A stretch of 64,000 bases of DNA from Lacibacter luteus (lineage in GTDB: Bacteria > Bacteroidota > Bacteroidia > Chitinophagales > Chitinophagaceae): NCBI RefSeq assembly GCF_004118265.1, contig NZ_SDHW01000001.1, positions 1,426,001 through 1,490,000 on the forward strand, in the 5' to 3' direction. The position numbers were made by a program, and so were the translations under genes. Position 1 is the first letter of the stretch; every line of letters begins with the position of its first letter. Of the stretch, positions 1-64,000 are shown in pieces. Under the pieces are notes generated by a model. It was not told where the DNA came from, ran no database searches, and worked only from the letters and a program-made list of their open reading frames with translations.

Positions 1-1250
1 TTCGGGAAAGCTTTAATAGAAATATTACCGGCAGCCTTACGTACTACTGCTACATTACTGTATTTATAAGAACCATCAACATCAATCATTTTTAAACGAT
101 AGAAATAAACACGCTGTGTCATTGCTGCATCAGTATGTGCATAGCTTAATTCTGAAGCGCTGTTACCGGCTGCAGCCTTTGTTGCAATCTTTGTAAAGTT
201 TGCACCATCAGTACTTCTTTCAATTTCAAACTCTTTTGAATCTGCTTCAGTGTATGTTTTCCATGTTAATGCCACATCATTCCCGCTTAAAGCAGCCTTC
301 AGATTAACACCTGAAACAGGCAATGGACTTTCTGGTTGTGTTGGCAATGTAAAGCTTACATTAAAACGATCGCCATTATAAACGCTATTTGCGTAAGATG
401 AATTTGAAGTCCAAACCTGGCCAGCTACCATACCTCTTAGATAGAGACGGAAGGTTACGCTAAAAACATTCACACCGTTAATTTTAAAGCTACCTGTACC
501 TGCGTAGTTACCGCCTTCAGGAGTACGTCCGTTCTGCACATAGTCGGTTTGATAATCGAAGCTGTTATAAATTTTCTTAGTAGCCGCATCAAGTTGTGTG
601 CGGCTGGTACCCGACAAACGTTGCAATGTATAATCAGCATTTTCAAGTTCCATATCAACAGCAAAAGGAAGTGTTGGGTATGGTGGCTCATTGATACTTA
701 AAAATCCACCTAAACCTGTTACATGAATGATAGGATTAGCTACAGGACGAGAAAATGTAAATGTTACTTTACCCATATAGTAACGGCCATTTGTAGTACC
801 GCTAATGCCCTCTGCGCTGGCGAACATATTGAAAGCATAGTTATTAAATGTACTTAAGCCTGTGCCAATAGTTGTTTCGAGTGCAGAATAATACGAGCCA
901 ACGGGAGAACCAACATTTGCCATTTGCACAAATACTGATGCTGGAGTTGGAATTTTATCACTATTGTTATTGCTGATGCCGAACATCAAACCTTTATCAT
1001 CAAAACCTGTAAGACCGCCAGCATTGTTACCAAACTGTTGATCGCTATATGCAGCAGTTACAGATAATGCACCTGTATTAGGGTTGGCGCCAGTTGAAGT
1101 TTTCATTGCAAAAGGGCCAACAGTGTAAGCAGGTACGGCCGGGCTGCCTGAAAATGCCGTATTGTAAAAGCCTACGAATTGTTGCGCTTTAACGAAAGTG
1201 GCACTTGAAATTAATAATGCCAGCGTGAAAATTTTTAAAAGTGGTTTCAT
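1..1250 (-). CDS. secreted protein with probable type IX (type A) sorting domain, C-terminus cut by window edge
   Basis: The reading frame opens with ATG at 1250 and stays open to base 1, giving 416 codons and no stop, so the 3' end lies outside the window. The N-terminus is a signal peptide (MKPLLKIFTLALL then a small-residue cleavage region ending VKAQ). The middle is not recognised. The last third has the Bacteroidota pattern FEIERSTDGANF ... YFYRLKMIDVDG, a fibronectin-like stretch that usually precedes a type A sorting domain. The final visible residues, SIKAFP, match the start of the usual FPNP motif, so secretion by the type IX system is inferred. It lies 50 bases downstream of the giant repeat protein on the same strand and may be cotranscribed with it. 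Confidence 0.8.
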   Translation of the reverse strand, partial: MKPLLKIFTLALLISSATFVKAQQFVGFYNTAFSGSPAVPAYTVGPFAMKTSTGANPNTGALSVTAAYSDQQFGNNAGGLTGFDDKGLMFGISNNNSDKIPTPASVFVQMANVGSPVGSYYSALETTIGTGLSTFNNYAFNMFASAEGISGTTNGRYYMGKVTFTFSRPVANPIIHVTGLGGFLSINEPPYPTLPFAVDMELENADYTLQRLSGTSRTQLDAATKKIYNSFDYQTDYVQNGRTPEGGNYAGTGSFKINGVNVFSVTFRLYLRGMVAGQVWTSNSSYANSVYNGDRFNVSFTLPTQPESPLPVSGVNLKAALSGNDVALTWKTYTEADSKEFEIERSTDGANFTKIATKAAAGNSASELSYAHTDAAMTQRVYFYRLKMIDVDGSYKYSNVAVVRKAAGNISIKAFP

Positions 1251-1300
1251 CTTTTTTGTTTTAGTTGTTAATGTTGATTCTGGTTTCTCGCTGGATATTT

Positions 1301-4300
1301 TTAATCAACTACGATAAGTACAACACGCTTGATAGCGAAGTTTACCTCGATAATATTTTGATTGGTTGTATTAATGATGCTTGATTTGCCATCGATCGTA
1401 CCGTCATTACCTGCTGCTGTTCCTATTGTTTCGCCTGTTGAGCGGAAAGAAGCCGGCAATACTGATGTTACAGGAGCTTGTGATCCTACGGCAGGATTAG
1501 CAGTTGTAATAAGCACACGATACGTACTGTACGTTAACACATTAAAGCTGAACGTTCCTGCGCCAGGTTGTCCGTAACCGGGAACCGGTTGTACAGCAAC
1601 AACAGTATTTGTAAGCGGATCATATAACACTGCATTTATTCCTGAAGGGATAACTGATGTTCCGTTTACAAATCCATCACTCATACCATTGTCATCGTAA
1701 AATACATGGCCGCTGAGTACGATTGGTGTTTGTTGAATGAAACCAGCATCTACAGTTGCGTTATTTTGTCCGGAGATGAGTGTAATTCCATTAACTGCCC
1801 CACTAACAGGATCGCTGTCTTTTGTATCATCTGCACCTGCATTTGAAGTTGCAGTTACATAACCGGCAGGTGTAACAAACGATACATTATATGTACCTGG
1901 TAACAAGCTGCTGAAGCTATAAGAGCCGTCTGCTTCTGTACTAACAGTAAGATTTACTGCTGCACCTGTTGCATCTGTACCTGTAAGGTTTACAGTTGCG
2001 CCTGCAATACCAGGCTCACCTGCATCCTGAATACCGTTTGCATTTAAATCGTTCCAAACAAAATCTCCAATACTTGCCGGTTTGTAATAACCTGCATCTA
2101 CAGTAAAGTTTGTTTGACCTGCTGTAAGCGTTACATTAGAAACAGAACCGCTAATTACATCGCTGTCTTTTGTATCATCTGCAACTTGGTTTGCTGTAGT
2201 TTCAATATAACCAAGTGGCTTATCGAAACTTACACTGTAAGAACCGGGAGCAAGATTGCTGAAGAGGTACGTACCTGTTGCATCTGTTATAACAGAAGTT
2301 GTAGAACCACCAGGGTAAGTTAATGTAACCGTTACACCTGCAATACCAGGTTCGCCTGCGTCTTGTTTACCATTTGCATTAAGATCGTCCCAAACTAAAT
2401 CTCCAATTGAGCCTGTGCCTTTAAGACCAAAGTCTAAAGTAAGGTTACCATTGTTTCCATCACCGTCTGTAACAGGTTCGCTGTTTGTAATTAAGGTGAT
2501 GTAGTTGCTGGTAATTTCGGTTCCGATAATGGTGATACCGTTGTTATCTGTATTGTTATCGTTATTTGGTAACAAGCTACTTAAAGTAGTAAATGCCATT
2601 GCATAACCAGATGGAGCTGTAATACCAACGATATAGTTGCCAGGTGTTAACCCTGAGAAACTGTACAATCCATTTGCATCTGTTGTTGTTGATGCAATTG
2701 CAGCTGCATCAGGTATATTGTTTGCATCAGCATCAACGTATAATTTAACGCTTACACCTGCAATACCTGTTTCATCTGCATCCTGGAAGCCATTGTTATT
2801 TTTATCGTACCAAACGTAGTTACCTACTTTCAATTGGTTCGACTGGAAACCGGCATCAACAGTATTATCATTTTCATCTGCATTCAACACCACACCTGTT
2901 ACAGTGCCGCTAACCGGATCGCTGTCTTTTGTATCATCTGCACCTGCATTTGCAGCCGAGGCAACAAAGCCAGTTGGTGTTGCAAACACTACGTTATAAG
3001 TACCGGGTAACAAGTTGCTGAATTGATAGAAGCCGCTTGCATTGGTAGTTGTTGTTTCAAGCACAGTTCCGCCAGCTGTAGTAAGTGTAACCGTTACACC
3101 TGCAATGCCAGGTTCGCCTGCAGTTTGAATACCATCGCCATTTAAGTCGTTCCATACAAAATCACCAATTGAAGCTGTACCTCTTAAACCAAAGTCTAAG
3201 GTTAAGTTACCATTTGAACCATCACCATCTGTTGTTGGTTCACCTGCTGTTGTTAAAGTAATGTAATTGCTTCTTACTTCACCGGCAGCTGTTGTAACGC
3301 CGTTGTTATCTGTATTGATATCGTTGTTAGGAGTTGTAGACGATACGCTTGAAGGAGCATAACCTGCAGGTAATACTACACCGGCAATGTAATTACCCGG
3401 AGTTAAACCACTGAAGTTGTAAATACCACTTGCATTTGTAGTTGTAGTTGCAACTGCTGCACCATCAGCTACATTATCGCCATTAGCATCTTTGTAAAGA
3501 TTTACGGTTACAGCTGCAATACCAAGCTCGCCTGCATCCTGTACACCATCATTATCCTTATCGTACCAAACAAAATTTCCAAGTGTCAATTGATTGCTTA
3601 CAAAACCCGCATCAATAGTGGTATTTGTTTGACCTGCTGTTAATACGATGCCTGCAACAGTTCCACTAACAGGATCGCTGTCTTTAGCATCATCTGCGCC
3701 TTGGTTTGCAGGAGCTGCAATATAACCGGAAGGTGTAGTGAAGCTTACACTGTATGTACCAGGTGCCAGGTTTGTAAATTGGTACGCACCATTAGCATCG
3801 GTAGTTGTTGTTGCAGTTGCACCACCGGGATAAGTTAATGTAACCGTTACAGCACTTAAACCAGGTTCGCCTGCATTTTGGATACCATCGCCATTCAAAT
3901 CATTCCAAACAAAATCACCAATTGAACCAGTACCTTTTAAACCAAAATCTAAAGTAAGGTTACCGTTTGAGCCATCACCATCTGTAGTAGGCTCTGACGC
4001 AGTGATTAATGTGATGTAGTTACTTCTTACTTCACCTGAAGTTGTTGTAACACCGTTATTATCGGTATTAACATCGTTATTAGGAGTTGATGAAGATACA
4101 CTTGATGCTGCGTAGCCAGCAGGCAACACCACACCTGCAATATAGTTGCCCGGTGTTAAACCTGTAAAGCTATAGATACCATTTGCATCAGTTGTTGTTG
4201 TTTGCAAAGCAGCACCATCTGCAATGTTATCGAGATTTGCATCAGCATACAGTTTAACAGTAGCACCTGCAATACCAGGTTCACCTGCATCCTGCACACC

Positions 4301-7300
4301 ATTATTATTTCTATCGTACCAAACAAAGTTTCCAAGGTTTAATCCATTCGATTGGAAACCGGCATCAATTGTAGTATTTGTTTGTCCGGCGGTTAAAGTA
4401 ATACCGCTAACTACACCACTTACCGGATCGCTGTCTTTTGTATCATCAGCACCTGCATTAGATGGCGATGCAATTGAACCATTTGGTGTTGCAAAAGCTA
4501 CAGAATAAGTACCCGGAGCAAGATTTGCAAACAAGTACGCACCTGAACCATCTGTTGTTGTAGTTACAGTAGTTCCATCAGGATAAGTTAATGTAACCGT
4601 TACACCACTTAAACCAGGTTCGCCTGTATTTTGAATACCATTACCATTTAAATCGTTCCAAACATAATCACCTATTGATGCAGTACCTCTTAAACCAAAA
4701 TCCAAAGTAAGGTTACCATTTGCATCATCACCATCAGTAGTTGGTTCACCCGCAGTACTTAAAGTAATATAGTTACTTCTTACTTCGCCAGAAGCTGTGG
4801 TTACACCATTGTTATCTGTATTTACATCGTTGTTAGGAGTTGCTGACGAAACAGCCGAAGCCGCATAACCCGAAGGCAATACAACGCCAACAATATAATT
4901 GCCCGCTGTTAAACCTGTAAAGCTATACAGGCCGCTTGCATTCGTTGTTGTTGTAGCAACTGCAGCACCATCAGCAATATTATCGCCATTAGCATCTTTG
5001 TACAGATTTACGGTTACGCCAGCAATACCAGGTTCACCTGCATCCTGTACACCATCATTATCTTTATCGTACCAAACAAAATTTCCGAGTACCAATTGAT
5101 TATTTACAAATCCGGCATCGATAGTTGTATTATTCTGACCGGCAGTTAATACAATACCGCTAACAGTTCCGCTAACAGGATCGCTGTCTTTAGCATCATC
5201 TGCACCTTGATTTGCAGAACCGGCAATATAGCCTGAAGGTGTGCTGAAGCTTATGCTGTAAGTACCGGGAGGAAGATTGTTAAACTGGTATGCACCGTTT
5301 GCATCGGTAGTTGCAGTTACAGTTGTACCACCCGGGTAAGTTAATGTAACAGTTACACCGCTTAAGCCCGGCTCGCCTGCATCCTGAATACCGTTTGCAT
5401 TTAAATCGTTCCAAACAAAATCACCAATTGAACCAGTACCGGTAAACCCAAAATCGTAAGTGTTATTGAAATTACCAGACTCTTGTGGTTCGCTTCCTGC
5501 AGATAATGTAACAGCATTACCACGTATTTCACCACTGATCAATGTATTGTTTCCATTATCATCAAGATCTACGTTGTTATCAGGATCAACACCGGTAAGA
5601 GTGCTGCTTCTGTAACCTGCAGGTACCACTACACCTACAATGTAATTACCGGCTGTAAGATTACTAAAACGGTAAAACCCGTTTGCATCTGTTGTTGTAG
5701 TTTGCAATGCTGCACCGTCTGCAATGTTGTCGTTATTGTTATCTGCATATAACTTAACAGTTACGCCAGCTAAACCTGTTTCACTTCCATCACGGGTACC
5801 ATTATCATTTAAATCAAAGAAAACACGATCACCCAAAGCAAGCGGAGCAGTAGCAGTTAAGCACAATGCATCGAGCTTCATATAGTTACAGGTAATAGCA
5901 CTTTGTACTCTAACCTTTACTGTACCGGCAGGAGCAACAGCTGTAATGCTGTACTGCTCTAACTGACCGAAATATTTATCAACGTCTCTTGTAACAACTA
6001 CATCGTTTTGAGAAATAACTGTGTTAGAAGAGTTATAGAAAATTAAACTCAGTTTAGGACTGCAGGTTAAACCGGCAGTATGAACTCCTGCAAAACCTTT
6101 GAAAACAACTGTAGAACCTGCAGCTACAGCAACATCTTGCCAAACACGTGATGTGCCGCTACTCCATGAATTAAATCCGTTAGCAGCTCCACAGGCAACA
6201 TAACCTGTACCGCTCGATACAGAACCGCCGGATGCAGACCAACCTGTTGTACCATTTTCAAAGCTTCCGTTAATTAACAGATTAGAACTACTGCTTGTGC
6301 AATTACAATCGGGAAGGAACCCAAAATCGTAAGTGATATTACTGTTGCTGTTTGTGTTACCATCTACCAAAGGTTCTGTACCTGCTACAAGTGTAATAGC
6401 CAAACCTCTCGTTTCTGCACCAACTGTAACTTCACCATTATCATCCGAATTGTTATTATCATCAGGATCGCCGCCGTTTACTAAACTGCTCATATAACCG
6501 GCAGGTGTAACAGCACCCACAATGTAATTACCAGGTGCAAGATTTGAGAACATGTAATAACCGTTTGCATCTGTAACTGCTGTTGCAATTGCAGCAGCAT
6601 CGGCTACATTGTCATTGTTATCATCCTTATATAAATACACCGTTAAATTAGGAATACCGTTTTCGTTGGAATTAATTCCATCGTTATTGGTATCGTACCA
6701 AACACGGTTACCTAAAGAAAGCGTTGTAGGGCAATAACCTGCATCTACGTTTGTGATATTTTGATTAGTTGCAAGTGTTATAGTTGAAGTTGCTCCGGTT
6801 GTTTGGCTTGCATCACTATCAACATTGTCATCAAGACCAACATTTTGAGGAGTAACTACCGCACCACTGATTGAAGTTGGAAATACTACTGTATAGTTAC
6901 CAGCAGCTAAGCCGGTAAATAAGTAATTACCACTTGCGTTTGTAGTAGTGGTTGCAATTACTGATCCTAAAGAATTTTTTAATTGAACAGTTACACCGGC
7001 AATACCACTTGTTTCACTTGCATCCTGTAAACCATCACCATCAGCATCAAGCCAAACACGATCACCAATAGAACCACCTGCAGGAGGAGTTAAAGTAACA
7101 CACCACTGATCGGTCTTGATCCAATCGCCATTACCACTAAAACTTACATTCGTGTATTTTGTACCAACCGGAACAGTTCCGCTCCAGGTATATAATTGAG
7201 GGCCAACCGGGCTTGTAGAAAGCACTTTATTTACTTCCACTTTTGAATTTGAAATCCAATTCCAGTTAGCATCAAAGAAGTCGATAGCCACTTGATGATA

Positions 7301-7657
7301 GTAGGAATTGTTGTGTGTACCTGCATACACACTTGCATTAATTTTTGTTCCGGGAGCCAAATCTGTACCAATTGTTTGAGACACCCAATTGCTGGATGTA
7401 TTTGAGATTTGAAAGTCGCCAGATTTTGATCCGCATGCAATTGCTCCGGTACCGGCGTTAAAACTTCCGCCAGACCAGCTCCATCCTGTTGTTCCACTTT
7501 CAAAACTTGGATTAACAACAATATTGCCTGTGCAGGTACATTGTGCATTCGCAACATTTGTACTTACAAACAAAGCAATGGAAAGTGTAAAAAGCAGATG
7601 CAAATTCTTAATAGCGGCACCCATGCAGTTCCGTTTGTAGGGTAAAAATTGCTTCAT
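1301..7657 (-). CDS. giant SdrD_B-like repeat surface protein
   Basis: A 2118-residue exported protein. A hydrophobic signal peptide ends near ANAQ (about residue 39); Met12 (MGAAIKN) is a possible alternative start. Two similar ligand-binding-like modules (NPSFESGTTGWS near residue 48 and NGSFENGTTGWS near residue 465) sit among 13 SdrD_B-type Ig-like modules. From the fourth module on these mostly alternate between type A (SIGDFVWNDLN...QDAGEPG) and type B (LGNFVWYDKDNDG...). Asp/Asn-rich DxDxDG loops in each module suggest calcium binding. The C-terminus ends soon after the last module and shows no recognisable type A or type B sorting domain, which is odd for such a protein. Likely role: rigid surface stalk or adhesin; this is inferred from architecture only. 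Confidence 0.85.
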   Translation of the reverse strand: MKQFLPYKRNCMGAAIKNLHLLFTLSIALFVSTNVANAQCTCTGNIVVNPSFESGTTGWSWSGGSFNAGTGAIACGSKSGDFQISNTSSNWVSQTIGTDLAPGTKINASVYAGTHNNSYYHQVAIDFFDANWNWISNSKVEVNKVLSTSPVGPQLYTWSGTVPVGTKYTNVSFSGNGDWIKTDQWCVTLTPPAGGSIGDRVWLDADGDGLQDASETSGIAGVTVQLKNSLGSVIATTTTNASGNYLFTGLAAGNYTVVFPTSISGAVVTPQNVGLDDNVDSDASQTTGATSTITLATNQNITNVDAGYCPTTLSLGNRVWYDTNNDGINSNENGIPNLTVYLYKDDNNDNVADAAAIATAVTDANGYYMFSNLAPGNYIVGAVTPAGYMSSLVNGGDPDDNNNSDDNGEVTVGAETRGLAITLVAGTEPLVDGNTNSNSNITYDFGFLPDCNCTSSSSNLLINGSFENGTTGWSASGGSVSSGTGYVACGAANGFNSWSSGTSRVWQDVAVAAGSTVVFKGFAGVHTAGLTCSPKLSLIFYNSSNTVISQNDVVVTRDVDKYFGQLEQYSITAVAPAGTVKVRVQSAITCNYMKLDALCLTATAPLALGDRVFFDLNDNGTRDGSETGLAGVTVKLYADNNNDNIADGAALQTTTTDANGFYRFSNLTAGNYIVGVVVPAGYRSSTLTGVDPDNNVDLDDNGNNTLISGEIRGNAVTLSAGSEPQESGNFNNTYDFGFTGTGSIGDFVWNDLNANGIQDAGEPGLSGVTVTLTYPGGTTVTATTDANGAYQFNNLPPGTYSISFSTPSGYIAGSANQGADDAKDSDPVSGTVSGIVLTAGQNNTTIDAGFVNNQLVLGNFVWYDKDNDGVQDAGEPGIAGVTVNLYKDANGDNIADGAAVATTTTNASGLYSFTGLTAGNYIVGVVLPSGYAASAVSSATPNNDVNTDNNGVTTASGEVRSNYITLSTAGEPTTDGDDANGNLTLDFGLRGTASIGDYVWNDLNGNGIQNTGEPGLSGVTVTLTYPDGTTVTTTTDGSGAYLFANLAPGTYSVAFATPNGSIASPSNAGADDTKDSDPVSGVVSGITLTAGQTNTTIDAGFQSNGLNLGNFVWYDRNNNGVQDAGEPGIAGATVKLYADANLDNIADGAALQTTTTDANGIYSFTGLTPGNYIAGVVLPAGYAASSVSSSTPNNDVNTDNNGVTTTSGEVRSNYITLITASEPTTDGDGSNGNLTLDFGLKGTGSIGDFVWNDLNGDGIQNAGEPGLSAVTVTLTYPGGATATTTTDANGAYQFTNLAPGTYSVSFTTPSGYIAAPANQGADDAKDSDPVSGTVAGIVLTAGQTNTTIDAGFVSNQLTLGNFVWYDKDNDGVQDAGELGIAAVTVNLYKDANGDNVADGAAVATTTTNASGIYNFSGLTPGNYIAGVVLPAGYAPSSVSSTTPNNDINTDNNGVTTAAGEVRSNYITLTTAGEPTTDGDGSNGNLTLDFGLRGTASIGDFVWNDLNGDGIQTAGEPGIAGVTVTLTTAGGTVLETTTTNASGFYQFSNLLPGTYNVVFATPTGFVASAANAGADDTKDSDPVSGTVTGVVLNADENDNTVDAGFQSNQLKVGNYVWYDKNNNGFQDADETGIAGVSVKLYVDADANNIPDAAAIASTTTDANGLYSFSGLTPGNYIVGITAPSGYAMAFTTLSSLLPNNDNNTDNNGITIIGTEITSNYITLITNSEPVTDGDGNNGNLTLDFGLKGTGSIGDLVWDDLNANGKQDAGEPGIAGVTVTLTYPGGSTTSVITDATGTYLFSNLAPGSYSVSFDKPLGYIETTANQVADDTKDSDVISGSVSNVTLTAGQTNFTVDAGYYKPASIGDFVWNDLNANGIQDAGEPGIAGATVNLTGTDATGAAVNLTVSTEADGSYSFSSLLPGTYNVSFVTPAGYVTATSNAGADDTKDSDPVSGAVNGITLISGQNNATVDAGFIQQTPIVLSGHVFYDDNGMSDGFVNGTSVIPSGINAVLYDPLTNTVVAVQPVPGYGQPGAGTFSFNVLTYSTYRVLITTANPAVGSQAPVTSVLPASFRSTGETIGTAAGNDGTIDGKSSIINTTNQNIIEVNFAIKRVVLIVVD

Positions 7658-8163
7658 GTTTTCGTAATTTGATTACTAATAGAGTTTACGGATTTACAAT
7701 AGGATACCTGGGCTGTTTAATAGAAACAACTCTGATTTTAATAATCACAAAGGAATCCTTACGGCAATTCTCATTACAAAATTTGCCGGCAAAATCACCT
7801 GTGTTTACTACGGTTAAAAAGAAAGGATAATCACTTCTGCGTAACAGAAGATATACTTGCTTTTTTTACGATAAGTGCTATTATGAAAGCATAGGGTGGA
7901 TATTCGAAGGATAAATACGGATCTGATTATTTAGAACACGAAGCTATTTAAACTTGTAAATAATACTAGCAAAAACACTTATTTTTTTAAAAAATCGGGT
8001 AAAACTACGCTAACATATGTCGTTGATTTACTACATGTTAACCGCAATTATTTCGGTTCACACTTCTTGTTTAAATACGAAAGAGCAGCGTTCTGTTTTT
8101 CTTAAACAAAAAAAAAGCCTGAATGCATAATGCATTCAGGCTTTGAAAATGAACCTCTATTTT
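7658..8163. other. intergenic region between repeat protein and clpC
   Basis: About 500 AT-rich bases with no credible coding frame. It must hold the promoter of the repeat-protein gene (minus strand), but I find no clear TAnnTTTG box. A weak hairpin (CTTCTG-cgtaa-CAGAAG) lies at 7834-7850. The right end carries the clpC terminator. Confidence 0.5.
8107..8142 (-). terminator. rho-independent terminator of clpC
   Basis: Perfect inverted repeat with 13-base arms (AGCCTGAATGCAT, 8116-8128 and 8130-8142) followed on the minus strand by a run of nine to ten T. It lies just downstream of the clpC stop codon. Confidence 0.9.
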
Positions 8164-10704
8164 TTAGTTATTGTCTGAGGACTTTACCGATTTTTTACTC
8201 TTCTCTTTGAAGGAAAACTTGATCAATTGTTTCTCCTTATCCAGATCGGCAATAACAACATCTCCTTCTTTAATATTCATGTTAAGAATTTCTTCTGCTA
8301 AAGGATCTTCGAGATATTTTTGAATAGCTCTATGCAACGGGCGTGCACCAAACTGCGAATCATATCCTTTGTCTGCAACAAATTCTTTTGCTTCGGTTGT
8401 AAGTTCAAGTGAGAATCCAAGATTTTTCAACCGTACACTTACTCCTTTCATCAGAATGTCGATAATGCGGAAGATATTTTCTTTTGTAAGTGAATTAAAG
8501 ATCATCACATCATCTATACGATTGAGAAACTCAGGAGAGAATGTTTTCTTCAACGCCTTTTCAATAACCGCTTTGCTGTTCTCTTCTGCATTCTGAATAC
8601 GTGTTGCAGTTGCAAAACCTACACCTTCGCCAAAATCTTTCAACTGGCGAACACCAATATTTGAGGTCATGATGATGAGTGTATTCTTGAAATCTACTTT
8701 ACGACCAAGACCGTCGGTAAGTTGTCCGTCGTCTAAAACCTGCAACAGAATATTATAAATATCCGGATGTGCTTTTTCAATTTCATCGAGCAATACTACA
8801 GAGTATGGCTTACGACGAACACGTTCTGTTAACTGGCCGCCTTCTTCGTAACCAACATAGCCGGGAGGTGCACCAATTAAACGGCTCACTGTAAATTTCT
8901 CCATATACTCACTCATGTCAATGCGGATCAATGCATCTTCACTATCGAACATATAGCGGGCTAAAGCTCTTGCCAATTCTGTTTTACCAACACCGGTAGG
9001 TCCAAGGAAGATGAATGTGCCAATCGGCTTCTTCGGATCTTTTAAACCAACACGATTACGCTGTATAGCTTTTACCACTTTGCTAATGGCTTCATCCTGA
9101 CCAATAACTGCACCTTGCAGATCATCTGCCATTTTACGCAGCTTCTCTGTTTCGGCCTGCACCATGCGCTTAACAGGAATTCCCGTCATCATACTCACCA
9201 CCTCAGCAATAGCTTCTTCGTCTATAGGATAACGCTTATGCTTGCTCTCTTCTTCCCATTTCGCCTTTGCTTTTTCCAATTCTTCACCCAAACGCTTTTC
9301 TGTATCTCGTAACGAAGCGGCTTCTTCAAAACGCTGGCTTTTTACCACTTTGTTCTTTTCCTGCTTAATGTCTTCAATCTTTTTCTCCAGGTCAAGTATT
9401 TCCTGTGGTACATTAATATTTTTCAGATGAACACGTGCACCCACTTCATCCAACACATCAATTGCTTTGTCGGGCAATAAACGATCGGTCATATAACGAT
9501 CGCTAAGCTTCACACATGCATTGATGGCTTCATCATTGTATGCAACATTGTGAAACTCTTCATACTTCGGTTTGATGTTGTGAAGTATCTGAATTGTTTC
9601 ATCAATACTTGGCGGATCAACAATTACTTTCTGGAAACGACGGTCTAATGCACCATCCTTTTCAATGTACATTCTGTATTCATCAAGTGTTGAGGCGCCA
9701 ATACATTGCAACTCTCCTCTTGATAAAGCCGGTTTGAAAATATTGGAAGCATCAAGCGAACCGCTTGCGCCGCCAGCCCCAACAATTGTATGAATTTCAT
9801 CGATGAAAAGAATTACATCTCTGTTCTTCTCGAGTTCATTCATGATTGCTTTCATACGTTCTTCAAACTGACCACGATATTTTGTGCCAGCCACTAAAGC
9901 TGCAAGATCAAGCGACACAACACGCTTATCGTATAACACACGTGAAACTTTGCGTTGCACAATGCGTAATGCCAACCCTTCAACAATGGCGGTTTTACCA
10001 ACACCAGGTTCGCCAATTAAAATAGGATTGTTCTTTTTACGGCGTGATAAGATCTGCGATACACGTTCAATTTCATCTTCACGACCAACGATAGGATCTA
10101 ATGCACCATTCTCTGCCAAACGTGTAATATCTCTGCCGAAATTGTCAAGTACAGGCGTTTTACTTTTTGCACCTGCCGGTTGTTTTGAACGAGATTGAGA
10201 GTACTTCGATTTTTCATCGTCAAAATCTTCTTCTCCCGGATCATCGTATTCTGCTCTTGGATCGTTTGATTTTACCATACCTAATTCGTTTCTGAAAATA
10301 TCGTAATCAATTTCGAACTGGTTCAAAATCTGCGTTGCGATGTTTTCTTTGTTTTTTAAAATGGAGAGCATCAGGTGTTCTGTTTCAACCTGCGGACTCT
10401 TTAATGCTTTTGCTTCGAGTACAGTAACACGTATTACTTTCTCGGCCTGCTTTGTTAAAGGAAGACTGTTGATGTTTGCGATGTTCTTGCCGGTTTTATC
10501 CTTTACTGCAAGCTCAATTTCCTTTCGCAATTCATATAGATCGACCTGTAGATTTTTTAATACTTTGATGGCAGTGTTTTCTCCTTCCCGTATCATCCCT
10601 AAAACGAGATGCTCGGTACCTATAAAATCATTTCCAAGCCGTAACGCTTCTTCCCTGCTGAACGAAATGATTTCCTTTACCTGTGTTGAAAAATTATGAT
10701 CCAT
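8164..10704 (-). CDS. clpC: ATP-dependent Clp protease ATP-binding subunit ClpC
   Basis: AAA+ unfoldase of the ClpC/ClpA class, 846 residues, the normal size. Order of domains: double Clp N-domain (about 1-145), an acidic linker, first AAA module with Walker A GEPGVGKT near residue 230 and [10 protein letters not shown], a UVR-type coiled coil (about 440-485), second AAA module with Walker A GPTGVGKT near residue 568, and the C-terminal D2 small domain. It feeds unfolded proteins to ClpP in the cytoplasm and usually acts in general proteolysis and stress control. The gene is monocistronic, with its own terminator downstream and a divergent STAS gene upstream. Confidence 0.97.
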
Positions 10705-10787
10705 AGCGGATATTCGGTTTTTACAATTATAACGAATAATTTTGACTGAAGTTTACGATAAGTTACACACTATCTGTTAATAATACT

Positions 10788-11162
10788 ATGATTGTCAAAA
10801 TTGATACCAAGGAAAAATTCCACGTCATTACACCGGGTGAACCGACCCTTTCGGAAAATATGACAGAAGAATTCAGCCAATTGTTGCTTTCCTGTCGTGA
10901 AAAGGATATAAAGAATGTTGTACTAAGCCTGAAAGAAGTTACAAGTATTGACAGTTCAGTTGCGCAGGCAATTGTAAACTGTCAGCAGGATTTTTACGAC
11001 AATGAAACTTCATTTGTTGTTTGTGAAATGACACCCGATGTTGAGTCGTTTTTTGAAGCGGCCGAATTGCTTGATCTGTTGAATTTTACCCCAACTGAAA
11101 GTGAAGCATGGGACATTGTGCAAATGGAGGAAATTGAGAGAGACCTTTTTGAAGAAGAATAA
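10788..11162 (+). CDS. STAS-domain protein (anti-sigma-factor-antagonist-like)
   Basis: A 124-residue cytoplasmic protein made of a single STAS fold. The segment NVVLSLKEVTSIDSSVAQAI has the usual position of the phosphorylatable serine (SIDSS), which an HPK-type kinase modifies in SpoIIAA-like proteins. The C-terminal tail is strongly acidic (EEIERDLFEEE). No partner kinase or phosphatase is nearby, so the regulated target is unknown. It lies 39 bases upstream of ribonuclease Z on the same strand and is probably cotranscribed with it, a pairing that I believe recurs in Bacteroidota but cannot check here. Confidence 0.8.
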   Translation: MIVKIDTKEKFHVITPGEPTLSENMTEEFSQLLLSCREKDIKNVVLSLKEVTSIDSSVAQAIVNCQQDFYDNETSFVVCEMTPDVESFFEAAELLDLLNFTPTESEAWDIVQMEEIERDLFEEE

Positions 11163-11201
11163 ACTGTATCATTGTTTAAGTAACCTAAACCAACTGAATT
11201 C

Positions 11202-12104
11202 ATGCTCGCTGTAACCATACTTGGCAATAACTCGGCTATACCTGCATACGGAAGACATCCTACCTCGCAAATTGTTACTACCAGCGACGATCTGATTATG
11301 TTCGACTGCGGCGAAGGCAGCCAAATACAGATCATGAACTTCAAAATAAAACGCAGCCGCATTAACCACATCTTTATTTCGCACTTGCATGGCGATCATT
11401 ATTTTGGCTTAATTGGTTTGTTAAGCAGTCTTGCATTGTTAGGAAGAATTCAGCCGCTAAGCGTTTACGGACCAGCTCCTTTAAAAGAAATTATTGAGCT
11501 GCAGTTTCAGATATCCAACACAAGCCTTCCCTTTCAATTTACGTTTCATGCAATTGAAGAAGCAGGTTTGCTCTTAGATGCAAAGAATTATACCGTTGAA
11601 TGTTTTCCAACCAAACATCGTATTGAATGTTGGGGCTTTCTTGTTCGGGAGAAAAAACAACCACGGAAAATAAATATGGACAAGCTTGCTCCATACGATA
11701 TCGATACAGCTTTGTTTCCATCTTTACAAAAAGGAGAAGATTATGTTGCAGCAGATGGTACAGTTATAAAAAATGATTTACTTACAGATGCCAATACAAA
11801 AGCTAAAAGCTATGCATTTTGCGCAGATACAGTCTATGATGAAGAGCTGGTGCCAATAATAAAAGATGTTGACATGATTTATCATGAAACAACTTACCCG
11901 GCTGTGCTTGCTGAAAAAGCAACTGAACGCCATCACTCTACCAGCAAACAGGCTGCAACCATCGCATTACTGGCAAATAACAGTCGATTGCTAATCGGTC
12001 ATTTCTCTGCTAAGTTTGAAGATATCGGTCAGTTTGAAAGAGAAGCACAGGAGGTTTTCGCTGCTACTGAAATTGCAAGAGAAGGAACCACCTACTTGGT
12101 TTAA
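11202..12104 (+). CDS. rnz: ribonuclease Z
   Basis: A tRNA 3'-processing endonuclease of the metallo-beta-lactamase fold, 300 residues, about the normal length. The zinc motif HLHGDH follows IFISH near residue 62. The N-terminal LGNNSAIPAYGRHPTSQ loop, FDCGEG, a later FCADTVYDE aspartate, ERHHSTSKQA and the C-terminal LLIGHFSAKF histidine complete the metal site. It acts in the cytoplasm, cutting 3' trailers from tRNA precursors that lack an encoded CCA. The tRNA-Cys gene in this window does lack CCA, so it would be a substrate. The gene converges with the esterase gene, leaving five bases between stop codons. Confidence 0.95.
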   Translation: MLAVTILGNNSAIPAYGRHPTSQIVTTSDDLIMFDCGEGSQIQIMNFKIKRSRINHIFISHLHGDHYFGLIGLLSSLALLGRIQPLSVYGPAPLKEIIELQFQISNTSLPFQFTFHAIEEAGLLLDAKNYTVECFPTKHRIECWGFLVREKKQPRKINMDKLAPYDIDTALFPSLQKGEDYVAADGTVIKNDLLTDANTKAKSYAFCADTVYDEELVPIIKDVDMIYHETTYPAVLAEKATERHHSTSKQAATIALLANNSRLLIGHFSAKFEDIGQFEREAQEVFAATEIAREGTTYLV

Positions 12105-12109
12105 GCCCG

Positions 12110-13252
12110 TTATTTAACCTGATTTAGCCAACGGATAAAATCGGGCATTTGTGCCTGCCAGAACGCTTCGTTATGCCTGCCGTTCTTAATTACCGTCAGC
12201 TTTAATTTACTGCCTCCTTTCTGCAGTAACAGGTTATGCATCCGCTGCATATCTTTCACCATTTCACCTCCTTCCATATCCCCGCTAACAAAGTAAAAGA
12301 AGCTACTTGCCGCAGGCTTTGTTTCAACCTTTGAAAACAGTTCAGGTGCCAACCAAAAAGCGGGAGAAAATACGCCTGCTTTTGCAAATACAGAAGGATA
12401 TTTATACGCCGTATAAAAGGAAATCAATCCACCCATTGAACTTCCGGCAACAGCAGTATTTGCAGCATCAGTTTTAGTTCTGAAACGTTTATCAATGTAA
12501 GGCTTAAGCGTTAATGCAAGAAAATCGGCATAAGCATCGCCTTCTCCTTTTCCATACTTCGAATCGAAAGGATTATACTCTGTTAAACGTTTATCGTTGC
12601 CATGATCAATACCTACGATGATCCATTGTCTGCGATCGGGGACAGTATCGAGTAACTCATCCACCCCCCATTCTCCATATGCGGAAGTAAGTGCATCAAA
12701 TAAATTTTGCCCATCCTGCATATACAAAACAGGATATACTTTTTTAGACAAGGCGTATTCTTCGGGCAGATAGATCCAAACTCTGCGTTTTTTGTTAAGC
12801 TGCGGAATATAAAAAGCCGTGTCCAGCACAAATACATTTTTTGTTCTGGTTGATACCGGCGGCCGCTGCGGCATATCATCGGCCCAGGCAGCAACATTTA
12901 TGTAGATAGTTGTATCGGAAGATATTTTGATGATCCGGTTACCGATAGAGGCTCCGTCAGCAGCACATTCTACCCTGCTCCATGCACCACGGGTAATTTT
13001 ATATTCAAGAAAACCTGCAGATGGAATTTTGATCTGCTTTACAAATTTTCCATCGGAAGTTTTTGTAAGCTGAAAGTGAATGGAACCGGGATTCCAATCG
13101 TTGAAATTACCAGCGAGGTACAAAGTGTCGTGCACATGTTTAGCCGGCACATTATCAATTTCAAAATTTACAATGTACTGGGCTTTACCAACGCATATTA
13201 CTGCCGTGGAAAAATAAATAAACAGGAAAATTTTCTGAAGCCAATGTTTCAT
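12110..13252 (-). CDS. exported esterase with N-terminal glycogen-binding-like domain
   Basis: 380 residues with a signal peptide (to about residue 24). Residues about 28-115 resemble the CBM48/AMPK glycogen-binding fold (LYLAGNFNDWNPG). The rest is an esterase-D/Fes-type alpha/beta hydrolase: RRVWIYLPEEY, YPVLYMQDGQNLFD, the nucleophile elbow GSSMGG and a C-terminal NGRHNEAFW histidine. The family includes feruloyl, siderophore and carbohydrate esterases; the substrate here is unknown. It is likely periplasmic or surface-exposed. It follows dapA by 19 bases and is probably cotranscribed with accA and dapA, though no functional link is evident. Confidence 0.88.
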   Translation of the reverse strand: MKHWLQKIFLFIYFSTAVICVGKAQYIVNFEIDNVPAKHVHDTLYLAGNFNDWNPGSIHFQLTKTSDGKFVKQIKIPSAGFLEYKITRGAWSRVECAADGASIGNRIIKISSDTTIYINVAAWADDMPQRPPVSTRTKNVFVLDTAFYIPQLNKKRRVWIYLPEEYALSKKVYPVLYMQDGQNLFDALTSAYGEWGVDELLDTVPDRRQWIIVGIDHGNDKRLTEYNPFDSKYGKGEGDAYADFLALTLKPYIDKRFRTKTDAANTAVAGSSMGGLISFYTAYKYPSVFAKAGVFSPAFWLAPELFSKVETKPAASSFFYFVSGDMEGGEMVKDMQRMHNLLLQKGGSKLKLTVIKNGRHNEAFWQAQMPDFIRWLNQVK

Positions 13253-13271
13253 ACTTCAGAAGATACGATTC

Positions 13272-14159
13272 TTACTTAAGACGCTGCAAATAATCTGTAA
13301 CAGCCTTATGCAGTCCTTCGCTTAAGGGCACAACAGGCAAACGGAGATGATTTTCAATCAAGCCCATTTCAGCCAAAAATGCTTTAACACCAGCGGGGTT
13401 ATTTTCTGCAAACAACAGATCATATGCTTCCAGCATCTGATCGTTCAACAGTTTAGCAGCTGCAAAATTGTTTTGTAAAGAAAGACGTACCATTTCGGCA
13501 AACTGCTTCGGCATACAGTTGGCAATTACACTAATAATGCCATCCATACCGCAAGCCATTTGTGGTAAGGCCAGGTTGTCATCGCCACTAAGCACGAGGA
13601 AGTCGGCAGGCTTATCTTTTAAGATCTGCATTGCCTGTGTTAAATCGCCACTGGCTTCTTTAATGCCAATGATGTTTTTAAAATCACGGGCTAAACGCAA
13701 TGTTGTTTGCGCCGACATATTACGGCCGGTACGACCGGGAACATTATAGAGAATGATTGGCTTTGGAGATACTTCTGCCAATGCTTTATAATGCTGGTAA
13801 ATACCTTCCTGTGATGGCTTATTGTAGTAAGGGCTCGCACTCAGCACAGCTGCTGCCTTATGTAAAGGAAAAGTCTCCAGATCTTTTATAAGGGACAAAG
13901 TATTGTTGCCGCCAATGCCTACAACTACAGGCACTCTGTCTGCAACAATGCTGTAAGTAAAAAGGATCAGTTCTATCTTCTCGTCCTTGCTCAAGGTTGG
14001 CGTTTCGCCGGTAGTACCCAATGTTACTACATACTCTGCACTGTTTTCAATTACATAATTTATTACACGTTCAAGCGCAGGAAAATCAATTTCCATGTTT
14101 TGCTTAAATGGAGTTACCAATGCTACACCTGTACCTCTCAGCAATTCTCTATAGTTCAT
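13272..14159 (-). CDS. dapA: 4-hydroxy-tetrahydrodipicolinate synthase
   Basis: Condenses pyruvate with aspartate semialdehyde in the lysine and diaminopimelate pathway. It has 295 residues, the usual length. Visible features are the substrate loop GTTGETPTL (about 48-56), the catalytic tyrosine in ILYNVPGRTG, and the Schiff-base lysine in GIKEASGD near residue 166. The SPYYNKPSQEG segment is also typical. It lies between accA (44 bases upstream) and the esterase (19 bases downstream). Confidence 0.97.
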   Translation of the reverse strand: MNYRELLRGTGVALVTPFKQNMEIDFPALERVINYVIENSAEYVVTLGTTGETPTLSKDEKIELILFTYSIVADRVPVVVGIGGNNTLSLIKDLETFPLHKAAAVLSASPYYNKPSQEGIYQHYKALAEVSPKPIILYNVPGRTGRNMSAQTTLRLARDFKNIIGIKEASGDLTQAMQILKDKPADFLVLSGDDNLALPQMACGMDGIISVIANCMPKQFAEMVRLSLQNNFAAAKLLNDQMLEAYDLLFAENNPAGVKAFLAEMGLIENHLRLPVVPLSEGLHKAVTDYLQRLK

Positions 14160-14203
14160 AAACCGGAAAAAAAGTAGTTATAGTTTTAAGTTGAATTCGA
14201 AAT

Positions 14204-15178
14204 TTAGATCTCGTCCCAGAAGCCCATTTTACTGTATCGTTCAATACGGTTTTTAATGCGTGTTTCCGGATCGATTGCTTTTAACTCCTGCAATAAGGGC
14301 ACCAGTTCTTTCTTCAGTAATTGCGCAGCCAAATCATAATCCCAATGTGCACCGCCGGCAGGTTCAGGTACAATACCATCCACCAGCCCAAACTTATGCA
14401 TATGATCAGGAGTTAACTTTAATTGTTCTGCTGCAATTTCCTTTTTTTCCCAACTACGCCACAAAATAGAGCTGCAGCTTTCGGGAGAAATAACCGTATA
14501 CCAGGTATTTTCCAGCATCAATACTTTATCACCTACACCAATACCTAAAGCCCCACCACTTGCACCTTCCCCTATAACCACACAAATCACAGGCACTTTC
14601 AGGCGCATCATTTCGTAAATATTTCTTGCAATAGCTTCACCCTGTCCTCTTTCTTCTGCTTCGAGACCGGGATATGCACCGGGCGTATCAATTAATGTAA
14701 TAACAGGCTTATTGAATTTCTCTGCCAGCTTCATTAAACGAAGTGCTTTGCGGTAACCCTCGGGATTGGCCATACCAAAATTACGCAGCTGACGCATTTT
14801 TGTGTTGATCCCTTTTTGCTGACCAATAAGCATTACTGTTTCGCCTTCGAGTTGGGCAAACCCACCAACCATTGCCTTGTCGTCTTTCACTCCTCTATCG
14901 CCAAAAATTTCAACGAAGTTCGTACACATTTTATCGATGTACTTTAGTGTGTATGGACGATCTGGATGGCGGCTTAATTGTACTTTTTGCCAACTGGTAA
15001 GCTCTTTTGTAATATCTTCTCTTTTCTCAACTATACTTTTTTCAAGCTGATCGATTGTTACTGTATAATCAACTTTCGAATTCTTTTCTGCACGTTGACG
15101 GAAATCTTTCAATTCATCCACCAATTCCTTGATCGGCTTTTCCAATTCTATAAACTGACGGTTTTCTAGTGATGGCAT
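14204..15178 (-). CDS. accA: acetyl-CoA carboxylase carboxyltransferase subunit alpha
   Basis: The alpha half of the carboxyltransferase that makes malonyl-CoA for fatty-acid synthesis; it works with AccD in the cytoplasm. 324 residues, normal. N-terminal helices ([18 protein letters not shown]) are followed by the crotonase-like core with [35 protein letters not shown] and [17 protein letters not shown], which form the carboxybiotin and CoA sites. It is the first gene of a likely accA-dapA-esterase unit; the promoter should lie at 15179-15235. Confidence 0.97.
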
Positions 15179-15230
15179 ATGTATGAAAAGTTAGATTGCT
15201 AAATTACAAGTTCGGGCTGCAATATTAATG

Positions 15231-15263
15231 AAAAAAGGTCGCCCCTGAGCAGAGGCGACCTTT
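15231..15263 (-). terminator. rho-independent terminator of the susCD operon
   Basis: Inverted repeat AAAGGTCGCC / GGCGACCTTT (15234-15243 and 15254-15263) followed on the minus strand by a T run. It lies 27 bases past the susD stop codon and separates the pair from accA. Confidence 0.88.
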
Positions 15264-15289
15264 CTATAAAAATATCTGGTTTAAATAGA

Positions 15290-16726
15290 TTATTTATCCC
15301 ACCAAACTTTAGCGTCCTGAGAGTTATTTGAATAACCCGCAGCAGCAGCAGCATAGTTAGTTGGATTATACAAAGGTTCGTTTGGACCGTAAGGAATACG
15401 GCGTGGAACCTGCTTGCCAGAACCCGGAGCAGGAGTTAATACAGGATACCCTGTTCTGCGCCATTCTGCCCAACCCTGGTTACCATCAGGGAAATGAGAC
15501 AACCAACGTTGTTCAGCAATTTTCTGTGCATCACCTGTACCAAGAGCTACAGCAGGTTGTGCAAGGTAAGTTGCAATTGCAGTTGTTCCAGTAATGCCCC
15601 AACGATTCATTTCGAGGGTTATACCTGTAGTATACATTGTTGCAGTTACCTCACTTGTCCAACCAAGTCTTGCAGCTTCTGCACGTGCAAGATACATCTG
15701 GCCTGCAGTTACAAGATAAACCGGCATTGTCTGTGGAGTGTTTGTAAACGCTAACAGAAATGCAAAGTTTGGATTTAATGTTTGCCAAGCCAACGCATCG
15801 TTACGTGTTAAACCGTAAGGGAAACCTTGTGTAGTATGGCCAAACGCATTAATACGAGGATCGTTGACACCGCTTAAGTAATCTGTAACTGTTTTACTTA
15901 CAGCAAAGTCGAAACGTTGTGTAATTACATAATAGTTATAGATCGGATTTCTGTAGTTGCCACCAGGATATACGATACCTGCATTATCTGCATTAGCATC
16001 AATAACACCGGCTGCAATTGCAGCAGCAAACTCTGTTTTACCCAGTGTTGCGTTTGCCTTCGACATACGAAGCGCAGCAATTGCACGCAATGAGTTTGCG
16101 AGTTTCTTCCACTTTGTGATACTACCGCTGTACAGAACATCTCCTGTTACAGTAGCACCGCCATCAAACTGTGCCACAGCTTCTTTCAGTTCGTTGATAA
16201 TTGCAGGATAAACATTTTCCTGCTTATCGTATGCAATGGTTCCTTTTCCCTGCAGCGCCTGAGAATAAGGGATATCACCGAACGCATCTGTTAACATCAG
16301 ATAATAATACGACTTTAAAATGCGGGCAGTTGCAATTTGGTTCGCATTTGAACCATTTGCTGCAGCAATTGCTTTAGTGCTTTCATTCGTATTTGTATTG
16401 ATGATGTTCTGAAGATCATACAAATCACCAGCATAAATACCGTCCCAGTTTAATGTAGGAGCAGCATAGCGTGAGATATCTGTATACTGAGTTTCAGACA
16501 TATACTGACAATAGAGACCTGCTGTAGTGTTAATACCACCGCCCCAAACGTTACCGCCAACATTAGCCAACACATTTGTAAGCAATGCAGAAGTAATAGG
16601 AACAGTTGTAGCGTTCGGGTTATTGTTGAGTGTACCGAAATCATCGATAGCTTTCTTACATCCTGTAAAAGTTAATGCAGAAACCCCCAACACTAAGGCC
16701 ATCTGTTTTATATTCATTCGTTTCAT
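15290..16726 (-). CDS. SusD/RagB-family outer-membrane lipoprotein
   Basis: 478 residues with a lipoprotein signal (LTFTGCKK; lipidated Cys near residue 23). The segment NNNPNATTVPITSALLTNVL and the tetratricopeptide-like helices that follow place it in the SusD-like_2 branch. The C-terminus (AAAAGYSNNSQDAKVWWDK) is typical of that family. Such proteins form a lid on the partner TonB-linked channel and bind the nutrient, often a peptide or glycan. It lies 17 bases downstream of the susC-type gene. No glycosidase, sulfatase or peptidase is adjacent, so the substrate cannot be guessed. Confidence 0.93.
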   Translation of the reverse strand: MKRMNIKQMALVLGVSALTFTGCKKAIDDFGTLNNNPNATTVPITSALLTNVLANVGGNVWGGGINTTAGLYCQYMSETQYTDISRYAAPTLNWDGIYAGDLYDLQNIINTNTNESTKAIAAANGSNANQIATARILKSYYYLMLTDAFGDIPYSQALQGKGTIAYDKQENVYPAIINELKEAVAQFDGGATVTGDVLYSGSITKWKKLANSLRAIAALRMSKANATLGKTEFAAAIAAGVIDANADNAGIVYPGGNYRNPIYNYYVITQRFDFAVSKTVTDYLSGVNDPRINAFGHTTQGFPYGLTRNDALAWQTLNPNFAFLLAFTNTPQTMPVYLVTAGQMYLARAEAARLGWTSEVTATMYTTGITLEMNRWGITGTTAIATYLAQPAVALGTGDAQKIAEQRWLSHFPDGNQGWAEWRRTGYPVLTPAPGSGKQVPRRIPYGPNEPLYNPTNYAAAAAGYSNNSQDAKVWWDK

Positions 16727-16743
16727 ATTCTGTAATTAAGGGT

Positions 16744-19700
16744 TTAGAAATTAAGTTTCAGGTTAAAACCAAAAGAACGTGAACCTGCTAACTGACCATC
16801 TTCACCGAATACACCACTGATCTCTGAAGGATCAAAGTTTTTCGCATCACGATAGAAGAAAAACAGGTTACGGCCGGTAACTGAGAACTGTGCAGCCTGA
16901 AACGCTTTACCAAATTTTCCAAGTTTTTGAACCGGGATTGCATAGCCAAGGCTTACTTCACGCATTTTAGCATAAGTTAAGCTGTGTACAAATGGCTCTG
17001 CAATTTGTTGATAATAGAACTGGTGATAATAGTCGTAAGCAGAAATGTATACATCTACAGGAGTTCTACCATCAGAAGCAGCAACACCTGTTACATGCAC
17101 ACCACCACCTGCAGAAGGATCATCACGTTTTGGATTTCCTTTATCATTTAAGCCTGCAGTTGCTTCAAAAATTCCTGAGAAGTGACCCCACTGTTCAGAC
17201 AAAGAGAAGAATTTACCACCAATTTGATAATCCATTGTCAAACCAAGGGTGAACTCTTTGTAAGTAATGAAGTTCTGTAAACCACCTGTTGTTTTAGGAA
17301 CAACCGGACCCCAACGTTTTGTTGCATCTCTTTGATACCAACCTAAACCACCGCTGAAGCCATTAGTTGTAATTAACGGTTTGCCTTCAGCATTGCGTGC
17401 AATACCGCCACCGGTTAACATACCCCATTGCTCCCCTACGTAGTGGAAAGCACGTGCAAAACGGGTTCCGAAAGAACCGCCAGACAATGTATAGCTGGTT
17501 AAACCAGGAGCAAGCGCTCTTACTTTATTATCGATCAGGTAAGCATAAGTTGTATTTACATTCCAGCTGAAGTTTTTCTTTTTGATGATGTTTGCACCAA
17601 GCTCTACTTCAATACCAGAACGTTGAACCCATGCAGCATTAATAGTTTGTGAAGTAAAACCACTAACACCACTTACTGTTACACCTAAAGGTTCGTCTTT
17701 GTTATCTTCTTTGTAATAAGTAAGTGTCAGATTTAATCTGTTCTTCAGGAAGCGGAGATCAAGTCCTGTTTCCCATGTTGTTGTTAAAGCACCACGCAGA
17801 TTTGGATCAGGAGAACCATCCGGAGTTGACATTAAGAAGTTTGTGCCCCACAATAATGGATTAACACCATAGTTGAGGTTAAGTGCATATGGGCTAAGCG
17901 TTTTGGGCTTTTTACCCCATGAACCAAACACTTTACCAAAGTTTAACCAAGAAAGCTTGTCTTTAGTAAACTCGCTAAATACAAATGAAGCACCAACTGA
18001 TGGAGACAACAATGAATTGTTTCCGTTAGGAAGTGTAGAGAACCAGTCGTTACGAACAGCCCATGTTACACTTGCAAATTTTTTGTATTCAAAATCACCA
18101 AAGGCAAACAAAGAGTTTGCTGCCTGATCAGAACGACCGTTACTGACAGTAGGAGTTGTTTTTGAGTTTGAGATAGCATAAAGATCAGGAACGCTTAAGC
18201 CATTGTTTGTGCTGGCAGATACGTTTCTGTTTCTGATTTGCATACGGTTTGCACCGGCATTAACTGAAACTGCTAAATCGCCAAATGACTTATTGTAAGT
18301 AGCAACAGTTTCGAAGTTCCATTCTCTGTTAACTGTTGTGCTTGTACCGTATCCCGCAAGGAATCCGGTTTGTACACCAGAGTATTCAATGAGTGTAGGA
18401 ATAATATTTTCTACACCTGCATTGAACTGGTCTGTACGGATGGTTCCTCTGATTTTAAAGTTGTTATTCAATTTGAAAACAAGATTCAGATCACCATAAA
18501 CACGATCACGTTTCTGCTGGAAATTAATATTCTCATAATAAGAATTCATATTATACCAGTAGTTCGCACCCCAAACACTATTACGTGGAGCTGCTGCACT
18601 CCATGAACCCGGATTACGACGGAAGTTCCATGAAGCCAAAGTACCGATTGGTGTTTTTAAGCCAGACAATTCTTTCAAAATACTCATATCGAGGTCACGA
18701 TGGAACCATTGGTTAAAGTTACCAGATGAATTGTTTGCATAACCATCACCAAACTCACCATTAATTTGTTGGTTTGTATAAGTGATGTTTGCACCAACGG
18801 TGAAGAATCGTCCAAGATCCATACTAAATGTAGTAAAGAGATTATGACGAAGTGATTTTGTATTAGGCAATAAACCTTTTACAGTTTGGTTTGTGTAAGA
18901 AACACGCAGACTCTGACCTTCGCCATTGTTTTGTGTAAAGCTTACGTTGGTATTATTTGTAATACCGGTATTCCAGAAATCACGAACGTTATTAGGTTGA
19001 GCTGTAAAGGCTGCAGTTTTTGCATATTTATCGTGACCAGGAATAAATGCATACCATGGAATGTATTGACCACCGTCAATTTTCGGACCCCAACTGGCAT
19101 CATCCGTAAAGTCGTGATAACGTTGACCATTTAAAGCTTGCCATGCGGCAGGCATTGTACTATTGTATGTAAAAGTTAACCAATCACCATCGCCACCACC
19201 ATATTCGTTTTGGTAACGAGGCATATAAGCTGCTTTATCAATAGTAACACCCTGGTTTACTTCTATACCAATACCTTTTTTACCCGCAAAACCTTTTTTG
19301 GTAGTAATTACAATAGCACCTGCACCTGCACGGCTACCAAACAAAGCTGTAGCGTTTGCGCCCTTCAGTACTGTAACGTCCTGAATATCGTCTGGGTTGA
19401 TATCAAAGGAGTTTGTGATTGTACCGTCAACAACGTAAATAGCTGATTGATCGCCCAAAGAACCACCGCCACGAATACGGAGGAAACCCTGATCGTTCAA
19501 CTTAGCAGAAGCCTGACCACGAAACTGAACACCAGCTACCTTACCAGCTAATGCATTATTGAGGTTTGGCTGACGGATTACATTCAATTGCTCAGCTTTA
19601 ATTACCTGAGAACTAAAAGCAGTTGTACGTTGAGATTTTTTTACACCGAACGCACTTGTAACTAAAACTTCCTGAAGCTCATCGGCTTTGGTTTTCAGCG

Positions 19701-19968
19701 ATACATTCATGTAAGCATTTGAGGCATCAACCTCTGTAGTTTCGTAACCTACAGCGGTAATTACAAGACGGGCGCCTTGTTTCACTTTAATTGTAAAAGA
19801 ACCTGACGCATCCGCTGTTACAGTGTTTTTGGTTCCTTTTTCCTGAATTGTAGCATTAGGTACCGGACCATTATCATCGGCTATCCGGCCTTGCACTACA
19901 ACAGATTGGGCTAATGCTGCATACGCACAGAACAGCAGCAATGCCACCATTGCAAGAAGTTTTCTCAT
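16744..19968 (-). CDS. SusC/RagA-family TonB-linked outer-membrane protein
   Basis: 1074 residues. A signal peptide ends near residue 20 (AALAQS). It is followed by a carboxypeptidase-regulatory-like domain (VVQGRIADDNGPVPNATI, about 22-100), a TonB plug with the SusC hallmark ALAGKVAGVQFRG and LRIRGGGSLGDQSAIYVVDG, and a 22-strand-type barrel ending in RSFGFNLKLNF with a terminal aromatic residue. It imports the ligand captured by its SusD partner using TonB energy. It is transcribed first in a two-gene operon from a good Bacteroidota promoter at 19997-20026. Confidence 0.95.
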   Translation of the reverse strand: MRKLLAMVALLLFCAYAALAQSVVVQGRIADDNGPVPNATIQEKGTKNTVTADASGSFTIKVKQGARLVITAVGYETTEVDASNAYMNVSLKTKADELQEVLVTSAFGVKKSQRTTAFSSQVIKAEQLNVIRQPNLNNALAGKVAGVQFRGQASAKLNDQGFLRIRGGGSLGDQSAIYVVDGTITNSFDINPDDIQDVTVLKGANATALFGSRAGAGAIVITTKKGFAGKKGIGIEVNQGVTIDKAAYMPRYQNEYGGGDGDWLTFTYNSTMPAAWQALNGQRYHDFTDDASWGPKIDGGQYIPWYAFIPGHDKYAKTAAFTAQPNNVRDFWNTGITNNTNVSFTQNNGEGQSLRVSYTNQTVKGLLPNTKSLRHNLFTTFSMDLGRFFTVGANITYTNQQINGEFGDGYANNSSGNFNQWFHRDLDMSILKELSGLKTPIGTLASWNFRRNPGSWSAAAPRNSVWGANYWYNMNSYYENINFQQKRDRVYGDLNLVFKLNNNFKIRGTIRTDQFNAGVENIIPTLIEYSGVQTGFLAGYGTSTTVNREWNFETVATYNKSFGDLAVSVNAGANRMQIRNRNVSASTNNGLSVPDLYAISNSKTTPTVSNGRSDQAANSLFAFGDFEYKKFASVTWAVRNDWFSTLPNGNNSLLSPSVGASFVFSEFTKDKLSWLNFGKVFGSWGKKPKTLSPYALNLNYGVNPLLWGTNFLMSTPDGSPDPNLRGALTTTWETGLDLRFLKNRLNLTLTYYKEDNKDEPLGVTVSGVSGFTSQTINAAWVQRSGIEVELGANIIKKKNFSWNVNTTYAYLIDNKVRALAPGLTSYTLSGGSFGTRFARAFHYVGEQWGMLTGGGIARNAEGKPLITTNGFSGGLGWYQRDATKRWGPVVPKTTGGLQNFITYKEFTLGLTMDYQIGGKFFSLSEQWGHFSGIFEATAGLNDKGNPKRDDPSAGGGVHVTGVAASDGRTPVDVYISAYDYYHQFYYQQIAEPFVHSLTYAKMREVSLGYAIPVQKLGKFGKAFQAAQFSVTGRNLFFFYRDAKNFDPSEISGVFGEDGQLAGSRSFGFNLKLNF

Positions 19969-19996
19969 GTTGATTGATTTAGTTAAAAATACTTTT

Positions 19997-20026
19997 CAAA
20001 TATAAGGTTTACTAATTACTAACAAA
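19997..20026 (-). promoter_or_regulatory. promoter of the susCD operon
   Basis: On the minus strand a -33 TTTG (20023-20026) lies 18 bases upstream of a -7 box TATATTTG (19997-20004), which fits the Bacteroidota consensus TAnnTTTG exactly. The start codon is about 30 bases downstream. Confidence 0.65.
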
Positions 20027-20200
20027 AAATTGTTAATTTTTTAAAACCCTGTAAAATTTTGACAAAAACTGCATTGCGAATGCTGCATGAGTTTGATATT
20101 AAGTTTTCAAATTAAGTCCCGACAGCGTATCCGGGATGGGCTTTATTTCTGGTAAGCAAAAGCAGTTTAACTTTGTTGCAATCTTGCATAACCAGAACTA

Positions 20201-22246
20201 TTACAGTCGTAAAATAACCTGAAGCTTCACCTCCGTTCTTTTATTGTCGGAAATTTCATCAAGCCCGCTTCCTACAGTACTTTTTCCAACATAGATAAAC
20301 TGCGCCCACCGCAGCCAAAACGAAAGTTTTTTCGATACGTCGTAATTAAGATTCAAATAATACCGATATCCTTTATCGGAAAAAGGAGGAATAGAAAAGC
20401 CATATAAAACATCATTTTCGTAGGCATAAATACGGCTGTTGTAATCATCTGTTTCAAAATACTGCAAACGCATATTAGCCGAAAAAGGCTTCATCATTGG
20501 CTTGTAGAATACATCGAAAAAAGTAAGAAAACCTCTGCTCTCCTGTGGCCCAACTACATTATACCACATTGCATCAAAACGCTGCCGCAATGTAATTGAT
20601 GCTGTTGCCTTAAACTGTATTTGTGTTCGCCAGTTTTTACGGGTTATCGGTTCAACCTGCGCTGTTATCAATTCGCCATCTTCTGTGTAATTAAGCGCTT
20701 TACTTTCCTGGCGGAAACGTGTATAAATTTCGAGTTGTTTATTGGGTCGATGTGTTAGTTGTATAAGATAATCCTGGCCATTTGACGGAGCATCAACCCG
20801 ATAGCGTAAAAATGGAAACCGATAAAAATCCATATAACCATCTAGTCGCCATTTGCTGTTTGGCTTGATTGAAATACCTGCAAATAAGCCACTCTCATTT
20901 GTTGGATAAGTGCCTTCTGTAAAAGCATTGCCAAAAATAGATTGATACCCTTTTTGCATGTTGCGGTACACAAACGATAAGTCAACTTTGGGATCAACAC
21001 TTGCAAGTAATCCACTCATCATTGCGTAATTATTGCTGTTATGATTGGCAGCTTCCCCAAACCAATGCAAATTTCTCCAGGTGTAACTCCAATCAATACT
21101 TGTATTAGTTAACTGCTTTCCACGAAACGCAAAATTGTTATACGGCTCACTCCCTCTTTTAAAAGGAAGGTTAAATTGAAAATGAACGGCATTAGCGCCA
21201 ATATGAAAAGCGCCGTTGTTATAGCTTATGTTAGCACCATACGAATTCATTTGAATGGCATTTTTGTCGGCTTGTTCGTTAGCTGTACGGTTTAAACCTG
21301 AAGTAATGAGTGAGCTGAAATAATCTTCGGAACTAAGCGTATCTGCAGCGAGGTTACCACTTACCTTTCGAAACGAAGCAAAACCTGTTACCTGAAAATG
21401 ATCCTTCTCTAACGTTATGCCTGCTCCACGGTTAAAGAAATATTCATTTGTAGAGTTGAAAGGACGAAGAATAGCTGCCTGGCGTTTAGTGTTGAGCACA
21501 TCCACACTTTTCTTAAATGCAAGCGATTGCCATTGAATAAGCCCCTGTCCCATGTTAACAGTAAAATCGCCGATGGCTAAATTTTTAATAATGCCTGCAT
21601 TTCGTATAAACAAGTGGGCTGAGTAATAATCGAACCCGTTTTTTTGTGTGCCTTTAAACCATTGCTCCCCGGGATCTTTCTCTGCAGTAATACCATACTG
21701 TAGCAGATTTTTGTAATTGTATTTGTACCGAAGCAAAACTCTTTCCCGGCTTCCGGGATAGTAAGTGGTTGCAGCAGTATCTCTTCTTCTTTTAAATCCT
21801 TCCGCTTCTTCCAAAACATATGTAAGCCGTGAAAGAATTGAATGCTCTCCATCTTTAAACCGTGCGCCAACATCTTCTTTCAACGACATTGCCGGACCAA
21901 CTGTAATGTATGGCAGCATCTTTTGAATCAATTCGTAATCCCAGGTAGGTATTGCCTGCAATTCATACATATTAATGAACTTGCCAAACAGTTTTCGGTA
22001 ATTTAAAAAACTGGCTAATTGCAAAGGCGACAGAAAGGGAAATTCCTTTAACTCCGCTTCTGTTGCACTGTTAAGATTGAGTTTGTTACGTTGATATTGC
22101 CTCAGCGATTGCAGGTACGAATCGTCTTCCGTTTCCGATTCGTTTACTTCAGTAATGTTTTCAATCTGCTGTTCGGTGCTTTGTGTTTCCTGGGCAGAAG
22201 CTGAAACAGTAAAGAAGAATGAAAATATAATCAGTATGTTCTTCAC
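20201..22246 (-). CDS. predicted outer-membrane barrel with ComEA-like helix-hairpin-helix region
   Basis: 681 residues. Signal peptide (to SASAQ), an acidic linker, then residues about 54-115 resembling ComEA-type HhH repeats (NLNSATEAELKEFPFLSP ... LPYIT). The usual GIG hairpin glycines are replaced (PFLSP), so DNA binding is doubtful. The remaining 550 residues are aromatic-rich alternating strands typical of a porin-like barrel (ending VKLQVILRL). The start is GTG at 22246, overlapping the stop of the upstream gene as GTGA, which implies translational coupling. Function unknown; the family is common in Bacteroidota but uncharacterised as far as I know. Confidence 0.75.
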   Translation of the reverse strand: MKNILIIFSFFFTVSASAQETQSTEQQIENITEVNESETEDDSYLQSLRQYQRNKLNLNSATEAELKEFPFLSPLQLASFLNYRKLFGKFINMYELQAIPTWDYELIQKMLPYITVGPAMSLKEDVGARFKDGEHSILSRLTYVLEEAEGFKRRRDTAATTYYPGSRERVLLRYKYNYKNLLQYGITAEKDPGEQWFKGTQKNGFDYYSAHLFIRNAGIIKNLAIGDFTVNMGQGLIQWQSLAFKKSVDVLNTKRQAAILRPFNSTNEYFFNRGAGITLEKDHFQVTGFASFRKVSGNLAADTLSSEDYFSSLITSGLNRTANEQADKNAIQMNSYGANISYNNGAFHIGANAVHFQFNLPFKRGSEPYNNFAFRGKQLTNTSIDWSYTWRNLHWFGEAANHNSNNYAMMSGLLASVDPKVDLSFVYRNMQKGYQSIFGNAFTEGTYPTNESGLFAGISIKPNSKWRLDGYMDFYRFPFLRYRVDAPSNGQDYLIQLTHRPNKQLEIYTRFRQESKALNYTEDGELITAQVEPITRKNWRTQIQFKATASITLRQRFDAMWYNVVGPQESRGFLTFFDVFYKPMMKPFSANMRLQYFETDDYNSRIYAYENDVLYGFSIPPFSDKGYRYYLNLNYDVSKKLSFWLRWAQFIYVGKSTVGSGLDEISDNKRTEVKLQVILRL

Positions 22247-23073
22247 TCAGCAGTCTTTTCTTTTCGTTTACCATCAAACAAAATCATTACTGCAGGCGAT
22301 ATGCCCAATTGCGGATGGTAAGCGGTGGCTACGTCAACTCTAAAAGAACCAAAACGTAAACCAACACCTACAAATGGTTGCGAGTTAACTGTATTAATGC
22401 CTCCTCTTATCAGCAACTGGTTTACAGGTTCATATTGAAACACAGCATTAACGCCGGTATTTTTATTTTCTTCTTTTATAATTTCCGCACTAATAAAAAG
22501 CTTATCCGACACTTCGTATCCCAACCCGCCTCTGAATACAGATGCAATTTTTTCATTCGTTGTTTTATTCAGTTCGCCTCCAACCGGATTAAAAACACTA
22601 AATCCTGCATGCAGCTTTTCGCTCAAATGCATCAGCAATCCTGCTTCAAAATGTACCGTTGAAGCAGTTGTATAAGCAGGTATCCGCAAACTGTAATAAT
22701 TAAATTTTGCACCAACATCAATCCTGCTACCAAGCGATCGGGCATAACCAAGACCAAGCTGTGTTTCTGTATAGTTTGCATACCCAAAATAATCGGCTTG
22801 TAAACCAAAGGCGCCGGAATTAGTTTGCAAACCCGCAACAGCTGTATACTGACTAAAAGCATTCAATAAAAAACGACGTTCGCTATAAACCCCTGCCCCA
22901 CTTTGTTTAAGATTGGCCAGAGCTGCCGGATTGACTGTAAATGAAAACGCATCTGCTGCATTTTTACTGTAAGCACCTAAACCGGGGTAACTTGCCAATA
23001 AAGGCTGTCGCACAGTTTGCGAGTGTAAAGGCAGGATTGCAACAATACATATAAGCGATAGAATTATTCTCAA
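22243..23073 (-). CDS. PorV/PorQ-like predicted outer-membrane protein
   Basis: 276 residues with a signal peptide (to LHSQ). SYPGLGAYSKNAADAFSFTVNPAALANL resembles the N-terminal segment of PorV/PorQ proteins of the type IX system, where a short helix plugs a FadL-like barrel. The body has regular amphipathic strands and ends VMILFDGKRKEKTAE, a soluble tail. It overlaps the HhH-barrel gene by four bases (GTGA), so the two are made together. A role in surface protein handling is possible but unproven; it could equally be a generic small barrel. Confidence 0.65.
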   Translation of the reverse strand: MRIILSLICIVAILPLHSQTVRQPLLASYPGLGAYSKNAADAFSFTVNPAALANLKQSGAGVYSERRFLLNAFSQYTAVAGLQTNSGAFGLQADYFGYANYTETQLGLGYARSLGSRIDVGAKFNYYSLRIPAYTTASTVHFEAGLLMHLSEKLHAGFSVFNPVGGELNKTTNEKIASVFRGGLGYEVSDKLFISAEIIKEENKNTGVNAVFQYEPVNQLLIRGGINTVNSQPFVGVGLRFGSFRVDVATAYHPQLGISPAVMILFDGKRKEKTAE

Positions 23074-23174
23074 GCAGATTGGGTTTGAAACTGAAATTTA
23101 AGCCATTTCAACACGCTCTGCAACCTGCCTGTATTTAATTTTTTGTATTCAATGGAAACAAGGTTTGTCTGTGT

Positions 23175-23182
23175 TACTTTTG
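23175..23182 (+). promoter_or_regulatory. -7 promoter box of folD
   Basis: TACTTTTG matches TAnnTTTG and ends four bases before the ATG. No good -33 TTTG is seen at the right distance. If used, the mRNA would be leaderless or nearly so. Confidence 0.45.
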
Positions 23183-23186
23183 CGCC

Positions 23187-24062
23187 ATGCAATTACTCGA
23201 CGGTAAACTGGCAGCACAAGCCATAAAAGAAGATCTTAAAGAAAAGACAAGTGCTTTACTCCAAAAAGGAAAAAGAGCACCACATCTTGCAGCCATTTTG
23301 GTTGGCAATAACGGAGCCAGTGAAACCTATGTTGCATCGAAAGTGAAAACCTGTGCTGAAATTGGTTTTGGTTCTACGTTAAAGCGTTTACCGGAAGATA
23401 TTTCGGAAGAAGGGTTGCTTGCCGAAATAGAGGAATTGAATAATAACCCTGAAGTGGATGGTATTTTAGTGCAATTGCCTTTGCCCAAACACATCAGCGA
23501 TGAAAAGGTGATCAGCGCTATTCATCCATCGAAAGATGTGGATGGTTTTCACCCGGTGAGCGTGGGTAACATGGTTGCCGGAACGCCTACATTCATTCCC
23601 GCAACACCTTATGGCATTTTATTATTGCTCGAACATTATAAAGTTGAAACAAAAGGCAAGCATGCTGTGGTTATTGGCCGCAGCCATATTGTGGGTACGC
23701 CCATGAGTATTTTGCTGAGCCGCAAAGCTTATCCCGGTAACTGTACCGTTACTATTTGTCATTCTGCAACAACCAACCTTAAAGAAATGACGTTGCAGGG
23801 CGATATTATTGTTGCAGCATTAGGCCAGGCAGAATTTTTAACGGGGGACATGGTAAAAGAAGGAGCTGTAATTGTTGATGTAGGTATTACACGTGTTAAT
23901 GATGCAACAAAGAAGAGCGGCTTTGCTTTGAAAGGCGATGTTAAGTTTGATGAAGTTGCACCAAAGAGCAGTGGTATTACACCGGTACCAGGTGGCGTTG
24001 GCCCCATGACGATTGCGGGTTTATTGATGAACACATACAATGCTTACGTAAGCAAATTGTAA
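23187..24062 (+). CDS. folD: bifunctional methylene-THF dehydrogenase / methenyl-THF cyclohydrolase
   Basis: Interconverts 5,10-methylene-THF and 10-formyl-THF using NADP in the cytoplasm. 291 residues, normal. Visible are the catalytic lysine in YVASKVKTC near residue 56, the loop [27 protein letters not shown], the dinucleotide motif [14 protein letters not shown] near residue 164 and the C-terminal [19 protein letters not shown]. queE begins 23 bases downstream on the same strand. Confidence 0.97.
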
Positions 24063-24069
24063 GCTGCAC

Positions 24070-24077
24070 TAACTTTG
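24070..24077 (+). promoter_or_regulatory. -7 promoter box of queE
   Basis: TAACTTTG matches TAnnTTTG and lies eight bases before the queE ATG, in the short folD-queE gap. A -33 element is not evident, so an internal promoter is only possible. Confidence 0.35.
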
Positions 24078-24085
24078 TATTTCAA

Positions 24086-24766
24086 ATGACGGAATTGTTG
24101 ATTGATACTGCACAACAGGTACTGCCTGTAATGGAATCGTTTTACACGTTACAGGGTGAAGGATTTCACCAGGGCCGTGCTGCCTATTTCATTCGCCTTG
24201 GCGGTTGCGATGTGGGTTGTGTTTGGTGTGATGTGAAAGATAGCTGGGATGCAACAAAACATCCGAAATACAGTGTTGAGGAAATAGTTGAGAAAATGGA
24301 AAAGGAATTAGGAATCAGGAATAGGGAGTTGGGCAGTAACCTTCAACCTTTAACCTCAAACCTTAAACCTATCGTTGTTATCACAGGCGGCGAACCGCTG
24401 ATGCACAATTTAGATGCGTTGACCAAAGCTATACATACAGCCGGTTATCAAACTAATATTGAAACATCGGGATCATCGCCGTTGAGTGGCGAATGGGATT
24501 GGATCTGCCTTTCGCCCAAAAAATTCAAAGCACCATTGCCCGAAGTTGTGCCACATGCAAGCGAATTAAAAGTGGTGATCTTTAACAAGAGCGATTTTGC
24601 CTGGGCCGAAACATATGCCGCACAGGTTTCGTCTAATTGCAAATTATACCTGCAGCCAGAATGGGACAAAGCTGCACAGGTTACTCCACTCATCATCGAC
24701 TACATTAAAGCAAACCCGCAATGGGAACTGAGCTTGCAGGTACACAAATACATTAATGTGCCGTAG
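24086..24766 (+). CDS. queE: 7-carboxy-7-deazaguanine synthase
   Basis: Radical-SAM enzyme of queuosine and deazapurine biosynthesis, converting carboxy-tetrahydropterin to CDG. 226 residues. The cluster motif GGCDVGCVWCD (C-x3-C-x2-C) lies at about residues 38-48, preceded by ESFYTLQGEGFHQG. VITGGEP binds SAM near residue 99. Residues about 73-95 are an unusual insertion encoded by simple repeat-like DNA (24304-24370) that looks intergenic in character yet keeps the frame. The family normally joins the SVEEIVEKM helix directly to the VVITGGEP strand. Other queuosine genes are not in the window. Confidence 0.93.
   Translation: MTELLIDTAQQVLPVMESFYTLQGEGFHQGRAAYFIRLGGCDVGCVWCDVKDSWDATKHPKYSVEEIVEKMEKELGIRNRELGSNLQPLTSNLKPIVVITGGEPLMHNLDALTKAIHTAGYQTNIETSGSSPLSGEWDWICLSPKKFKAPLPEVVPHASELKVVIFNKSDFAWAETYAAQVSSNCKLYLQPEWDKAAQVTPLIIDYIKANPQWELSLQVHKYINVP
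24304..24370 (+). repeat. simple repeat-like insertion inside queE
   Basis: A run of near-repeats (AGGAATCAGGAATAGGGAG, then AACCTTCAACCTTTAACCTC and AAACCTTAAACCT) within the queE coding frame. The DNA is unlike the flanking coding sequence and resembles spacer microrepeats. Confidence 0.6.
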
Positions 24767-24799
24767 TCCTTCGACCCGATAGCTATGGGTTCGAAGGAC
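24766..24799 (+). repeat. dispersed palindromic element, copy 1 (possible terminator)
   Basis: Hairpin GTCCTTCGA-CCC ... GGGT-TCGAAGGAC around GATAGCTAT, starting at the last base of the queE stop codon. It shares CCTTCGACCCGATAGCTAT with the copy at 30429. There is no long T run, so termination is uncertain. Confidence 0.6.
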
Positions 24800-24892
24800 G
24801 TTTCGAAAAATCGAGCGGAGTCGAGATTTGAGCAGAGCCTAAATTCAACACCGCTTTAACACCCCCTCCAGCTAATCTTTGTATATTGAACT

Positions 24893-26809
24893 ATGAATTC
24901 AATGCTCGTGAAAAAACTATGCCTTCTACTCTGTGTATTTTTTACACTTTCCTCTTCTGCACAATGGTACGATCCACAAAAAGTAAACACCAAACTCGGT
25001 TATAAATACGGTGAAGCAATTAATGAAGCACGTGTTAAAAACTACACCCGTGCCATGCAACTGCTGGATGAATGTATTGCTGCCGATACCAAATTTGTAG
25101 ATGCCTATTTAAGCAAGGCCGGAGTTTTTTCTGAACAAAAAAAATACAAACAGGCTGTTGAATTTTATCGCAAAGCAACAGAACTCGACTCGGTGTACTG
25201 CGTTACATTTTTGCTTCCAATTTCTATTGCATATGCAGGCAACGGCAATTTTGAAGATGCATTAGCAGCCATCAATCGCTTTTTGCAAAAACCGAATTTG
25301 AACGAACGCACCATTAAATCGGCCGACTATCGTAAACGTTGCTACCAATTTGCGATTGATTATAAAAAGACTGTTCCTGCAACTTATGTTTTTTCGCCGC
25401 AGAATTTAGGCGACAGTATCAACAGTAAACAACTGGAGTATTTTCCTTCTGCAACAATTGATGGCAACACATTGGTGTTTACACGCCGCATTGGACATGA
25501 AGATTTTTTCATCAGCGAAAAAAGAAATGGTGCCTGGAGCAAAGCAGAACCTTTGCCGGGCAATCTCAACACAGAAGAGAACGAAGGGGCACAAACAATT
25601 TCGCAGGATGGCCGTATGCTAATTTTCACCGGTTGTAATATGGAAGATGGTGAAGGCAGTTGCGATCTGTATGTTTCCTACCTCACAAAAAACGGTTGGG
25701 GCGAACGCATTAATATGGGTCGTATTATCAATACCGAATATTGGGAAAGCCAACCAAGTTTAGCACCCGATAAACGCACCTTGTATTTTGCAGCACGTGA
25801 TCCTTCGGGCTTTGGCGGCAGCGATCTTTTTGTAAGTTATCTGCAACCGAACGGACAATGGGGCACACCACGCAACATGGGGCCGGAAGTAAATACAAGT
25901 GCTGATGAAAGTTGTCCTTTCATACATCCCGATAACCAGACATTTTATTTTACCAGTAACGGCCATCCCGGTTATGGCGGCACCGATCTTTATTTTATGC
26001 GTAAGAAAGATGATGGCAGTTGGGAGAAGCCACAAAATCTCGGCTACCCTGTTAATACAATTGATGATGAAGGTTCGTTAATGATCGCCGGCGATGGAAA
26101 AACAGCTTACTATGCAAGTGATGGTAACGACAGCCGTGGCGGCCTGGATCTTTACAGTTTTGAATTACCGGAACATGCACGCCCCTACAAAACATTATGG
26201 GTAAAAGGAAATGTGTTTGATGCAAAAACAAAACAAGGATTACCTTCTGCAGTAGAGCTCATCAATCTTGCATCGGCTCAAACCATCAGCAAAGTACAAA
26301 CCGACGAAGAGGGAAATTACCTCATTACACTTCCTACAGGTAAGGACTATGCATTTAATGTAAACCGCAGAGGCTATCTTTTCTATTCGGAAAATTTTTC
26401 ATTAAAAACATCGGGCAGCGACACTACTTACACCATCAATATTCCTCTTATTCCAATTGAAGTGAATGCAAGTGTTGTGTTGAAGAATGTATTCTTTGAT
26501 GTAAACAAAGCCGAACTGAAACCCGAGTCGATGATTGAACTGGATAAAGTTGTTCAGCTGATGAAGGACAATCCTACACTTAAAATTGAGATTAACGGAC
26601 ATACAGATAATGTAGGTAAGCCGGCAGATAATCTTACACTATCGAACAACCGTTCAAAAGCGGTGATCAATTATTTTCTGTACAAAGGCGTAGCAGCAGA
26701 ACGTTTAAGCAGCAAAGGTTTCGGCGAAACAAAACCGGTTGCTGAAAATACAAATGAACAAGGACGTGCAAAAAACAGGAGAACAGAACTGAAGGTTGTA
26801 GCAAAATAA
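24893..26809 (+). CDS. PorE-like TPR / PD40 propeller / OmpA-domain protein
   Basis: 638 residues. Signal peptide (to SSSAQ), TPR-like helices (about 30-140), WD40-like PD40 propeller repeats (about 170-430; LYFAARDPSGFGGSDLFVS, FYFTSNGHPGYGGTDLYFM), a carboxypeptidase-regulatory-like domain (about 435-510) and a C-terminal OmpA domain with NGHTDNVGKPADNLTLSNNRSKAV that binds peptidoglycan. This is the order seen in PorE of the type IX secretion system, but several paralogues per genome share it, so the assignment is by architecture. It is anchored in the periplasm facing the outer membrane. Start ATG 24893, with an alternative at 24902. Confidence 0.85.
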   Translation: MNSMLVKKLCLLLCVFFTLSSSAQWYDPQKVNTKLGYKYGEAINEARVKNYTRAMQLLDECIAADTKFVDAYLSKAGVFSEQKKYKQAVEFYRKATELDSVYCVTFLLPISIAYAGNGNFEDALAAINRFLQKPNLNERTIKSADYRKRCYQFAIDYKKTVPATYVFSPQNLGDSINSKQLEYFPSATIDGNTLVFTRRIGHEDFFISEKRNGAWSKAEPLPGNLNTEENEGAQTISQDGRMLIFTGCNMEDGEGSCDLYVSYLTKNGWGERINMGRIINTEYWESQPSLAPDKRTLYFAARDPSGFGGSDLFVSYLQPNGQWGTPRNMGPEVNTSADESCPFIHPDNQTFYFTSNGHPGYGGTDLYFMRKKDDGSWEKPQNLGYPVNTIDDEGSLMIAGDGKTAYYASDGNDSRGGLDLYSFELPEHARPYKTLWVKGNVFDAKTKQGLPSAVELINLASAQTISKVQTDEEGNYLITLPTGKDYAFNVNRRGYLFYSENFSLKTSGSDTTYTINIPLIPIEVNASVVLKNVFFDVNKAELKPESMIELDKVVQLMKDNPTLKIEINGHTDNVGKPADNLTLSNNRSKAVINYFLYKGVAAERLSSKGFGETKPVAENTNEQGRAKNRRTELKVVAK

Positions 26810-26832
26810 TTTTGCTTTATCTTGGAAGCAAG

Positions 26833-27933
26833 ATGAACACCGACCTGCTCTACCAACTTGCATTAACACAAGTGCCAAACATCGGTACTGTACATGCCCG
26901 TATTCTTACCGACGAATTAGGAAATGCAGAAGCCATCTTCAAAGCAAAAAAAGCAACACTTGAAAAAATAGAAGGCATTGGTGAAGTGCGGGCAAAAAGC
27001 ATTAAAGCATTTGAGGCTTTTAAAGAACAGGAAACAGAGATCGACTTTATTGAAAAGTACAAAATCAAGCCGCTGTTTTTAACCGATGAAGATTACCCAA
27101 AGCGGTTGCTTCATTGTTACGATCCGCCAACGCTTTTATTTTACAGAGGCACAGCGAACCTTAATCACACAAAAATCATTTCCATCATTGGTACCAGAAG
27201 CAATACAGATTATGGTAAGCAAATGACGGAGACTATTCTTGAACAATTGCTGCCACAACAGCCGTTGGTGGTTAGCGGACTTGCATATGGCATAGATGCT
27301 ATTGCACATAAATTTTCTGTAAAGCAGCAGTTGCAAACCGTAGGTGTGTTGGCACACGGTCTTGATAAAATTTATCCATCGCAAAACACAACACTGGCAA
27401 AAGAAATGATTGCAACAGGCGGTGGTTTATTAACCGAATTCAGAAAAGAAACCAAACCCGACCGGCACAACTTTCCTACACGCAACCGTATTGTTGCCGG
27501 CATGTGCGATGCGACGATTGTTATTGAAACAGGCAAAAAAGGTGGCAGTATGATTACTGCTAACCTTGCCAATAATTATAACCGTGATGTGTTTGCTGTA
27601 CCGGGTAAAGCAACCGATAGCAAAAGCGAGGGTTGTAATTATTTAATTCAAAGTAACAAAGCCGCACTCATCCGCAACGGCGAGGATATTATTGCGCAAA
27701 TGGGATGGGAAGAACAGCAGAAAAAGAAAGTAATACAAAAACAACTATTCGTCGATCTTACTGCCGATGAACGTTTGATCGTGGAGCTTCTGCAACAACA
27801 GCAGCAACTGCATGTAGATGAAATTAATCTGCACACAGCTATCAGCAGCAGTTCGGTTGCCGCAGCTCTTCTTATGCTGGAAATGAATGGCATTGTAAAC
27901 AGCCTACCGGGAAAAATGTATAGTTTAAAATAA
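26833..27933 (+). CDS. dprA: DNA-processing protein DprA
   Basis: Loads RecA onto incoming single-stranded DNA during natural transformation. 366 residues. N-terminal HhH-like region (LTQVPNIGTVHARIL ... IEGIGEVRAKSI), then the Rossmann-fold core with ISIIGTRSNTDYGKQ, VVSGLAYGIDAIAH, GGGLLTEF, FPTRNRIVAGM and VIETGKKGGSMITA, and a C-terminal winged-helix region. The ATG at 26833 (MNTDLLYQ) is preferred over an upstream TTG at 26812. A TAATTTTG box at 26807-26814 overlaps the end of the preceding gene. dprA is widespread also in species not known to be competent. Confidence 0.95.
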   Translation: MNTDLLYQLALTQVPNIGTVHARILTDELGNAEAIFKAKKATLEKIEGIGEVRAKSIKAFEAFKEQETEIDFIEKYKIKPLFLTDEDYPKRLLHCYDPPTLLFYRGTANLNHTKIISIIGTRSNTDYGKQMTETILEQLLPQQPLVVSGLAYGIDAIAHKFSVKQQLQTVGVLAHGLDKIYPSQNTTLAKEMIATGGGLLTEFRKETKPDRHNFPTRNRIVAGMCDATIVIETGKKGGSMITANLANNYNRDVFAVPGKATDSKSEGCNYLIQSNKAALIRNGEDIIAQMGWEEQQKKKVIQKQLFVDLTADERLIVELLQQQQQLHVDEINLHTAISSSSVAAALLMLEMNGIVNSLPGKMYSLK

Positions 27934-27959
27934 AAACGCTCCTTTTCAGGAGCGTTTCG
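27931..27959. terminator. bidirectional terminator between dprA and collagen-like gene
   Basis: Inverted repeat AAACGCTCC / GGAGCGTTT (27934-27942 and 27949-27957) between convergent genes. The minus-strand transcript ends in a clear T run; the plus side is weaker. Confidence 0.85.
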
Positions 27960-27979
27960 ATTAAGAAAAACGGGTTTGT

Positions 27980-28657
27980 TTATTTCTTTTCGTTTGAACC
28001 ATTTTCAGGAATTGCAAACAACTCCTTCACTCTTTCGTAACTCATTTGTTTTAACTGTGCTACCGAATAACCTGCAGCCGGACCACTTGCAAAACGTCCA
28101 CCTGCAATTAATCCCGGAATTAAAATATAGCGATACTCCAGCGATTGCGGTAAGTTAACCATTACAGGCTCGCCAGTATACGATGCTGCTACTGCAGATG
28201 TAAAACGGCAACTGTTGAATGTATGACGAACAACAAAAATTTTCTGAACACTATAGATAGCAGTGATCTGGTTTGTACCGGTGCCGGCATCTGAAATATA
28301 AGGCAGTTGGTATGGGCCTATTGAACCAACTCTGAAATAAGTGATCATTGTGCCTTGTGAAAGAATGGTGCTGCTCAATGATGGTGCATTGAAATGGCGC
28401 ACTTTAACACAAGTGCCATCAATGGTTGTATCTCTCGAGTCGAAAGGGCTTGTTAACCAGGCCGAATAAACTACCTGGGCATTTGTTCCGTTTGTTCCGT
28501 TTGAGCCATTTGATCCGGTTGCGCCGGTTGCCCCTGTTGCTCCCGTTGCACCTGTAGCTCCTGTTGGGCCGGCTGGTCCCGCCGGACCTTGATCGCCTTT
28601 ACAGGATACAAATAATACACTGCTTGCAATAACAAGTACAGAAAAGATCTTTTTCAT
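27980..28657 (-). CDS. collagen-like lipoprotein
   Basis: 225 residues. Lipoprotein signal with lipobox LFVSC (Cys near residue 19), followed by a short collagen-like run of Gly-X-Y triplets (GDQGPAGPAGPTGATG..., about residues 21-58) and then a globular domain of about 165 residues that I do not recognise. The Gly-X-Y part could form a trimeric stalk raising the globular heads from the outer membrane. Repeats like these vary in number between strains. It is monocistronic, facing dprA across a shared terminator. Confidence 0.75.
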   Translation of the reverse strand: MKKIFSVLVIASSVLFVSCKGDQGPAGPAGPTGATGATGATGATGATGSNGSNGTNGTNAQVVYSAWLTSPFDSRDTTIDGTCVKVRHFNAPSLSSTILSQGTMITYFRVGSIGPYQLPYISDAGTGTNQITAIYSVQKIFVVRHTFNSCRFTSAVAASYTGEPVMVNLPQSLEYRYILIPGLIAGGRFASGPAAGYSVAQLKQMSYERVKELFAIPENGSNEKK

Positions 28658-28882
28658 GTTTTGGTTTTGTTTAAAATGAATTGATTTTATAGCTCCTTTG
28701 CATCACTATAGGCAGAGAATACAGCAAATAAAAAATGTGCTCTTCTTGCAAAGACTGAATTAAAAGTGCTTTTCACTGGGCAAATGTATCTTCAGCAGCA
28801 TACCTCAACAATACCATTAACAGGTAGACCATATACGTAAAAGCGGGTATAACATGTAAAAACAGACTGCGTTTCAGGCCAA

Positions 28883-28915
28883 TTTGGAAGCAATACCTCT
28901 GCTCCCTTACCTTTG
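28883..28915 (+). promoter_or_regulatory. promoter of guaB
   Basis: -33 TTTG (28883-28886), a 21-base spacer, and -7 TACCTTTG (28908-28915). Both boxes match the Bacteroidota consensus. The -7 box ends three bases before the guaB ATG, which implies a leaderless or almost leaderless mRNA. Confidence 0.7.
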
Positions 28916-28918
28916 CAC

Positions 28919-30415
28919 ATGGCAACAAGAAATTCTTCCGCTCTCAACAAAGCAATCCAAAGCAAATTTTTCGGTGAAGGTTTAACGTTCGATGATGTAT
29001 TGTTACTACCCGGTTACAGCCAGGTTCTCCCTCGTGAAACAAACATTGGCTCCCAACTCACCAAAAACATTTCCCTCAACATCCCCATGCTCTCTGCAGC
29101 AATGGACACTGTAACTGAAGCAGGTTTGGCTATTGCCCTTGCCCGTGAAGGAGGTTTGGGTATTCTGCATAAGAATATGAGTATTGAAGATCAGGCAGCG
29201 CAGGTGCGTAAAGTTAAACGTAGCGAAAGTGGTCTTATCATCGACCCCATTACCTTGCAACAGGATGCAACAATTGGCGATGCATTGCAGTTGATGAAAG
29301 AAAACAAGATCGGCGGTATTCCTATTGTTGATCAAAACAAAAAACTGGTGGGTATTCTTACCAACCGTGATCTTCGTTTCGAATCGAACGGTAAGAAAAA
29401 GGTAAGTGAAGTAATGACATCTGCCAACCTTATTACTGCTCCCGAAGGAACCGATCTTAAAAAAGCAAAGACCATCTTAAGTGCACATAAAATTGAAAAG
29501 CTTCCTGTTGTTAAGAAAGATGGTACACTCATTGGCTTAATTACCTACAGAGATATTTTGCAGCTACAAAGTCACCCCAACGCAGTAAAAGATTCGTATG
29601 GTCGTTTATTGGTTGGTGCTGCTTTGGGCATAACCGGCGACTTGTTCGACAGAGCTTATGCTTTGCAGCAGGTTGGTGTTGATATTGTATCGTTAGACAG
29701 TGCACACGGCCATAGCAAAGGTGTAATTGAAGCATTGAAAGGATTGAAAAAGAAATTCAAAACATTACAGGTTATTGCAGGTAACGTTGGTACAGGTGCA
29801 GGCGCAAAAGCATTGGCCGATGCAGGTGCAGATGCCGTGAAGATTGGTATTGGTCCCGGCTCTATCTGTACTACCCGTATCGTTGCAGGTATTGGTGTAC
29901 CACAACTTACAGCAGTTATGGAAGCAGCACATGCCGTAAAAACAAAAGGTATTCCGGTAATTGCCGATGGCGGTATCCGTTACACTGGCGATATGGTTAA
30001 AGCATTAGCAGCAGGTGCATCAACGGTTATGATGGGCAGTGTGTTTGCAGGCACAGAAGAAAGCCCCGGTGAAACCATTATTTACGAAGGAAGAAAATTC
30101 AAACAATACCGGGGTATGGGATCAATTGGTGCTATGCAGCAAGGTAGTGGCGACCGTTACTTCCAGGATGTGGAGGATGGTATTAAAAAATTAGTACCCG
30201 AAGGTATTGAAGGCCGTGTACCGTTTAAAGGCAATGTGAGTGAAATTGTACACCAGTACACCGGCGGCTTACGTGCAGGTATGGGTTACTGTGGTGCAAA
30301 AACCATTAAAGAATTACAAACAGCACAATTTGTAAAAATCACCAATGCAGGTATGAAAGAAAGCCATGCACACGATGTGATCATTACAAAAGAAAGCCCG
30401 AACTATTCACGCTAG
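28919..30415 (+). CDS. guaB: IMP dehydrogenase
   Basis: Oxidises IMP to XMP with NAD, the committed step to GMP. 498 residues. The (beta/alpha)8 barrel ([33 protein letters not shown]) is interrupted by two CBS domains (about 98-215). The catalytic cysteine is in GPGSICTTR near residue 316, and the flap includes [10 protein letters not shown] and SGDRYFQD. The ATG at 28919 (MATRNSS) is chosen; an in-frame TTG lies two codons earlier inside the promoter box. Confidence 0.97.
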
Positions 30416-30428
30416 TAGCCCTGAGCCC

Positions 30429-30461
30429 CTTCGACCCGATAGCTATCGGGTTCGTTCAGGA
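30429..30461 (+). repeat. dispersed palindromic element, copy 2
   Basis: Contains the perfect 16-base palindrome CCCGATAGCTATCGGG (30435-30450) flanked by CCTTCGA and TTCG. The same core occurs at 24775 and 42005. It lies between guaB and its terminator. Confidence 0.65.
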
Positions 30462-30477
30462 TTGAAATCTTTATAGC

Positions 30478-30512
30478 GAATGCCTGACAGTTATGTCAGG
30501 CATTCTTATTTT
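30478..30512 (+). terminator. rho-independent terminator of guaB
   Basis: Hairpin GAATGCCTGACA-GTTA-TGTCAGGCATTC (30478-30505) followed by TTATTTTTA. Confidence 0.9.
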
Positions 30513-30537
30513 TACACCCGAATCAATTAAACCCGGA

Positions 30538-31164
30538 ATGAAACACACATTTCTTCTTTTATTACTTTTTTGGTCGGGCGGATTATTTGCACAGAAATAT
30601 GCCACTACCGACGAGGGCTTACGAGTTCAGCTAAACGACAATGGCACATGGGTACTGCTTGAACAGGATAGTAGTTTAAAAATCAACCTTAACCCGGCAG
30701 TATTTATATCATCATCAAAAAACATTGCTGTAAAAAAATCTGCTGTAAACGACATTATCCTCAACTACAATCCAATAAAATGGAAAGTGGAACCTAAAAC
30801 GGATAATGAAGATGCAGAGTATGAATTTGAACATGTAAAAGGTTCGGCCTACTGCATGGCCATTACCGAAAAGATGGAAATACCAATGGAAACGCTCAAA
30901 GACATTGCGTATAACAACCTTAAAGAAAGTGCACCCGATTCAAAAATTGAATTAGCCGAGTACAGAAAAGTAAATGGTAAAAAAGTACTGCACCTTGTAA
31001 TGAGTGGCACTATGCAGGGTGTTAAGTTTGTGTATTACGGTTATTATTACAGTAATGAAAACGGTACTACACAATTGGTATGTTATACGGGACGTAAACT
31101 TTTACCCGATTACAAAGCCGACTTTGATGATTTCCTCAATGGCATGACAGTTGACAATAAATAA
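30538..31164 (+). CDS. secreted protein of unknown function, tandem paralogue 1
   Basis: 208 residues from ATG 30538 (MKHTFLLLLLFW). Upstream in-frame ATGs would start inside the guaB terminator hairpin. A signal peptide ends at GLFAQ. It is followed by TTDEGLRVQLNDNGTWVLL, resembling the short DUF3157-like motif DGTWVY, and a C-terminal GYYYSNENGTTQLVCYTGRK. The next gene has the same layout (TTKDGKTVILNDDGTWVY and GYYFSNESGTSQVLCYTAKN), so the two arose by duplication. Probably periplasmic; function unknown. It lies 23 bases before its paralogue. Confidence 0.8.
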   Translation: MKHTFLLLLLFWSGGLFAQKYATTDEGLRVQLNDNGTWVLLEQDSSLKINLNPAVFISSSKNIAVKKSAVNDIILNYNPIKWKVEPKTDNEDAEYEFEHVKGSAYCMAITEKMEIPMETLKDIAYNNLKESAPDSKIELAEYRKVNGKKVLHLVMSGTMQGVKFVYYGYYYSNENGTTQLVCYTGRKLLPDYKADFDDFLNGMTVDNK

Positions 31165-31187
31165 TTTTTCACAGTTTTATTTTACAC

Positions 31188-31832
31188 ATGAAAACAACTA
31201 TTCTGTTTTTTGCATTTCTCTTTTCAACAGTTTTATTATTTGCACAGCAAACAGCTACCACTAAAGATGGTAAAACAGTTATCCTTAACGATGACGGCAC
31301 ATGGGTGTACCAGACAGAGACCAACAGCAGCAGCAAAACTCAATTCAACGACAGCTTGCTTACAAAGTATAGCAAATCTACCGCTGCAAAAACACTGTTG
31401 AAATCGGAAAGAACCGATCACGCACTTTGGTACAACGAAACAAAATGGAATCCGACCGATCTAAAACCAACAGAAGCATCAGAGTATCTTTTAAAGCTGA
31501 AGAACCAGGATGGCTATTGCATTACAGTTGTTGAAAAAATTGAAATACCTCTTGAAAATTTTTCGGCTATTGTGGTAAAAAGTATGAAAATGCGTGGTGC
31601 CGAAAATGTTATTGTTGAAAAAGAAGAATACCGCATGGTAAATGGAAAGCGTGTTTTGTTTATGCAGTTTTCGGTAACCATGAGTGGTATGAACTTCACC
31701 TACGCCGGCTACTATTTCAGCAACGAATCGGGCACATCGCAGGTATTATGCTATACTGCCAAAAATCTGTTTAAACAATATCAACAGGAGTTTATGACCA
31801 TGCTTAACGGCTTTGTTGTTATTCCCCAATAA
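31188..31832 (+). CDS. secreted protein of unknown function, tandem paralogue 2
   Basis: 214 residues with a signal peptide (to LLFAQ). It is related throughout to the preceding gene, including the N-terminal NDDGTWVY motif, a central CITVVEKIEIPLEN (CMAITEKMEIPMET in the paralogue), KVNGKKVL/MVNGKRVL and the C-terminal GYYFSNESGT segment. No catalytic motif is obvious. TATTTTAC just before the start resembles a -7 box. The transcript probably ends at the hairpin 31851-31886. Confidence 0.8.
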   Translation: MKTTILFFAFLFSTVLLFAQQTATTKDGKTVILNDDGTWVYQTETNSSSKTQFNDSLLTKYSKSTAAKTLLKSERTDHALWYNETKWNPTDLKPTEASEYLLKLKNQDGYCITVVEKIEIPLENFSAIVVKSMKMRGAENVIVEKEEYRMVNGKRVLFMQFSVTMSGMNFTYAGYYFSNESGTSQVLCYTAKNLFKQYQQEFMTMLNGFVVIPQ

Positions 31833-31850
31833 AACATTTGCTTTGTAACA

Positions 31851-31886
31851 AATGCCCGGTCATATTGCCGGGCATTCTTATTTTTA
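31851..31886 (+). terminator. rho-independent terminator after the tandem paralogues
   Basis: Hairpin AATGCCCGG / CCGGGCATT (31851-31859 and 31868-31876) followed by CTTATTTTTAC. The downstream arm and tail GGCATTCTTATTTTTAC are identical to those of the guaB terminator. Confidence 0.85.
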
Positions 31887-31900
31887 CAAAAACCATTTGC

Positions 31901-33502
31901 TTGAAAAAGTTTCAACCTGTTTTACTCTCGCTTCTTTCCGGATTGTTGTTTTTTATTGCATGGCCTACAGTTAATTTAACTGCAGCCATCTTTTTTGCAT
32001 TTATTCCGCTGCTGTTGATAGAACAGAAAAATTATTCGGGCCTTACGTTTTTCGGATTGATGTACCTCGCAACTTTTAGCTGGAACATCAGCACCACCTG
32101 GTGGATATGGAATGCAGACATGCTGGGCGCATGGCTCGCCATCATCGTCAACAGTTTGCTCATGTGCATTCCGTTGATGGGCTTTCGGTTGATGCGTAAA
32201 CGTTTTGGTTCGTTTGTTGGTTACACTTCGTTCATTGTTTTCTGGATGAGTTTTGAATACCTGCATCTGCAGGATTGGGGTTTAAGCTGGCCCTGGCTCA
32301 GCATCGGAAATATTTTTGCAGGTCGCACAAACTGGATACAGTGGTATGAATACACAGGAACAAGCGGCGGAACATTATGGGTGCTGTTGGTAAATGTGTT
32401 GCTGTTTAAATTATTAGAAGTACGAAATACGAAGTACGAAGTACGTATGTCATCACTTGTACTTATTTCAACAGTGCTTGCAACACCAATCATTCTATCA
32501 TTTCTCATCAGCAATAACCAACCATCCTACATCAAAAATAATACATCAGCCATCAACCATGCTACAGCGGTTGTTATCATTCAGCCGAACATCGATCCGT
32601 ACGAAAAATTATTTACAGGTTCGTTCGATGCGCAACTGCAACAACTCATTAAACTCAGCGAAGCAAAGATCGACAGCAGCACTACATTGCTTGTTTGGCC
32701 TGAAACTGCTTTATATACCGGCAATGGTTTTGACGAGGAAAATCTGAAAGAAAATTTTTTCCTGCTGCCGTTATTCAACTTTTTACGACAGCATCCAAAG
32801 CTTCAATTATTTACCGGCATTGAAAGTTATCGTGTGTTTAACGAACGTGTTTCGAACGATGCAAGACCAATTGAAGGCACAAGTAATTTTTACGAAGTGT
32901 ACAACGCCTGCTTACTCATCGACAGCAGTGGGCCATTACAGATCTATCACAAATCGATGCTTGTGCCCGGTGTTGAAACATTACCCAGCTTCTTAAAATT
33001 TCTTGGCCCTGTGTTTGAAAAATTTGGCGGCACTGCAGGCGGTTATGCCAAACAAACAGAACGTACACCCATCAACTTAAAAAATAACAACGTGCTGGCT
33101 CCTGCTATTTGTTACGAAAGTATTTATGGCGAATACATGAGTAAGTATGTACGCAAAGGCGCCAACATCATTGCCATTATTACCAATGATGGATGGTGGG
33201 GGAATACACCCGGCTACAAACAACATTTGCTCTATGCAAAACTGCGTGCCATCGAAACAAGAACATGGGTATTGCGCAGTGCCAACACAGGCATCAGTTG
33301 TTTTATTGATCCGGCAGGAGAAATTCACGAACCACAAAACTGGTGGAATGCTGCCTCAACTAAAATGGCGATTGAAGCAACAGCAAACAAAACATTCTTT
33401 GTGCGCATGGGCGATCTGCTCAGCAAAGCAGCACTTGCATTATCGGCCTTGTTGATTTTGTTTGGCATTTACCAAAGCTTCCTGGCAGGTAAAAGGAAAT
33501 AA
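31901..33502 (+). CDS. lnt: apolipoprotein N-acyltransferase
   Basis: Adds the third acyl chain to lipoproteins in the inner membrane. A TTG start at 31901 (MKKFQPVLLSLL, 533 residues) is proposed because the only upstream ATG (31838) precedes the terminator hairpin. N-terminal membrane helices (about 1-185) are followed by a periplasmic nitrilase-like domain with the catalytic triad: Glu in VWPETALYTG near 266, Lys in YHKSMLVPGVE near 350 and Cys in APAICYESIYGEY near 404. A last helix ends the protein. Residues about 173-182 come from a microrepeat stretch (32417-32445) between the last N-terminal helices. The window encodes at least two lipoprotein substrates. Confidence 0.92.
   Translation: MKKFQPVLLSLLSGLLFFIAWPTVNLTAAIFFAFIPLLLIEQKNYSGLTFFGLMYLATFSWNISTTWWIWNADMLGAWLAIIVNSLLMCIPLMGFRLMRKRFGSFVGYTSFIVFWMSFEYLHLQDWGLSWPWLSIGNIFAGRTNWIQWYEYTGTSGGTLWVLLVNVLLFKLLEVRNTKYEVRMSSLVLISTVLATPIILSFLISNNQPSYIKNNTSAINHATAVVIIQPNIDPYEKLFTGSFDAQLQQLIKLSEAKIDSSTTLLVWPETALYTGNGFDEENLKENFFLLPLFNFLRQHPKLQLFTGIESYRVFNERVSNDARPIEGTSNFYEVYNACLLIDSSGPLQIYHKSMLVPGVETLPSFLKFLGPVFEKFGGTAGGYAKQTERTPINLKNNNVLAPAICYESIYGEYMSKYVRKGANIIAIITNDGWWGNTPGYKQHLLYAKLRAIETRTWVLRSANTGISCFIDPAGEIHEPQNWWNAASTKMAIEATANKTFFVRMGDLLSKAALALSALLILFGIYQSFLAGKRK
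32417..32445 (+). repeat. microrepeat inside lnt
   Basis: Tandem near-copies of GAAGTACGAAATAC (GAAGTACGAAATACGAAGTA and on) within the coding frame, giving the hydrophilic residues EVRNTKYEVR. It resembles spacer DNA more than coding DNA. Confidence 0.6.
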
Positions 33503-33579
33503 CTGTCAAGCTTATCGTAAAATTGGTCCCGTTCACCGATAAATAGACTTCAGCGGTGGTATTTTTTGTATTTTACCGC

Positions 33580-34404
33580 ATGCAAAAGACCCACGAACAA
33601 AATGCACTAACCGTTTCTTATACCTGTATTGGCAAAGGCAACCCTGTAGTGTTGATTCATGGCTTTGGCGAAGATCACCGCATTTGGCAAAAACAACTTC
33701 CTGCTTTACAAAAAAATTATAAAGTACTGTTGCCCGATTTGCCCGGTACCGGCGAATCAACCTTAAACAGCGAAATACTTTCCATCGATTCAATGGCAGA
33801 AGCCATTAAGCTGATGTTGGATGAAGAAGAAATAAAAACATGCATCATGCTTGGCCATTCAATGGGCGGTTATGTTACATTGGCTTTTGCAGAAAAATAT
33901 CCCGAACGTTTACAGGCATTTGGTTTAATTCATTCAACAGCTTATGCCGATACCGAAGAGAAAAAAGAAGCAAGAAAAAAATCGATTGGCTTTATACAGG
34001 AACATGGCGCATTTGATTTTGTAAAAGCCACTATACCAAATCTCTTTGCTGCAACGTTTAACAGAACACACAGCGAAGAAGTGCAGCTGTTAACAGAACA
34101 AGGCAAACAGTTTACAGCAGAGGCATTGATCGCTTATTACAACGCCATGATCAACCGGCCCGACCGTACAGCTGTATTAAAAGAAGCAACAGTACCCGTA
34201 TTAATGTTTATTGGAGAAGAAGACAAAGCCGTTAATCCTGCTGATGCACTCGCCCAATCTGCATTACCGCAGGTTTGCATGGTAAAACTTATACCGGGCA
34301 TTGCACACATGGGCATGCTCGAAGCAACAACAACATTAAACGAAACGATCCTTGCATTTATAACAACCATCATCACACTAAAACAGGATTCCGTAAAAGC
34401 ATGA
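33580..34404 (+). CDS. alpha/beta hydrolase
   Basis: 274 residues from ATG 33580 (MQKTHEQ); an upstream GTG gives an unlikely extension. Typical alpha/beta hydrolase core: VVLIHGFGEDHRIW (oxyanion region), nucleophile elbow GHSMGG near residue 95, FIGEEDKAVNP with the acid and GIAHMGMLE with the histidine. No signal peptide, so cytoplasmic. Substrate unknown. Its stop codon overlaps the next start (ATGA at 34401), so the downstream secreted protein is translationally coupled to it. Confidence 0.88.
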   Translation: MQKTHEQNALTVSYTCIGKGNPVVLIHGFGEDHRIWQKQLPALQKNYKVLLPDLPGTGESTLNSEILSIDSMAEAIKLMLDEEEIKTCIMLGHSMGGYVTLAFAEKYPERLQAFGLIHSTAYADTEEKKEARKKSIGFIQEHGAFDFVKATIPNLFAATFNRTHSEEVQLLTEQGKQFTAEALIAYYNAMINRPDRTAVLKEATVPVLMFIGEEDKAVNPADALAQSALPQVCMVKLIPGIAHMGMLEATTTLNETILAFITTIITLKQDSVKA

Positions 34405-37049
34405 AGCGTTTATTGCTGATATTTTTTATTGTTCTTTCGTTTACTCAATTGCAGGCAGGACATATTTCCGGTGGCGAAATGTATTACAGTTATGTTGGGC
34501 CAGGAAGTAATGGCGGCAGCATTTTTCGTATAACCTTGCGCTTGTTTCGTGATTGCAATCCTATCACCAACACGGGAGGTGCACAGCTTGCTCCATTGCC
34601 CACCAGTGTGGTAATGGGTATTTTTAACAGGGGTAGTAACACCGCTTATCTCGACAGTGTATTGGTACAACGTACAAGTTTCACCACGCTGCAACTGCAA
34701 AACCCTTTCAGTTGTATTATTAACGCACCACCTGTTTGTTACGAAGTTGGCTTGTATAGTTTGCAGATCGATTTACCATCGAGTGCACAAGGTTATACAG
34801 TTGCTTTTCAAACATGTTGCCGTATTAACGGTTTATCGAATGTAAGCGGCCAAAGCATTGGCGCAACCTATGTAACAAATATTCCCGGCACGGCACAGCT
34901 TGGCACCGAAACAAATTCAAGTCCGGTGTTCAATGTAAAAGATACTGTTCTTATTTGCCGCAACAAACGTTTTACATTGCCCTTTAGTGCAGTTGATCCC
35001 GATGCTGGCGATTCGCTCAGTTATAGTTTTTGCGATGCATATAACAGTACAGGTATTACAAGTGCCGCAACCGTTAAACCCAATAATCCTCCTTACGGAT
35101 CACTTACATACAATGCGGGCTACAGCGGCTCATCGCCACTTGGCTCGGGAGTAAATATCGATCCCAGAACAGGTCTTATTTCCGGTGTTGCACCTGTTGG
35201 TGTTCCTAACCCAAACGGTGCATCATACTTTGTGGTAAACGTTTGTATTACGGAATGGCGAAAAGGTGTTATCATTTCGCAACACCGCAAAGATTTTACT
35301 GTGCGTATTTCCGATTGTGATTTTGCTGATGCTGAACTGCCGTTAGAAAACCGCACCTGCGATGGCTTTACACAAACTTTTCAAAACTTAACACCAAGTA
35401 CCGAAATCAGAACATGGTACTGGGATTTTGGTGTAGGCGCTGCAACAACCGATACATCAACACAAAGTGTTCCCACTTATACTTATGCCGATACAGGTAA
35501 ATACAAAGTAATGTTGATTGTAAACCGTGGTGAAATCTGTACCGATACATCGTACTCTGATATTTATGTGTACCCCGGGTTCTTCCCCGATTTTAATGCA
35601 TACGATGGCTGTATGAATGTGCCGATACAATTTACTGACAGAACAACATCCATTTATGGTTCGCCTAATTCGTGGCGATGGAATTTTGGAAACACAGCTG
35701 TATTGAATGACACATCGCTGTTGCGAAACCCGCAATACAGTTATCCCAATCTTGGTACTTACCAGGTACAATTGATTGCAGGATCAACAAAAGGCTGTTT
35801 AGACACCATTATAAAACCGGTTGTAATAACCGATAAGCCGGCAATACAACTCACCAACGATACGCTTATTTGTTCTATTGATACATTGCAGTTAAATGCA
35901 GCCGGACAAGGAACATTTGCGTGGACACCATCGTACAATATCAATAACCAGAATGTAGCTAACCCACTGGTAAGTCCAGACAGGCCAACAAAATATTTTG
36001 TTACACTTACATTAGCGCCCGGCTGTTTCAATACCGATTCGGTTTTTATAAACGTAGTTGATTCGGTTACACTTATTCCACCAAACGATACAACCATTTG
36101 CCGTGGCGATTCGGTTACACTAAGGCCATCCGGCGATGGATTATATTTCTCATGGAGCCCACCAACACTGTTCAGTAATCCAACTGCAAAAAATCCGGTT
36201 GTTGCGCCACAGTCTGCAAGCACAACGTATACAGTTATTGGTTCTATTGGTAAGTGTACGCAAACAGCCGATGTTGTGGTTAGCACTGTTCCCTACCCTG
36301 TTGTTGATGCCGGGCAGGATGATACAATTTGTTTTGATGATACAACAACCATTTCAGCAAGCGGTGTTGCAAGTAGTTGGTTATGGTCGCCTGCACGTTA
36401 TGTTGGTTCGCCAACAAGTGCAACCACCACAGCCTTTCCATTAACCACAACCGATTTTGTTGTAAGAGGTACCGATACATTGGGTTGCCCCAAACCTGTT
36501 TACGATACAGTACGGGTAACCGTTATACCTCCGGTAATTGCATTTGCAGGAAACGATACAGCAGTAGTTGTTGGTCAGCCATTGCAGTTAAACGGAAGCG
36601 GCGGCTCTGTTTATCAATGGCAGCCACCAATCTATTTAAACAATCCCAACATTCAAAACCCTGTTGCAATTTTTGATGGTTCGTTGGAAAACTTCCGATA
36701 CATCATGCTCACCACTACACCCGAAGGTTGTTTTAATTACGACACGGTTAATGTGCGCATTTTTAAAATTGCTCCCGATATTTTAGTGCCGACAGGTTTT
36801 ACTCCCGACGGTAATAATCTCAATGATGTATTAACGCCCTTTACAGTAGGCATTGCACAGTTTCATTATTTCCGTGTGTTTAACCGCTGGGGACAGGAAG
36901 TGTTTGCTACTACCAAACAAAAAGATGGCTGGGATGGAAACTTCAAAGGCAAACAACAAGACCCCGGTGCATTTGTGTGGATGGTGAGCGGTACTGATTA
37001 TTTAGGAAGAAGGATAACGAAAAAAGGAACAGTGATATTGATACGATGA
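34401..37049 (+). CDS. large secreted PKD-domain protein with type B (CHU_C) sorting domain
   Basis: 882 residues from ATG 34401, which overlaps the stop of the hydrolase gene. Signal peptide (to LQAG), then an N-terminal domain typical of Bacteroidota 'gliding motility' proteins (HISGGEMYYSYVG). Two PKD domains follow (WYWDFG near 335 and WRWNFG near 418), then repeated Ig-like segments (DTTICRGDSVTL, DDTICFDDTTTI). The C-terminal CHU_C domain (about 790-882: PTGFTPDGNNLNDVL, FRVFNRWGQEVF, DYLGRRITKKGTVILIR) directs export by the type IX system and attachment to the cell surface. A related 3' remnant lies at 39577. Confidence 0.92.
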   Translation: MKRLLLIFFIVLSFTQLQAGHISGGEMYYSYVGPGSNGGSIFRITLRLFRDCNPITNTGGAQLAPLPTSVVMGIFNRGSNTAYLDSVLVQRTSFTTLQLQNPFSCIINAPPVCYEVGLYSLQIDLPSSAQGYTVAFQTCCRINGLSNVSGQSIGATYVTNIPGTAQLGTETNSSPVFNVKDTVLICRNKRFTLPFSAVDPDAGDSLSYSFCDAYNSTGITSAATVKPNNPPYGSLTYNAGYSGSSPLGSGVNIDPRTGLISGVAPVGVPNPNGASYFVVNVCITEWRKGVIISQHRKDFTVRISDCDFADAELPLENRTCDGFTQTFQNLTPSTEIRTWYWDFGVGAATTDTSTQSVPTYTYADTGKYKVMLIVNRGEICTDTSYSDIYVYPGFFPDFNAYDGCMNVPIQFTDRTTSIYGSPNSWRWNFGNTAVLNDTSLLRNPQYSYPNLGTYQVQLIAGSTKGCLDTIIKPVVITDKPAIQLTNDTLICSIDTLQLNAAGQGTFAWTPSYNINNQNVANPLVSPDRPTKYFVTLTLAPGCFNTDSVFINVVDSVTLIPPNDTTICRGDSVTLRPSGDGLYFSWSPPTLFSNPTAKNPVVAPQSASTTYTVIGSIGKCTQTADVVVSTVPYPVVDAGQDDTICFDDTTTISASGVASSWLWSPARYVGSPTSATTTAFPLTTTDFVVRGTDTLGCPKPVYDTVRVTVIPPVIAFAGNDTAVVVGQPLQLNGSGGSVYQWQPPIYLNNPNIQNPVAIFDGSLENFRYIMLTTTPEGCFNYDTVNVRIFKIAPDILVPTGFTPDGNNLNDVLTPFTVGIAQFHYFRVFNRWGQEVFATTKQKDGWDGNFKGKQQDPGAFVWMVSGTDYLGRRITKKGTVILIR

Positions 37050-37071
37050 TAATTGCAAAATAATTGACTAC

Positions 37072-37099
37072 AAAGGCTGCAGTTCTATAGCCTTTTTTT
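37072..37099 (+). terminator. rho-independent terminator after the CHU_C gene
   Basis: Inverted repeat AAAGGCT / AGCCTTT (37072-37078 and 37089-37095) with a T run. Confidence 0.8.
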
Positions 37100-37220
37100 A
37101 TTTTGTTAAATTGAATAATGGAATTCGATAGAAAAAGAAATAAAAAATATTAACTTCAACTAACAACATTATATTAATTGAAAAGAAAGCACCAGTACGA
37201 TAACATTAACACCACTCCGT

Positions 37221-37955
37221 TTGAAAACGATCATATATCTTCTCATAACTTTAATTTCTCAAATCTGCTTTGCTCAAAAAACAGATACAATTAGAGTTTT
37301 CAATTATCTTAAAGTGGGAGACAGTTGGGAATTAACTATAAAAAGAGAAAAGGAATTTTCCTTGCTTTATTATAATTCATATTTAAGCAATGGAATAGTT
37401 ACATCCGGTACTTTAGAAATTAGCGACTCAAGTATTCGTTTTATCTGCGACACATCAAAAATTAAAAATAAAAGGTTGCTTAACGGCAACTTGAAAAAGT
37501 TTACAAATATTCCATTTATATTATCTGGCGATACTTTTAGAAAACAGAATAAATTATTTGTACCGAGAAATATAAACTTTAATGTAAACAACCTTTTAGA
37601 AATAACCACCGGAATATATGCAAGGTATTATCGGGGAGATGGTTACGGTAATTATTCGATAGAGTTAAATAAAGATGGCACATACAAATTTATAGAGCAA
37701 TCCTGCCTGACAAGAATCGAGGAAAATGGAACATGGAAATTATCAGACAGCATCATTAGTTTTCAGCCTGATAATAAAAATAAATCTATGCTTGACTGGA
37801 TAACTGAAAACAGAAAACTAATTTTAGTTGATGAACATCTTGTAGGCAAAAAAGTCGAACGAAAAGTAACTACTAAACAAAAAGTAACGTTTAAAGAAAC
37901 ATATAATTTCATGGCAAAAGAGCCTGTATACAAGGAAGAAATTCAGACTAACTAA
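37221..37955 (+). CDS. exported protein of unknown function (AT-rich)
   Basis: 244 residues with a TTG start (MKTIIYLLITLISQ); the signal peptide begins exactly there and no in-frame ATG precedes it. After cleavage near CFAQ there is no family I recognise. A C-terminal stretch YSIELNKDGTYKFIEQ ... ENGTWKLSDSIISF resembles the strand-turn pattern of lipocalin-like domains. The gene is clearly more AT-rich than its neighbours and opens the accessory patch 37050-39720, so acquisition from elsewhere is plausible. Confidence 0.65.
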   Translation: MKTIIYLLITLISQICFAQKTDTIRVFNYLKVGDSWELTIKREKEFSLLYYNSYLSNGIVTSGTLEISDSSIRFICDTSKIKNKRLLNGNLKKFTNIPFILSGDTFRKQNKLFVPRNINFNVNNLLEITTGIYARYYRGDGYGNYSIELNKDGTYKFIEQSCLTRIEENGTWKLSDSIISFQPDNKNKSMLDWITENRKLILVDEHLVGKKVERKVTTKQKVTFKETYNFMAKEPVYKEEIQTN

Positions 37956-37974
37956 TATTCAGCTTGGCTCTTAC

Positions 37975-38040
37975 GCCGTGGTTCGTGTCTCCACGAACCG
38001 GAAAAACATTATAATGGTTCGTGATGACACGAACCACGGC
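37975..38040. repeat. 66-bp inverted-repeat element (MITE/REP-like)
   Basis: Perfect 15-base terminal inverted repeats, GCCGTGGTTCGTGTC (37975-37989) and GACACGAACCACGGC (38026-38040). Each arm is also an internal small palindrome (GGTTCGTG...CACGAACC). It lies in a non-coding gap. Confidence 0.75.
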
Positions 38041-38090
38041 AGTAGAGTCAAACCTAATTTAGACTTAAAGACAACCTATATAATTTCAGA

Positions 38091-38700
38091 ATGCCAATTA
38101 TCGTAAAAAGAAGTTTTAGTCCCGAATACGCAAGTCTGATAAGACGCCTCGTGTTTCACATAAAGTAAATGAATATGTAATAAACTTCGTCAATGAAAAA
38201 CTACTAAAACCGAATAGAATTTTACAAAGCGAAAAATATACTTACGAATTTACGTTTCACTTTTCATTTTCAATTCCTAAACGACAATTCCCTTACACAA
38301 GTACGTTTGCAACTGACACCAGACTATATTTTTCGCAAAGAGGTTTTAGAACATTTGATAAAGTTCACAAATGGGTTACACTTGTTGTTTTGGCAGACGA
38401 CATCGACCAAACAATCGAACTATTTGAGTACGCAGACGTGTTATTCAAAATGTTTGCAGACTTTTATTAAATAAATACAAAAAATTTGACAAGGAAATTT
38501 TCGATAAATTAATGCTTCAACTAGACAAAAACCATATTGAGAGTTTTCCATTTCCTGCAAGTTTTGAAGAACAGCAATATTCTTTAGATGAAATTGAGTA
38601 CCCCGTTACGCCTTTGGCTGAAGGACATGGTTGGGTGGGCTTGGAAAAATTAATAACAATAAATCCCAGAATTGAATATCTAAAACACTACCCTTTTTAA
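38091..38700 (+). pseudogene. frameshifted gene of unknown function
   Basis: Three successive open segments in different frames appear to form one protein of about 200 residues. Segment 1 starts at ATG 38091 (MPIIVKRSFSPEYASLIRRL) and stops near 38168. Segment 2 (VNEYVINFVNEKLLKPNRIL ... YADVLFKMFADFY) has no start codon and stops at 38470. Segment 3 (NKYKKFDKEIFDKLM ... EYLKHYPF) runs to 38700 and contains an ATG at 38512. The joins are close and the codon use looks coding, so either two frameshifts or sequencing errors broke one gene. The family is not recognised. Confidence 0.55.
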
Positions 38701-38825
38701 ATTTATAACAACCGAAAATTGTATCAGACAGCAAAACACTTCTGCTCCAACTTTTACGAGAACCATCTCTAATCAAAAGCAACAAATGATTACAGCCTTA
38801 TCTTTATACTACTAAACAAAAAGGG

Positions 38826-39524
38826 ATGCGATTTGCTCTGATCAGCATATTACTTATTCTATGTAGCATCGCTAATGCGCAGGAGTTTATCTATCCTTCA
38901 ATTAAAACAACAGCACAGGCTATTCCTGAATTTGTTCCTTCTGGATGGATGATACACGACAGCATCAGCGGCGACCTAAATAAGGATGCAGTAAAAGACG
39001 TGGTCCTTGTACTGCAGCATAAAGACAGCGTAAAATGCATAACCAGTGATGGCGACTCCGTTGTAACGCAGCCAAGAATATTGCTGATCTTGTTTAAAAG
39101 CAAAACTGCGAATCAATTTACATTGAAAACACAAAGCAATTCGTTCATTTTACAGCATGACAAATCCATTATGGACGATCCTTACCAAGGCCTTTCTATT
39201 GATAGAGGAATATTAAAAATAGAGTTCCACTTATTTTATAATATGGGTAGTTGGTACACAACCAACAGCACATATAAATTCCGTTTTACAGGTAGTAAAT
39301 TCATTTTAATTGGTGCAGAGCTATCAACGATTCATCGTGCAACGCTTGAATATGAAAATTATAGTTTTAATCTTCTAACAAAAAAACAATCTTATACAAA
39401 AGGCAACGAACAAACAGGGAAAAAGAAAACAACTGTAACAAGCATAGAACTTGCAAAACCTGTTACGTTCGAAACCTTTGTAAAACCTTTTACATGGGAA
39501 ATCGAGAATGAGGTTTATTTGTAA
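38826..39524 (+). CDS. exported protein of unknown function with FG-GAP-like segment
   Basis: 232 residues with a clear signal peptide (MRFALISILLILCSIANAQ). Residues about 45-65 (ISGDLNKDAVKDVVLVLQ) resemble an FG-GAP/EF-hand-type calcium loop, seen in integrin-like repeats, here only once. The rest shows strand-rich sequence with no catalytic motif. Probably periplasmic or surface-located. It lies within the AT-rich patch, between a broken gene and the CHU_C remnant. Confidence 0.75.
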   Translation: MRFALISILLILCSIANAQEFIYPSIKTTAQAIPEFVPSGWMIHDSISGDLNKDAVKDVVLVLQHKDSVKCITSDGDSVVTQPRILLILFKSKTANQFTLKTQSNSFILQHDKSIMDDPYQGLSIDRGILKIEFHLFYNMGSWYTTNSTYKFRFTGSKFILIGAELSTIHRATLEYENYSFNLLTKKQSYTKGNEQTGKKKTTVTSIELAKPVTFETFVKPFTWEIENEVYL

Positions 39525-39576
39525 TCTCCCTTATTTAGCGCAAGTGCTCTGTCTTAGCGGAACAATTGCGCCAGAA

Positions 39577-39630
39577 AATTATTTAGGCAGAAGAATTACA
39601 AAGAAGGGAATAGTGATTTTGACACGATGT
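39577..39630 (+). pseudogene. 3' remnant of a second CHU_C sorting-domain gene
   Basis: 54 bases align without gaps to the end of the CHU_C gene at 36996-37049, with 43 identical positions. Most differences fall in third codon positions, so the copy encodes NYLGRRITKKGIVILTR against DYLGRRITKKGTVILIR. The stop TGA has become TGT. Upstream parts of the gene are missing. Confidence 0.7.
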
Positions 39631-39654
39631 AAGAAGATTATTGAAATAGAAGAA

Positions 39655-39682
39655 GGCGGCAATGCTATTGCCTTTTGCTTTT
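39655..39682 (+). terminator. terminator hairpin downstream of the CHU_C remnant
   Basis: GGCAAT-gct-ATTGCC (39658-39672) followed by TTTTGCTTTT. It probably belonged to the lost CHU_C paralogue, matching the layout at 37072. Confidence 0.6.
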
Positions 39683-39766
39683 ATTCTCAATTATCACTAT
39701 TACCCTTAACAGTTTAACTCTAATCAAAGCTTCATGAATAGTAAACTAGCACAAAACAACTTCTGA

Positions 39767-41473
39767 TTAAGGCACATTAACCCCTGAAAATTTAATAATA
39801 TCAGTAACGGTAAAATTACCTGCTGCATCTGATGGCAGAAAAGGAGTAAATCCTCCGGGCTTATTGATGTAAGAATCACCATCACGTTTTAACATCCGCA
39901 CAAAAGTATCTGCTACTATTTTAGCACCCAATGGCCCCAGTGAGTTCCCGCCGCCTACAACTGCAGCTTCACGCAAGCAGTAATACCATAGCGGCGTTTT
40001 GCTTAACAGTATACCTCCGTTTGAATTTAAGAGAGTAACCTCTGCAGCAGACAAGCCACTTTTTAATTGTGCAGTAGTAAGAGGAACAAGACCGAGCGCA
40101 ACAGCAGTGGCCTGCCCACTTGGTAAACCTAAGGCAAGACCTCTTCGTAAATTTCTTGCCGCCAGTATTGACATGATGCCACTCCCTCCAGGCAAAGTTT
40201 CCAACCCGTTTGCCAAAACACTATCAATTTTGCGAGCCATATTAAACACAGGAACAGGGATGCCGGTTTGAAAAAATGCATTAAAATCAACTACCCAATT
40301 CGATAATACAGGTAGATTTGGATTCCTTATAAATCCAAATGCATCGGCTAAGGGTTGATTGATAAAATTGTGATTGATCCAGTAACGTTCACGAATCAAG
40401 CTGTGTCCAAACCGATAAGCGCCAACTGAAAACTCGACCGGCATACGAAACGGGCTGCCAACTGTTGCAACTACAGACGACAATGAATTAGTTACCGTAG
40501 CTGCTCCGCAAATACGTTTTAAAAAATCGTTTATAACAGCCCATTGATAATGATGTGTTACTATTTTCTTTGCTTCAACAAAAATATCACCGGTAAATCC
40601 CGATGCAACAACAATATCAACCACTGCATTATGAAATTTTAGCATCGCCGATTGAAATTGAGCTACAAATAAGTTTTCATCATTTCGGGGATCACCGATC
40701 ACTGCAGTATTTGTTCCACTCATGCGGGGCACATCAAAATCAGTTTGTATCTGCATTCCGGCAATACCACCACCTACAGTAGAAGGCCCACCTTTTCCCG
40801 CATCTCTGTTTACTCCCAGTTTTAATTTTACAGCCGTTGAAGGACCAGATGAAGGAAATTCATACAAAAAAGGATTTAAAGCTGGTCCACGCCCATATAC
40901 ATTATCCAGATCTAATGCAGGTGTACGCATATTGTTAATTGAATTAGCGTCATTCACAGCATCAATGGTAGAGGATACATCCAGAGTGATGTCATGATCT
41001 ACAAATTGTCCGAAATAAGTATACCCTGCAGGTATGTTTGAATCAGTTATCGTTGCTTCTCTATCGGAATTCCCCATCAATTCTCCCAGCTGATTGAGTA
41101 ACCCAACGTTCACAACATTAAAATCCATTTTACTTGAAGCCCTTACTGTTGCAGATGTCAGGTATCCGAATTTATCGCTGCATGGAGAAAAAATCAATTG
41201 AGGCGGGAACCACGTAAGTGGTATTTTGGCTCCATGAAACCGTTTGGCACTGTCTTTTAAATTTTTGAGCGATGCCACGACATCTTCTGGCAGTTTTGAT
41301 ACCGGAATAAGAGCATTGGGATTAATCTTCTTAACAGCTGCTGCAAACTTTGTAATATTCACAGTTGGATTAATCCTGAGTACTTTCATTCGTTTTGTCA
41401 ACTCTGCCAATTCTGTTCCCGTTACTCTAGTGGCAGCAGCAGACTTCTTTACAGGTTTTGTACTTTTTGCCAT
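39767..41473 (-). CDS. animal-type haem peroxidase family protein
   Basis: 568 residues. Distal histidine region YFGQFVDHDITLD (about 150), DNVYGRGP, DPRNDENLFVAQFQSAMLKFHN and the proximal-histidine region GAYRFGHSLIRERYW (about 365) match peroxinectin/myeloperoxidase-type peroxidases. No N-terminal signal peptide is visible: the first 30 residues are Lys/Ala/Thr-rich, so the protein is either cytoplasmic or exported another way. Members oxidise halides or organic substrates with H2O2; the substrate here is unknown. It is flanked by non-coding DNA on both sides and appears monocistronic. Confidence 0.88.
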   Translation of the reverse strand: MAKSTKPVKKSAAATRVTGTELAELTKRMKVLRINPTVNITKFAAAVKKINPNALIPVSKLPEDVVASLKNLKDSAKRFHGAKIPLTWFPPQLIFSPCSDKFGYLTSATVRASSKMDFNVVNVGLLNQLGELMGNSDREATITDSNIPAGYTYFGQFVDHDITLDVSSTIDAVNDANSINNMRTPALDLDNVYGRGPALNPFLYEFPSSGPSTAVKLKLGVNRDAGKGGPSTVGGGIAGMQIQTDFDVPRMSGTNTAVIGDPRNDENLFVAQFQSAMLKFHNAVVDIVVASGFTGDIFVEAKKIVTHHYQWAVINDFLKRICGAATVTNSLSSVVATVGSPFRMPVEFSVGAYRFGHSLIRERYWINHNFINQPLADAFGFIRNPNLPVLSNWVVDFNAFFQTGIPVPVFNMARKIDSVLANGLETLPGGSGIMSILAARNLRRGLALGLPSGQATAVALGLVPLTTAQLKSGLSAAEVTLLNSNGGILLSKTPLWYYCLREAAVVGGGNSLGPLGAKIVADTFVRMLKRDGDSYINKPGGFTPFLPSDAAGNFTVTDIIKFSGVNVP

Positions 41474-42152
41474 TGTAGTTGATTTAATAATTGCTTACTC
41501 TAATCAGTTTTCAGCTTCCCTGTCCTACTCTTTTATAGATTTTCAGATCACTTCATTGGGCATTGGATAAAAGCAGATTTTTATTTGAAAGATCACTTTT
41601 CAAAAACAATTTTGTCTTAGAGATTCAGAGTAAAACTTTATGTTTTGTATGGGTAACAGTATTTCCAGGTTAGCGAAAGCGATAAGCTACCATACATTGT
41701 AACAGGCAGCAACAATCGGTTAACAATAACAAAATACAAACTGAATAAACATCTGTCAATTCCCTATTCGTGGTATATCTGAGAGGCAACTAAAAAAAGC
41801 AATAGGTTTTGACCTTCCTACAGAACAAAAAAGTAAACTGCTTTTGGATCAAGTATTTGCAAGCACCTTACATAATTCCACACAAGCATCAAGTGATTAA
41901 GTCCAGATTGATTCGGATAATGTAAAACAAACCTTGAGATGTTGTGCAAAACCGTACAGGAAAAATCTACAGCAACAGTTATGCGTTTGATGATTCCGAT
42001 ACATCCGATAGCTATCGGATCGAAACAGACTTAGTTGGCAACAAGTGATACTGCGGAACACTTGCCCAGGAAATAATATGCACCGCACAAAACAGGCATG
42101 ATTCATGTTTTCATTTCAGCATTATTGTTTACGTTTATTCTGATATTGATGT
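41474..42152. other. intergenic region with coding debris
   Basis: About 680 bases. An open segment without a start codon (41745-41900, containing PIRGISERQLKKAIGFDLPT and ending in TAA) looks like the tail of a lost gene of unknown family. A dispersed palindrome lies at 42004-42019. The left part must carry the peroxidase promoter (minus), but no convincing box is seen. Confidence 0.4.
42004..42019. repeat. dispersed palindromic element, copy 3
   Basis: Perfect 16-base palindrome TCCGATAGCTATCGGA, sharing CCGATAGCTATCGG with the copy at 30435 and nearly so with 24775. Confidence 0.6.
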
Positions 42153-43454
42153 ATGCAAAACAGAATTCATGCAGAAGCTATTTACCGTGCAGCAGTTGAT
42201 GCTGTGCAACCTGCTGCACTGCTGCCACAATACCTGCAATTAAAAGGCAACGTTTTGCAGGCGGGCAATAACACTGTTCCGTTAGCAGCAACAAATCTTT
42301 ATGTTATTGGTGCAGGCAAAGCAGCTGCGGCAATGGCACAGGCAACAGAACAATTACTTGCAGAACATATTAAAGCCGGGCTTGTTACAACCAAATACAA
42401 ACATGCAGTGCCGCTGAAGATCATCAAATGCATAGAAGCTGCACACCCGGTGCCCGATGAAAACAGCAGCAAGGCCATTGAGCAAACCATTACTTTTTTA
42501 CAACAAACAAAACCAGGCGATACTATTCTTTGTTTACTCAGCGGTGGCGCTTCTGCTTTATGGGCCGATGTACCGGAAGGCATCTGCTTAGATGAATTGC
42601 AACAAACGTTTCAGCTCTTACTCAACAGCGGTGCTGCTATTGATGAAATGAATTGTGTACGCAGACATTTATCAAAAATAAAAGGCGGACAGTTGTTACG
42701 CCACGCAGCACATGCACACTGGCATACCTTCATCATTTCCGATGTGCCGGGCAATAAACTTGAAACGATTGCAAGCGGACCAACCACTGCCGATGCCAGC
42801 AGTTTTAACGATGCATGGAATATTATCAATCAATACAACTTAGAAAAAACAATTCCTGCATCTGTTGCACAGCATCTGCAAAAAGGTATTGAAGGCCGTA
42901 TTACAGAAACCATCAAACCTGCTGATGCGTTACTGGAGCAATCTCATCATTACATCATCAGCAGCAACGAAACCGCACTGAATGCTGCTGCAAAAAAAGC
43001 AACGGAACTTGGATACACCGTGTTTACATTTCCGGCATCGCTGCAGGGCGAAGCAGCAGATAATGCTGCAACAATTGTACATCATGCAACAACATACAAC
43101 GGTTTAAAGCCAGCATGTTTTATTTACGGCGGCGAAACAACGGTAACGGTTAAGGGCAATGGCATTGGCGGACGCAATCAGCAACTGGCGCTTTGTGCAT
43201 TGCAACAACTCGGAGCAAATAAACAGGTTACTGTATTAGCTGCAGGCACAGATGGTACCGATGGCCCAACCGATGCTGCAGGAGCTTTTGCAGATGAAGC
43301 AGTTTTGCAACAGGCATTGCAGCAACAAATACAAGCAACTGTTGCAATTGAGCAAAACGATGCATACACTTTTTTCAAACAAACCGGCGGTTTGTTTATT
43401 ACCGGTGCAACACAAACAAATGTGATGGATCTCGTAATTGTGTTGATTCATTAA
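42153..43454 (+). CDS. glycerate 2-kinase (type II, DUF4147/MOFRL)
   Basis: Phosphorylates D-glycerate to 2-phosphoglycerate. 433 residues, normal for the family. The N-terminal DUF4147 domain (LYVIGAGKAAAAMAQATEQLL, AAHPVPDENS, LCLLSGGASALW, HLSKIKGGQLL) is followed by the C-terminal MOFRL domain (CFIYGGETTVTVKGNGIGGRNQ, AAGTDGTDGPTDAAGAF). Cytoplasmic. No other glyoxylate or glycerate gene is adjacent. The Gfo/Idh/MocA gene follows 123 bases downstream on the same strand. Confidence 0.93.
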   Translation: MQNRIHAEAIYRAAVDAVQPAALLPQYLQLKGNVLQAGNNTVPLAATNLYVIGAGKAAAAMAQATEQLLAEHIKAGLVTTKYKHAVPLKIIKCIEAAHPVPDENSSKAIEQTITFLQQTKPGDTILCLLSGGASALWADVPEGICLDELQQTFQLLLNSGAAIDEMNCVRRHLSKIKGGQLLRHAAHAHWHTFIISDVPGNKLETIASGPTTADASSFNDAWNIINQYNLEKTIPASVAQHLQKGIEGRITETIKPADALLEQSHHYIISSNETALNAAAKKATELGYTVFTFPASLQGEAADNAATIVHHATTYNGLKPACFIYGGETTVTVKGNGIGGRNQQLALCALQQLGANKQVTVLAAGTDGTDGPTDAAGAFADEAVLQQALQQQIQATVAIEQNDAYTFFKQTGGLFITGATQTNVMDLVIVLIH

Positions 43455-43577
43455 CAATTCCTTTCCTAATTTTAAACTGTGAAATATTGCTGTTTTAATA
43501 AAAAGACAGCACACATTTTTTTATTCGAACCAACCAGCTGCCTGTAAGAATAATTATTTTGACTTAAAGAATAAGTT

Positions 43578-44954
43578 ATGTCGTTACGCCAGTTTATTGC
43601 ATCAAGAAAAATATTGCGTCCTGTAGAAATACTCACCAACATGGCTTCCGATGGTTGGAAAGAAGTTGCTGCATTGTTAGGTTTGGAAGATGATGTATTT
43701 CACAATCCGCTGCATAAAAAAATTGAAACAGCTGTTACGGCTGTATTGATCGGTGCAGGACACAGAGGCACCATCTATGCCGACTATGCAAAAGAACATC
43801 CCGATGAATTACAGATCGTTGCTGTAGCCGATAATAATTCGGAGCGAAGAAGACGTACTGCACGCAAACATAAAATTGCTGCCGACCATTGTTACAACGA
43901 TTGGAAAGAAGTTTTTACAAAAGAAAAAATGGCCGATGCGGTGATCATTGCAACACCCGACCAGTTACATTCGGCTCCATGCCTTGCTGCACTGGAAGCC
44001 GGTTATGATATATTGCTTGAAAAACCAATTGCACCAACCGAAGACGAGTGCAGATTGATTTTAAAGAAAGCACAGGAAACGGGCCGCATCTTTGGTGTTT
44101 GTCACGTATTGCGTTACTCTCCATATTTCCGAGAATTGAAAAGTGTAATTGATGCAGGATTGATCGGTGAGATCATCAGCATCCAGCACATGGAACCGAT
44201 CGAGCATGTGCACATGAGTCATTCGTACGTACGTGGTAAATGGCGCAACAGTAAAATGGCAGCGCCCATCATTCTTGCAAAATCATCGCACGATACCGAT
44301 ATTATCCGTTGGCTTGTAAACAGCCCTGTGCATGATGTACATTGTTTTGGTAATCTCCGTTGGTTCAAAAATAAAAATGCACCTGAGGGAAGTACAGAAC
44401 GCTGCACCGATGGCTGTGCTGTAGAAAGCAGTTGTCCGTATTCTGCATTGCAGATCTATTACCGTGACCGTAAACGAACTTATGTTTTCGACTTACCTGA
44501 AGATGAAGATGAACAGGCGGCTTATATTCTTGAACAATTGAAGGTAACCGATTACGGACGTTGTGTGTATCGCATGGATAACGATCAACCCGATCATTTA
44601 ACAGTGAATATGTTGTTTGAAAACGGAACTACTGCTGCCTTCTCCATGGAAGCACATGTATCGTACGAAGGAAGAAAAACACGCATTATGGGTTCAAAGG
44701 GCGATATTATTGGCGATATGGAAAGTTTTGTACTTACCGAATTTAAAACACGCAAACAAACATCGTGGAGTTTAAAAACCGATGCACATGGCGGCGGCGA
44801 TCATCGGCTGGTGAAAGATTGGGTGCAGGCCGTTTATCAGCAAAATAAAGAACTGCTCAGTTCATCGATAGAAGTTTCGGTTGAAAGTCACCTCATGGCT
44901 TTTGGTGCCGAGCGCAGCAGACAAAACCGTACAATTGAAGATATTAAACTCTGA
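43578..44954 (+). CDS. Gfo/Idh/MocA-family oxidoreductase
   Basis: 458 residues. A roughly 50-residue N-terminal extension precedes the NAD(P)-binding Rossmann fold (VLIGAGHRGTIYADYA near 56). The family's lysine motif is in LEKPIAPTEDEC near 150. The C-terminal alpha/beta domain has ILAKSSHDTDIIRWL, where the aspartate and histidine are usually catalytic, plus a Cys-containing loop (RCTDGCAVESSCPYSAL) seen in a subset of dehydrogenases. No signal peptide. Substrate is probably a sugar or cyclitol, inferred from family only. Confidence 0.88.
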   Translation: MSLRQFIASRKILRPVEILTNMASDGWKEVAALLGLEDDVFHNPLHKKIETAVTAVLIGAGHRGTIYADYAKEHPDELQIVAVADNNSERRRRTARKHKIAADHCYNDWKEVFTKEKMADAVIIATPDQLHSAPCLAALEAGYDILLEKPIAPTEDECRLILKKAQETGRIFGVCHVLRYSPYFRELKSVIDAGLIGEIISIQHMEPIEHVHMSHSYVRGKWRNSKMAAPIILAKSSHDTDIIRWLVNSPVHDVHCFGNLRWFKNKNAPEGSTERCTDGCAVESSCPYSALQIYYRDRKRTYVFDLPEDEDEQAAYILEQLKVTDYGRCVYRMDNDQPDHLTVNMLFENGTTAAFSMEAHVSYEGRKTRIMGSKGDIIGDMESFVLTEFKTRKQTSWSLKTDAHGGGDHRLVKDWVQAVYQQNKELLSSSIEVSVESHLMAFGAERSRQNRTIEDIKL

Positions 44955-45045
44955 AGGGGTTATATCCACCACAATCATGTCGCAACAAATTACACTCAGG
45001 TTAAGTTCTTAACTTCAACCAACAAAACTCAGTTGCGTTACAAAA

Positions 45046-46179
45046 ATGAAAAGAAAAATTTTCAAGCTATTAAAGCGCACATTACTGGCTATATTAGGCT
45101 TGCTTGTTCTTTTAACAGTAACAACCTTCTTTTACATGAAAAAAGCAAAATTTGGCAAACAGCCATCGGGCGAGCGGCTTGCATTAATGAAAAAATCGCC
45201 GAATTATAAAGATGGCAAGTTTGTAAACATCAACCATACACCCGAACTTACAGAAGGTTACAGCATGTTAGGTGTAACCTATGAGTTTATCTTCAAAAAA
45301 AACGAACGAAGATATCCGGTTGACAGTATCCCCTCCATAAAAACAGATTTACTGAACCTGCCTGCTGAACTGGATATTTTAGTATGGTTTGGACATTCTT
45401 CTTATTTTATGCAGATAGATGGTAAGCGGATTTTGGTTGATCCGGTGTTTAGTGGCAATGCATCACCCATTCCGCAAACTGTAAAATCATTTAAAGGAAC
45501 CGATCGGTATACCGTTGATGATCTCCCTGATATTGATTATCTCTTTATTTCACACGACCATTATGACCATGTAGATCATGAAACGATCATGAAGCTAAAA
45601 TCAAAAACAAAGAAAATAATTTGCGGTTTGGGTGTTGGTGCACATTTTGAACACTGGGGATATAATATTGACAGTATTATTGAAAAAGACTGGAACGAAA
45701 CAATTAAGCTCGACAGTAACTTCACTGCTTATACTACCACAGCAAGACATTTTTCCGGCAGAGGATTTAACCGCTGCAATACACTTTGGTTATCGTACGT
45801 TTTACAAACGCCGACTATGAAAATATTTATTGGTGGCGATAGCGGCTATGATACACATTTTGCTGAAATAGGAAATAAATACGGACCAATTGATCTGGCT
45901 ATTTTAGAAAATGGCCAATACGATCAGAAATGGAAATACATTCACTTATTACCTGATGAGGTTTTGAAAGCTGCTAAAGATTTAAAAGCAAAAAGATTAT
46001 TTCCTGTTCACTCTTCGAAGTTTGTGCTTGCAAACCATGCATGGGATGAGCCCCTGATAAAAATCAGCGAGTTAAATCAAGCAATCAAATTACCATTAGT
46101 TACCCCTGTTATTGGTGAGTTTGTGTATCTAAAAAACAATGAACAACAGTTTAAACAATGGTGGACTGGAGTAAAATAA
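45046..46179 (+). CDS. membrane-anchored MBL-fold hydrolase (NAPE-PLD/UlaG-like)
   Basis: 377 residues. One N-terminal membrane helix (LLAILGLLVLLTVTTFFY, about 13-30) is followed by a metallo-beta-lactamase fold. Metal ligands are in FISHDHYDHVDH (HxHxDH) near 170, with VWFGHSSYFMQIDGKRILVDPVFSG before it, ARHFSGRGF, FIGGDSGYD and FPVHSSKF after it. This set is typical of the NAPE-PLD-like/UlaG-like branch, which includes phospholipases and lactonases. The substrate is unknown. The catalytic domain probably faces the periplasm. Confidence 0.88.
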   Translation: MKRKIFKLLKRTLLAILGLLVLLTVTTFFYMKKAKFGKQPSGERLALMKKSPNYKDGKFVNINHTPELTEGYSMLGVTYEFIFKKNERRYPVDSIPSIKTDLLNLPAELDILVWFGHSSYFMQIDGKRILVDPVFSGNASPIPQTVKSFKGTDRYTVDDLPDIDYLFISHDHYDHVDHETIMKLKSKTKKIICGLGVGAHFEHWGYNIDSIIEKDWNETIKLDSNFTAYTTTARHFSGRGFNRCNTLWLSYVLQTPTMKIFIGGDSGYDTHFAEIGNKYGPIDLAILENGQYDQKWKYIHLLPDEVLKAAKDLKAKRLFPVHSSKFVLANHAWDEPLIKISELNQAIKLPLVTPVIGEFVYLKNNEQQFKQWWTGVK

Positions 46180-46316
46180 TAGCAGTTACATTTTTCTTAA
46201 ACCGGAATAGGCCGTTTACAGTAAAAAAAGCAACTATGCCTGTGCATTATTTATAACAAGCTTAAAAAAGACACACACACCGTTCGCTCAAAGCAGTTTC
46301 TCTGTACATTCACAGC

Positions 46317-47075
46317 ATGAGTAAGCTTGTTTTTATTACCGGTGCTACATCGGGTTTCGGCAAAGCAGCGGCCGAAGTATTTGCCAGTAACAATTGGAAT
46401 CTTATTTTAACGGGGCGTCGTGAAGATCGTTTGCAATCCATCAAAACAGAACTGGAAACAAAATACAGCATCAGCATTTATACATTGGTTTTTGATGTAC
46501 AACAGAAGGCTGCTGTGTTTGCAGCTATCCAATCGTTGCCCGAAAACTGGCAGGCAATTGATGTACTTGTAAACAATGCAGGGCTTGCACTTGGCCGTGA
46601 TAATTTTGATGAAGCAGATATGGACGATTGGGAAACCATGATCGATACCAATATTAAAGGCTTATTGTATGTAAGCCGTGCTGTGTTGCCGTACATGACC
46701 AAACGTAAGCAGGGACATATCATTAACCTCGGCTCCACTGCAGGTAAAGAAGCGTATGAAAAAGGTAATGTGTATTGCGGCAGTAAAGCGGCAGTAGACA
46801 GCATCAGCAAAGGCATGCGTATTGATCTGCTTCCACATCATATAAAAGTAACTGCCATACATCCCGGAGCTGCCGAAACAGAGTTTTCGATGATCCGTTT
46901 TAAAGGCGATGAAAGCAAAGCTGCTGCTGTTTACGCAGGCTACACGCCTCTTTCGGCCAAAGATGTTGCCGATGTAATTTATTATTGTGCGAGCCTGCCT
47001 GCCCATGTTTGCATTAACGACCTTGTACTCACTTGTACAGCCCAGGCCAATTCTTTTTACACTTATAAAGGTTAA
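46317..47075 (+). CDS. SDR-family NADP-dependent oxidoreductase (YdfG-like)
   Basis: 252 residues, classical short-chain dehydrogenase. Cofactor motif TGATSGFGKAAAEVF (about 7-21) with LTGRREDRL suggesting NADP preference; NNAGLALG; catalytic serine in NLGSTAGKEA; YxxxK in YCGSKAAV; then HPGAAETEFS. Closest in appearance to YdfG, which oxidises serine and 3-hydroxy acids. Cytoplasmic; isolated gene. Confidence 0.92.
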   Translation: MSKLVFITGATSGFGKAAAEVFASNNWNLILTGRREDRLQSIKTELETKYSISIYTLVFDVQQKAAVFAAIQSLPENWQAIDVLVNNAGLALGRDNFDEADMDDWETMIDTNIKGLLYVSRAVLPYMTKRKQGHIINLGSTAGKEAYEKGNVYCGSKAAVDSISKGMRIDLLPHHIKVTAIHPGAAETEFSMIRFKGDESKAAAVYAGYTPLSAKDVADVIYYCASLPAHVCINDLVLTCTAQANSFYTYKG

Positions 47076-47268
47076 TAAAGTTATTTAAGGCATAATTCTT
47101 GGTATATTCAGCAAGTAAAACTCATAAATCAACATAAGGGATAATACGTAGTAGTAAAACATAGTGCTCAAAACATTCCAATATCATATTATTCACCGTA
47201 TCTTGTACAGGAAATCGTACCCAATCCTGCTGAAAAACAGCACAAAGAACCAAAAGATCCGTACAAGT

Positions 47269-47754
47269 ATGAAAACCTATTTCTTCCTATTTGCATTTGT
47301 GTTTGCAAGCCATTTGCTGCACGCACAAGACATCAGACAACGCAGTTGCACCAATCAATCCATTTCACAACAGGTAGACAGTTTAAAAAAATCGTTTGAG
47401 CAAAATGGCTTTATGGTTTTGAAAGAAGCCAGCATGACCATGGAAAGCGAATTTGAAATGCCTGTAATTGTACCTATGACGCAGGGCGCATGGTATCATA
47501 TTGTGTTTATTGGCGACCCCGGTAGCAAAATAACCGAAGTGCGTATGTATGATTACGACGAAAAACAAGTGTATTATAAAAAATTAAAGCCCGAATTAGA
47601 TGGCAATATTATCAGCTATGGATATATGCCTAAGTTCAGCGAATGGCATATGATTAAACCCGTGCAGGTAAATAAAAAGAATAAAGAATGCTGTGGTTAT
47701 ATCTTGTTGTTGAAAAAAGTAAAAGGCAACAACGAAGCAACGCCCACACGCTAA
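47269..47754 (+). CDS. secreted protein of unknown function
   Basis: 161 residues from ATG 47269 (MKTYFFLFAFVFAS); a longer frame from a GTG at 47164 lacks support. Signal peptide ends near LLHAQ. The mature part (VIVPMTQGAWYHIVFIGDPGSKITEVRMYDYDEKQVYYKKL) has a strand pattern, and a paired cysteine (NKKNKECCGYILLLKK) near the end. Family not recognised. The transcript ends at the hairpin 47785-47816. Confidence 0.75.
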   Translation: MKTYFFLFAFVFASHLLHAQDIRQRSCTNQSISQQVDSLKKSFEQNGFMVLKEASMTMESEFEMPVIVPMTQGAWYHIVFIGDPGSKITEVRMYDYDEKQVYYKKLKPELDGNIISYGYMPKFSEWHMIKPVQVNKKNKECCGYILLLKKVKGNNEATPTR

Positions 47755-47784
47755 ACGCTGTTTTGGTTTTATCAGGTAATAACG

Positions 47785-47816
47785 GTCCCGTTCACATAAG
47801 TGACGGGGCTTTTTGT
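47785..47816 (+). terminator. rho-independent terminator
   Basis: Stem CCCGTTCAC / GTGACGGGG with one bulged base, then a TTTTTGTTT tail. Confidence 0.75.
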
Positions 47817-47857
47817 TTGAAACCGGTTATACAATTAAAGAATGTTTTTGATAAAAG

Positions 47858-47886
47858 AACAGCGTCCTGCTTTGCAGGACGCTGTT
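47858..47886 (-). terminator. terminator of metZ
   Basis: Perfect 13-base arms AACAGCGTCCTGC / GCAGGACGCTGTT around TTT, followed on the minus strand by CTTTTAT. It lies 57 bases beyond the metZ stop. Confidence 0.8.
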
Positions 47887-47942
47887 TAAAATTTTATTTA
47901 TGTCATCAAAGGTGTCTGACGTCTGACGACATCCTGACACCG

Positions 47943-49118
47943 TCAGCATTTCTCCAATGCCTGTTCTATATCTGCAATAATATCATCAATATGTTCTAAT
48001 CCTACCGATACACGTACCAAACCATCGGTAATACCAACAGCTTTCTTTTCATCAACAGATAACTTGGAATGTGTTGTTGATGCAGGATGCGATGCAATGG
48101 TTCTGCTGTCGCCAAGGTTATTGGTCATCGATAACATTTCCAATGCATTTAAAAACTTACGGCCACTTTCAATACCACCTTTCAATTCAAAAGTTACAAT
48201 ACCACCACCATTGCTCATTTGTTTCTTCGCAATAGCATATTGCGGATGCGATGGCAGGAAAGGATATTTTACGGAGTTGAGTTTGGGATTTCCTTCCAAA
48301 CGTTTTGCAAGTTTCAACGCATTATCTGCATGCTTATCCATACGGATGTACAGTGTTTCCAGGCTCTTGGTTAACACCCATGCATTAAACGGACTGAGTG
48401 ATGGGCCGGTATTGCGCACAAACAAATACATTTCGTGTATCAGCTCTTCGTTACCAACTACTACTCCACCAAGTACACGTCCCTGTCCATCGATAAACTT
48501 TGTTGCAGAATGCAGAACAAGATCAGCACCAAACTTAATCGGTTGCTGTACTGCAGGCGTTGCAAAACAATTATCAACCACAAACAAAATATTGTGCTTT
48601 TTACAAATTGCTGCTACATATTCAAGATCGATAATATCCAATCCGGGATTCGAAGGCGTTTCAACATACAACAGTTTCGTGTTGGGTTTAATCAACGCTT
48701 CAATTGTTTCCGGTTGGTTCATATCAAAGTAAGTCGATTCAAATCCCCACTTTGGTAAATACTTGGTTAAGATGGTATGGGTTGAACCAAACACAGCTGA
48801 TGCAGAAAGAATATGATCGCCTTTGCTGAGAAAGGTCATAAACGTTGAAAACACAGCGGCCATGCCTGTACCTGTTGCAATACCATTTTCTGCTCCTTCC
48901 AATGCTGCTATCTTACCAATAAACTCATCAACAGTTGGGTTAGAAAAACGGGAATAGATATTTACATCCAGGCTGTCATCGGAAAATGCAGCGGCCATAT
49001 TCTCTGCACTATCGTACACAAAACTGCTGGTTAAAAACAAAGGCGTACTGTGTTCTTTCTCGTTGGTACGGTTCATCTGCAAGCGAATGGCATCAGTTTC
49101 CGGCTTATACTTACTCAT
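47943..49118 (-). CDS. metZ: O-succinylhomoserine sulfhydrylase
   Basis: PLP-dependent trans-sulfuration enzyme, 391 residues. YSRFSNPTVDEF, the PLP-contact region GTGMAAVFSTF, VVDNCFATP and the lysine in HSATKFIDGQGRVLGG near residue 205 are visible. The GQGRVLGG form is characteristic of MetZ, which takes sulfide directly into homocysteine, rather than of cystathionine gamma-synthase. The sulfide would come from the sulfite reductase encoded near 58-60 kb. Terminator at 47858. Exact acyl-homoserine preference cannot be told from sequence. Confidence 0.9.
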   Translation of the reverse strand: MSKYKPETDAIRLQMNRTNEKEHSTPLFLTSSFVYDSAENMAAAFSDDSLDVNIYSRFSNPTVDEFIGKIAALEGAENGIATGTGMAAVFSTFMTFLSKGDHILSASAVFGSTHTILTKYLPKWGFESTYFDMNQPETIEALIKPNTKLLYVETPSNPGLDIIDLEYVAAICKKHNILFVVDNCFATPAVQQPIKFGADLVLHSATKFIDGQGRVLGGVVVGNEELIHEMYLFVRNTGPSLSPFNAWVLTKSLETLYIRMDKHADNALKLAKRLEGNPKLNSVKYPFLPSHPQYAIAKKQMSNGGGIVTFELKGGIESGRKFLNALEMLSMTNNLGDSRTIASHPASTTHSKLSVDEKKAVGITDGLVRVSVGLEHIDDIIADIEQALEKC

Positions 49119-49210
49119 AATTATTTTATAGCTGAATGAGCTGCGAAGTTAAGACCTAAAGCTGTTTCAACCCTAAGCCAATACCTGCTTTTAGCAGTTT
49201 TACTTTCCTT

Positions 49211-50431
49211 TTACGAACGAATGGAAGCATAGAGATAACCATTGTACTTTTCGCTGATTGTTTTGCAGAAAAGCAGCATTACCGTGAGTAATAAAAAGAT
49301 GAGGACACTGATGCTGTACGAGGGATAGCAGAGATAAATAAAAATACCTGCCAGGCCAATGCGGGCATATTCAAGAAAAACGATCCAGCGACGTTGCTCC
49401 AGCATTGCGCCTGTTGTAATTACACTCAGGATAATAAAAAATGCGGCTGTTGTTAATTGCAACGCAGTAAGATAATGCTCCAGCAAAATCACAACAAATA
49501 GCAGTACCAGCGAAACAATGGTTTGCAGTTTAATATAATTGCGCAATGCTTTGGTTTGCGACAGTTCGTATTCCTTGCGTGAAAATTTTCGTTCAAGACC
49601 GGAACGGATACGTGGATCAATATCATCAGGCTTTCCAAAAAAACTTCGCCATTTACCTTTCAATGTTGCTGCTCGTTTAAACGATACCAGTATTTCCATA
49701 ATAAAATGAAAATGCTGCCATAAAAAGCTATGACTGTTGAGGGGCTTGGTCAAGCCATATTGCGGCTGTTCTTCTTCTTTTGCAAATGTGCCGAAGAGTT
49801 TATCCCAAATAATGAGTACATCGCCATAATTTTTATCGAGATACTGCGGATTAGAACTGTGATGCACCCGATGGTGTGATGGCGTTACAAAAATATACTC
49901 AAACCAACCCAGCTTGCCGATAAGCTGTGTATGGGTGAAGAAAGGATACGCACCATGAATGAGCAATAATGTTGTGATCATTTCCGGCGGAAAACCCAAC
50001 AATGGTAAAAAAGCCCAGAACAGGCTACGTGCTGCCGATTGCAAAACAGTTATACGTGCTGCAACTGTATAATTAAAATCGTCGCTTTGATGATGCACTA
50101 CATGAAAGCCCCAGAAAATATTTACCTCATGCCCGAAACGATGATACCAGTACCACAACAGATCGGTAAACAGGAACAAGGCGATCCATGTAAACCAATT
50201 TGGTTTTATATCGAACAATGCAAAGTGCTGATAGATCCATGCAAAAAAATAGTAGAACAGCCCGGTTGTAAACAGATCGCTCAATCTTTCAGCTATACCA
50301 ACATTTACATTTGCAACGGCTTCATCAAACGAAAACAATTGCTGCTTTTGTTTTTTTACTGCTACTGCATATTCGAGTAACATAAACCCTGTAAACAACG
50401 GAACTGCAAAAGCGAGGTAGTTCAGATGCAT
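49211..50431 (-). CDS. sterol desaturase / fatty acid hydroxylase family membrane protein
   Basis: 406 residues, several membrane helices. Histidine clusters of the di-iron site: WYHRFGHEVNIFWGFHVVHHQSDDFN (HxxxH and HxxHH) near 96-115 and SHHRVHHSSN near 184. C-terminal extra helices resemble alkylglycerol-monooxygenase-like proteins. Likely an integral membrane lipid hydroxylase; substrate unknown. It follows the small regulatory-domain gene by ten bases and the aldo/keto reductase before that, forming one operon. Confidence 0.88.
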   Translation of the reverse strand: MHLNYLAFAVPLFTGFMLLEYAVAVKKQKQQLFSFDEAVANVNVGIAERLSDLFTTGLFYYFFAWIYQHFALFDIKPNWFTWIALFLFTDLLWYWYHRFGHEVNIFWGFHVVHHQSDDFNYTVAARITVLQSAARSLFWAFLPLLGFPPEMITTLLLIHGAYPFFTHTQLIGKLGWFEYIFVTPSHHRVHHSSNPQYLDKNYGDVLIIWDKLFGTFAKEEEQPQYGLTKPLNSHSFLWQHFHFIMEILVSFKRAATLKGKWRSFFGKPDDIDPRIRSGLERKFSRKEYELSQTKALRNYIKLQTIVSLVLLFVVILLEHYLTALQLTTAAFFIILSVITTGAMLEQRRWIVFLEYARIGLAGIFIYLCYPSYSISVLIFLLLTVMLLFCKTISEKYNGYLYASIRS

Positions 50432-50441
50432 GCTACAAACA

Positions 50442-50765
50442 TCATTTAATGGGAGTTAGCTTAACTGTTAATTGATCTGTTTCGCTTGTAACACGAAGGT
50501 TTACGGATTTATACAACTTGTGTTCAACCGTAACGGTAAGCGGAAATACATTCCATGTTTTAAAATGAAAATCACCTTTGGCAGAACTGAACACTTCCTC
50601 TTCGCCCCGAACAATAAATACATGCGCACCATGTACTGGTTTTCCTGTTTGGCTGTCGAGCAACTGCCCTTTTACAACAGCAGGTAAAAAATTCACTATT
50701 TCTGCAGAAGAAAAAATCATAAAAAAGAAAGTAAACATTGTAAGTGTTACAAGCCTCGTCTTCAT
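50442..50765 (-). CDS. small exported carboxypeptidase-regulatory-like domain protein
   Basis: 107 residues: a signal peptide (MKTRLVTLTMFTFFFMIFSS) and one CarboxypepD_reg-like fold (VVKGQLLDSQTGKPVHGAHVFIV ... KLTPIK). In this phylum the fold usually sits at the N-terminus of TonB-linked receptors, but here it stands alone. It lies between the aldo/keto reductase and the sterol desaturase family gene with ten-base gaps. Role unknown. Confidence 0.8.
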   Translation of the reverse strand: MKTRLVTLTMFTFFFMIFSSAEIVNFLPAVVKGQLLDSQTGKPVHGAHVFIVRGEEEVFSSAKGDFHFKTWNVFPLTVTVEHKLYKSVNLRVTSETDQLTVKLTPIK

Positions 50766-50775
50766 AAAAAGTTAT

Positions 50776-51660
50776 TTATTCTTTTGAAGCAGTATACAAC
50801 TCGTACCAATCCTGGTGATCGAGATCAATTTCAAAGGCCTTTGCAATGTTGCGTATGCGTTGTTCATTGCTTGAACCAATAAGTGGCAATGCGCCCAACT
50901 TTGTAAGCCATGCAATTGCTACCGATTCAAAATGTACTTGGTATTTCTGTGCAAGCTCTTCCAGCTTGGCTCTTACCCGCAAAGGCACACGCTCCGTACT
51001 CTCGGCAATTCTGCCTTCGGCCAATGGTGCGGTAGCTAAAGGACGGATGTATTTCTGCTTGATATAGTCGATCTGCCCGTTATCAAATGCTGTTGTATTA
51101 AGCAAATTCAACTCAATATGATTGGTAACGATGGGTACATGCAAATACGAGCTGAGCAACTGATGCTGAAAAACAGAAAAATTCACTACACCAATATTTT
51201 TGATCTTTCCACTTTCCTTTAAGCGGCGTAACGTAAGTGCAGTTTCTTCGAGATCAGACAACGGATCGAGTCCGTTTAATAAAAACACATCAAGGTAATC
51301 GGTCTGCAGGTTCTTTAACGACTGTTCAACACTTGCAACAATATGCTTGCTCGAAGTATTGTAATGTGCCACTCTCATTTCGGGTCTGGTTGGATGCGGT
51401 ACATTGTATCCGCATTTACTGAAGAGTACAATATCTTCTCTTTTTACTGATGAAGTTTTAATAACCTTGCCAAAAACAGTTTCGGCCTGGTAACCAGCAT
51501 ATACATCGGCATGATCGAAGGTATTAATGCCCAGCTCAAGACTAAGCTGCACAATACGTTCAACATTTGCAACAGTAGCTTCATCTTCTCTCCAGCGATA
51601 AAATCCATAAATAGCCGGCGACACTTTGGGGCCTGAATCACTTAAGTAAATTTTATTCAT
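50776..51660 (-). CDS. aldo/keto reductase (YdhF-like)
   Basis: 294 residues, TIM-barrel oxidoreductase. Catalytic aspartate and tyrosine in FDHADVYAGYQAE near 50 and lysine in LFSKCGY near 80. The histidine usually found after the fourth strand (as in LLIHRPD) appears replaced by asparagine in VFLLNGLDPLSD, so activity may be altered. NADP site near PLIGSSNEQRIRNI. First gene of a three-gene minus-strand operon. Confidence 0.88.
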   Translation of the reverse strand: MNKIYLSDSGPKVSPAIYGFYRWREDEATVANVERIVQLSLELGINTFDHADVYAGYQAETVFGKVIKTSSVKREDIVLFSKCGYNVPHPTRPEMRVAHYNTSSKHIVASVEQSLKNLQTDYLDVFLLNGLDPLSDLEETALTLRRLKESGKIKNIGVVNFSVFQHQLLSSYLHVPIVTNHIELNLLNTTAFDNGQIDYIKQKYIRPLATAPLAEGRIAESTERVPLRVRAKLEELAQKYQVHFESVAIAWLTKLGALPLIGSSNEQRIRNIAKAFEIDLDHQDWYELYTASKE

Positions 51661-51964
51661 TCCAGTTTTTTTATTCGTTTGTTAGTTAAAACAGTTCTGT
51701 CTCCACCATCTAATAGTCTACCAAAAATATAGAGTATTTTTTATACAACAAGCATTTTATTCAACATTCTCTACTATTTTTGTAGAATAATAGCAATCGT
51801 ATTGCGGTGCGATAGATTTCTGCAGGTATTCCGTTACCAATAATTACAGGCAGCCGGTTTTTCCGCTCCTTTCGCATACTATCATATCATGCAAACACTT
51901 TTGCTCTCATGATCGACTCAAGCCTCCTGTTTTCACAGGAGGCGCTTTAAAAAAAATCTGCAAT
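51661..51964. other. divergent intergenic region with two possible promoters
   Basis: Minus strand: TATTTTTG (51722-51729) with TTG 19 bases upstream (51749-51751) could serve the aldo/keto reductase. Plus strand: TATTTTTG (51775-51782) sits inside the palindrome CTAC-N7-GTAG. A strong hairpin GCCTCCTGT-TTTC-ACAGGAGGC (51922-51943) lies 22 bases before the RBBP9-like gene. Confidence 0.45.
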
Positions 51965-52501
51965 ATGAAATACCTCATCGTTCCGGGTTTATACAATTCC
52001 GGCCCCGGCCATTGGCAAACAAATTGGGAAAGGAAATATCCCAACAGCTTCCATCGTGTTGAACAAACAAACTGGAACGAACCTATAAAACAAGATTGGG
52101 TAAACAAGTTACATACACAAATAACTGCTGCTGAAAACGAACCATTGATCCTTGTTGCACATAGCCTGGGTTGCATTACTGTTGTGCATTGGGCCATGCA
52201 CTATTGTGCAGCACATGTAAAAGCAATTATGCTGGTGGCACCTGCCGATGTAGAGAAAAGTACAAAAAAAGAATTGCGAGACTTTGCTCCTATTCCATTG
52301 CAAAGCTTACCGGTTAATTCAGTTGTTGTAGCCAGTTCGAACGATCCGTATGCAGCAATAGACCGTACGAAAATATGGGCGGCAGCCTGGGGGAGCACAC
52401 ATATTAATGCCGGTGCTGTGGGCCACATTAATTCCGATTCAGCACTTGGAAACTGGGAAGAGGGTTTGCGGTTGTTGCAAAGTTTGCATACGAAAGCATA
52501 A
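51965..52501 (+). CDS. RBBP9/YdeN-family alpha/beta hydrolase
   Basis: 178 residues, a compact serine hydrolase. YLIVPGLYNSGPGHWQTNWE and FHRVEQTNWNEP at the N-terminus are family hallmarks. The nucleophile is in LVAHSLGC near residue 66, the acid in VVASSNDPYAA, and the histidine in NAGAVGHINSDSALGNW. Cytoplasmic. Substrate unknown. It has a leader of up to 180 bases with a stable hairpin, and converges with the DUF2490 gene six bases downstream. Confidence 0.9.
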   Translation: MKYLIVPGLYNSGPGHWQTNWERKYPNSFHRVEQTNWNEPIKQDWVNKLHTQITAAENEPLILVAHSLGCITVVHWAMHYCAAHVKAIMLVAPADVEKSTKKELRDFAPIPLQSLPVNSVVVASSNDPYAAIDRTKIWAAAWGSTHINAGAVGHINSDSALGNWEEGLRLLQSLHTKA

Positions 52502-52507
52502 ACCAAA

Positions 52508-53269
52508 TCAATGCTTTGCTGTGTTTTTGCGAAAGTCGAGTTGATGAAAATAGAAAACCCTTGCAATATGCAAATTTCTATACTTGTTACCAGCAGCCTG
52601 CTGCTGAAATAAATTCATATATCCAAGCTGCAGGTTATCGTGTTTGTTTACATGATAATGAAAGCCGGCAAAAAAACGATTCTGATCGAACACATTGTAA
52701 GTGATCTCACGGCCTGCATTTACAAACACTTCATTTGAAAGTACAAACGAAAAGCTTCCCGGCTTAAACGGCGTGGATCTGTTCAATGCAAACTGCGAAA
52801 GAATATTATAGCGGAAACGGAAATTGAAATTGTAACCATCAGCCAACGCATCATCATTTAAAATTTTTCTGCGAAAGCGTTCTTCCAAACGAATCCACTG
52901 CATCAGTTTAATGCGTGGATATTTTGCATGCCATTGCAACTGTTGCCAGGGGCGATGTTCGGGCTGTGAAATGTTTTTATGGTTATCGGCAGGAAAATGA
53001 TTGATGAATGCATAACCTGCTGTAAGTTTTACATCGTTCGATAAATAATAAGTAATACCCGGTCGTATTACAACCTGCGAAAGATGATTGAAAAAATTTT
53101 CTTTTGTGCGTACATGCACATCTGTCCAAACGCCCCATTTATTACTGAATCTTGTTTGATTGAAATAACCTGTCCACAATTGCTCTTCTTCTGAAACTAT
53201 TTTCTGTTGAGCATCTACATTCTGCAACAACAAAAAAGCAACAACTGTTAAAGCTAAGATTGGTTTCAT
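52508..53269 (-). CDS. DUF2490 outer-membrane protein (paralogue A)
   Basis: 253 residues with a signal peptide (to VDAQ). EEQLWTGYFNQTRFSNKWGVWTDVHVRTKENF, the ITYYLSNDVKLTAGYAF strand pair and RLEERFRRKI are typical of DUF2490, predicted to be a small outer-membrane barrel. A second member is at 57795 inside the sulfite-reductase operon. This gene starts 13 bases after the 3' end of tRNA-Cys on the same strand, so it probably depends on the tRNA transcript or on read-through from the receptor gene. Confidence 0.85.
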   Translation of the reverse strand: MKPILALTVVAFLLLQNVDAQQKIVSEEEQLWTGYFNQTRFSNKWGVWTDVHVRTKENFFNHLSQVVIRPGITYYLSNDVKLTAGYAFINHFPADNHKNISQPEHRPWQQLQWHAKYPRIKLMQWIRLEERFRRKILNDDALADGYNFNFRFRYNILSQFALNRSTPFKPGSFSFVLSNEVFVNAGREITYNVFDQNRFFAGFHYHVNKHDNLQLGYMNLFQQQAAGNKYRNLHIARVFYFHQLDFRKNTAKH

Positions 53270-53282
53270 TTTATTTGTATTG

Positions 53283-53353
53283 ACGCTGCAGCCGGAATCG
53301 AACCGGCGTAAAAGGTTTTGCAGACCTTTACCTCACCTCTCGGCCATGCAGCT
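53283..53353 (-). tRNA. tRNA-Cys (GCA)
   Basis: 71-base cloverleaf on the minus strand: anticodon stem AAGGT/ACCTT with loop CTGCAAA (anticodon GCA), T arm GCCGG-TTCGATT-CCGGC and discriminator U73, which is the cysteine identity base. CCA is not encoded. The acceptor stem pairs in six positions, but the outermost pair is A1 against G72, which is unusual. Confidence 0.93.
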
Positions 53354-53356
53354 GTT

Positions 53357-53390
53357 TTAAAAAGCATCCCGAAGAATCGGGACGCTGCTT
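53357..53390 (-). terminator. hairpin between TonB receptor gene and tRNA-Cys
   Basis: Stem built on TCCCGA-TTCT-TCGGGA, followed on the minus strand by a T run. Only a few bases separate it from the tRNA 5' end, so it is either the receptor terminator or a processing/attenuation structure. Confidence 0.7.
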
Positions 53391-53429
53391 TGTTACGATT
53401 GCTTATTGCTTAGGGAAAACTGAAAACAT

Positions 53430-56012
53430 TTATAGTGTGTATCGAATAGTTATACCATACGTTGCCTGATCGCCAAGTACAGCAGCATAATGCCCTGCAT
53501 TACCACCAGCAGGTAAAAGTTGTTCGTAGTAATTCTTATTGAAAATATTGCGTCCCCAGATAAAAGCTGAGAAGCCGCTGTTAACTGCACGAAAACCAAC
53601 TCTTCCGTTAACCAATGTATATCCATCAATATTCAGGTATGCAGATGGCGATGGGCTCGAAGAAAAAGAAGAACGGTAAAAACTCTCTACTGCAATAAAG
53701 AATTTTGCAGGCTTATCTAAAAATGTAGTGGCTTTCGTAAACTCACCACCTAACGATCCCGACCATTTAGAAATACCCGGCAGCACGCCACCGGAAATAT
53801 CCTTGAATGCTTTCTGCACACCATTCTCAGTTAATCCTGTTTCTTCAAGTGGCAATGGAGCATTTGTAAATTTTACATATCTCGCATCTGTATAAGCCAA
53901 TGCTCCGTAGAATAAGAAATGACTGTTTACTTTATAGTTTGCATCAACTTCAACACCTTTTACATTTACCTCTTCTGCATTGGCAATGTAGCCACGGTTA
54001 ACACCTAACTCAGCAGACTGCACATTGGTTTGATAGTTTTTAATGTTTGTATTGTGAAATACGAGATTGAAAATAAAATTATCTGTCGGGTTTGTTTTAA
54101 CACCTATTTCGTAATGCCTTACATCTTCAGGTTTAATTACTGCGAGATCAGTTGCAGCAACACCATTAACGGTTGGCAAGCCGGCCACATTTACACCAAC
54201 AGGTTTAAAACTTGTTGAATAAGTTGCAAATGCATTGATCTGCTTATTGGGTCGGTACGATACGGTAAGCTGGTAGGTAAGATTATTTTCTTCAGCATTG
54301 GCCACATAAGACTGGCTGGTATACACCCCATTCTTAAATCCCTGCAAAGTTGTTTTTTGAGCAGTTGTACCATTATACGTTGCAGTATCTAAACCACCTG
54401 ATGCAATACGATTGTACACAACATCTTTCTTATCGTAATTATAACGCAAGCCGGGTAAGATGTGAAAACCCTCTGCAACTTCCCAATCAACATTTGCAAA
54501 AACTGCTGCACTCTTCGATTTAATGGAAGCTTTTGTATTGATGCCAAAACCTTCGAACAAACCAGGCGTTTTCCAAAGATCACTTGTTGTGCTTTGTGAA
54601 AAGCGCCATTGTGCAGAACCTGATTCTTCAGTACCATTGATCTTTACTTCCTGGTCGATATAGAACAAGCCAACAACACCACTTAAACGTGAAGATATCT
54701 GTCCGGCATAACGCAGTTCCTGCGACCAGTTCTGATGCTTGGCCGGGTTTTGCGATTTTGATAAAGCCTGTAATCCGGTAAAGTCCCTGTCGTTCGATGG
54801 ATCCCAATTCCAATAGCGCCATGCTGTTGTTGAAGTAAGTGTACCGGGACCAATCTTACGTTCAATGTTTAACGATACGCCACCTAAATCGTTACCCGAA
54901 TTCCAGGGCACATCATGATCAATCTTACGATCAAACGCATTTGTGCTTGGCAGTGAATAATTCAGATCGGCGATGATTGCATTAAACTGCCGATAAGCTG
55001 CACGTTTTGTTTGCACCACACCTGCTACTACCTGTGCATATCCATCAGGACGCTGACGGGAAAGATCGCCTGCAAGTGTAATAGAAGTATTAGTTGTCGG
55101 TTTAAACAATAACTGACCACGAACACCGAGGTTATTAATATCATTCGTATACTTTCCGGTGCGAACATTTTCGATCAATCCATTACGCTGTGTACCGGAG
55201 AAAGAAAGACGTCCGGCAATTTTTTTTGCCAATGCACCTGTTATTGAACTCTTCGCCTGTATGTATCCATAGTTACCATAACTCACTTCGAAATTTGCAC
55301 CCGGATTAAAACTTGGCTTACGTGTAGTAATGTTGAATGCACCTGAAGTGGTATTCTTTCCAAACAATGTTCCTTGTGGGCCACGTAATACTTCTATCTG
55401 TTCAATATCAATAAAATCAAGTGTTGCTGCAGCAGGCCGTGCAAAATATACACCATCAACATAAAAACCAACACCGGGATCAAGACCATCATTTGTAAGA
55501 CCAAATGGCGAACCTAAACCACGAATATTAATACCTGTATTACGAGGGTTGGATGTATACAGCTGCACACTTGGTATCAGTTCTTTTAAACGGTTTACAT
55601 TGAATGCACCCGCATTTTCTACCTGCGAACCTCCTACAACAGAAATAGCAATAGGAACATTCTGTGCTGTTTCTATTCTGCGTCGTGAGGTGATCACTAC
55701 TTCCGACAACTGGCTGTTCTCTACCAACAATATGTGCAGCACACTATCCTTCAATTCAGAAATCACAACATCACTGGGCGAATAACCAGCCGAAGTAATT
55801 TGTAATGTGAAGGGTAACTGTTTTGGTGCAGGAATAGCAAACTCACCTTTACCATCGGCAACAGCAAAAACAGTTGAACCTAGAATTTTAACTGTGGCAG
55901 ATTCAACAGGAATCCCCTTGCCATCTTTAATAATTCCTTTTAAAACAGCCTGACTTTGTGCTGTAAGTGTTGCTCCGATAAGCAACAGAATAAAAAATAA
56001 ACTCTTTCTCAT
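53430..56012 (-). CDS. TonB-dependent receptor, putative sulfur-regulon member
   Basis: 860 residues from ATG 56012 (MRKSLFFILLLIG, signal peptide to AQSQ). A carboxypeptidase-regulatory-like domain (VLKGIIKDGKGIPVESATV, about 24-100) precedes the plug (VVITSRRRIETAQNVPIAIS, LKELIPSVQLYTSNPRNTGI, NIRGLGS, VYFARPAAATLDFIDIEQIE, VLRGPQGTLFGKNTTSGAFN) and a barrel ending GITIRYTL. It resembles single-component receptors rather than SusC, and no SusD partner is present. The ligand is unknown; the operator and cysteine-codon leader upstream suggest an organosulfur compound or another nutrient needed when sulfur is scarce. The frame extends 36 codons further upstream, but that part overlaps the leader region. 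Confidence 0.9.
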   Translation of the reverse strand: MRKSLFFILLLIGATLTAQSQAVLKGIIKDGKGIPVESATVKILGSTVFAVADGKGEFAIPAPKQLPFTLQITSAGYSPSDVVISELKDSVLHILLVENSQLSEVVITSRRRIETAQNVPIAISVVGGSQVENAGAFNVNRLKELIPSVQLYTSNPRNTGINIRGLGSPFGLTNDGLDPGVGFYVDGVYFARPAAATLDFIDIEQIEVLRGPQGTLFGKNTTSGAFNITTRKPSFNPGANFEVSYGNYGYIQAKSSITGALAKKIAGRLSFSGTQRNGLIENVRTGKYTNDINNLGVRGQLLFKPTTNTSITLAGDLSRQRPDGYAQVVAGVVQTKRAAYRQFNAIIADLNYSLPSTNAFDRKIDHDVPWNSGNDLGGVSLNIERKIGPGTLTSTTAWRYWNWDPSNDRDFTGLQALSKSQNPAKHQNWSQELRYAGQISSRLSGVVGLFYIDQEVKINGTEESGSAQWRFSQSTTSDLWKTPGLFEGFGINTKASIKSKSAAVFANVDWEVAEGFHILPGLRYNYDKKDVVYNRIASGGLDTATYNGTTAQKTTLQGFKNGVYTSQSYVANAEENNLTYQLTVSYRPNKQINAFATYSTSFKPVGVNVAGLPTVNGVAATDLAVIKPEDVRHYEIGVKTNPTDNFIFNLVFHNTNIKNYQTNVQSAELGVNRGYIANAEEVNVKGVEVDANYKVNSHFLFYGALAYTDARYVKFTNAPLPLEETGLTENGVQKAFKDISGGVLPGISKWSGSLGGEFTKATTFLDKPAKFFIAVESFYRSSFSSSPSPSAYLNIDGYTLVNGRVGFRAVNSGFSAFIWGRNIFNKNYYEQLLPAGGNAGHYAAVLGDQATYGITIRYTL

Positions 56013-56098
56013 TTCAATTAATTTAAACAATAAGTATTTCGTACCGAACCGTAACAAGCCGGTGCAGTTGTAATGAATAATGCTATAGGAAACAATGG

Positions 56099-56179
56099 TT
56101 AACGCATGCAGAAACAACATCGTGTTGCCGAAGTAAACTGCATGACCAGGTGCGCATTAAGGTGGGTTATCTGTTTCAT
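56099..56179 (-). CDS. candidate cysteine-codon leader peptide
   Basis: A 26-codon open frame on the minus strand starting at ATG 56179 (MKQITHLNAHLVMQFTSATR) and ending Arg-Cys-Cys-Phe-Cys-Met-Arg then TAA. It begins eight bases after the -7 box, so it would be translated from the very start of the mRNA. Three cysteine codons (TGT, TGT, TGC) sit among the last six sense codons. The receptor gene starts 86 bases after its stop. This layout is that of an amino-acid-sensing leader peptide. I cannot identify a database family. Confidence 0.6.
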   Translation of the reverse strand: MKQITHLNAHLVMQFTSATRCCFCMR

Positions 56180-56183
56180 TTAT

Positions 56184-56219
56184 CCTACAAATTTAGTAGG
56201 GTAATATATTCCTACCAAA
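56184..56219 (-). promoter_or_regulatory. overlapping promoter and tandem operator of the TonB receptor gene
   Basis: Minus strand: -33 TTTG (56216-56219), a 20-base spacer and -7 TAAATTTG (56188-56195). The -7 box lies inside the palindrome CCTAC-TAAATTT-GTAGG (56184-56200). The -33 box lies inside a degenerate second copy (CTATTAATTTGGTAGG, 56211-56226). A repressor of the Rrf2 type (IscR/CymR-like) binding here would block RNA polymerase; that identity is inferred from site shape. Confidence 0.65.
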
Positions 56220-56263
56220 TTAATAGACTTTTATTTTTCATTATTTTTTTCCCCGTTATAAAA

Positions 56264-56304
56264 GAAAAAGGGGGGAGCAAAACAGATGTTTTACTCACCC
56301 CTTA
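56264..56304 (-). terminator. rho-independent terminator of the sulfite-reductase operon
   Basis: Long stem GGGGTGAGTAAAAC / GTTTTGCTCCCC with small mismatches around ATCT, followed on the minus strand by TTTTTCTTTT. It lies just past the stop of the fusion gene. Confidence 0.88.
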
Positions 56305-56320
56305 AAAAAGAATTATTTCG

Positions 56321-57808
56321 TTAGAAAACTTTTACGAGAATACGCAGGCTCCAGATAATTACGAGAATACCCAGGAGAATGAAAGCTGTTTTCCTTGGCA
56401 TTTTACCTGCTAGTTTTGCCGCAATAGGCGCTGCTATAAAACCACCCAGCATTAATGCAACAATTACCTGCCAATGCGTAACACCCAATAATGTAAAGAA
56501 GGTGAATGCACTCGCCAGTGTTACAAAGAACTCAGTCAGGCTTACAGAGCCTATTACATATTTCGGGCTACGACCTTTGTTAATAAGCGTAGTTGTAACC
56601 AATGGGCCCCAGCCTCCGCCGCCAAATGAATCTAAAAAACCGCCGGCACCTGCAAGTGCACTGTAACGTTTAAATTTCTTTTGTTGACGTTGCTCACGAA
56701 ATGCATTGATCAAAAACTTTACACCCAAAAACAACGTATAACAAGCCAGTAACGCACGCAACCAAAAAGCATCTTTATTACCCAACCATGTTAACAACAC
56801 TGCACCGAGTATAGCGCCAATAACACCGGGTATTACCAGCGCTTTGAATAATTTTTTATTAACGTTTCCAAAACGATAGTGACTGTAACCAGATGCTGCA
56901 CTTGAAAAAACTTCGGCAGTATGCACTGCACCGCTAATGGCTGCAGGACTAACACCAGCCGACAACAACACCGTTGCACTGGTTACACCATAACCCATGC
57001 CCAACGCACCATCAACCAGCTGTGCAAGAAACCCTGCAAGCATTAACCAATGAAAATTTTTATCGAGTGTTTGATAAAAGGTTACTGTATCGTTTGCAAT
57101 TTGCCTGAACGGTATGTACGAAAAAATGAAGTGACCGATCAGCATTAACGCAAACGCAAGCAAGGAATAAGTGGCAACTTTTTTCCATTTCTTCTCTGTA
57201 CCAACACGATCATTCTCCACCAATACTTTTGTAATGGAGTTGAGCTTTTTTACTTTGTATTCAAAATTGCCGTTGAGCTTATTACGAACCTTGTGCAGGT
57301 TTTCAATTACTTCATCCAACTCATCGGGCAATGCATCGTGTAATACTTCTTTAATCCGTTTGGCTGCAGTTGGCGATTTGCCGTTTGTAGAAATAGCAAC
57401 TTTTAAATTGCCCTTTTGTACAATGCTGCCTAAATAAAAATCGCAGAGATCGGGAGTATCAGCAACATTTACCAGCAACCCTTTTGCTTTTGCCAACACA
57501 CGCACTTTTTCATGCAGCTTATGATCGTCGGTAGCAAGTATAACCAGGTCTTTATTTTCAAGATCAGTTTCCTCAAAAGCTTTCTGAACAATTTCGCAGG
57601 AAGGGTGCTTCCAAACCAAACGACGAACATCTTCTTTTACCACAGGTGCAACAATGGTAACAGCTGCATTGGGCGAATTGGCAAGTAAAGAATGTAGTTT
57701 TTCTAATCCTACATTACCTGCACCTACCAATAACACACGCAACTCCTCCAGCTTTAAAAAAACCGGGTATAAATTATTTTTTACGGTTACTGTATTAGTT
57801 GTTTCCAT
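56321..57808 (-). CDS. fused precorrin-2 dehydrogenase and TauE/SafE-type sulfite exporter
   Basis: 495 residues. Residues about 12-200 form a sirohaem-synthase N-terminal domain (LYPVFLKLEELRVLLVGAGNVGLEK, LVILATDD, VNVADTPDLCDFYLGSIVQKGNLKVAISTNGKSPTAAKRIKE), which oxidises precorrin-2 to sirohydrochlorin and may insert iron. After a linker helix near 210-230, residues about 250-495 are a TSUP/TauE/SafE membrane domain (LVDGALGMGYGVTSATVLLSAGVSP, GGFLDSFGGGGWGPLVTTTL). The two halves would place cofactor synthesis for sulfite reductase and sulfite efflux on one polypeptide. It overlaps the upstream DUF2490 gene by 14 bases. Confidence 0.9.
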   Translation of the reverse strand: METTNTVTVKNNLYPVFLKLEELRVLLVGAGNVGLEKLHSLLANSPNAAVTIVAPVVKEDVRRLVWKHPSCEIVQKAFEETDLENKDLVILATDDHKLHEKVRVLAKAKGLLVNVADTPDLCDFYLGSIVQKGNLKVAISTNGKSPTAAKRIKEVLHDALPDELDEVIENLHKVRNKLNGNFEYKVKKLNSITKVLVENDRVGTEKKWKKVATYSLLAFALMLIGHFIFSYIPFRQIANDTVTFYQTLDKNFHWLMLAGFLAQLVDGALGMGYGVTSATVLLSAGVSPAAISGAVHTAEVFSSAASGYSHYRFGNVNKKLFKALVIPGVIGAILGAVLLTWLGNKDAFWLRALLACYTLFLGVKFLINAFREQRQQKKFKRYSALAGAGGFLDSFGGGGWGPLVTTTLINKGRSPKYVIGSVSLTEFFVTLASAFTFFTLLGVTHWQVIVALMLGGFIAAPIAAKLAGKMPRKTAFILLGILVIIWSLRILVKVF

Positions 57809-58481
57809 TAATTCCTATGCTTTTTTGAAAGATCACAGCAATGATGCTTTGCGAAGATGAAGCTGAACGATATTGCCAAATGTAAGAAAACTGCAACTGC
57901 GATTGCTTTTTTAATGTACAGAATGCCGAAGCAATCAAACGGTTTTGATTGAACTGCATTTTGTTATTACTCAACTGCTGCATGTACTCATCTGCAAGAT
58001 GCAGCTGTATCTTTTCTGTTGGTGCATAAACGAGTGCGCTACGATAACGAAAACGGGTAGCATAAAATGCTGCCCGTAATTCTGTAGGTTCAAAAAAACG
58101 TTGCTCTAAACGAAAACGGCTTTGCACACGCCATGCTGCTTTCTGATTGGTAAGATGAACTACTTCCTGCCACAACCTGTTTTCCTGTCCAAACTCCCGA
58201 TCATCTTTATCGTAACTTATTCTTGTAAAAAACAATGCCCCACCTGCTGCTGCATTAAAGTGTCCGTTAAAAAAATGACGGATTCCTGTACGATACAATG
58301 CCTGGTGCGGCAATACACTTACACCATTGGTGCGATAGCCTGCATCGTTATGCCATTGCCAGTTGTCTTTTTTTCCGAAATGAACCGGCACTGCAACACC
58401 AACCCACATTTCGGCAGGCGGATCCTGCGCAAACAAATTCAATGCACTAAACAACGCCGATATGAGGAGCCAGTACTTCAC
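57795..58481 (-). CDS. DUF2490 outer-membrane protein (paralogue B)
   Basis: 228 residues with a GTG start at 58481, three bases after the sulfite reductase stop. Signal peptide (MKYWLLISALFSALNLFAQ), then DUF2490-like strands (EMWVGVAVPVHFGKKDNWQWHNDAGYRT, RVQSRFRLEQRF, RYRSALVYAP). Its position between sulfite reductase and the exporter fusion, overlapping the latter, ties it to sulfur metabolism, perhaps as an outer-membrane channel for sulfite or a sulfur compound. That role is inferred from position only. Confidence 0.82.
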   Translation of the reverse strand: MKYWLLISALFSALNLFAQDPPAEMWVGVAVPVHFGKKDNWQWHNDAGYRTNGVSVLPHQALYRTGIRHFFNGHFNAAAGGALFFTRISYDKDDREFGQENRLWQEVVHLTNQKAAWRVQSRFRLEQRFFEPTELRAAFYATRFRYRSALVYAPTEKIQLHLADEYMQQLSNNKMQFNQNRLIASAFCTLKKQSQLQFSYIWQYRSASSSQSIIAVIFQKSIGINGNN

Positions 58482-58484
58482 TGC

Positions 58485-60149
58485 TTAATTCAATATCCAT
58501 TTACGGTAAGAAAAATCGCCGAATGTTTCGTTTGTATTCCGCTCGGCTTTGTACACCGCAAACAATTCATCGAGTGAAGATAAAATCTGCTCTTCGTTCA
58601 GATTCTCTTTAAACTTCGTATTCAAACGCTCCCCTTCCCGATCTCCACCAATGTGCAGATTGTAATGTCCGTAAGCTGTACCGATAAATCCAATTTCCGA
58701 TGCGCTTGAACGGCCACAACCATTGGGACAACCCGTCATACGTAAAATAATTTCATCTTCTTCCAAACCATGTTTGTTTAACAATGGTTCAATCTTATCG
58801 ATCAATGTTGGGAGATAACGTTGTGCTTCTGCCAACGCAAGCGGACAGGTATTGAAGGCAACACATGCAATCGCATTCTTACGCAACACGCCTGCATTTT
58901 CTGTATGTGCATCAAGTTTAAATTGTTGCAATAATGCATCAACAACAGGCTTATCTGCTTCCAGTACATCAGCAATAATTACATTTTGATTACCCGTGAA
59001 ACGGAAGTTTGCTTTTCCTGTTTTTGCAATTTCAAGCAAAGCTGTTTTCATTGCCACCTGCTCATCATCCAGCACCCGACCATTTTCTACAAACAATGTA
59101 AAGTACCATTTGCCCTGGTGATTTTTCTTCCAGCCATAGTGATCTTTACGTGAAGTAAAGCTGTAAGGTTTGATTTCGCCGAGTTTAAACCCACAGCGTT
59201 TTTCCAGTTCTTCTTTCAACCCTTCAACCGTTAAACGATCGATGGTGTATTTTAAACGGGCCAGTTTACGATCGGCCCTGTTTCCATAATCACGTTGTAT
59301 AGTGATGACTTCGTACACAGCTTTCAATGTTTGTTCAACAGTAACAAAACCCAACACTGTTGCCAAACGTGCATAGGTATTTGGATTGCCATGTGTTGAA
59401 CTTAAACCACCACCTGCTGCAATATTGAAACCAATGAGTTTGTTGTTTTCAATCACAGCAATCAAGCCTACATCATTCGTTAACACATCCACATCGTTGT
59501 TTGGCGGAATTGCAATACCGATCTTGAATTTACGTGGCAGGTAACGCTCCTGGTATAAAGGATCCTCTTCTGTTTTTTCCACCAGCTTTTCCTGATCGAG
59601 CCAAACTTCGTAATACGATCTTGTTTTTGGCAAAGCCATTACACTGATCTTATCTGCAAAAGCAAAAACTTCTTCGTGAATTTCAGATTCGTTCGGATGT
59701 GCACTGCAGGTTACATTACGGTTTACATCACCACAAGCTGCAATAGAATCCAAACCTGCTGTATTGAATGAAGAGATCGTTGGTTTGATATGCGACTTTA
59801 ATATTCCATGCAATTGCACTGTTTGACGTGTAGTGATCTTGATAGTACCTGTTGAATGTTCGCCTGCAACATTGTGCATCGCCACCCATTGTTCAGGCGT
59901 TAAGAAACCACCCGGCAAACGCAAACGGATCATATACGAATACAACCACTCTAATTTCTTTGCAGTACGTTCTTCTCTGCGGTCACGATCATCCTGTTGG
60001 TACATGCCATGAAATTTAATCAATGATTGATCATCTTCGTACAATGCACCGGTTAAGCCATCCTGCAGGCTTTCCTTCAATGTTCCTCTTAAACCTTCAC
60101 TCGCTGTTTTGATACGCTCTACAGGAGATAAATTATTTTTTTCGCTCAT
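58485..60149 (-). CDS. sulfite (or nitrite) reductase haemoprotein
   Basis: 554 residues from ATG 60149 (MSEKNNLSPVERIK); an upstream in-frame ATG would start in repeat DNA. Two ferredoxin-like and two sirohaem/4Fe-4S halves: GGFLTPEQWVAMHNVAGEHSTGTIKITTRQTVQLHGI, CGDVNRNVTCSA, and the cluster ligands CVAFNTC and TGCPNGCGR (C-x5-C ... C-x3-C) near 430-480. It reduces sulfite to sulfide with six electrons. Adjacent cysJ-, cobA- and cysN-type genes make sulfite the likely substrate, so it acts as CysI. Nitrite reductases of the same fold cannot be excluded by sequence alone. Confidence 0.93.
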   Translation of the reverse strand: MSEKNNLSPVERIKTASEGLRGTLKESLQDGLTGALYEDDQSLIKFHGMYQQDDRDRREERTAKKLEWLYSYMIRLRLPGGFLTPEQWVAMHNVAGEHSTGTIKITTRQTVQLHGILKSHIKPTISSFNTAGLDSIAACGDVNRNVTCSAHPNESEIHEEVFAFADKISVMALPKTRSYYEVWLDQEKLVEKTEEDPLYQERYLPRKFKIGIAIPPNNDVDVLTNDVGLIAVIENNKLIGFNIAAGGGLSSTHGNPNTYARLATVLGFVTVEQTLKAVYEVITIQRDYGNRADRKLARLKYTIDRLTVEGLKEELEKRCGFKLGEIKPYSFTSRKDHYGWKKNHQGKWYFTLFVENGRVLDDEQVAMKTALLEIAKTGKANFRFTGNQNVIIADVLEADKPVVDALLQQFKLDAHTENAGVLRKNAIACVAFNTCPLALAEAQRYLPTLIDKIEPLLNKHGLEEDEIILRMTGCPNGCGRSSASEIGFIGTAYGHYNLHIGGDREGERLNTKFKENLNEEQILSSLDELFAVYKAERNTNETFGDFSYRKWILN

Positions 60150-60392
60150 TTTAATTTGTTTGTCCGAAAGTCGGCAAGTCGGTAAGTCGGAAAGAATCAT
60201 TCTTAATCTTGATCTTTCTTTCGGTCTTTCTGACTTTACTGACTTTCGGTCTTCTTACTATTAACTATTATCTATGAACTATCAAGTTCTCAACCCACCC
60301 CTTCGATCCCTCTGCTCGTGTAACACTTTGCGCCCCTCCCGGGAGGGGATGTACGCTCTGTTCACTCATCACTCATTATTCATCACTCATCA
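60150..60392. repeat. microrepeat-filled spacer between cysJ and sulfite reductase genes
   Basis: Contains AAGTCGG-type tandem repeats (60164-60192) and a partly complementary CTTTCGGTC/CTGACTTT stretch (60219-60250), a perfect palindrome CCCCTCCCGGGAGGGG (60333-60348) and CACTCAT-type repeats (60361-60395). No promoter box or gene is evident. Confidence 0.65.
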
Positions 60393-62111
60393 TCAATACA
60401 CATCCTTCTCGTAACGGCCTTCTTTCTTCAGTTGTTCGAGATAAGCTTTTGCTTCTTCTTCTGTTTTCTTTCCTTCGGTTGAAATGATATTGAGCAAGCT
60501 TGCTTCTACATCTTTACTCATCGGGTCTTTTGTTCCGCTGATATATACCGAAGCACCGGCATCTATCCAGCTATACAACTCTGCTGCTTTCTGCTGCATG
60601 CGATGTTGTACATAAATTTTCTCCTGCTGATCTCTGGAGAAAGCAAGATCGATTTTCGTTAACACACCTGTCTGTACAAAATTTTGTATTTCGGTTTGAT
60701 ACAAAAAGTCGGTTACAAAATGTTGCTCACCAAAGAAGAACCAGTTACGGCCATTTGCACCTGTAGCATCACGTTCCGATAAGAAAGAACGGAAAGGTGC
60801 AACACCTGTACCGGGGCCAATCATGATCACATCTTTATCGGCTGCAGGAAGTTTAAAGTTTTTATCCTTGTGTACGTAGAATGTAAGCGGTGAACCAACC
60901 GGAAGATCGCCGAGGAATTCACTGCACAATCCAAAACGTTGCTCATCCTGCGAAAGAAATGCATCTTTTGCTACCGTGATATGAATCTCGTTTTCACCAT
61001 GTGCAGCAGGTGATGATGCAACCGAATACAAACGGGGTGCAATCGGCATTAATATTTTTACCACATCTTCAAACTGATCTGCATCTTTTACAGGATAGAT
61101 ACGCAAGAGATCAACAAGGTCCATTCTTGTATCAGGAATTTCCTGCTGCGTAAGTGTTGCATATTTTTTTACAGTTGAAGAAAGCAGGTAGCAGATATTG
61201 AGATTATGCAACAACAGATCTTTTACTGTTCCTTCTGCCTTTGCTGTTACAATTATTTTATCTGCAGCAATACCTGTAAGTGAAAGAATGCGATCAACTA
61301 CTTCCGGACGATTGCCCGGCACAATTCCAATGGTATCGCCCGGTTCGTATGCAATCGGTTCGTCGGTACCAATTTCAATATGAAAGGTAGCTTTATTCGA
61401 TCCACGATCGTTGAGATTAACATTGGTAAGAACAGTACCGTGATAATGCTTTTTACCAACTGGCTTTTTTGCAGCCGGTGCAGCCGCAACTTCTGCAGGA
61501 GCAGCAGTTGTTTTTTGCTCCAACACCTGCAATACTTTTTCAAACCATGCAGTTGCATCTTCTTCATAATCCACATCGCACTTTTGCACGGGCACCACTT
61601 CTGTTGCACCAAAGGCTTTGAAGCGAGCATCCACATCTTCGCCTGTTTTGCAAAACATCGGGTACGATGAATCGCCCAGTGCCAATACACTATATTTTAA
61701 GTTTGGAAGCTTCAGTTCATTTTCATGAATATAATCGTAAAACTTTTTTGCAGGGATCGGTGGTTCACCTTCGCCCTGTGTACTGATCACCACAAAAAAG
61801 TATTCTTCTTTTGGCAGATCGGTAATACGGTATTGACTTACATCGGCAAGTTTTACCTGCACGCCTTTTTTCTTAGCAATTGCTGCCAGGTTTGTAGCCA
61901 GCTTTTTAGAATTGCCCGTTTCTGTACCAAATACCAATGTCAATTTTTTTGCAGCAACTGATGCATGTGCAGCAGTTGACGTTGCTCCGTTTCCATTGGG
62001 TTTTTCTTTTGCTACAAGTCCAGACAAATAACCATTCACCCAAATTAATTCTTCGGCTGAATAGTCTTTTAAGAAAGCATGTAATTCTTTTAATCTTGCT
62101 TCGCCAATCAT
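60393..62111 (-). CDS. cysJ: sulfite reductase flavoprotein subunit
   Basis: 572 residues. A 55-residue N-terminal region precedes a flavodoxin domain (TLVFGTETGNSKKLATNL, STQGEGEPP, LALGDSSYPMFCKTGEDVD), then an Ala/Pro-rich linker, a FAD-binding domain (YEPGDTIGIVPGN, RLYSVASSPA) and an NADPH-binding domain (MIGPGTGVAPFRSFL, WFFFGEQH, YISGTKDPMSKDVE), ending GRYEKDVY. It passes electrons from NADPH through FAD and FMN to the haemoprotein encoded downstream. It follows cobA by 17 bases. Confidence 0.93.
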   Translation of the reverse strand: MIGEARLKELHAFLKDYSAEELIWVNGYLSGLVAKEKPNGNGATSTAAHASVAAKKLTLVFGTETGNSKKLATNLAAIAKKKGVQVKLADVSQYRITDLPKEEYFFVVISTQGEGEPPIPAKKFYDYIHENELKLPNLKYSVLALGDSSYPMFCKTGEDVDARFKAFGATEVVPVQKCDVDYEEDATAWFEKVLQVLEQKTTAAPAEVAAAPAAKKPVGKKHYHGTVLTNVNLNDRGSNKATFHIEIGTDEPIAYEPGDTIGIVPGNRPEVVDRILSLTGIAADKIIVTAKAEGTVKDLLLHNLNICYLLSSTVKKYATLTQQEIPDTRMDLVDLLRIYPVKDADQFEDVVKILMPIAPRLYSVASSPAAHGENEIHITVAKDAFLSQDEQRFGLCSEFLGDLPVGSPLTFYVHKDKNFKLPAADKDVIMIGPGTGVAPFRSFLSERDATGANGRNWFFFGEQHFVTDFLYQTEIQNFVQTGVLTKIDLAFSRDQQEKIYVQHRMQQKAAELYSWIDAGASVYISGTKDPMSKDVEASLLNIISTEGKKTEEEAKAYLEQLKKEGRYEKDVY

Positions 62112-62128
62112 TTTTTTTCTGATTTCTT

Positions 62129-62938
62129 TTATTTAACCGTCACTAATTCATTAAATACAGAGCCTGTTTTGTTTGCTGCATACCAATCAAACTGTTCGTG
62201 CAGTTTCACTACATCACCAATAATTACCAGCGATGGTGAACTGAATTGTACAGCTGCAAAATCGCTCTTCACATTTGTAAGTGTTGAAACATGCACACGT
62301 TGATGTTCTGTTGTAGCCTGCTCAATAACTGCTAATGCTGTATGTGGTTTCTTTGTGTGACGAAGAAACAACTCAGCCAAACCTTCGAGATTACGTGCAG
62401 CCATGTAAAACACCAGTGTATCGGATGACGATGCCCATGCTTTCCATTGCTCACGTGTATAAAAACTGCAGGGATTAAACGTGATGAACTGCACTGCTTT
62501 TGCATAACCTCTTGCAGTAAGCGGAATGCCTGCATAAGCCGACGCTCCGGATGCAGCCGTAATACCGGGAATAATTTCAAACGGAATATTTGCTTCGCTC
62601 AAACTTTGCAACTCATCGAGCACATTGCTGAAGAAAGCAACATCACCACCTTTTAAACGCAAAACTGTTTTTCCGTTTTGTGCATGACCAACGAGCAGTT
62701 TATTAATATCTTCCTGTGCAACCGAACCATCGTGATAACCTTGTTTACCTGTCATGAGCACCAATGCATCAGGACGTGCATACAGATCGGTTATCTCCGG
62801 ATTTACCAACCGATCAACAAAAATTACATCTGCTTCTGCTAAACGCTTTTGCAGTTTGATGGTAATAAGCTCAGCATCGCCGGGACCGGCCCCTGCGATG
62901 ATCACTTTACCTGGTGTTTGATTGCGTTCGTTTGACAT
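62129..62938 (-). CDS. cobA: uroporphyrinogen-III C-methyltransferase
   Basis: 269 residues from ATG 62938 (MSNERNQ). This start has a rare Shine-Dalgarno-like AAGGAG nine to ten bases upstream; a frame extension from TTG 62968 would run into the operator. SAM-dependent methylation at C2 and C7 gives precorrin-2 for sirohaem. Visible: GAGPGDAELITIKLQKRLA, VDRLVNPEI, RLKGGDVAFFSN, PGITAASGASAYAGIPLTARG and FYMAARNLEGLAE. It supplies the substrate for the dehydrogenase half of the fusion at 56321. Confidence 0.96.
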   Translation of the reverse strand: MSNERNQTPGKVIIAGAGPGDAELITIKLQKRLAEADVIFVDRLVNPEITDLYARPDALVLMTGKQGYHDGSVAQEDINKLLVGHAQNGKTVLRLKGGDVAFFSNVLDELQSLSEANIPFEIIPGITAASGASAYAGIPLTARGYAKAVQFITFNPCSFYTREQWKAWASSSDTLVFYMAARNLEGLAELFLRHTKKPHTALAVIEQATTEHQRVHVSTLTNVKSDFAAVQFSSPSLVIIGDVVKLHEQFDWYAANKTGSVFNELVTVK

Positions 62939-62956
62939 ATTTCTTCTCCTTATTAT

Positions 62957-62973
62957 CCTACTCTGCAAGTAGG
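62957..62973 (-). promoter_or_regulatory. putative sulfur-regulon operator upstream of cobA
   Basis: Palindrome CCTAC-N7-GTAGG. On the minus strand ACCCTACT-N6-GTAGGATAA is identical in all 17 non-spacer positions to the site before the TonB receptor gene. It lies 19 bases before the cobA start codon. Confidence 0.65.
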
Positions 62974-62985
62974 GTTTAGTTGCAT

Positions 62986-63008
62986 AAAAAAACCTTTCGG
63001 TTTTTTAT
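62986..63008 (-). terminator. terminator-like hairpin between cysN and cobA
   Basis: AAAAAACC-gaaa-GGTTTTTT on the minus strand, the 3' arm acting as the T run. With the operator downstream, it suggests cobA begins its own transcription unit. Confidence 0.6.
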
Positions 63009-64000
63009 TTTATTAAAACAGCAGCTACTGTGCTGTTGCTTGTTTCGTCAATCAATACAGCACTTCCGTTTTCGCTGAGTTTATCGTACGAATCGAAAAC
63101 CAATGGTGATGCAGTTTTAATCACTGCTTTCACCACTTCGTTCAGCTTTACGTTTCCTTCAACAGGTTGTTGCTGTAAACTGTTTACATCGAGCTTGTAC
63201 TCCACCTGCTTAACAACAGAACGCACTAAACGGCTGCCATGCTGTAAGTAATATTTATTTCCGGGAATCAATGCTTTATCGTCCATCCAGCAAAGGATCA
63301 CATCCAGCTCATTGCTTACCTGCGGAAGATTATCCGATTTTACAATAGAATCGCCACGGCTGATGTCGATATCATCTGCCAATTGAATGGTTACGCTTTG
63401 CGGAGCAAATACTTCATCAACTGATTTACCGGCTGCTTCCAATGTGCTGATAGTTGTTTCAATACCCGCAGGCAGCACGGTTACTTTATCGCCTACTTTA
63501 TAGGTACCGCTTGTTACAGTTCCTGCATAACCACGATAGTCGTGCAGATCTTCTGTTTGCGGACGAATAACGAGTTGCACCTGGAAACGTGGATCAGTTA
63601 AATTGATGTCATGATCAATTTCTACTGTTTCCAAAAACTCCAGCAATGGTTTGCCTTCGTACCAGGTAATTGTTTCTGACTTATCTACAATGTTATCGCC
63701 ATTCAATGCACTGATGGGGATATAGGTTACATCGTTCAAACCTAATTGCTTTGCTACCTCGTTGTATTCAATGAGAATGTTGTTGTACACATCCTGCGAA
63801 TATTCAACAAGGTCCATTTTGTTTACAGCAACAACCACGTGCTTTATCTTCAGCAAGGAAGCAATGATAGAGTGGCGACGTGTTTGTTCAACAACACCTT
63901 GTCTTGCATCAATTAAAATAATGATGAGGTTGGCGTTGCTTGCACCTGTGATCATATTTCTTGTGTACTGCACATGACCGGGCGCATCGGCAATAATAAA
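63005..64000 (-). CDS. cysN: sulfate adenylyltransferase large subunit (GTPase), N-terminus outside window
   Basis: 331 codons are visible; the frame is open to base 64000, so the 5' part with the P-loop is missing. Visible GTPase motifs are DAPGH (G3) at the edge and NKMD (G4). EF-Tu-like beta-barrel domains follow (FQVQLVIRPQTEDLHDYRGYAGTVTSGTYKVGDKVTVLP, GDSIVKSDNLPQVSNELDVILCWMDD), typical of CysN rather than of translation factors. With CysD it makes adenosine phosphosulfate from sulfate and ATP. It is followed by the cobA-cysJ-sulfite reductase operon. Confidence 0.93.
   Translation of the reverse strand, partial: FIIADAPGHVQYTRNMITGASNANLIIILIDARQGVVEQTRRHSIIASLLKIKHVVVAVNKMDLVEYSQDVYNNILIEYNEVAKQLGLNDVTYIPISALNGDNIVDKSETITWYEGKPLLEFLETVEIDHDINLTDPRFQVQLVIRPQTEDLHDYRGYAGTVTSGTYKVGDKVTVLPAGIETTISTLEAAGKSVDEVFAPQSVTIQLADDIDISRGDSIVKSDNLPQVSNELDVILCWMDDKALIPGNKYYLQHGSRLVRSVVKQVEYKLDVNSLQQQPVEGNVKLNEVVKAVIKTASPLVFDSYDKLSENGSAVLIDETSNSTVAAVLIK

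Follow-up and report, generated by a model that had tools for sequence, protein, structure and literature searches.

A cysteine-ended short frame behind a palindromic operator and before a TonB-dependent receptor gene in the sulfur locus of Lacibacter luteus: a probable cysteine-supply leader peptide

A short frame ending in clustered Cys codons, located between a palindromic operator and the gene of a TonB-dependent receptor, probably encodes a leader peptide for cysteine supply, which would attenuate expression underneath a palindrome-binding repressor, presumably of the Rrf2 type. It has two features of a cysteine-responsive attenuator: its Cys codons are clustered near the frame end, and it is placed before sulfur assimilation genes. 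The analogy drawn by the first-pass annotation was to cysteine-codon leaders in Actinobacteria. "The window" denotes the whole 64-kb stretch of DNA analyzed here. The receptor leader comprises the following features:

56210..56228, minus strand: imperfect first copy of the operator-like palindrome, GTCTATTAATTTGGTAGGA, 27 nt ahead of the second, a spacing shared by L067 and L096
56216-56219, minus strand: TTTG, the -33 box, in the first palindrome
56184..56200, minus strand: second operator palindrome, exact CCTAC-N7-GTAGG, CCTACTAAATTTGTAGG
56188-56195, minus strand: TAAATTTG, the -7 box, in the second palindrome, N20 from TTTG
56179..56099, minus strand: leader frame of 26 codons, MKQITHLNAHLVMQFTSATRCCFCMR, with its ATG at 56179
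56120..56122, minus strand: CGA, a rare Arg codon immediately 5' of Cys-Cys
56119-56114 and 56110-56108, minus strand: Cys codons of the leader
56013..56098, minus strand: gap from leader stop to receptor ATG, richer in C than in G, with a predicted hairpin at 56040-56064
53430..56012, minus strand: TonB-dependent receptor, 860 aa (Pfam plug and barrel), with sulfur genes nearby

A 26-codon frame ending RCCFCMR, with its ATG 8 nt past the -7 box, and a receptor start 86 nt beyond the leader stop had been described in the first-pass annotation, and both are found there (receptor ATG at 56012). Of the near-consensus promoter that it proposed, the boxes and the N20 spacing are present, but the match by itself is not above chance: TTTG-N19-21-TAnnTTTG occurs twice in the window versus a mean of 1.87 in shuffles. 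Similarly, of the two CCTAC-N7-GTAGG copies said to contain the boxes, only the second matches exactly, the first being imperfect. The window contains eight ATG frames of 14-60 codons that have at least three Cys among the last eight residues, the leader included. Taken by itself, the window makes neither the promoter pattern nor the Cys-ended frame stand out; the significance of the leader frame derives from its relatives and not from window counts. Rfam gave no match near the gathering score for the receptor leader, and NCBIfam none for six leaders. The mechanically called receptor ORF starts at 56120, within the leader; a receptor with such an N-terminal extension was rejected, as a stop closes the extension in all six other Lacibacter-group genomes.

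Family models place the receptor inside a cys locus. The minus-strand row consists of metY, a metX-like gene, homoserine dehydrogenase, cysH, cysD, cysN, cobA, cysJ, cysI, a DUF2490 gene, a CysG-TauE fusion, the leader, the TonB receptor, a tRNA-Cys, and a second DUF2490 gene, where the metX and cysJ proteins score under the equivalog cut-offs. In the neighbour table, 22 of 76 loci have a DUF2490 relative at +1 or +2 from the receptor. The receptor itself distantly resembles siderophore receptors in PDB and NCBIfam searches, under every NCBIfam cut-off; among the best 80 of 247 receptor loci, the nearest named relative is Lacibacter cauensis, with a receptor 92% identical. The fusion gene (window 56321-57808, minus strand, 495 aa) joins the N-terminal part of a siroheme synthase to a TauE/SafE sulfite exporter.

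Further copies of the operator lie in the same region:

62957..62973, strand not assigned: exact palindrome copy, CCTACTTGCAGAGTAGG on the minus strand, before cobA
51717..51733, strand not assigned: operator-like palindrome before an aldo-keto reductase (AKR) gene, with another at 51770-51786

Both palindromes before the AKR gene are looser copies. The exact form CCTAC-N7-GTAGG occurs at three places in the genome, which is not above the reversed control (five), and all three, before the receptor, cobA and cysD, fall within 9.1 kb of the sulfur locus. In relatives, the operator takes the general form GTCTAY-N7-RTAGAC and was identified with at most two mismatches in 69 of 80 receptor regions versus 46 of 366 controls; part of the control matches are one and the same site, read from a divergent gene. 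L080, L084 and L100 carry an extra operator copy between leader and receptor. As a separate observation by eye, runs of about 6-8 T occur upstream of the receptor in L076, L080, L084, L159-L164 and L178, past the leader region and ahead of another copy of the operator.

Of 80 receptor loci, 16 encode a relative of the organism's own CymR-like Rrf2 protein (L147), 11 of them directly before the receptor. The own protein passes the Rrf2 superfamily model (117.3 versus 73.3 bits) and is not a CymR equivalog (63.6 against a cut-off of 195). The earlier idea of an operator with repression is thus supported, by the three exact palindromes in the sulfur locus and by the Rrf2 gene in 16 of 80 loci; from this gene linkage, the palindrome-binding repressor would most likely be the CymR-like Rrf2 protein.

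The main evidence for the leader comes from receptor upstream regions. We combined the best 80 of 247 receptor loci with 36 loci from genus and order searches, which had found the receptor in 9 of 14 genomes for the genus and in 35 of 298 for the order, with overlap between the two sets. Removal of three copies and one short region left 111 upstream regions, each 300 nt or longer. Under a single rule, shaped on the same data and asking for 14-60 codons and a Cys cluster close to the frame end, 48 of these 111 regions hold such a frame versus 9 of 361 control genes (p = 1e-25, not corrected for phylogeny). When the receptor regions were shuffled 40 times in 2-base blocks, 1.55 of 111 held a frame on average and never more than 4; clustering at 80% identity leaves frames in 39 of 92 regions. 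Five of the nine frame-positive controls come from receptor loci themselves: two AKR genes, two genes of SusC-like receptors, and one PBP-like-clustering gene. Because the rule was shaped on these data, the earlier, simpler counts carry weight: at least three Cys in the last seven residues were found before 21 of 80 receptors versus 7 of 366 controls.

In a test blind to cysteine, the first ATG frame past the operator was taken regardless of its Cys content; 81 loci were considered, of which 16 lacked an operator, 16 lacked a frame, and one was too short. At least two Cys in the last seven residues were present in 20 of 48 frames versus 6 of 250, and Cys made up 79 of 384 codons among the last eight versus 33 of 608 of the remaining codons. 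Conservation of the small frame and its Cys codons, named beforehand as a point on which the reading could fail, is found in 48 of the 111 receptor regions under the single rule and is absent in the other 63. Several Cytophagales loci have the operator so near the receptor ATG that no space is left for a leader.

Holders of the frame include Chitinophagaceae, Mucilaginibacter, Daejeonella, and Flavobacterium. The peptide ends vary (RCCFCMR, RCCMCNC, RCCC, ACCCCR, CCCCCC, MMCMC), and so do the peptide bodies between genera; what persists, judged from these sequences, is the Cys codons and not any single motif. Six Lacibacter-group genomes have a leader of 26 codons, all with RCC plus at least one further Cys, and the seventh (L154) has one of 24 codons ending in RCC; across genera, the frames show in-frame length changes with the Cys clusters retained. 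Counted by codon position, the variable columns of the six Lacibacter-group leaders (13/7/19 of 25 each, p = 0.03) point weakly to coding constraint, and two Flavobacterium sets (10/10/14 and 0/3/2) hold little coding signal.

The motif search suggested in the first-pass annotation (RCC-x-C) proved to be mostly noise, and for this reason we relied on receptor orthologues. A degenerate DNA search for RCC-x-C-M matched 197 of 294 family genomes, and as leaders these matches were discarded: of ten loci read closely, all but the window's own appear by eye to lie inside other genes, for example inside a metG-like gene in L019 and L023. A looser search of the genus matched all 14 of its 14 genomes and was just as noisy, yet revealed the leader of G296. 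In the own genome, ATG-N36-66-CGATGTTGY occurs at 91 places versus 51 in the reversed control. Two large TonB receptors, SusC-like by eye, have Cys-ended frames upstream and are possible further members: L112 6018-9086 (minus strand, Pfam plug domain), whose frame ends RSACCCC, and L075 15425-18568 (plus strand), whose frame ends STYCCC.

Among the 26 frames with RCC, the Arg ahead of Cys-Cys is encoded by CGA in 23, or in 21 of 24 without two second genome copies. In long ORFs, CGA accounts for 1,136 of 14,313 Arg codons and for 7 of the 71 Arg codons that precede Cys. The own genome has 53 Rfam tRNA matches, all but three of which were called by ARAGORN; the Arg anticodons called are ACG (twice), TCT, CCT and CCG, none being TCG, and the three uncalled matches are of other kinds when read by eye. 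Such an anticodon set would be consistent with an inosine anticodon that reads CGA slowly. According to PMC4046918, CGA led to a high degree of stalling and strong de-attenuation in the his leader of Salmonella.

A second leader precedes the metY cluster of the same genome and of its genus:

L004 7183-7296 and 6865-7041, minus strand: SAM-I riboswitch and Cys-ended leader before metY, two putative sensors in series

Here the order is SAM-I riboswitch, terminator-like hairpin, a frame ending MQCCCICCMP, and a 100-nt gap (23 C, 12 G), such that the leader lies between the riboswitch and the metY-metX-hom-cysHDN cluster. The riboswitch is a plain member of SAM-I (RF00162), scoring 80.2 bits in the own genome and 75.4-84.8 in six relatives (gathering 44.4), and differs in having the Cys leader behind it. 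A riboswitch above gathering together with a Cys frame before metY was present in all seven genus genomes examined out of 14, six of them chosen for their receptor and G296 for the leader already revealed by the genus search. The most distant, L298, has a metY leader ending LQCCCMRCCMP through an in-frame insertion. Three conserved hairpins lie before the Cys codons, over the stop and past the stop; their covariation is almost nil (1 pair of 19), because the metY-leader sequence hardly varies. The leader body has no codon-position bias (23/18/17), therefore only the frame and its Cys end look selected.

Outside the genus, Cys frames were found in 2 of the 15 cysH upstream regions listed (L302, with CGA, and L304), many of the others lying within operons. 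Further Cys frames stand before AKR genes in L114 and L133, and before metY in L117. Rfam matched none of L117, L301, L302, L304, L305 and L306; thus, the tandem of SAM and Cys elements is documented for the Lacibacter group alone.

From these findings, the following course of events may be proposed. With sulfur plentiful, the palindrome-binding repressor would hold the promoter. Once transcription is on, a ribosome would translate the small frame, nearly leaderless if the transcript begins at about 56183, as the usual Bacteroidota promoter spacing would predict. Given enough Cys-tRNA, it would finish and leave, and the naked gap, richer in C than in G, would keep receptor expression low, perhaps along with the tRNA-Cys and the DUF2490 gene behind the receptor. 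When Cys-tRNA is scarce, the ribosome would stall at the Cys codons, sharpened by the slow CGA just ahead, and the receptor would be expressed; cysteine shortage would probably switch on the sulfur and methionine genes of the metY cluster through stalling as well. Both stalling at low cysteine and the direction of control are what we infer from the layout of the locus.

With regard to the effector step, Rho-dependent antitermination may be somewhat favored over translational opening. The 48 gaps between leader stop and receptor ATG have a median length of 86 nt and an excess of C over G of 0.098 per nt versus 0.027 in controls; receptors lacking the frame also show a raised value, though less so (0.054), and Flavobacterium gaps contain about 1% G. 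This composition would suit Rho loading onto unstructured RNA in the absence of a held ribosome, and also a plain unstructured initiation region. Translation may be the level of control, as the first-pass annotation had it; a transcriptional step of the Rho type fits the gap at least as well.

In leader attenuators of the his, trp and mgtL type, codons of the sensed amino acid stand near the end of the short frame, and the receptor leader resembles them in this respect. That it works as a classical trp/his-type attenuator, by an intrinsic terminator with an antiterminator, is nevertheless unlikely. Folding of seven Lacibacter-group genomes places a hairpin some 30 nt upstream of the receptor ATG in every one, despite differing sequence; in L154 this hairpin is a strict terminator, and the metY leader has its three conserved hairpins. 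But the gap in the window has no recognizable intrinsic terminator, only 1 of the 48 gaps contains one (0.2 expected), and the G-poor Flavobacterium gaps speak against the idea too. Moreover, folding with the ribosome at three positions gave no antiterminator or other switching structure; a ribosome placed on either the first Cys codon or the stop codon leaves the same hairpin predicted downstream of it.

Another view, to which we attach a low probability, is that the nascent peptide itself is the sensor, its Cys cluster binding metal or sensing redox within the ribosome like CruR/CutF for copper. CruR is likewise a leader frame before a TonB-dependent transporter gene and acts via Rho-dependent termination, as far as excerpts of PMC9973294 describe it; a Cys-Cys-x-Cys end could bind metal, and the distant likeness of the receptor to siderophore receptors, below the NCBIfam cut-offs, would suit such a role. 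Unlike CruR/CutF (DUF2946), however, the six leaders tested match no NCBIfam family, spacing and number of Cys are not fixed, the peptide body is not conserved between genera, and the surrounding genes concern sulfur rather than copper, with similar leaders preceding metY, cysH and AKR genes in sulfur loci. Least probable is a chance frame, untranslated or without role behind a real promoter and operator, as eight such frames in the window, the weak or absent codon-position signal and the 63 frameless receptor regions might suggest, against which stand the 48 of 111 regions versus 9 of 361 controls, the at most 4 of 111 in shuffles, and the Cys clusters kept through in-frame length changes.

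The leader peptide for cysteine supply, our preferred reading, has its nearest counterpart in the polycysteine leaderless short ORFs of mycobacteria, reportedly described by Canestrari et al. in 2020. Judging from the parts of PMC9031893 and PMC13236596 that treat these polycysteine leaders, both kinds have a short frame, for the receptor leader a predicted one at or very near the mRNA start, clustered Cys codons, sulfur genes behind, and an expected sensing of cysteine supply. Unlike them, the Bacteroidota leaders precede an outer-membrane receptor, lie behind an Rrf2-type operator or a SAM-I riboswitch, often have CGA before Cys, and in some cases share the row with a tRNA-Cys. Among the papers listed by full-text literature searches, judged mostly from title and opening of the abstract and with subscription journals largely out of reach, none described cysteine-codon leaders in Bacteroidota; leader attenuation before amino-acid operons is reported from Flavobacterium psychrophilum, with no link to cysteine in the sections of PMC9723704 consulted. 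If our reading is true, a Cys-ended frame would be a readable mark for sulfur-regulated importers among the many TonB receptors of Bacteroidota, and sensors of SAM and Cys would form a natural serial pair.

Tentatively, and with considerable doubt, the leaders might be extended to a Bacteroidota cysteine-leader regulon over several families, in which fast-changing Cys-ended peptides, often primed by CGA, form two-input gates with the element ahead of them, an Rrf2 operator for the receptor, cysH and AKR and a SAM-I riboswitch for the metY cluster. The row in Chitinophagaceae would in addition encode a tRNA-Cys open at 1:72, so that the operon under control would itself supply the tRNA that reads the sensor. 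The features behind the receptor are:

53364..53385, minus strand: terminator-like hairpin GCGTCCCGATTCTTCGGGATGC with T5 behind it, in the interval from receptor to tRNA
53282..53353, minus strand: tRNA-Cys (GCA) called by ARAGORN, with an A1.G72 mismatch, 76 nt past the receptor stop
52508..53269, minus strand: DUF2490 protein (Pfam), the next gene in the row

The tRNA-Cys starts 10 nt past the terminator-like hairpin and 5 nt past its T run, and no promoter between hairpin and tRNA was recognized by eye. An ordinary second tRNA-Cys, with G-C at 1:72, is located elsewhere in the genome. A tRNA-Cys behind the receptor on the same strand was found in 13 of 116 loci scanned, some with short downstream sequence, apparently from 11 genomes, all of which carry a leader with CGA-Cys-Cys. 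Positions 1:72 of the receptor-linked copies are A.G in 10 of 11 and U.G in L162. We compared 13 distinct sequences, including the ordinary copy, L112b and L267, the last of which is located away from the receptor. Here 15 of 20 cloverleaf pairs change on both sides, and 94.2% of cells are paired versus 79.3% in shuffles; 1:72 lacks a standard pair in 11 of the 13, the exceptions being the ordinary copy (G-C) and L162 (U-G). Thus, 1:72 apart, the cloverleaf strongly covaries, which supports a tRNA-Cys. The missing first acceptor pair raises a direct question on the role of the receptor-linked copy.

With at most one mismatch, the A1.G72 pattern occurs in 3 of 395 phylum genomes sampled, all in the family of the window. 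Five genus genomes for which the search gave no receptor carry the ordinary tRNA-Cys alone. Among genomes with the receptor, G292 has no such tRNA-Cys, and G297 and two pieces of G301 have neither a tRNA-Cys beside the receptor nor a recognized leader; therefore, the tRNA-Cys is not essential to the receptor. G213, also with the receptor, has a tRNA-Cys with an insertion in the T arm. The receptor-linked tRNA-Cys copies of L152 and L260 carry a T-arm insertion.
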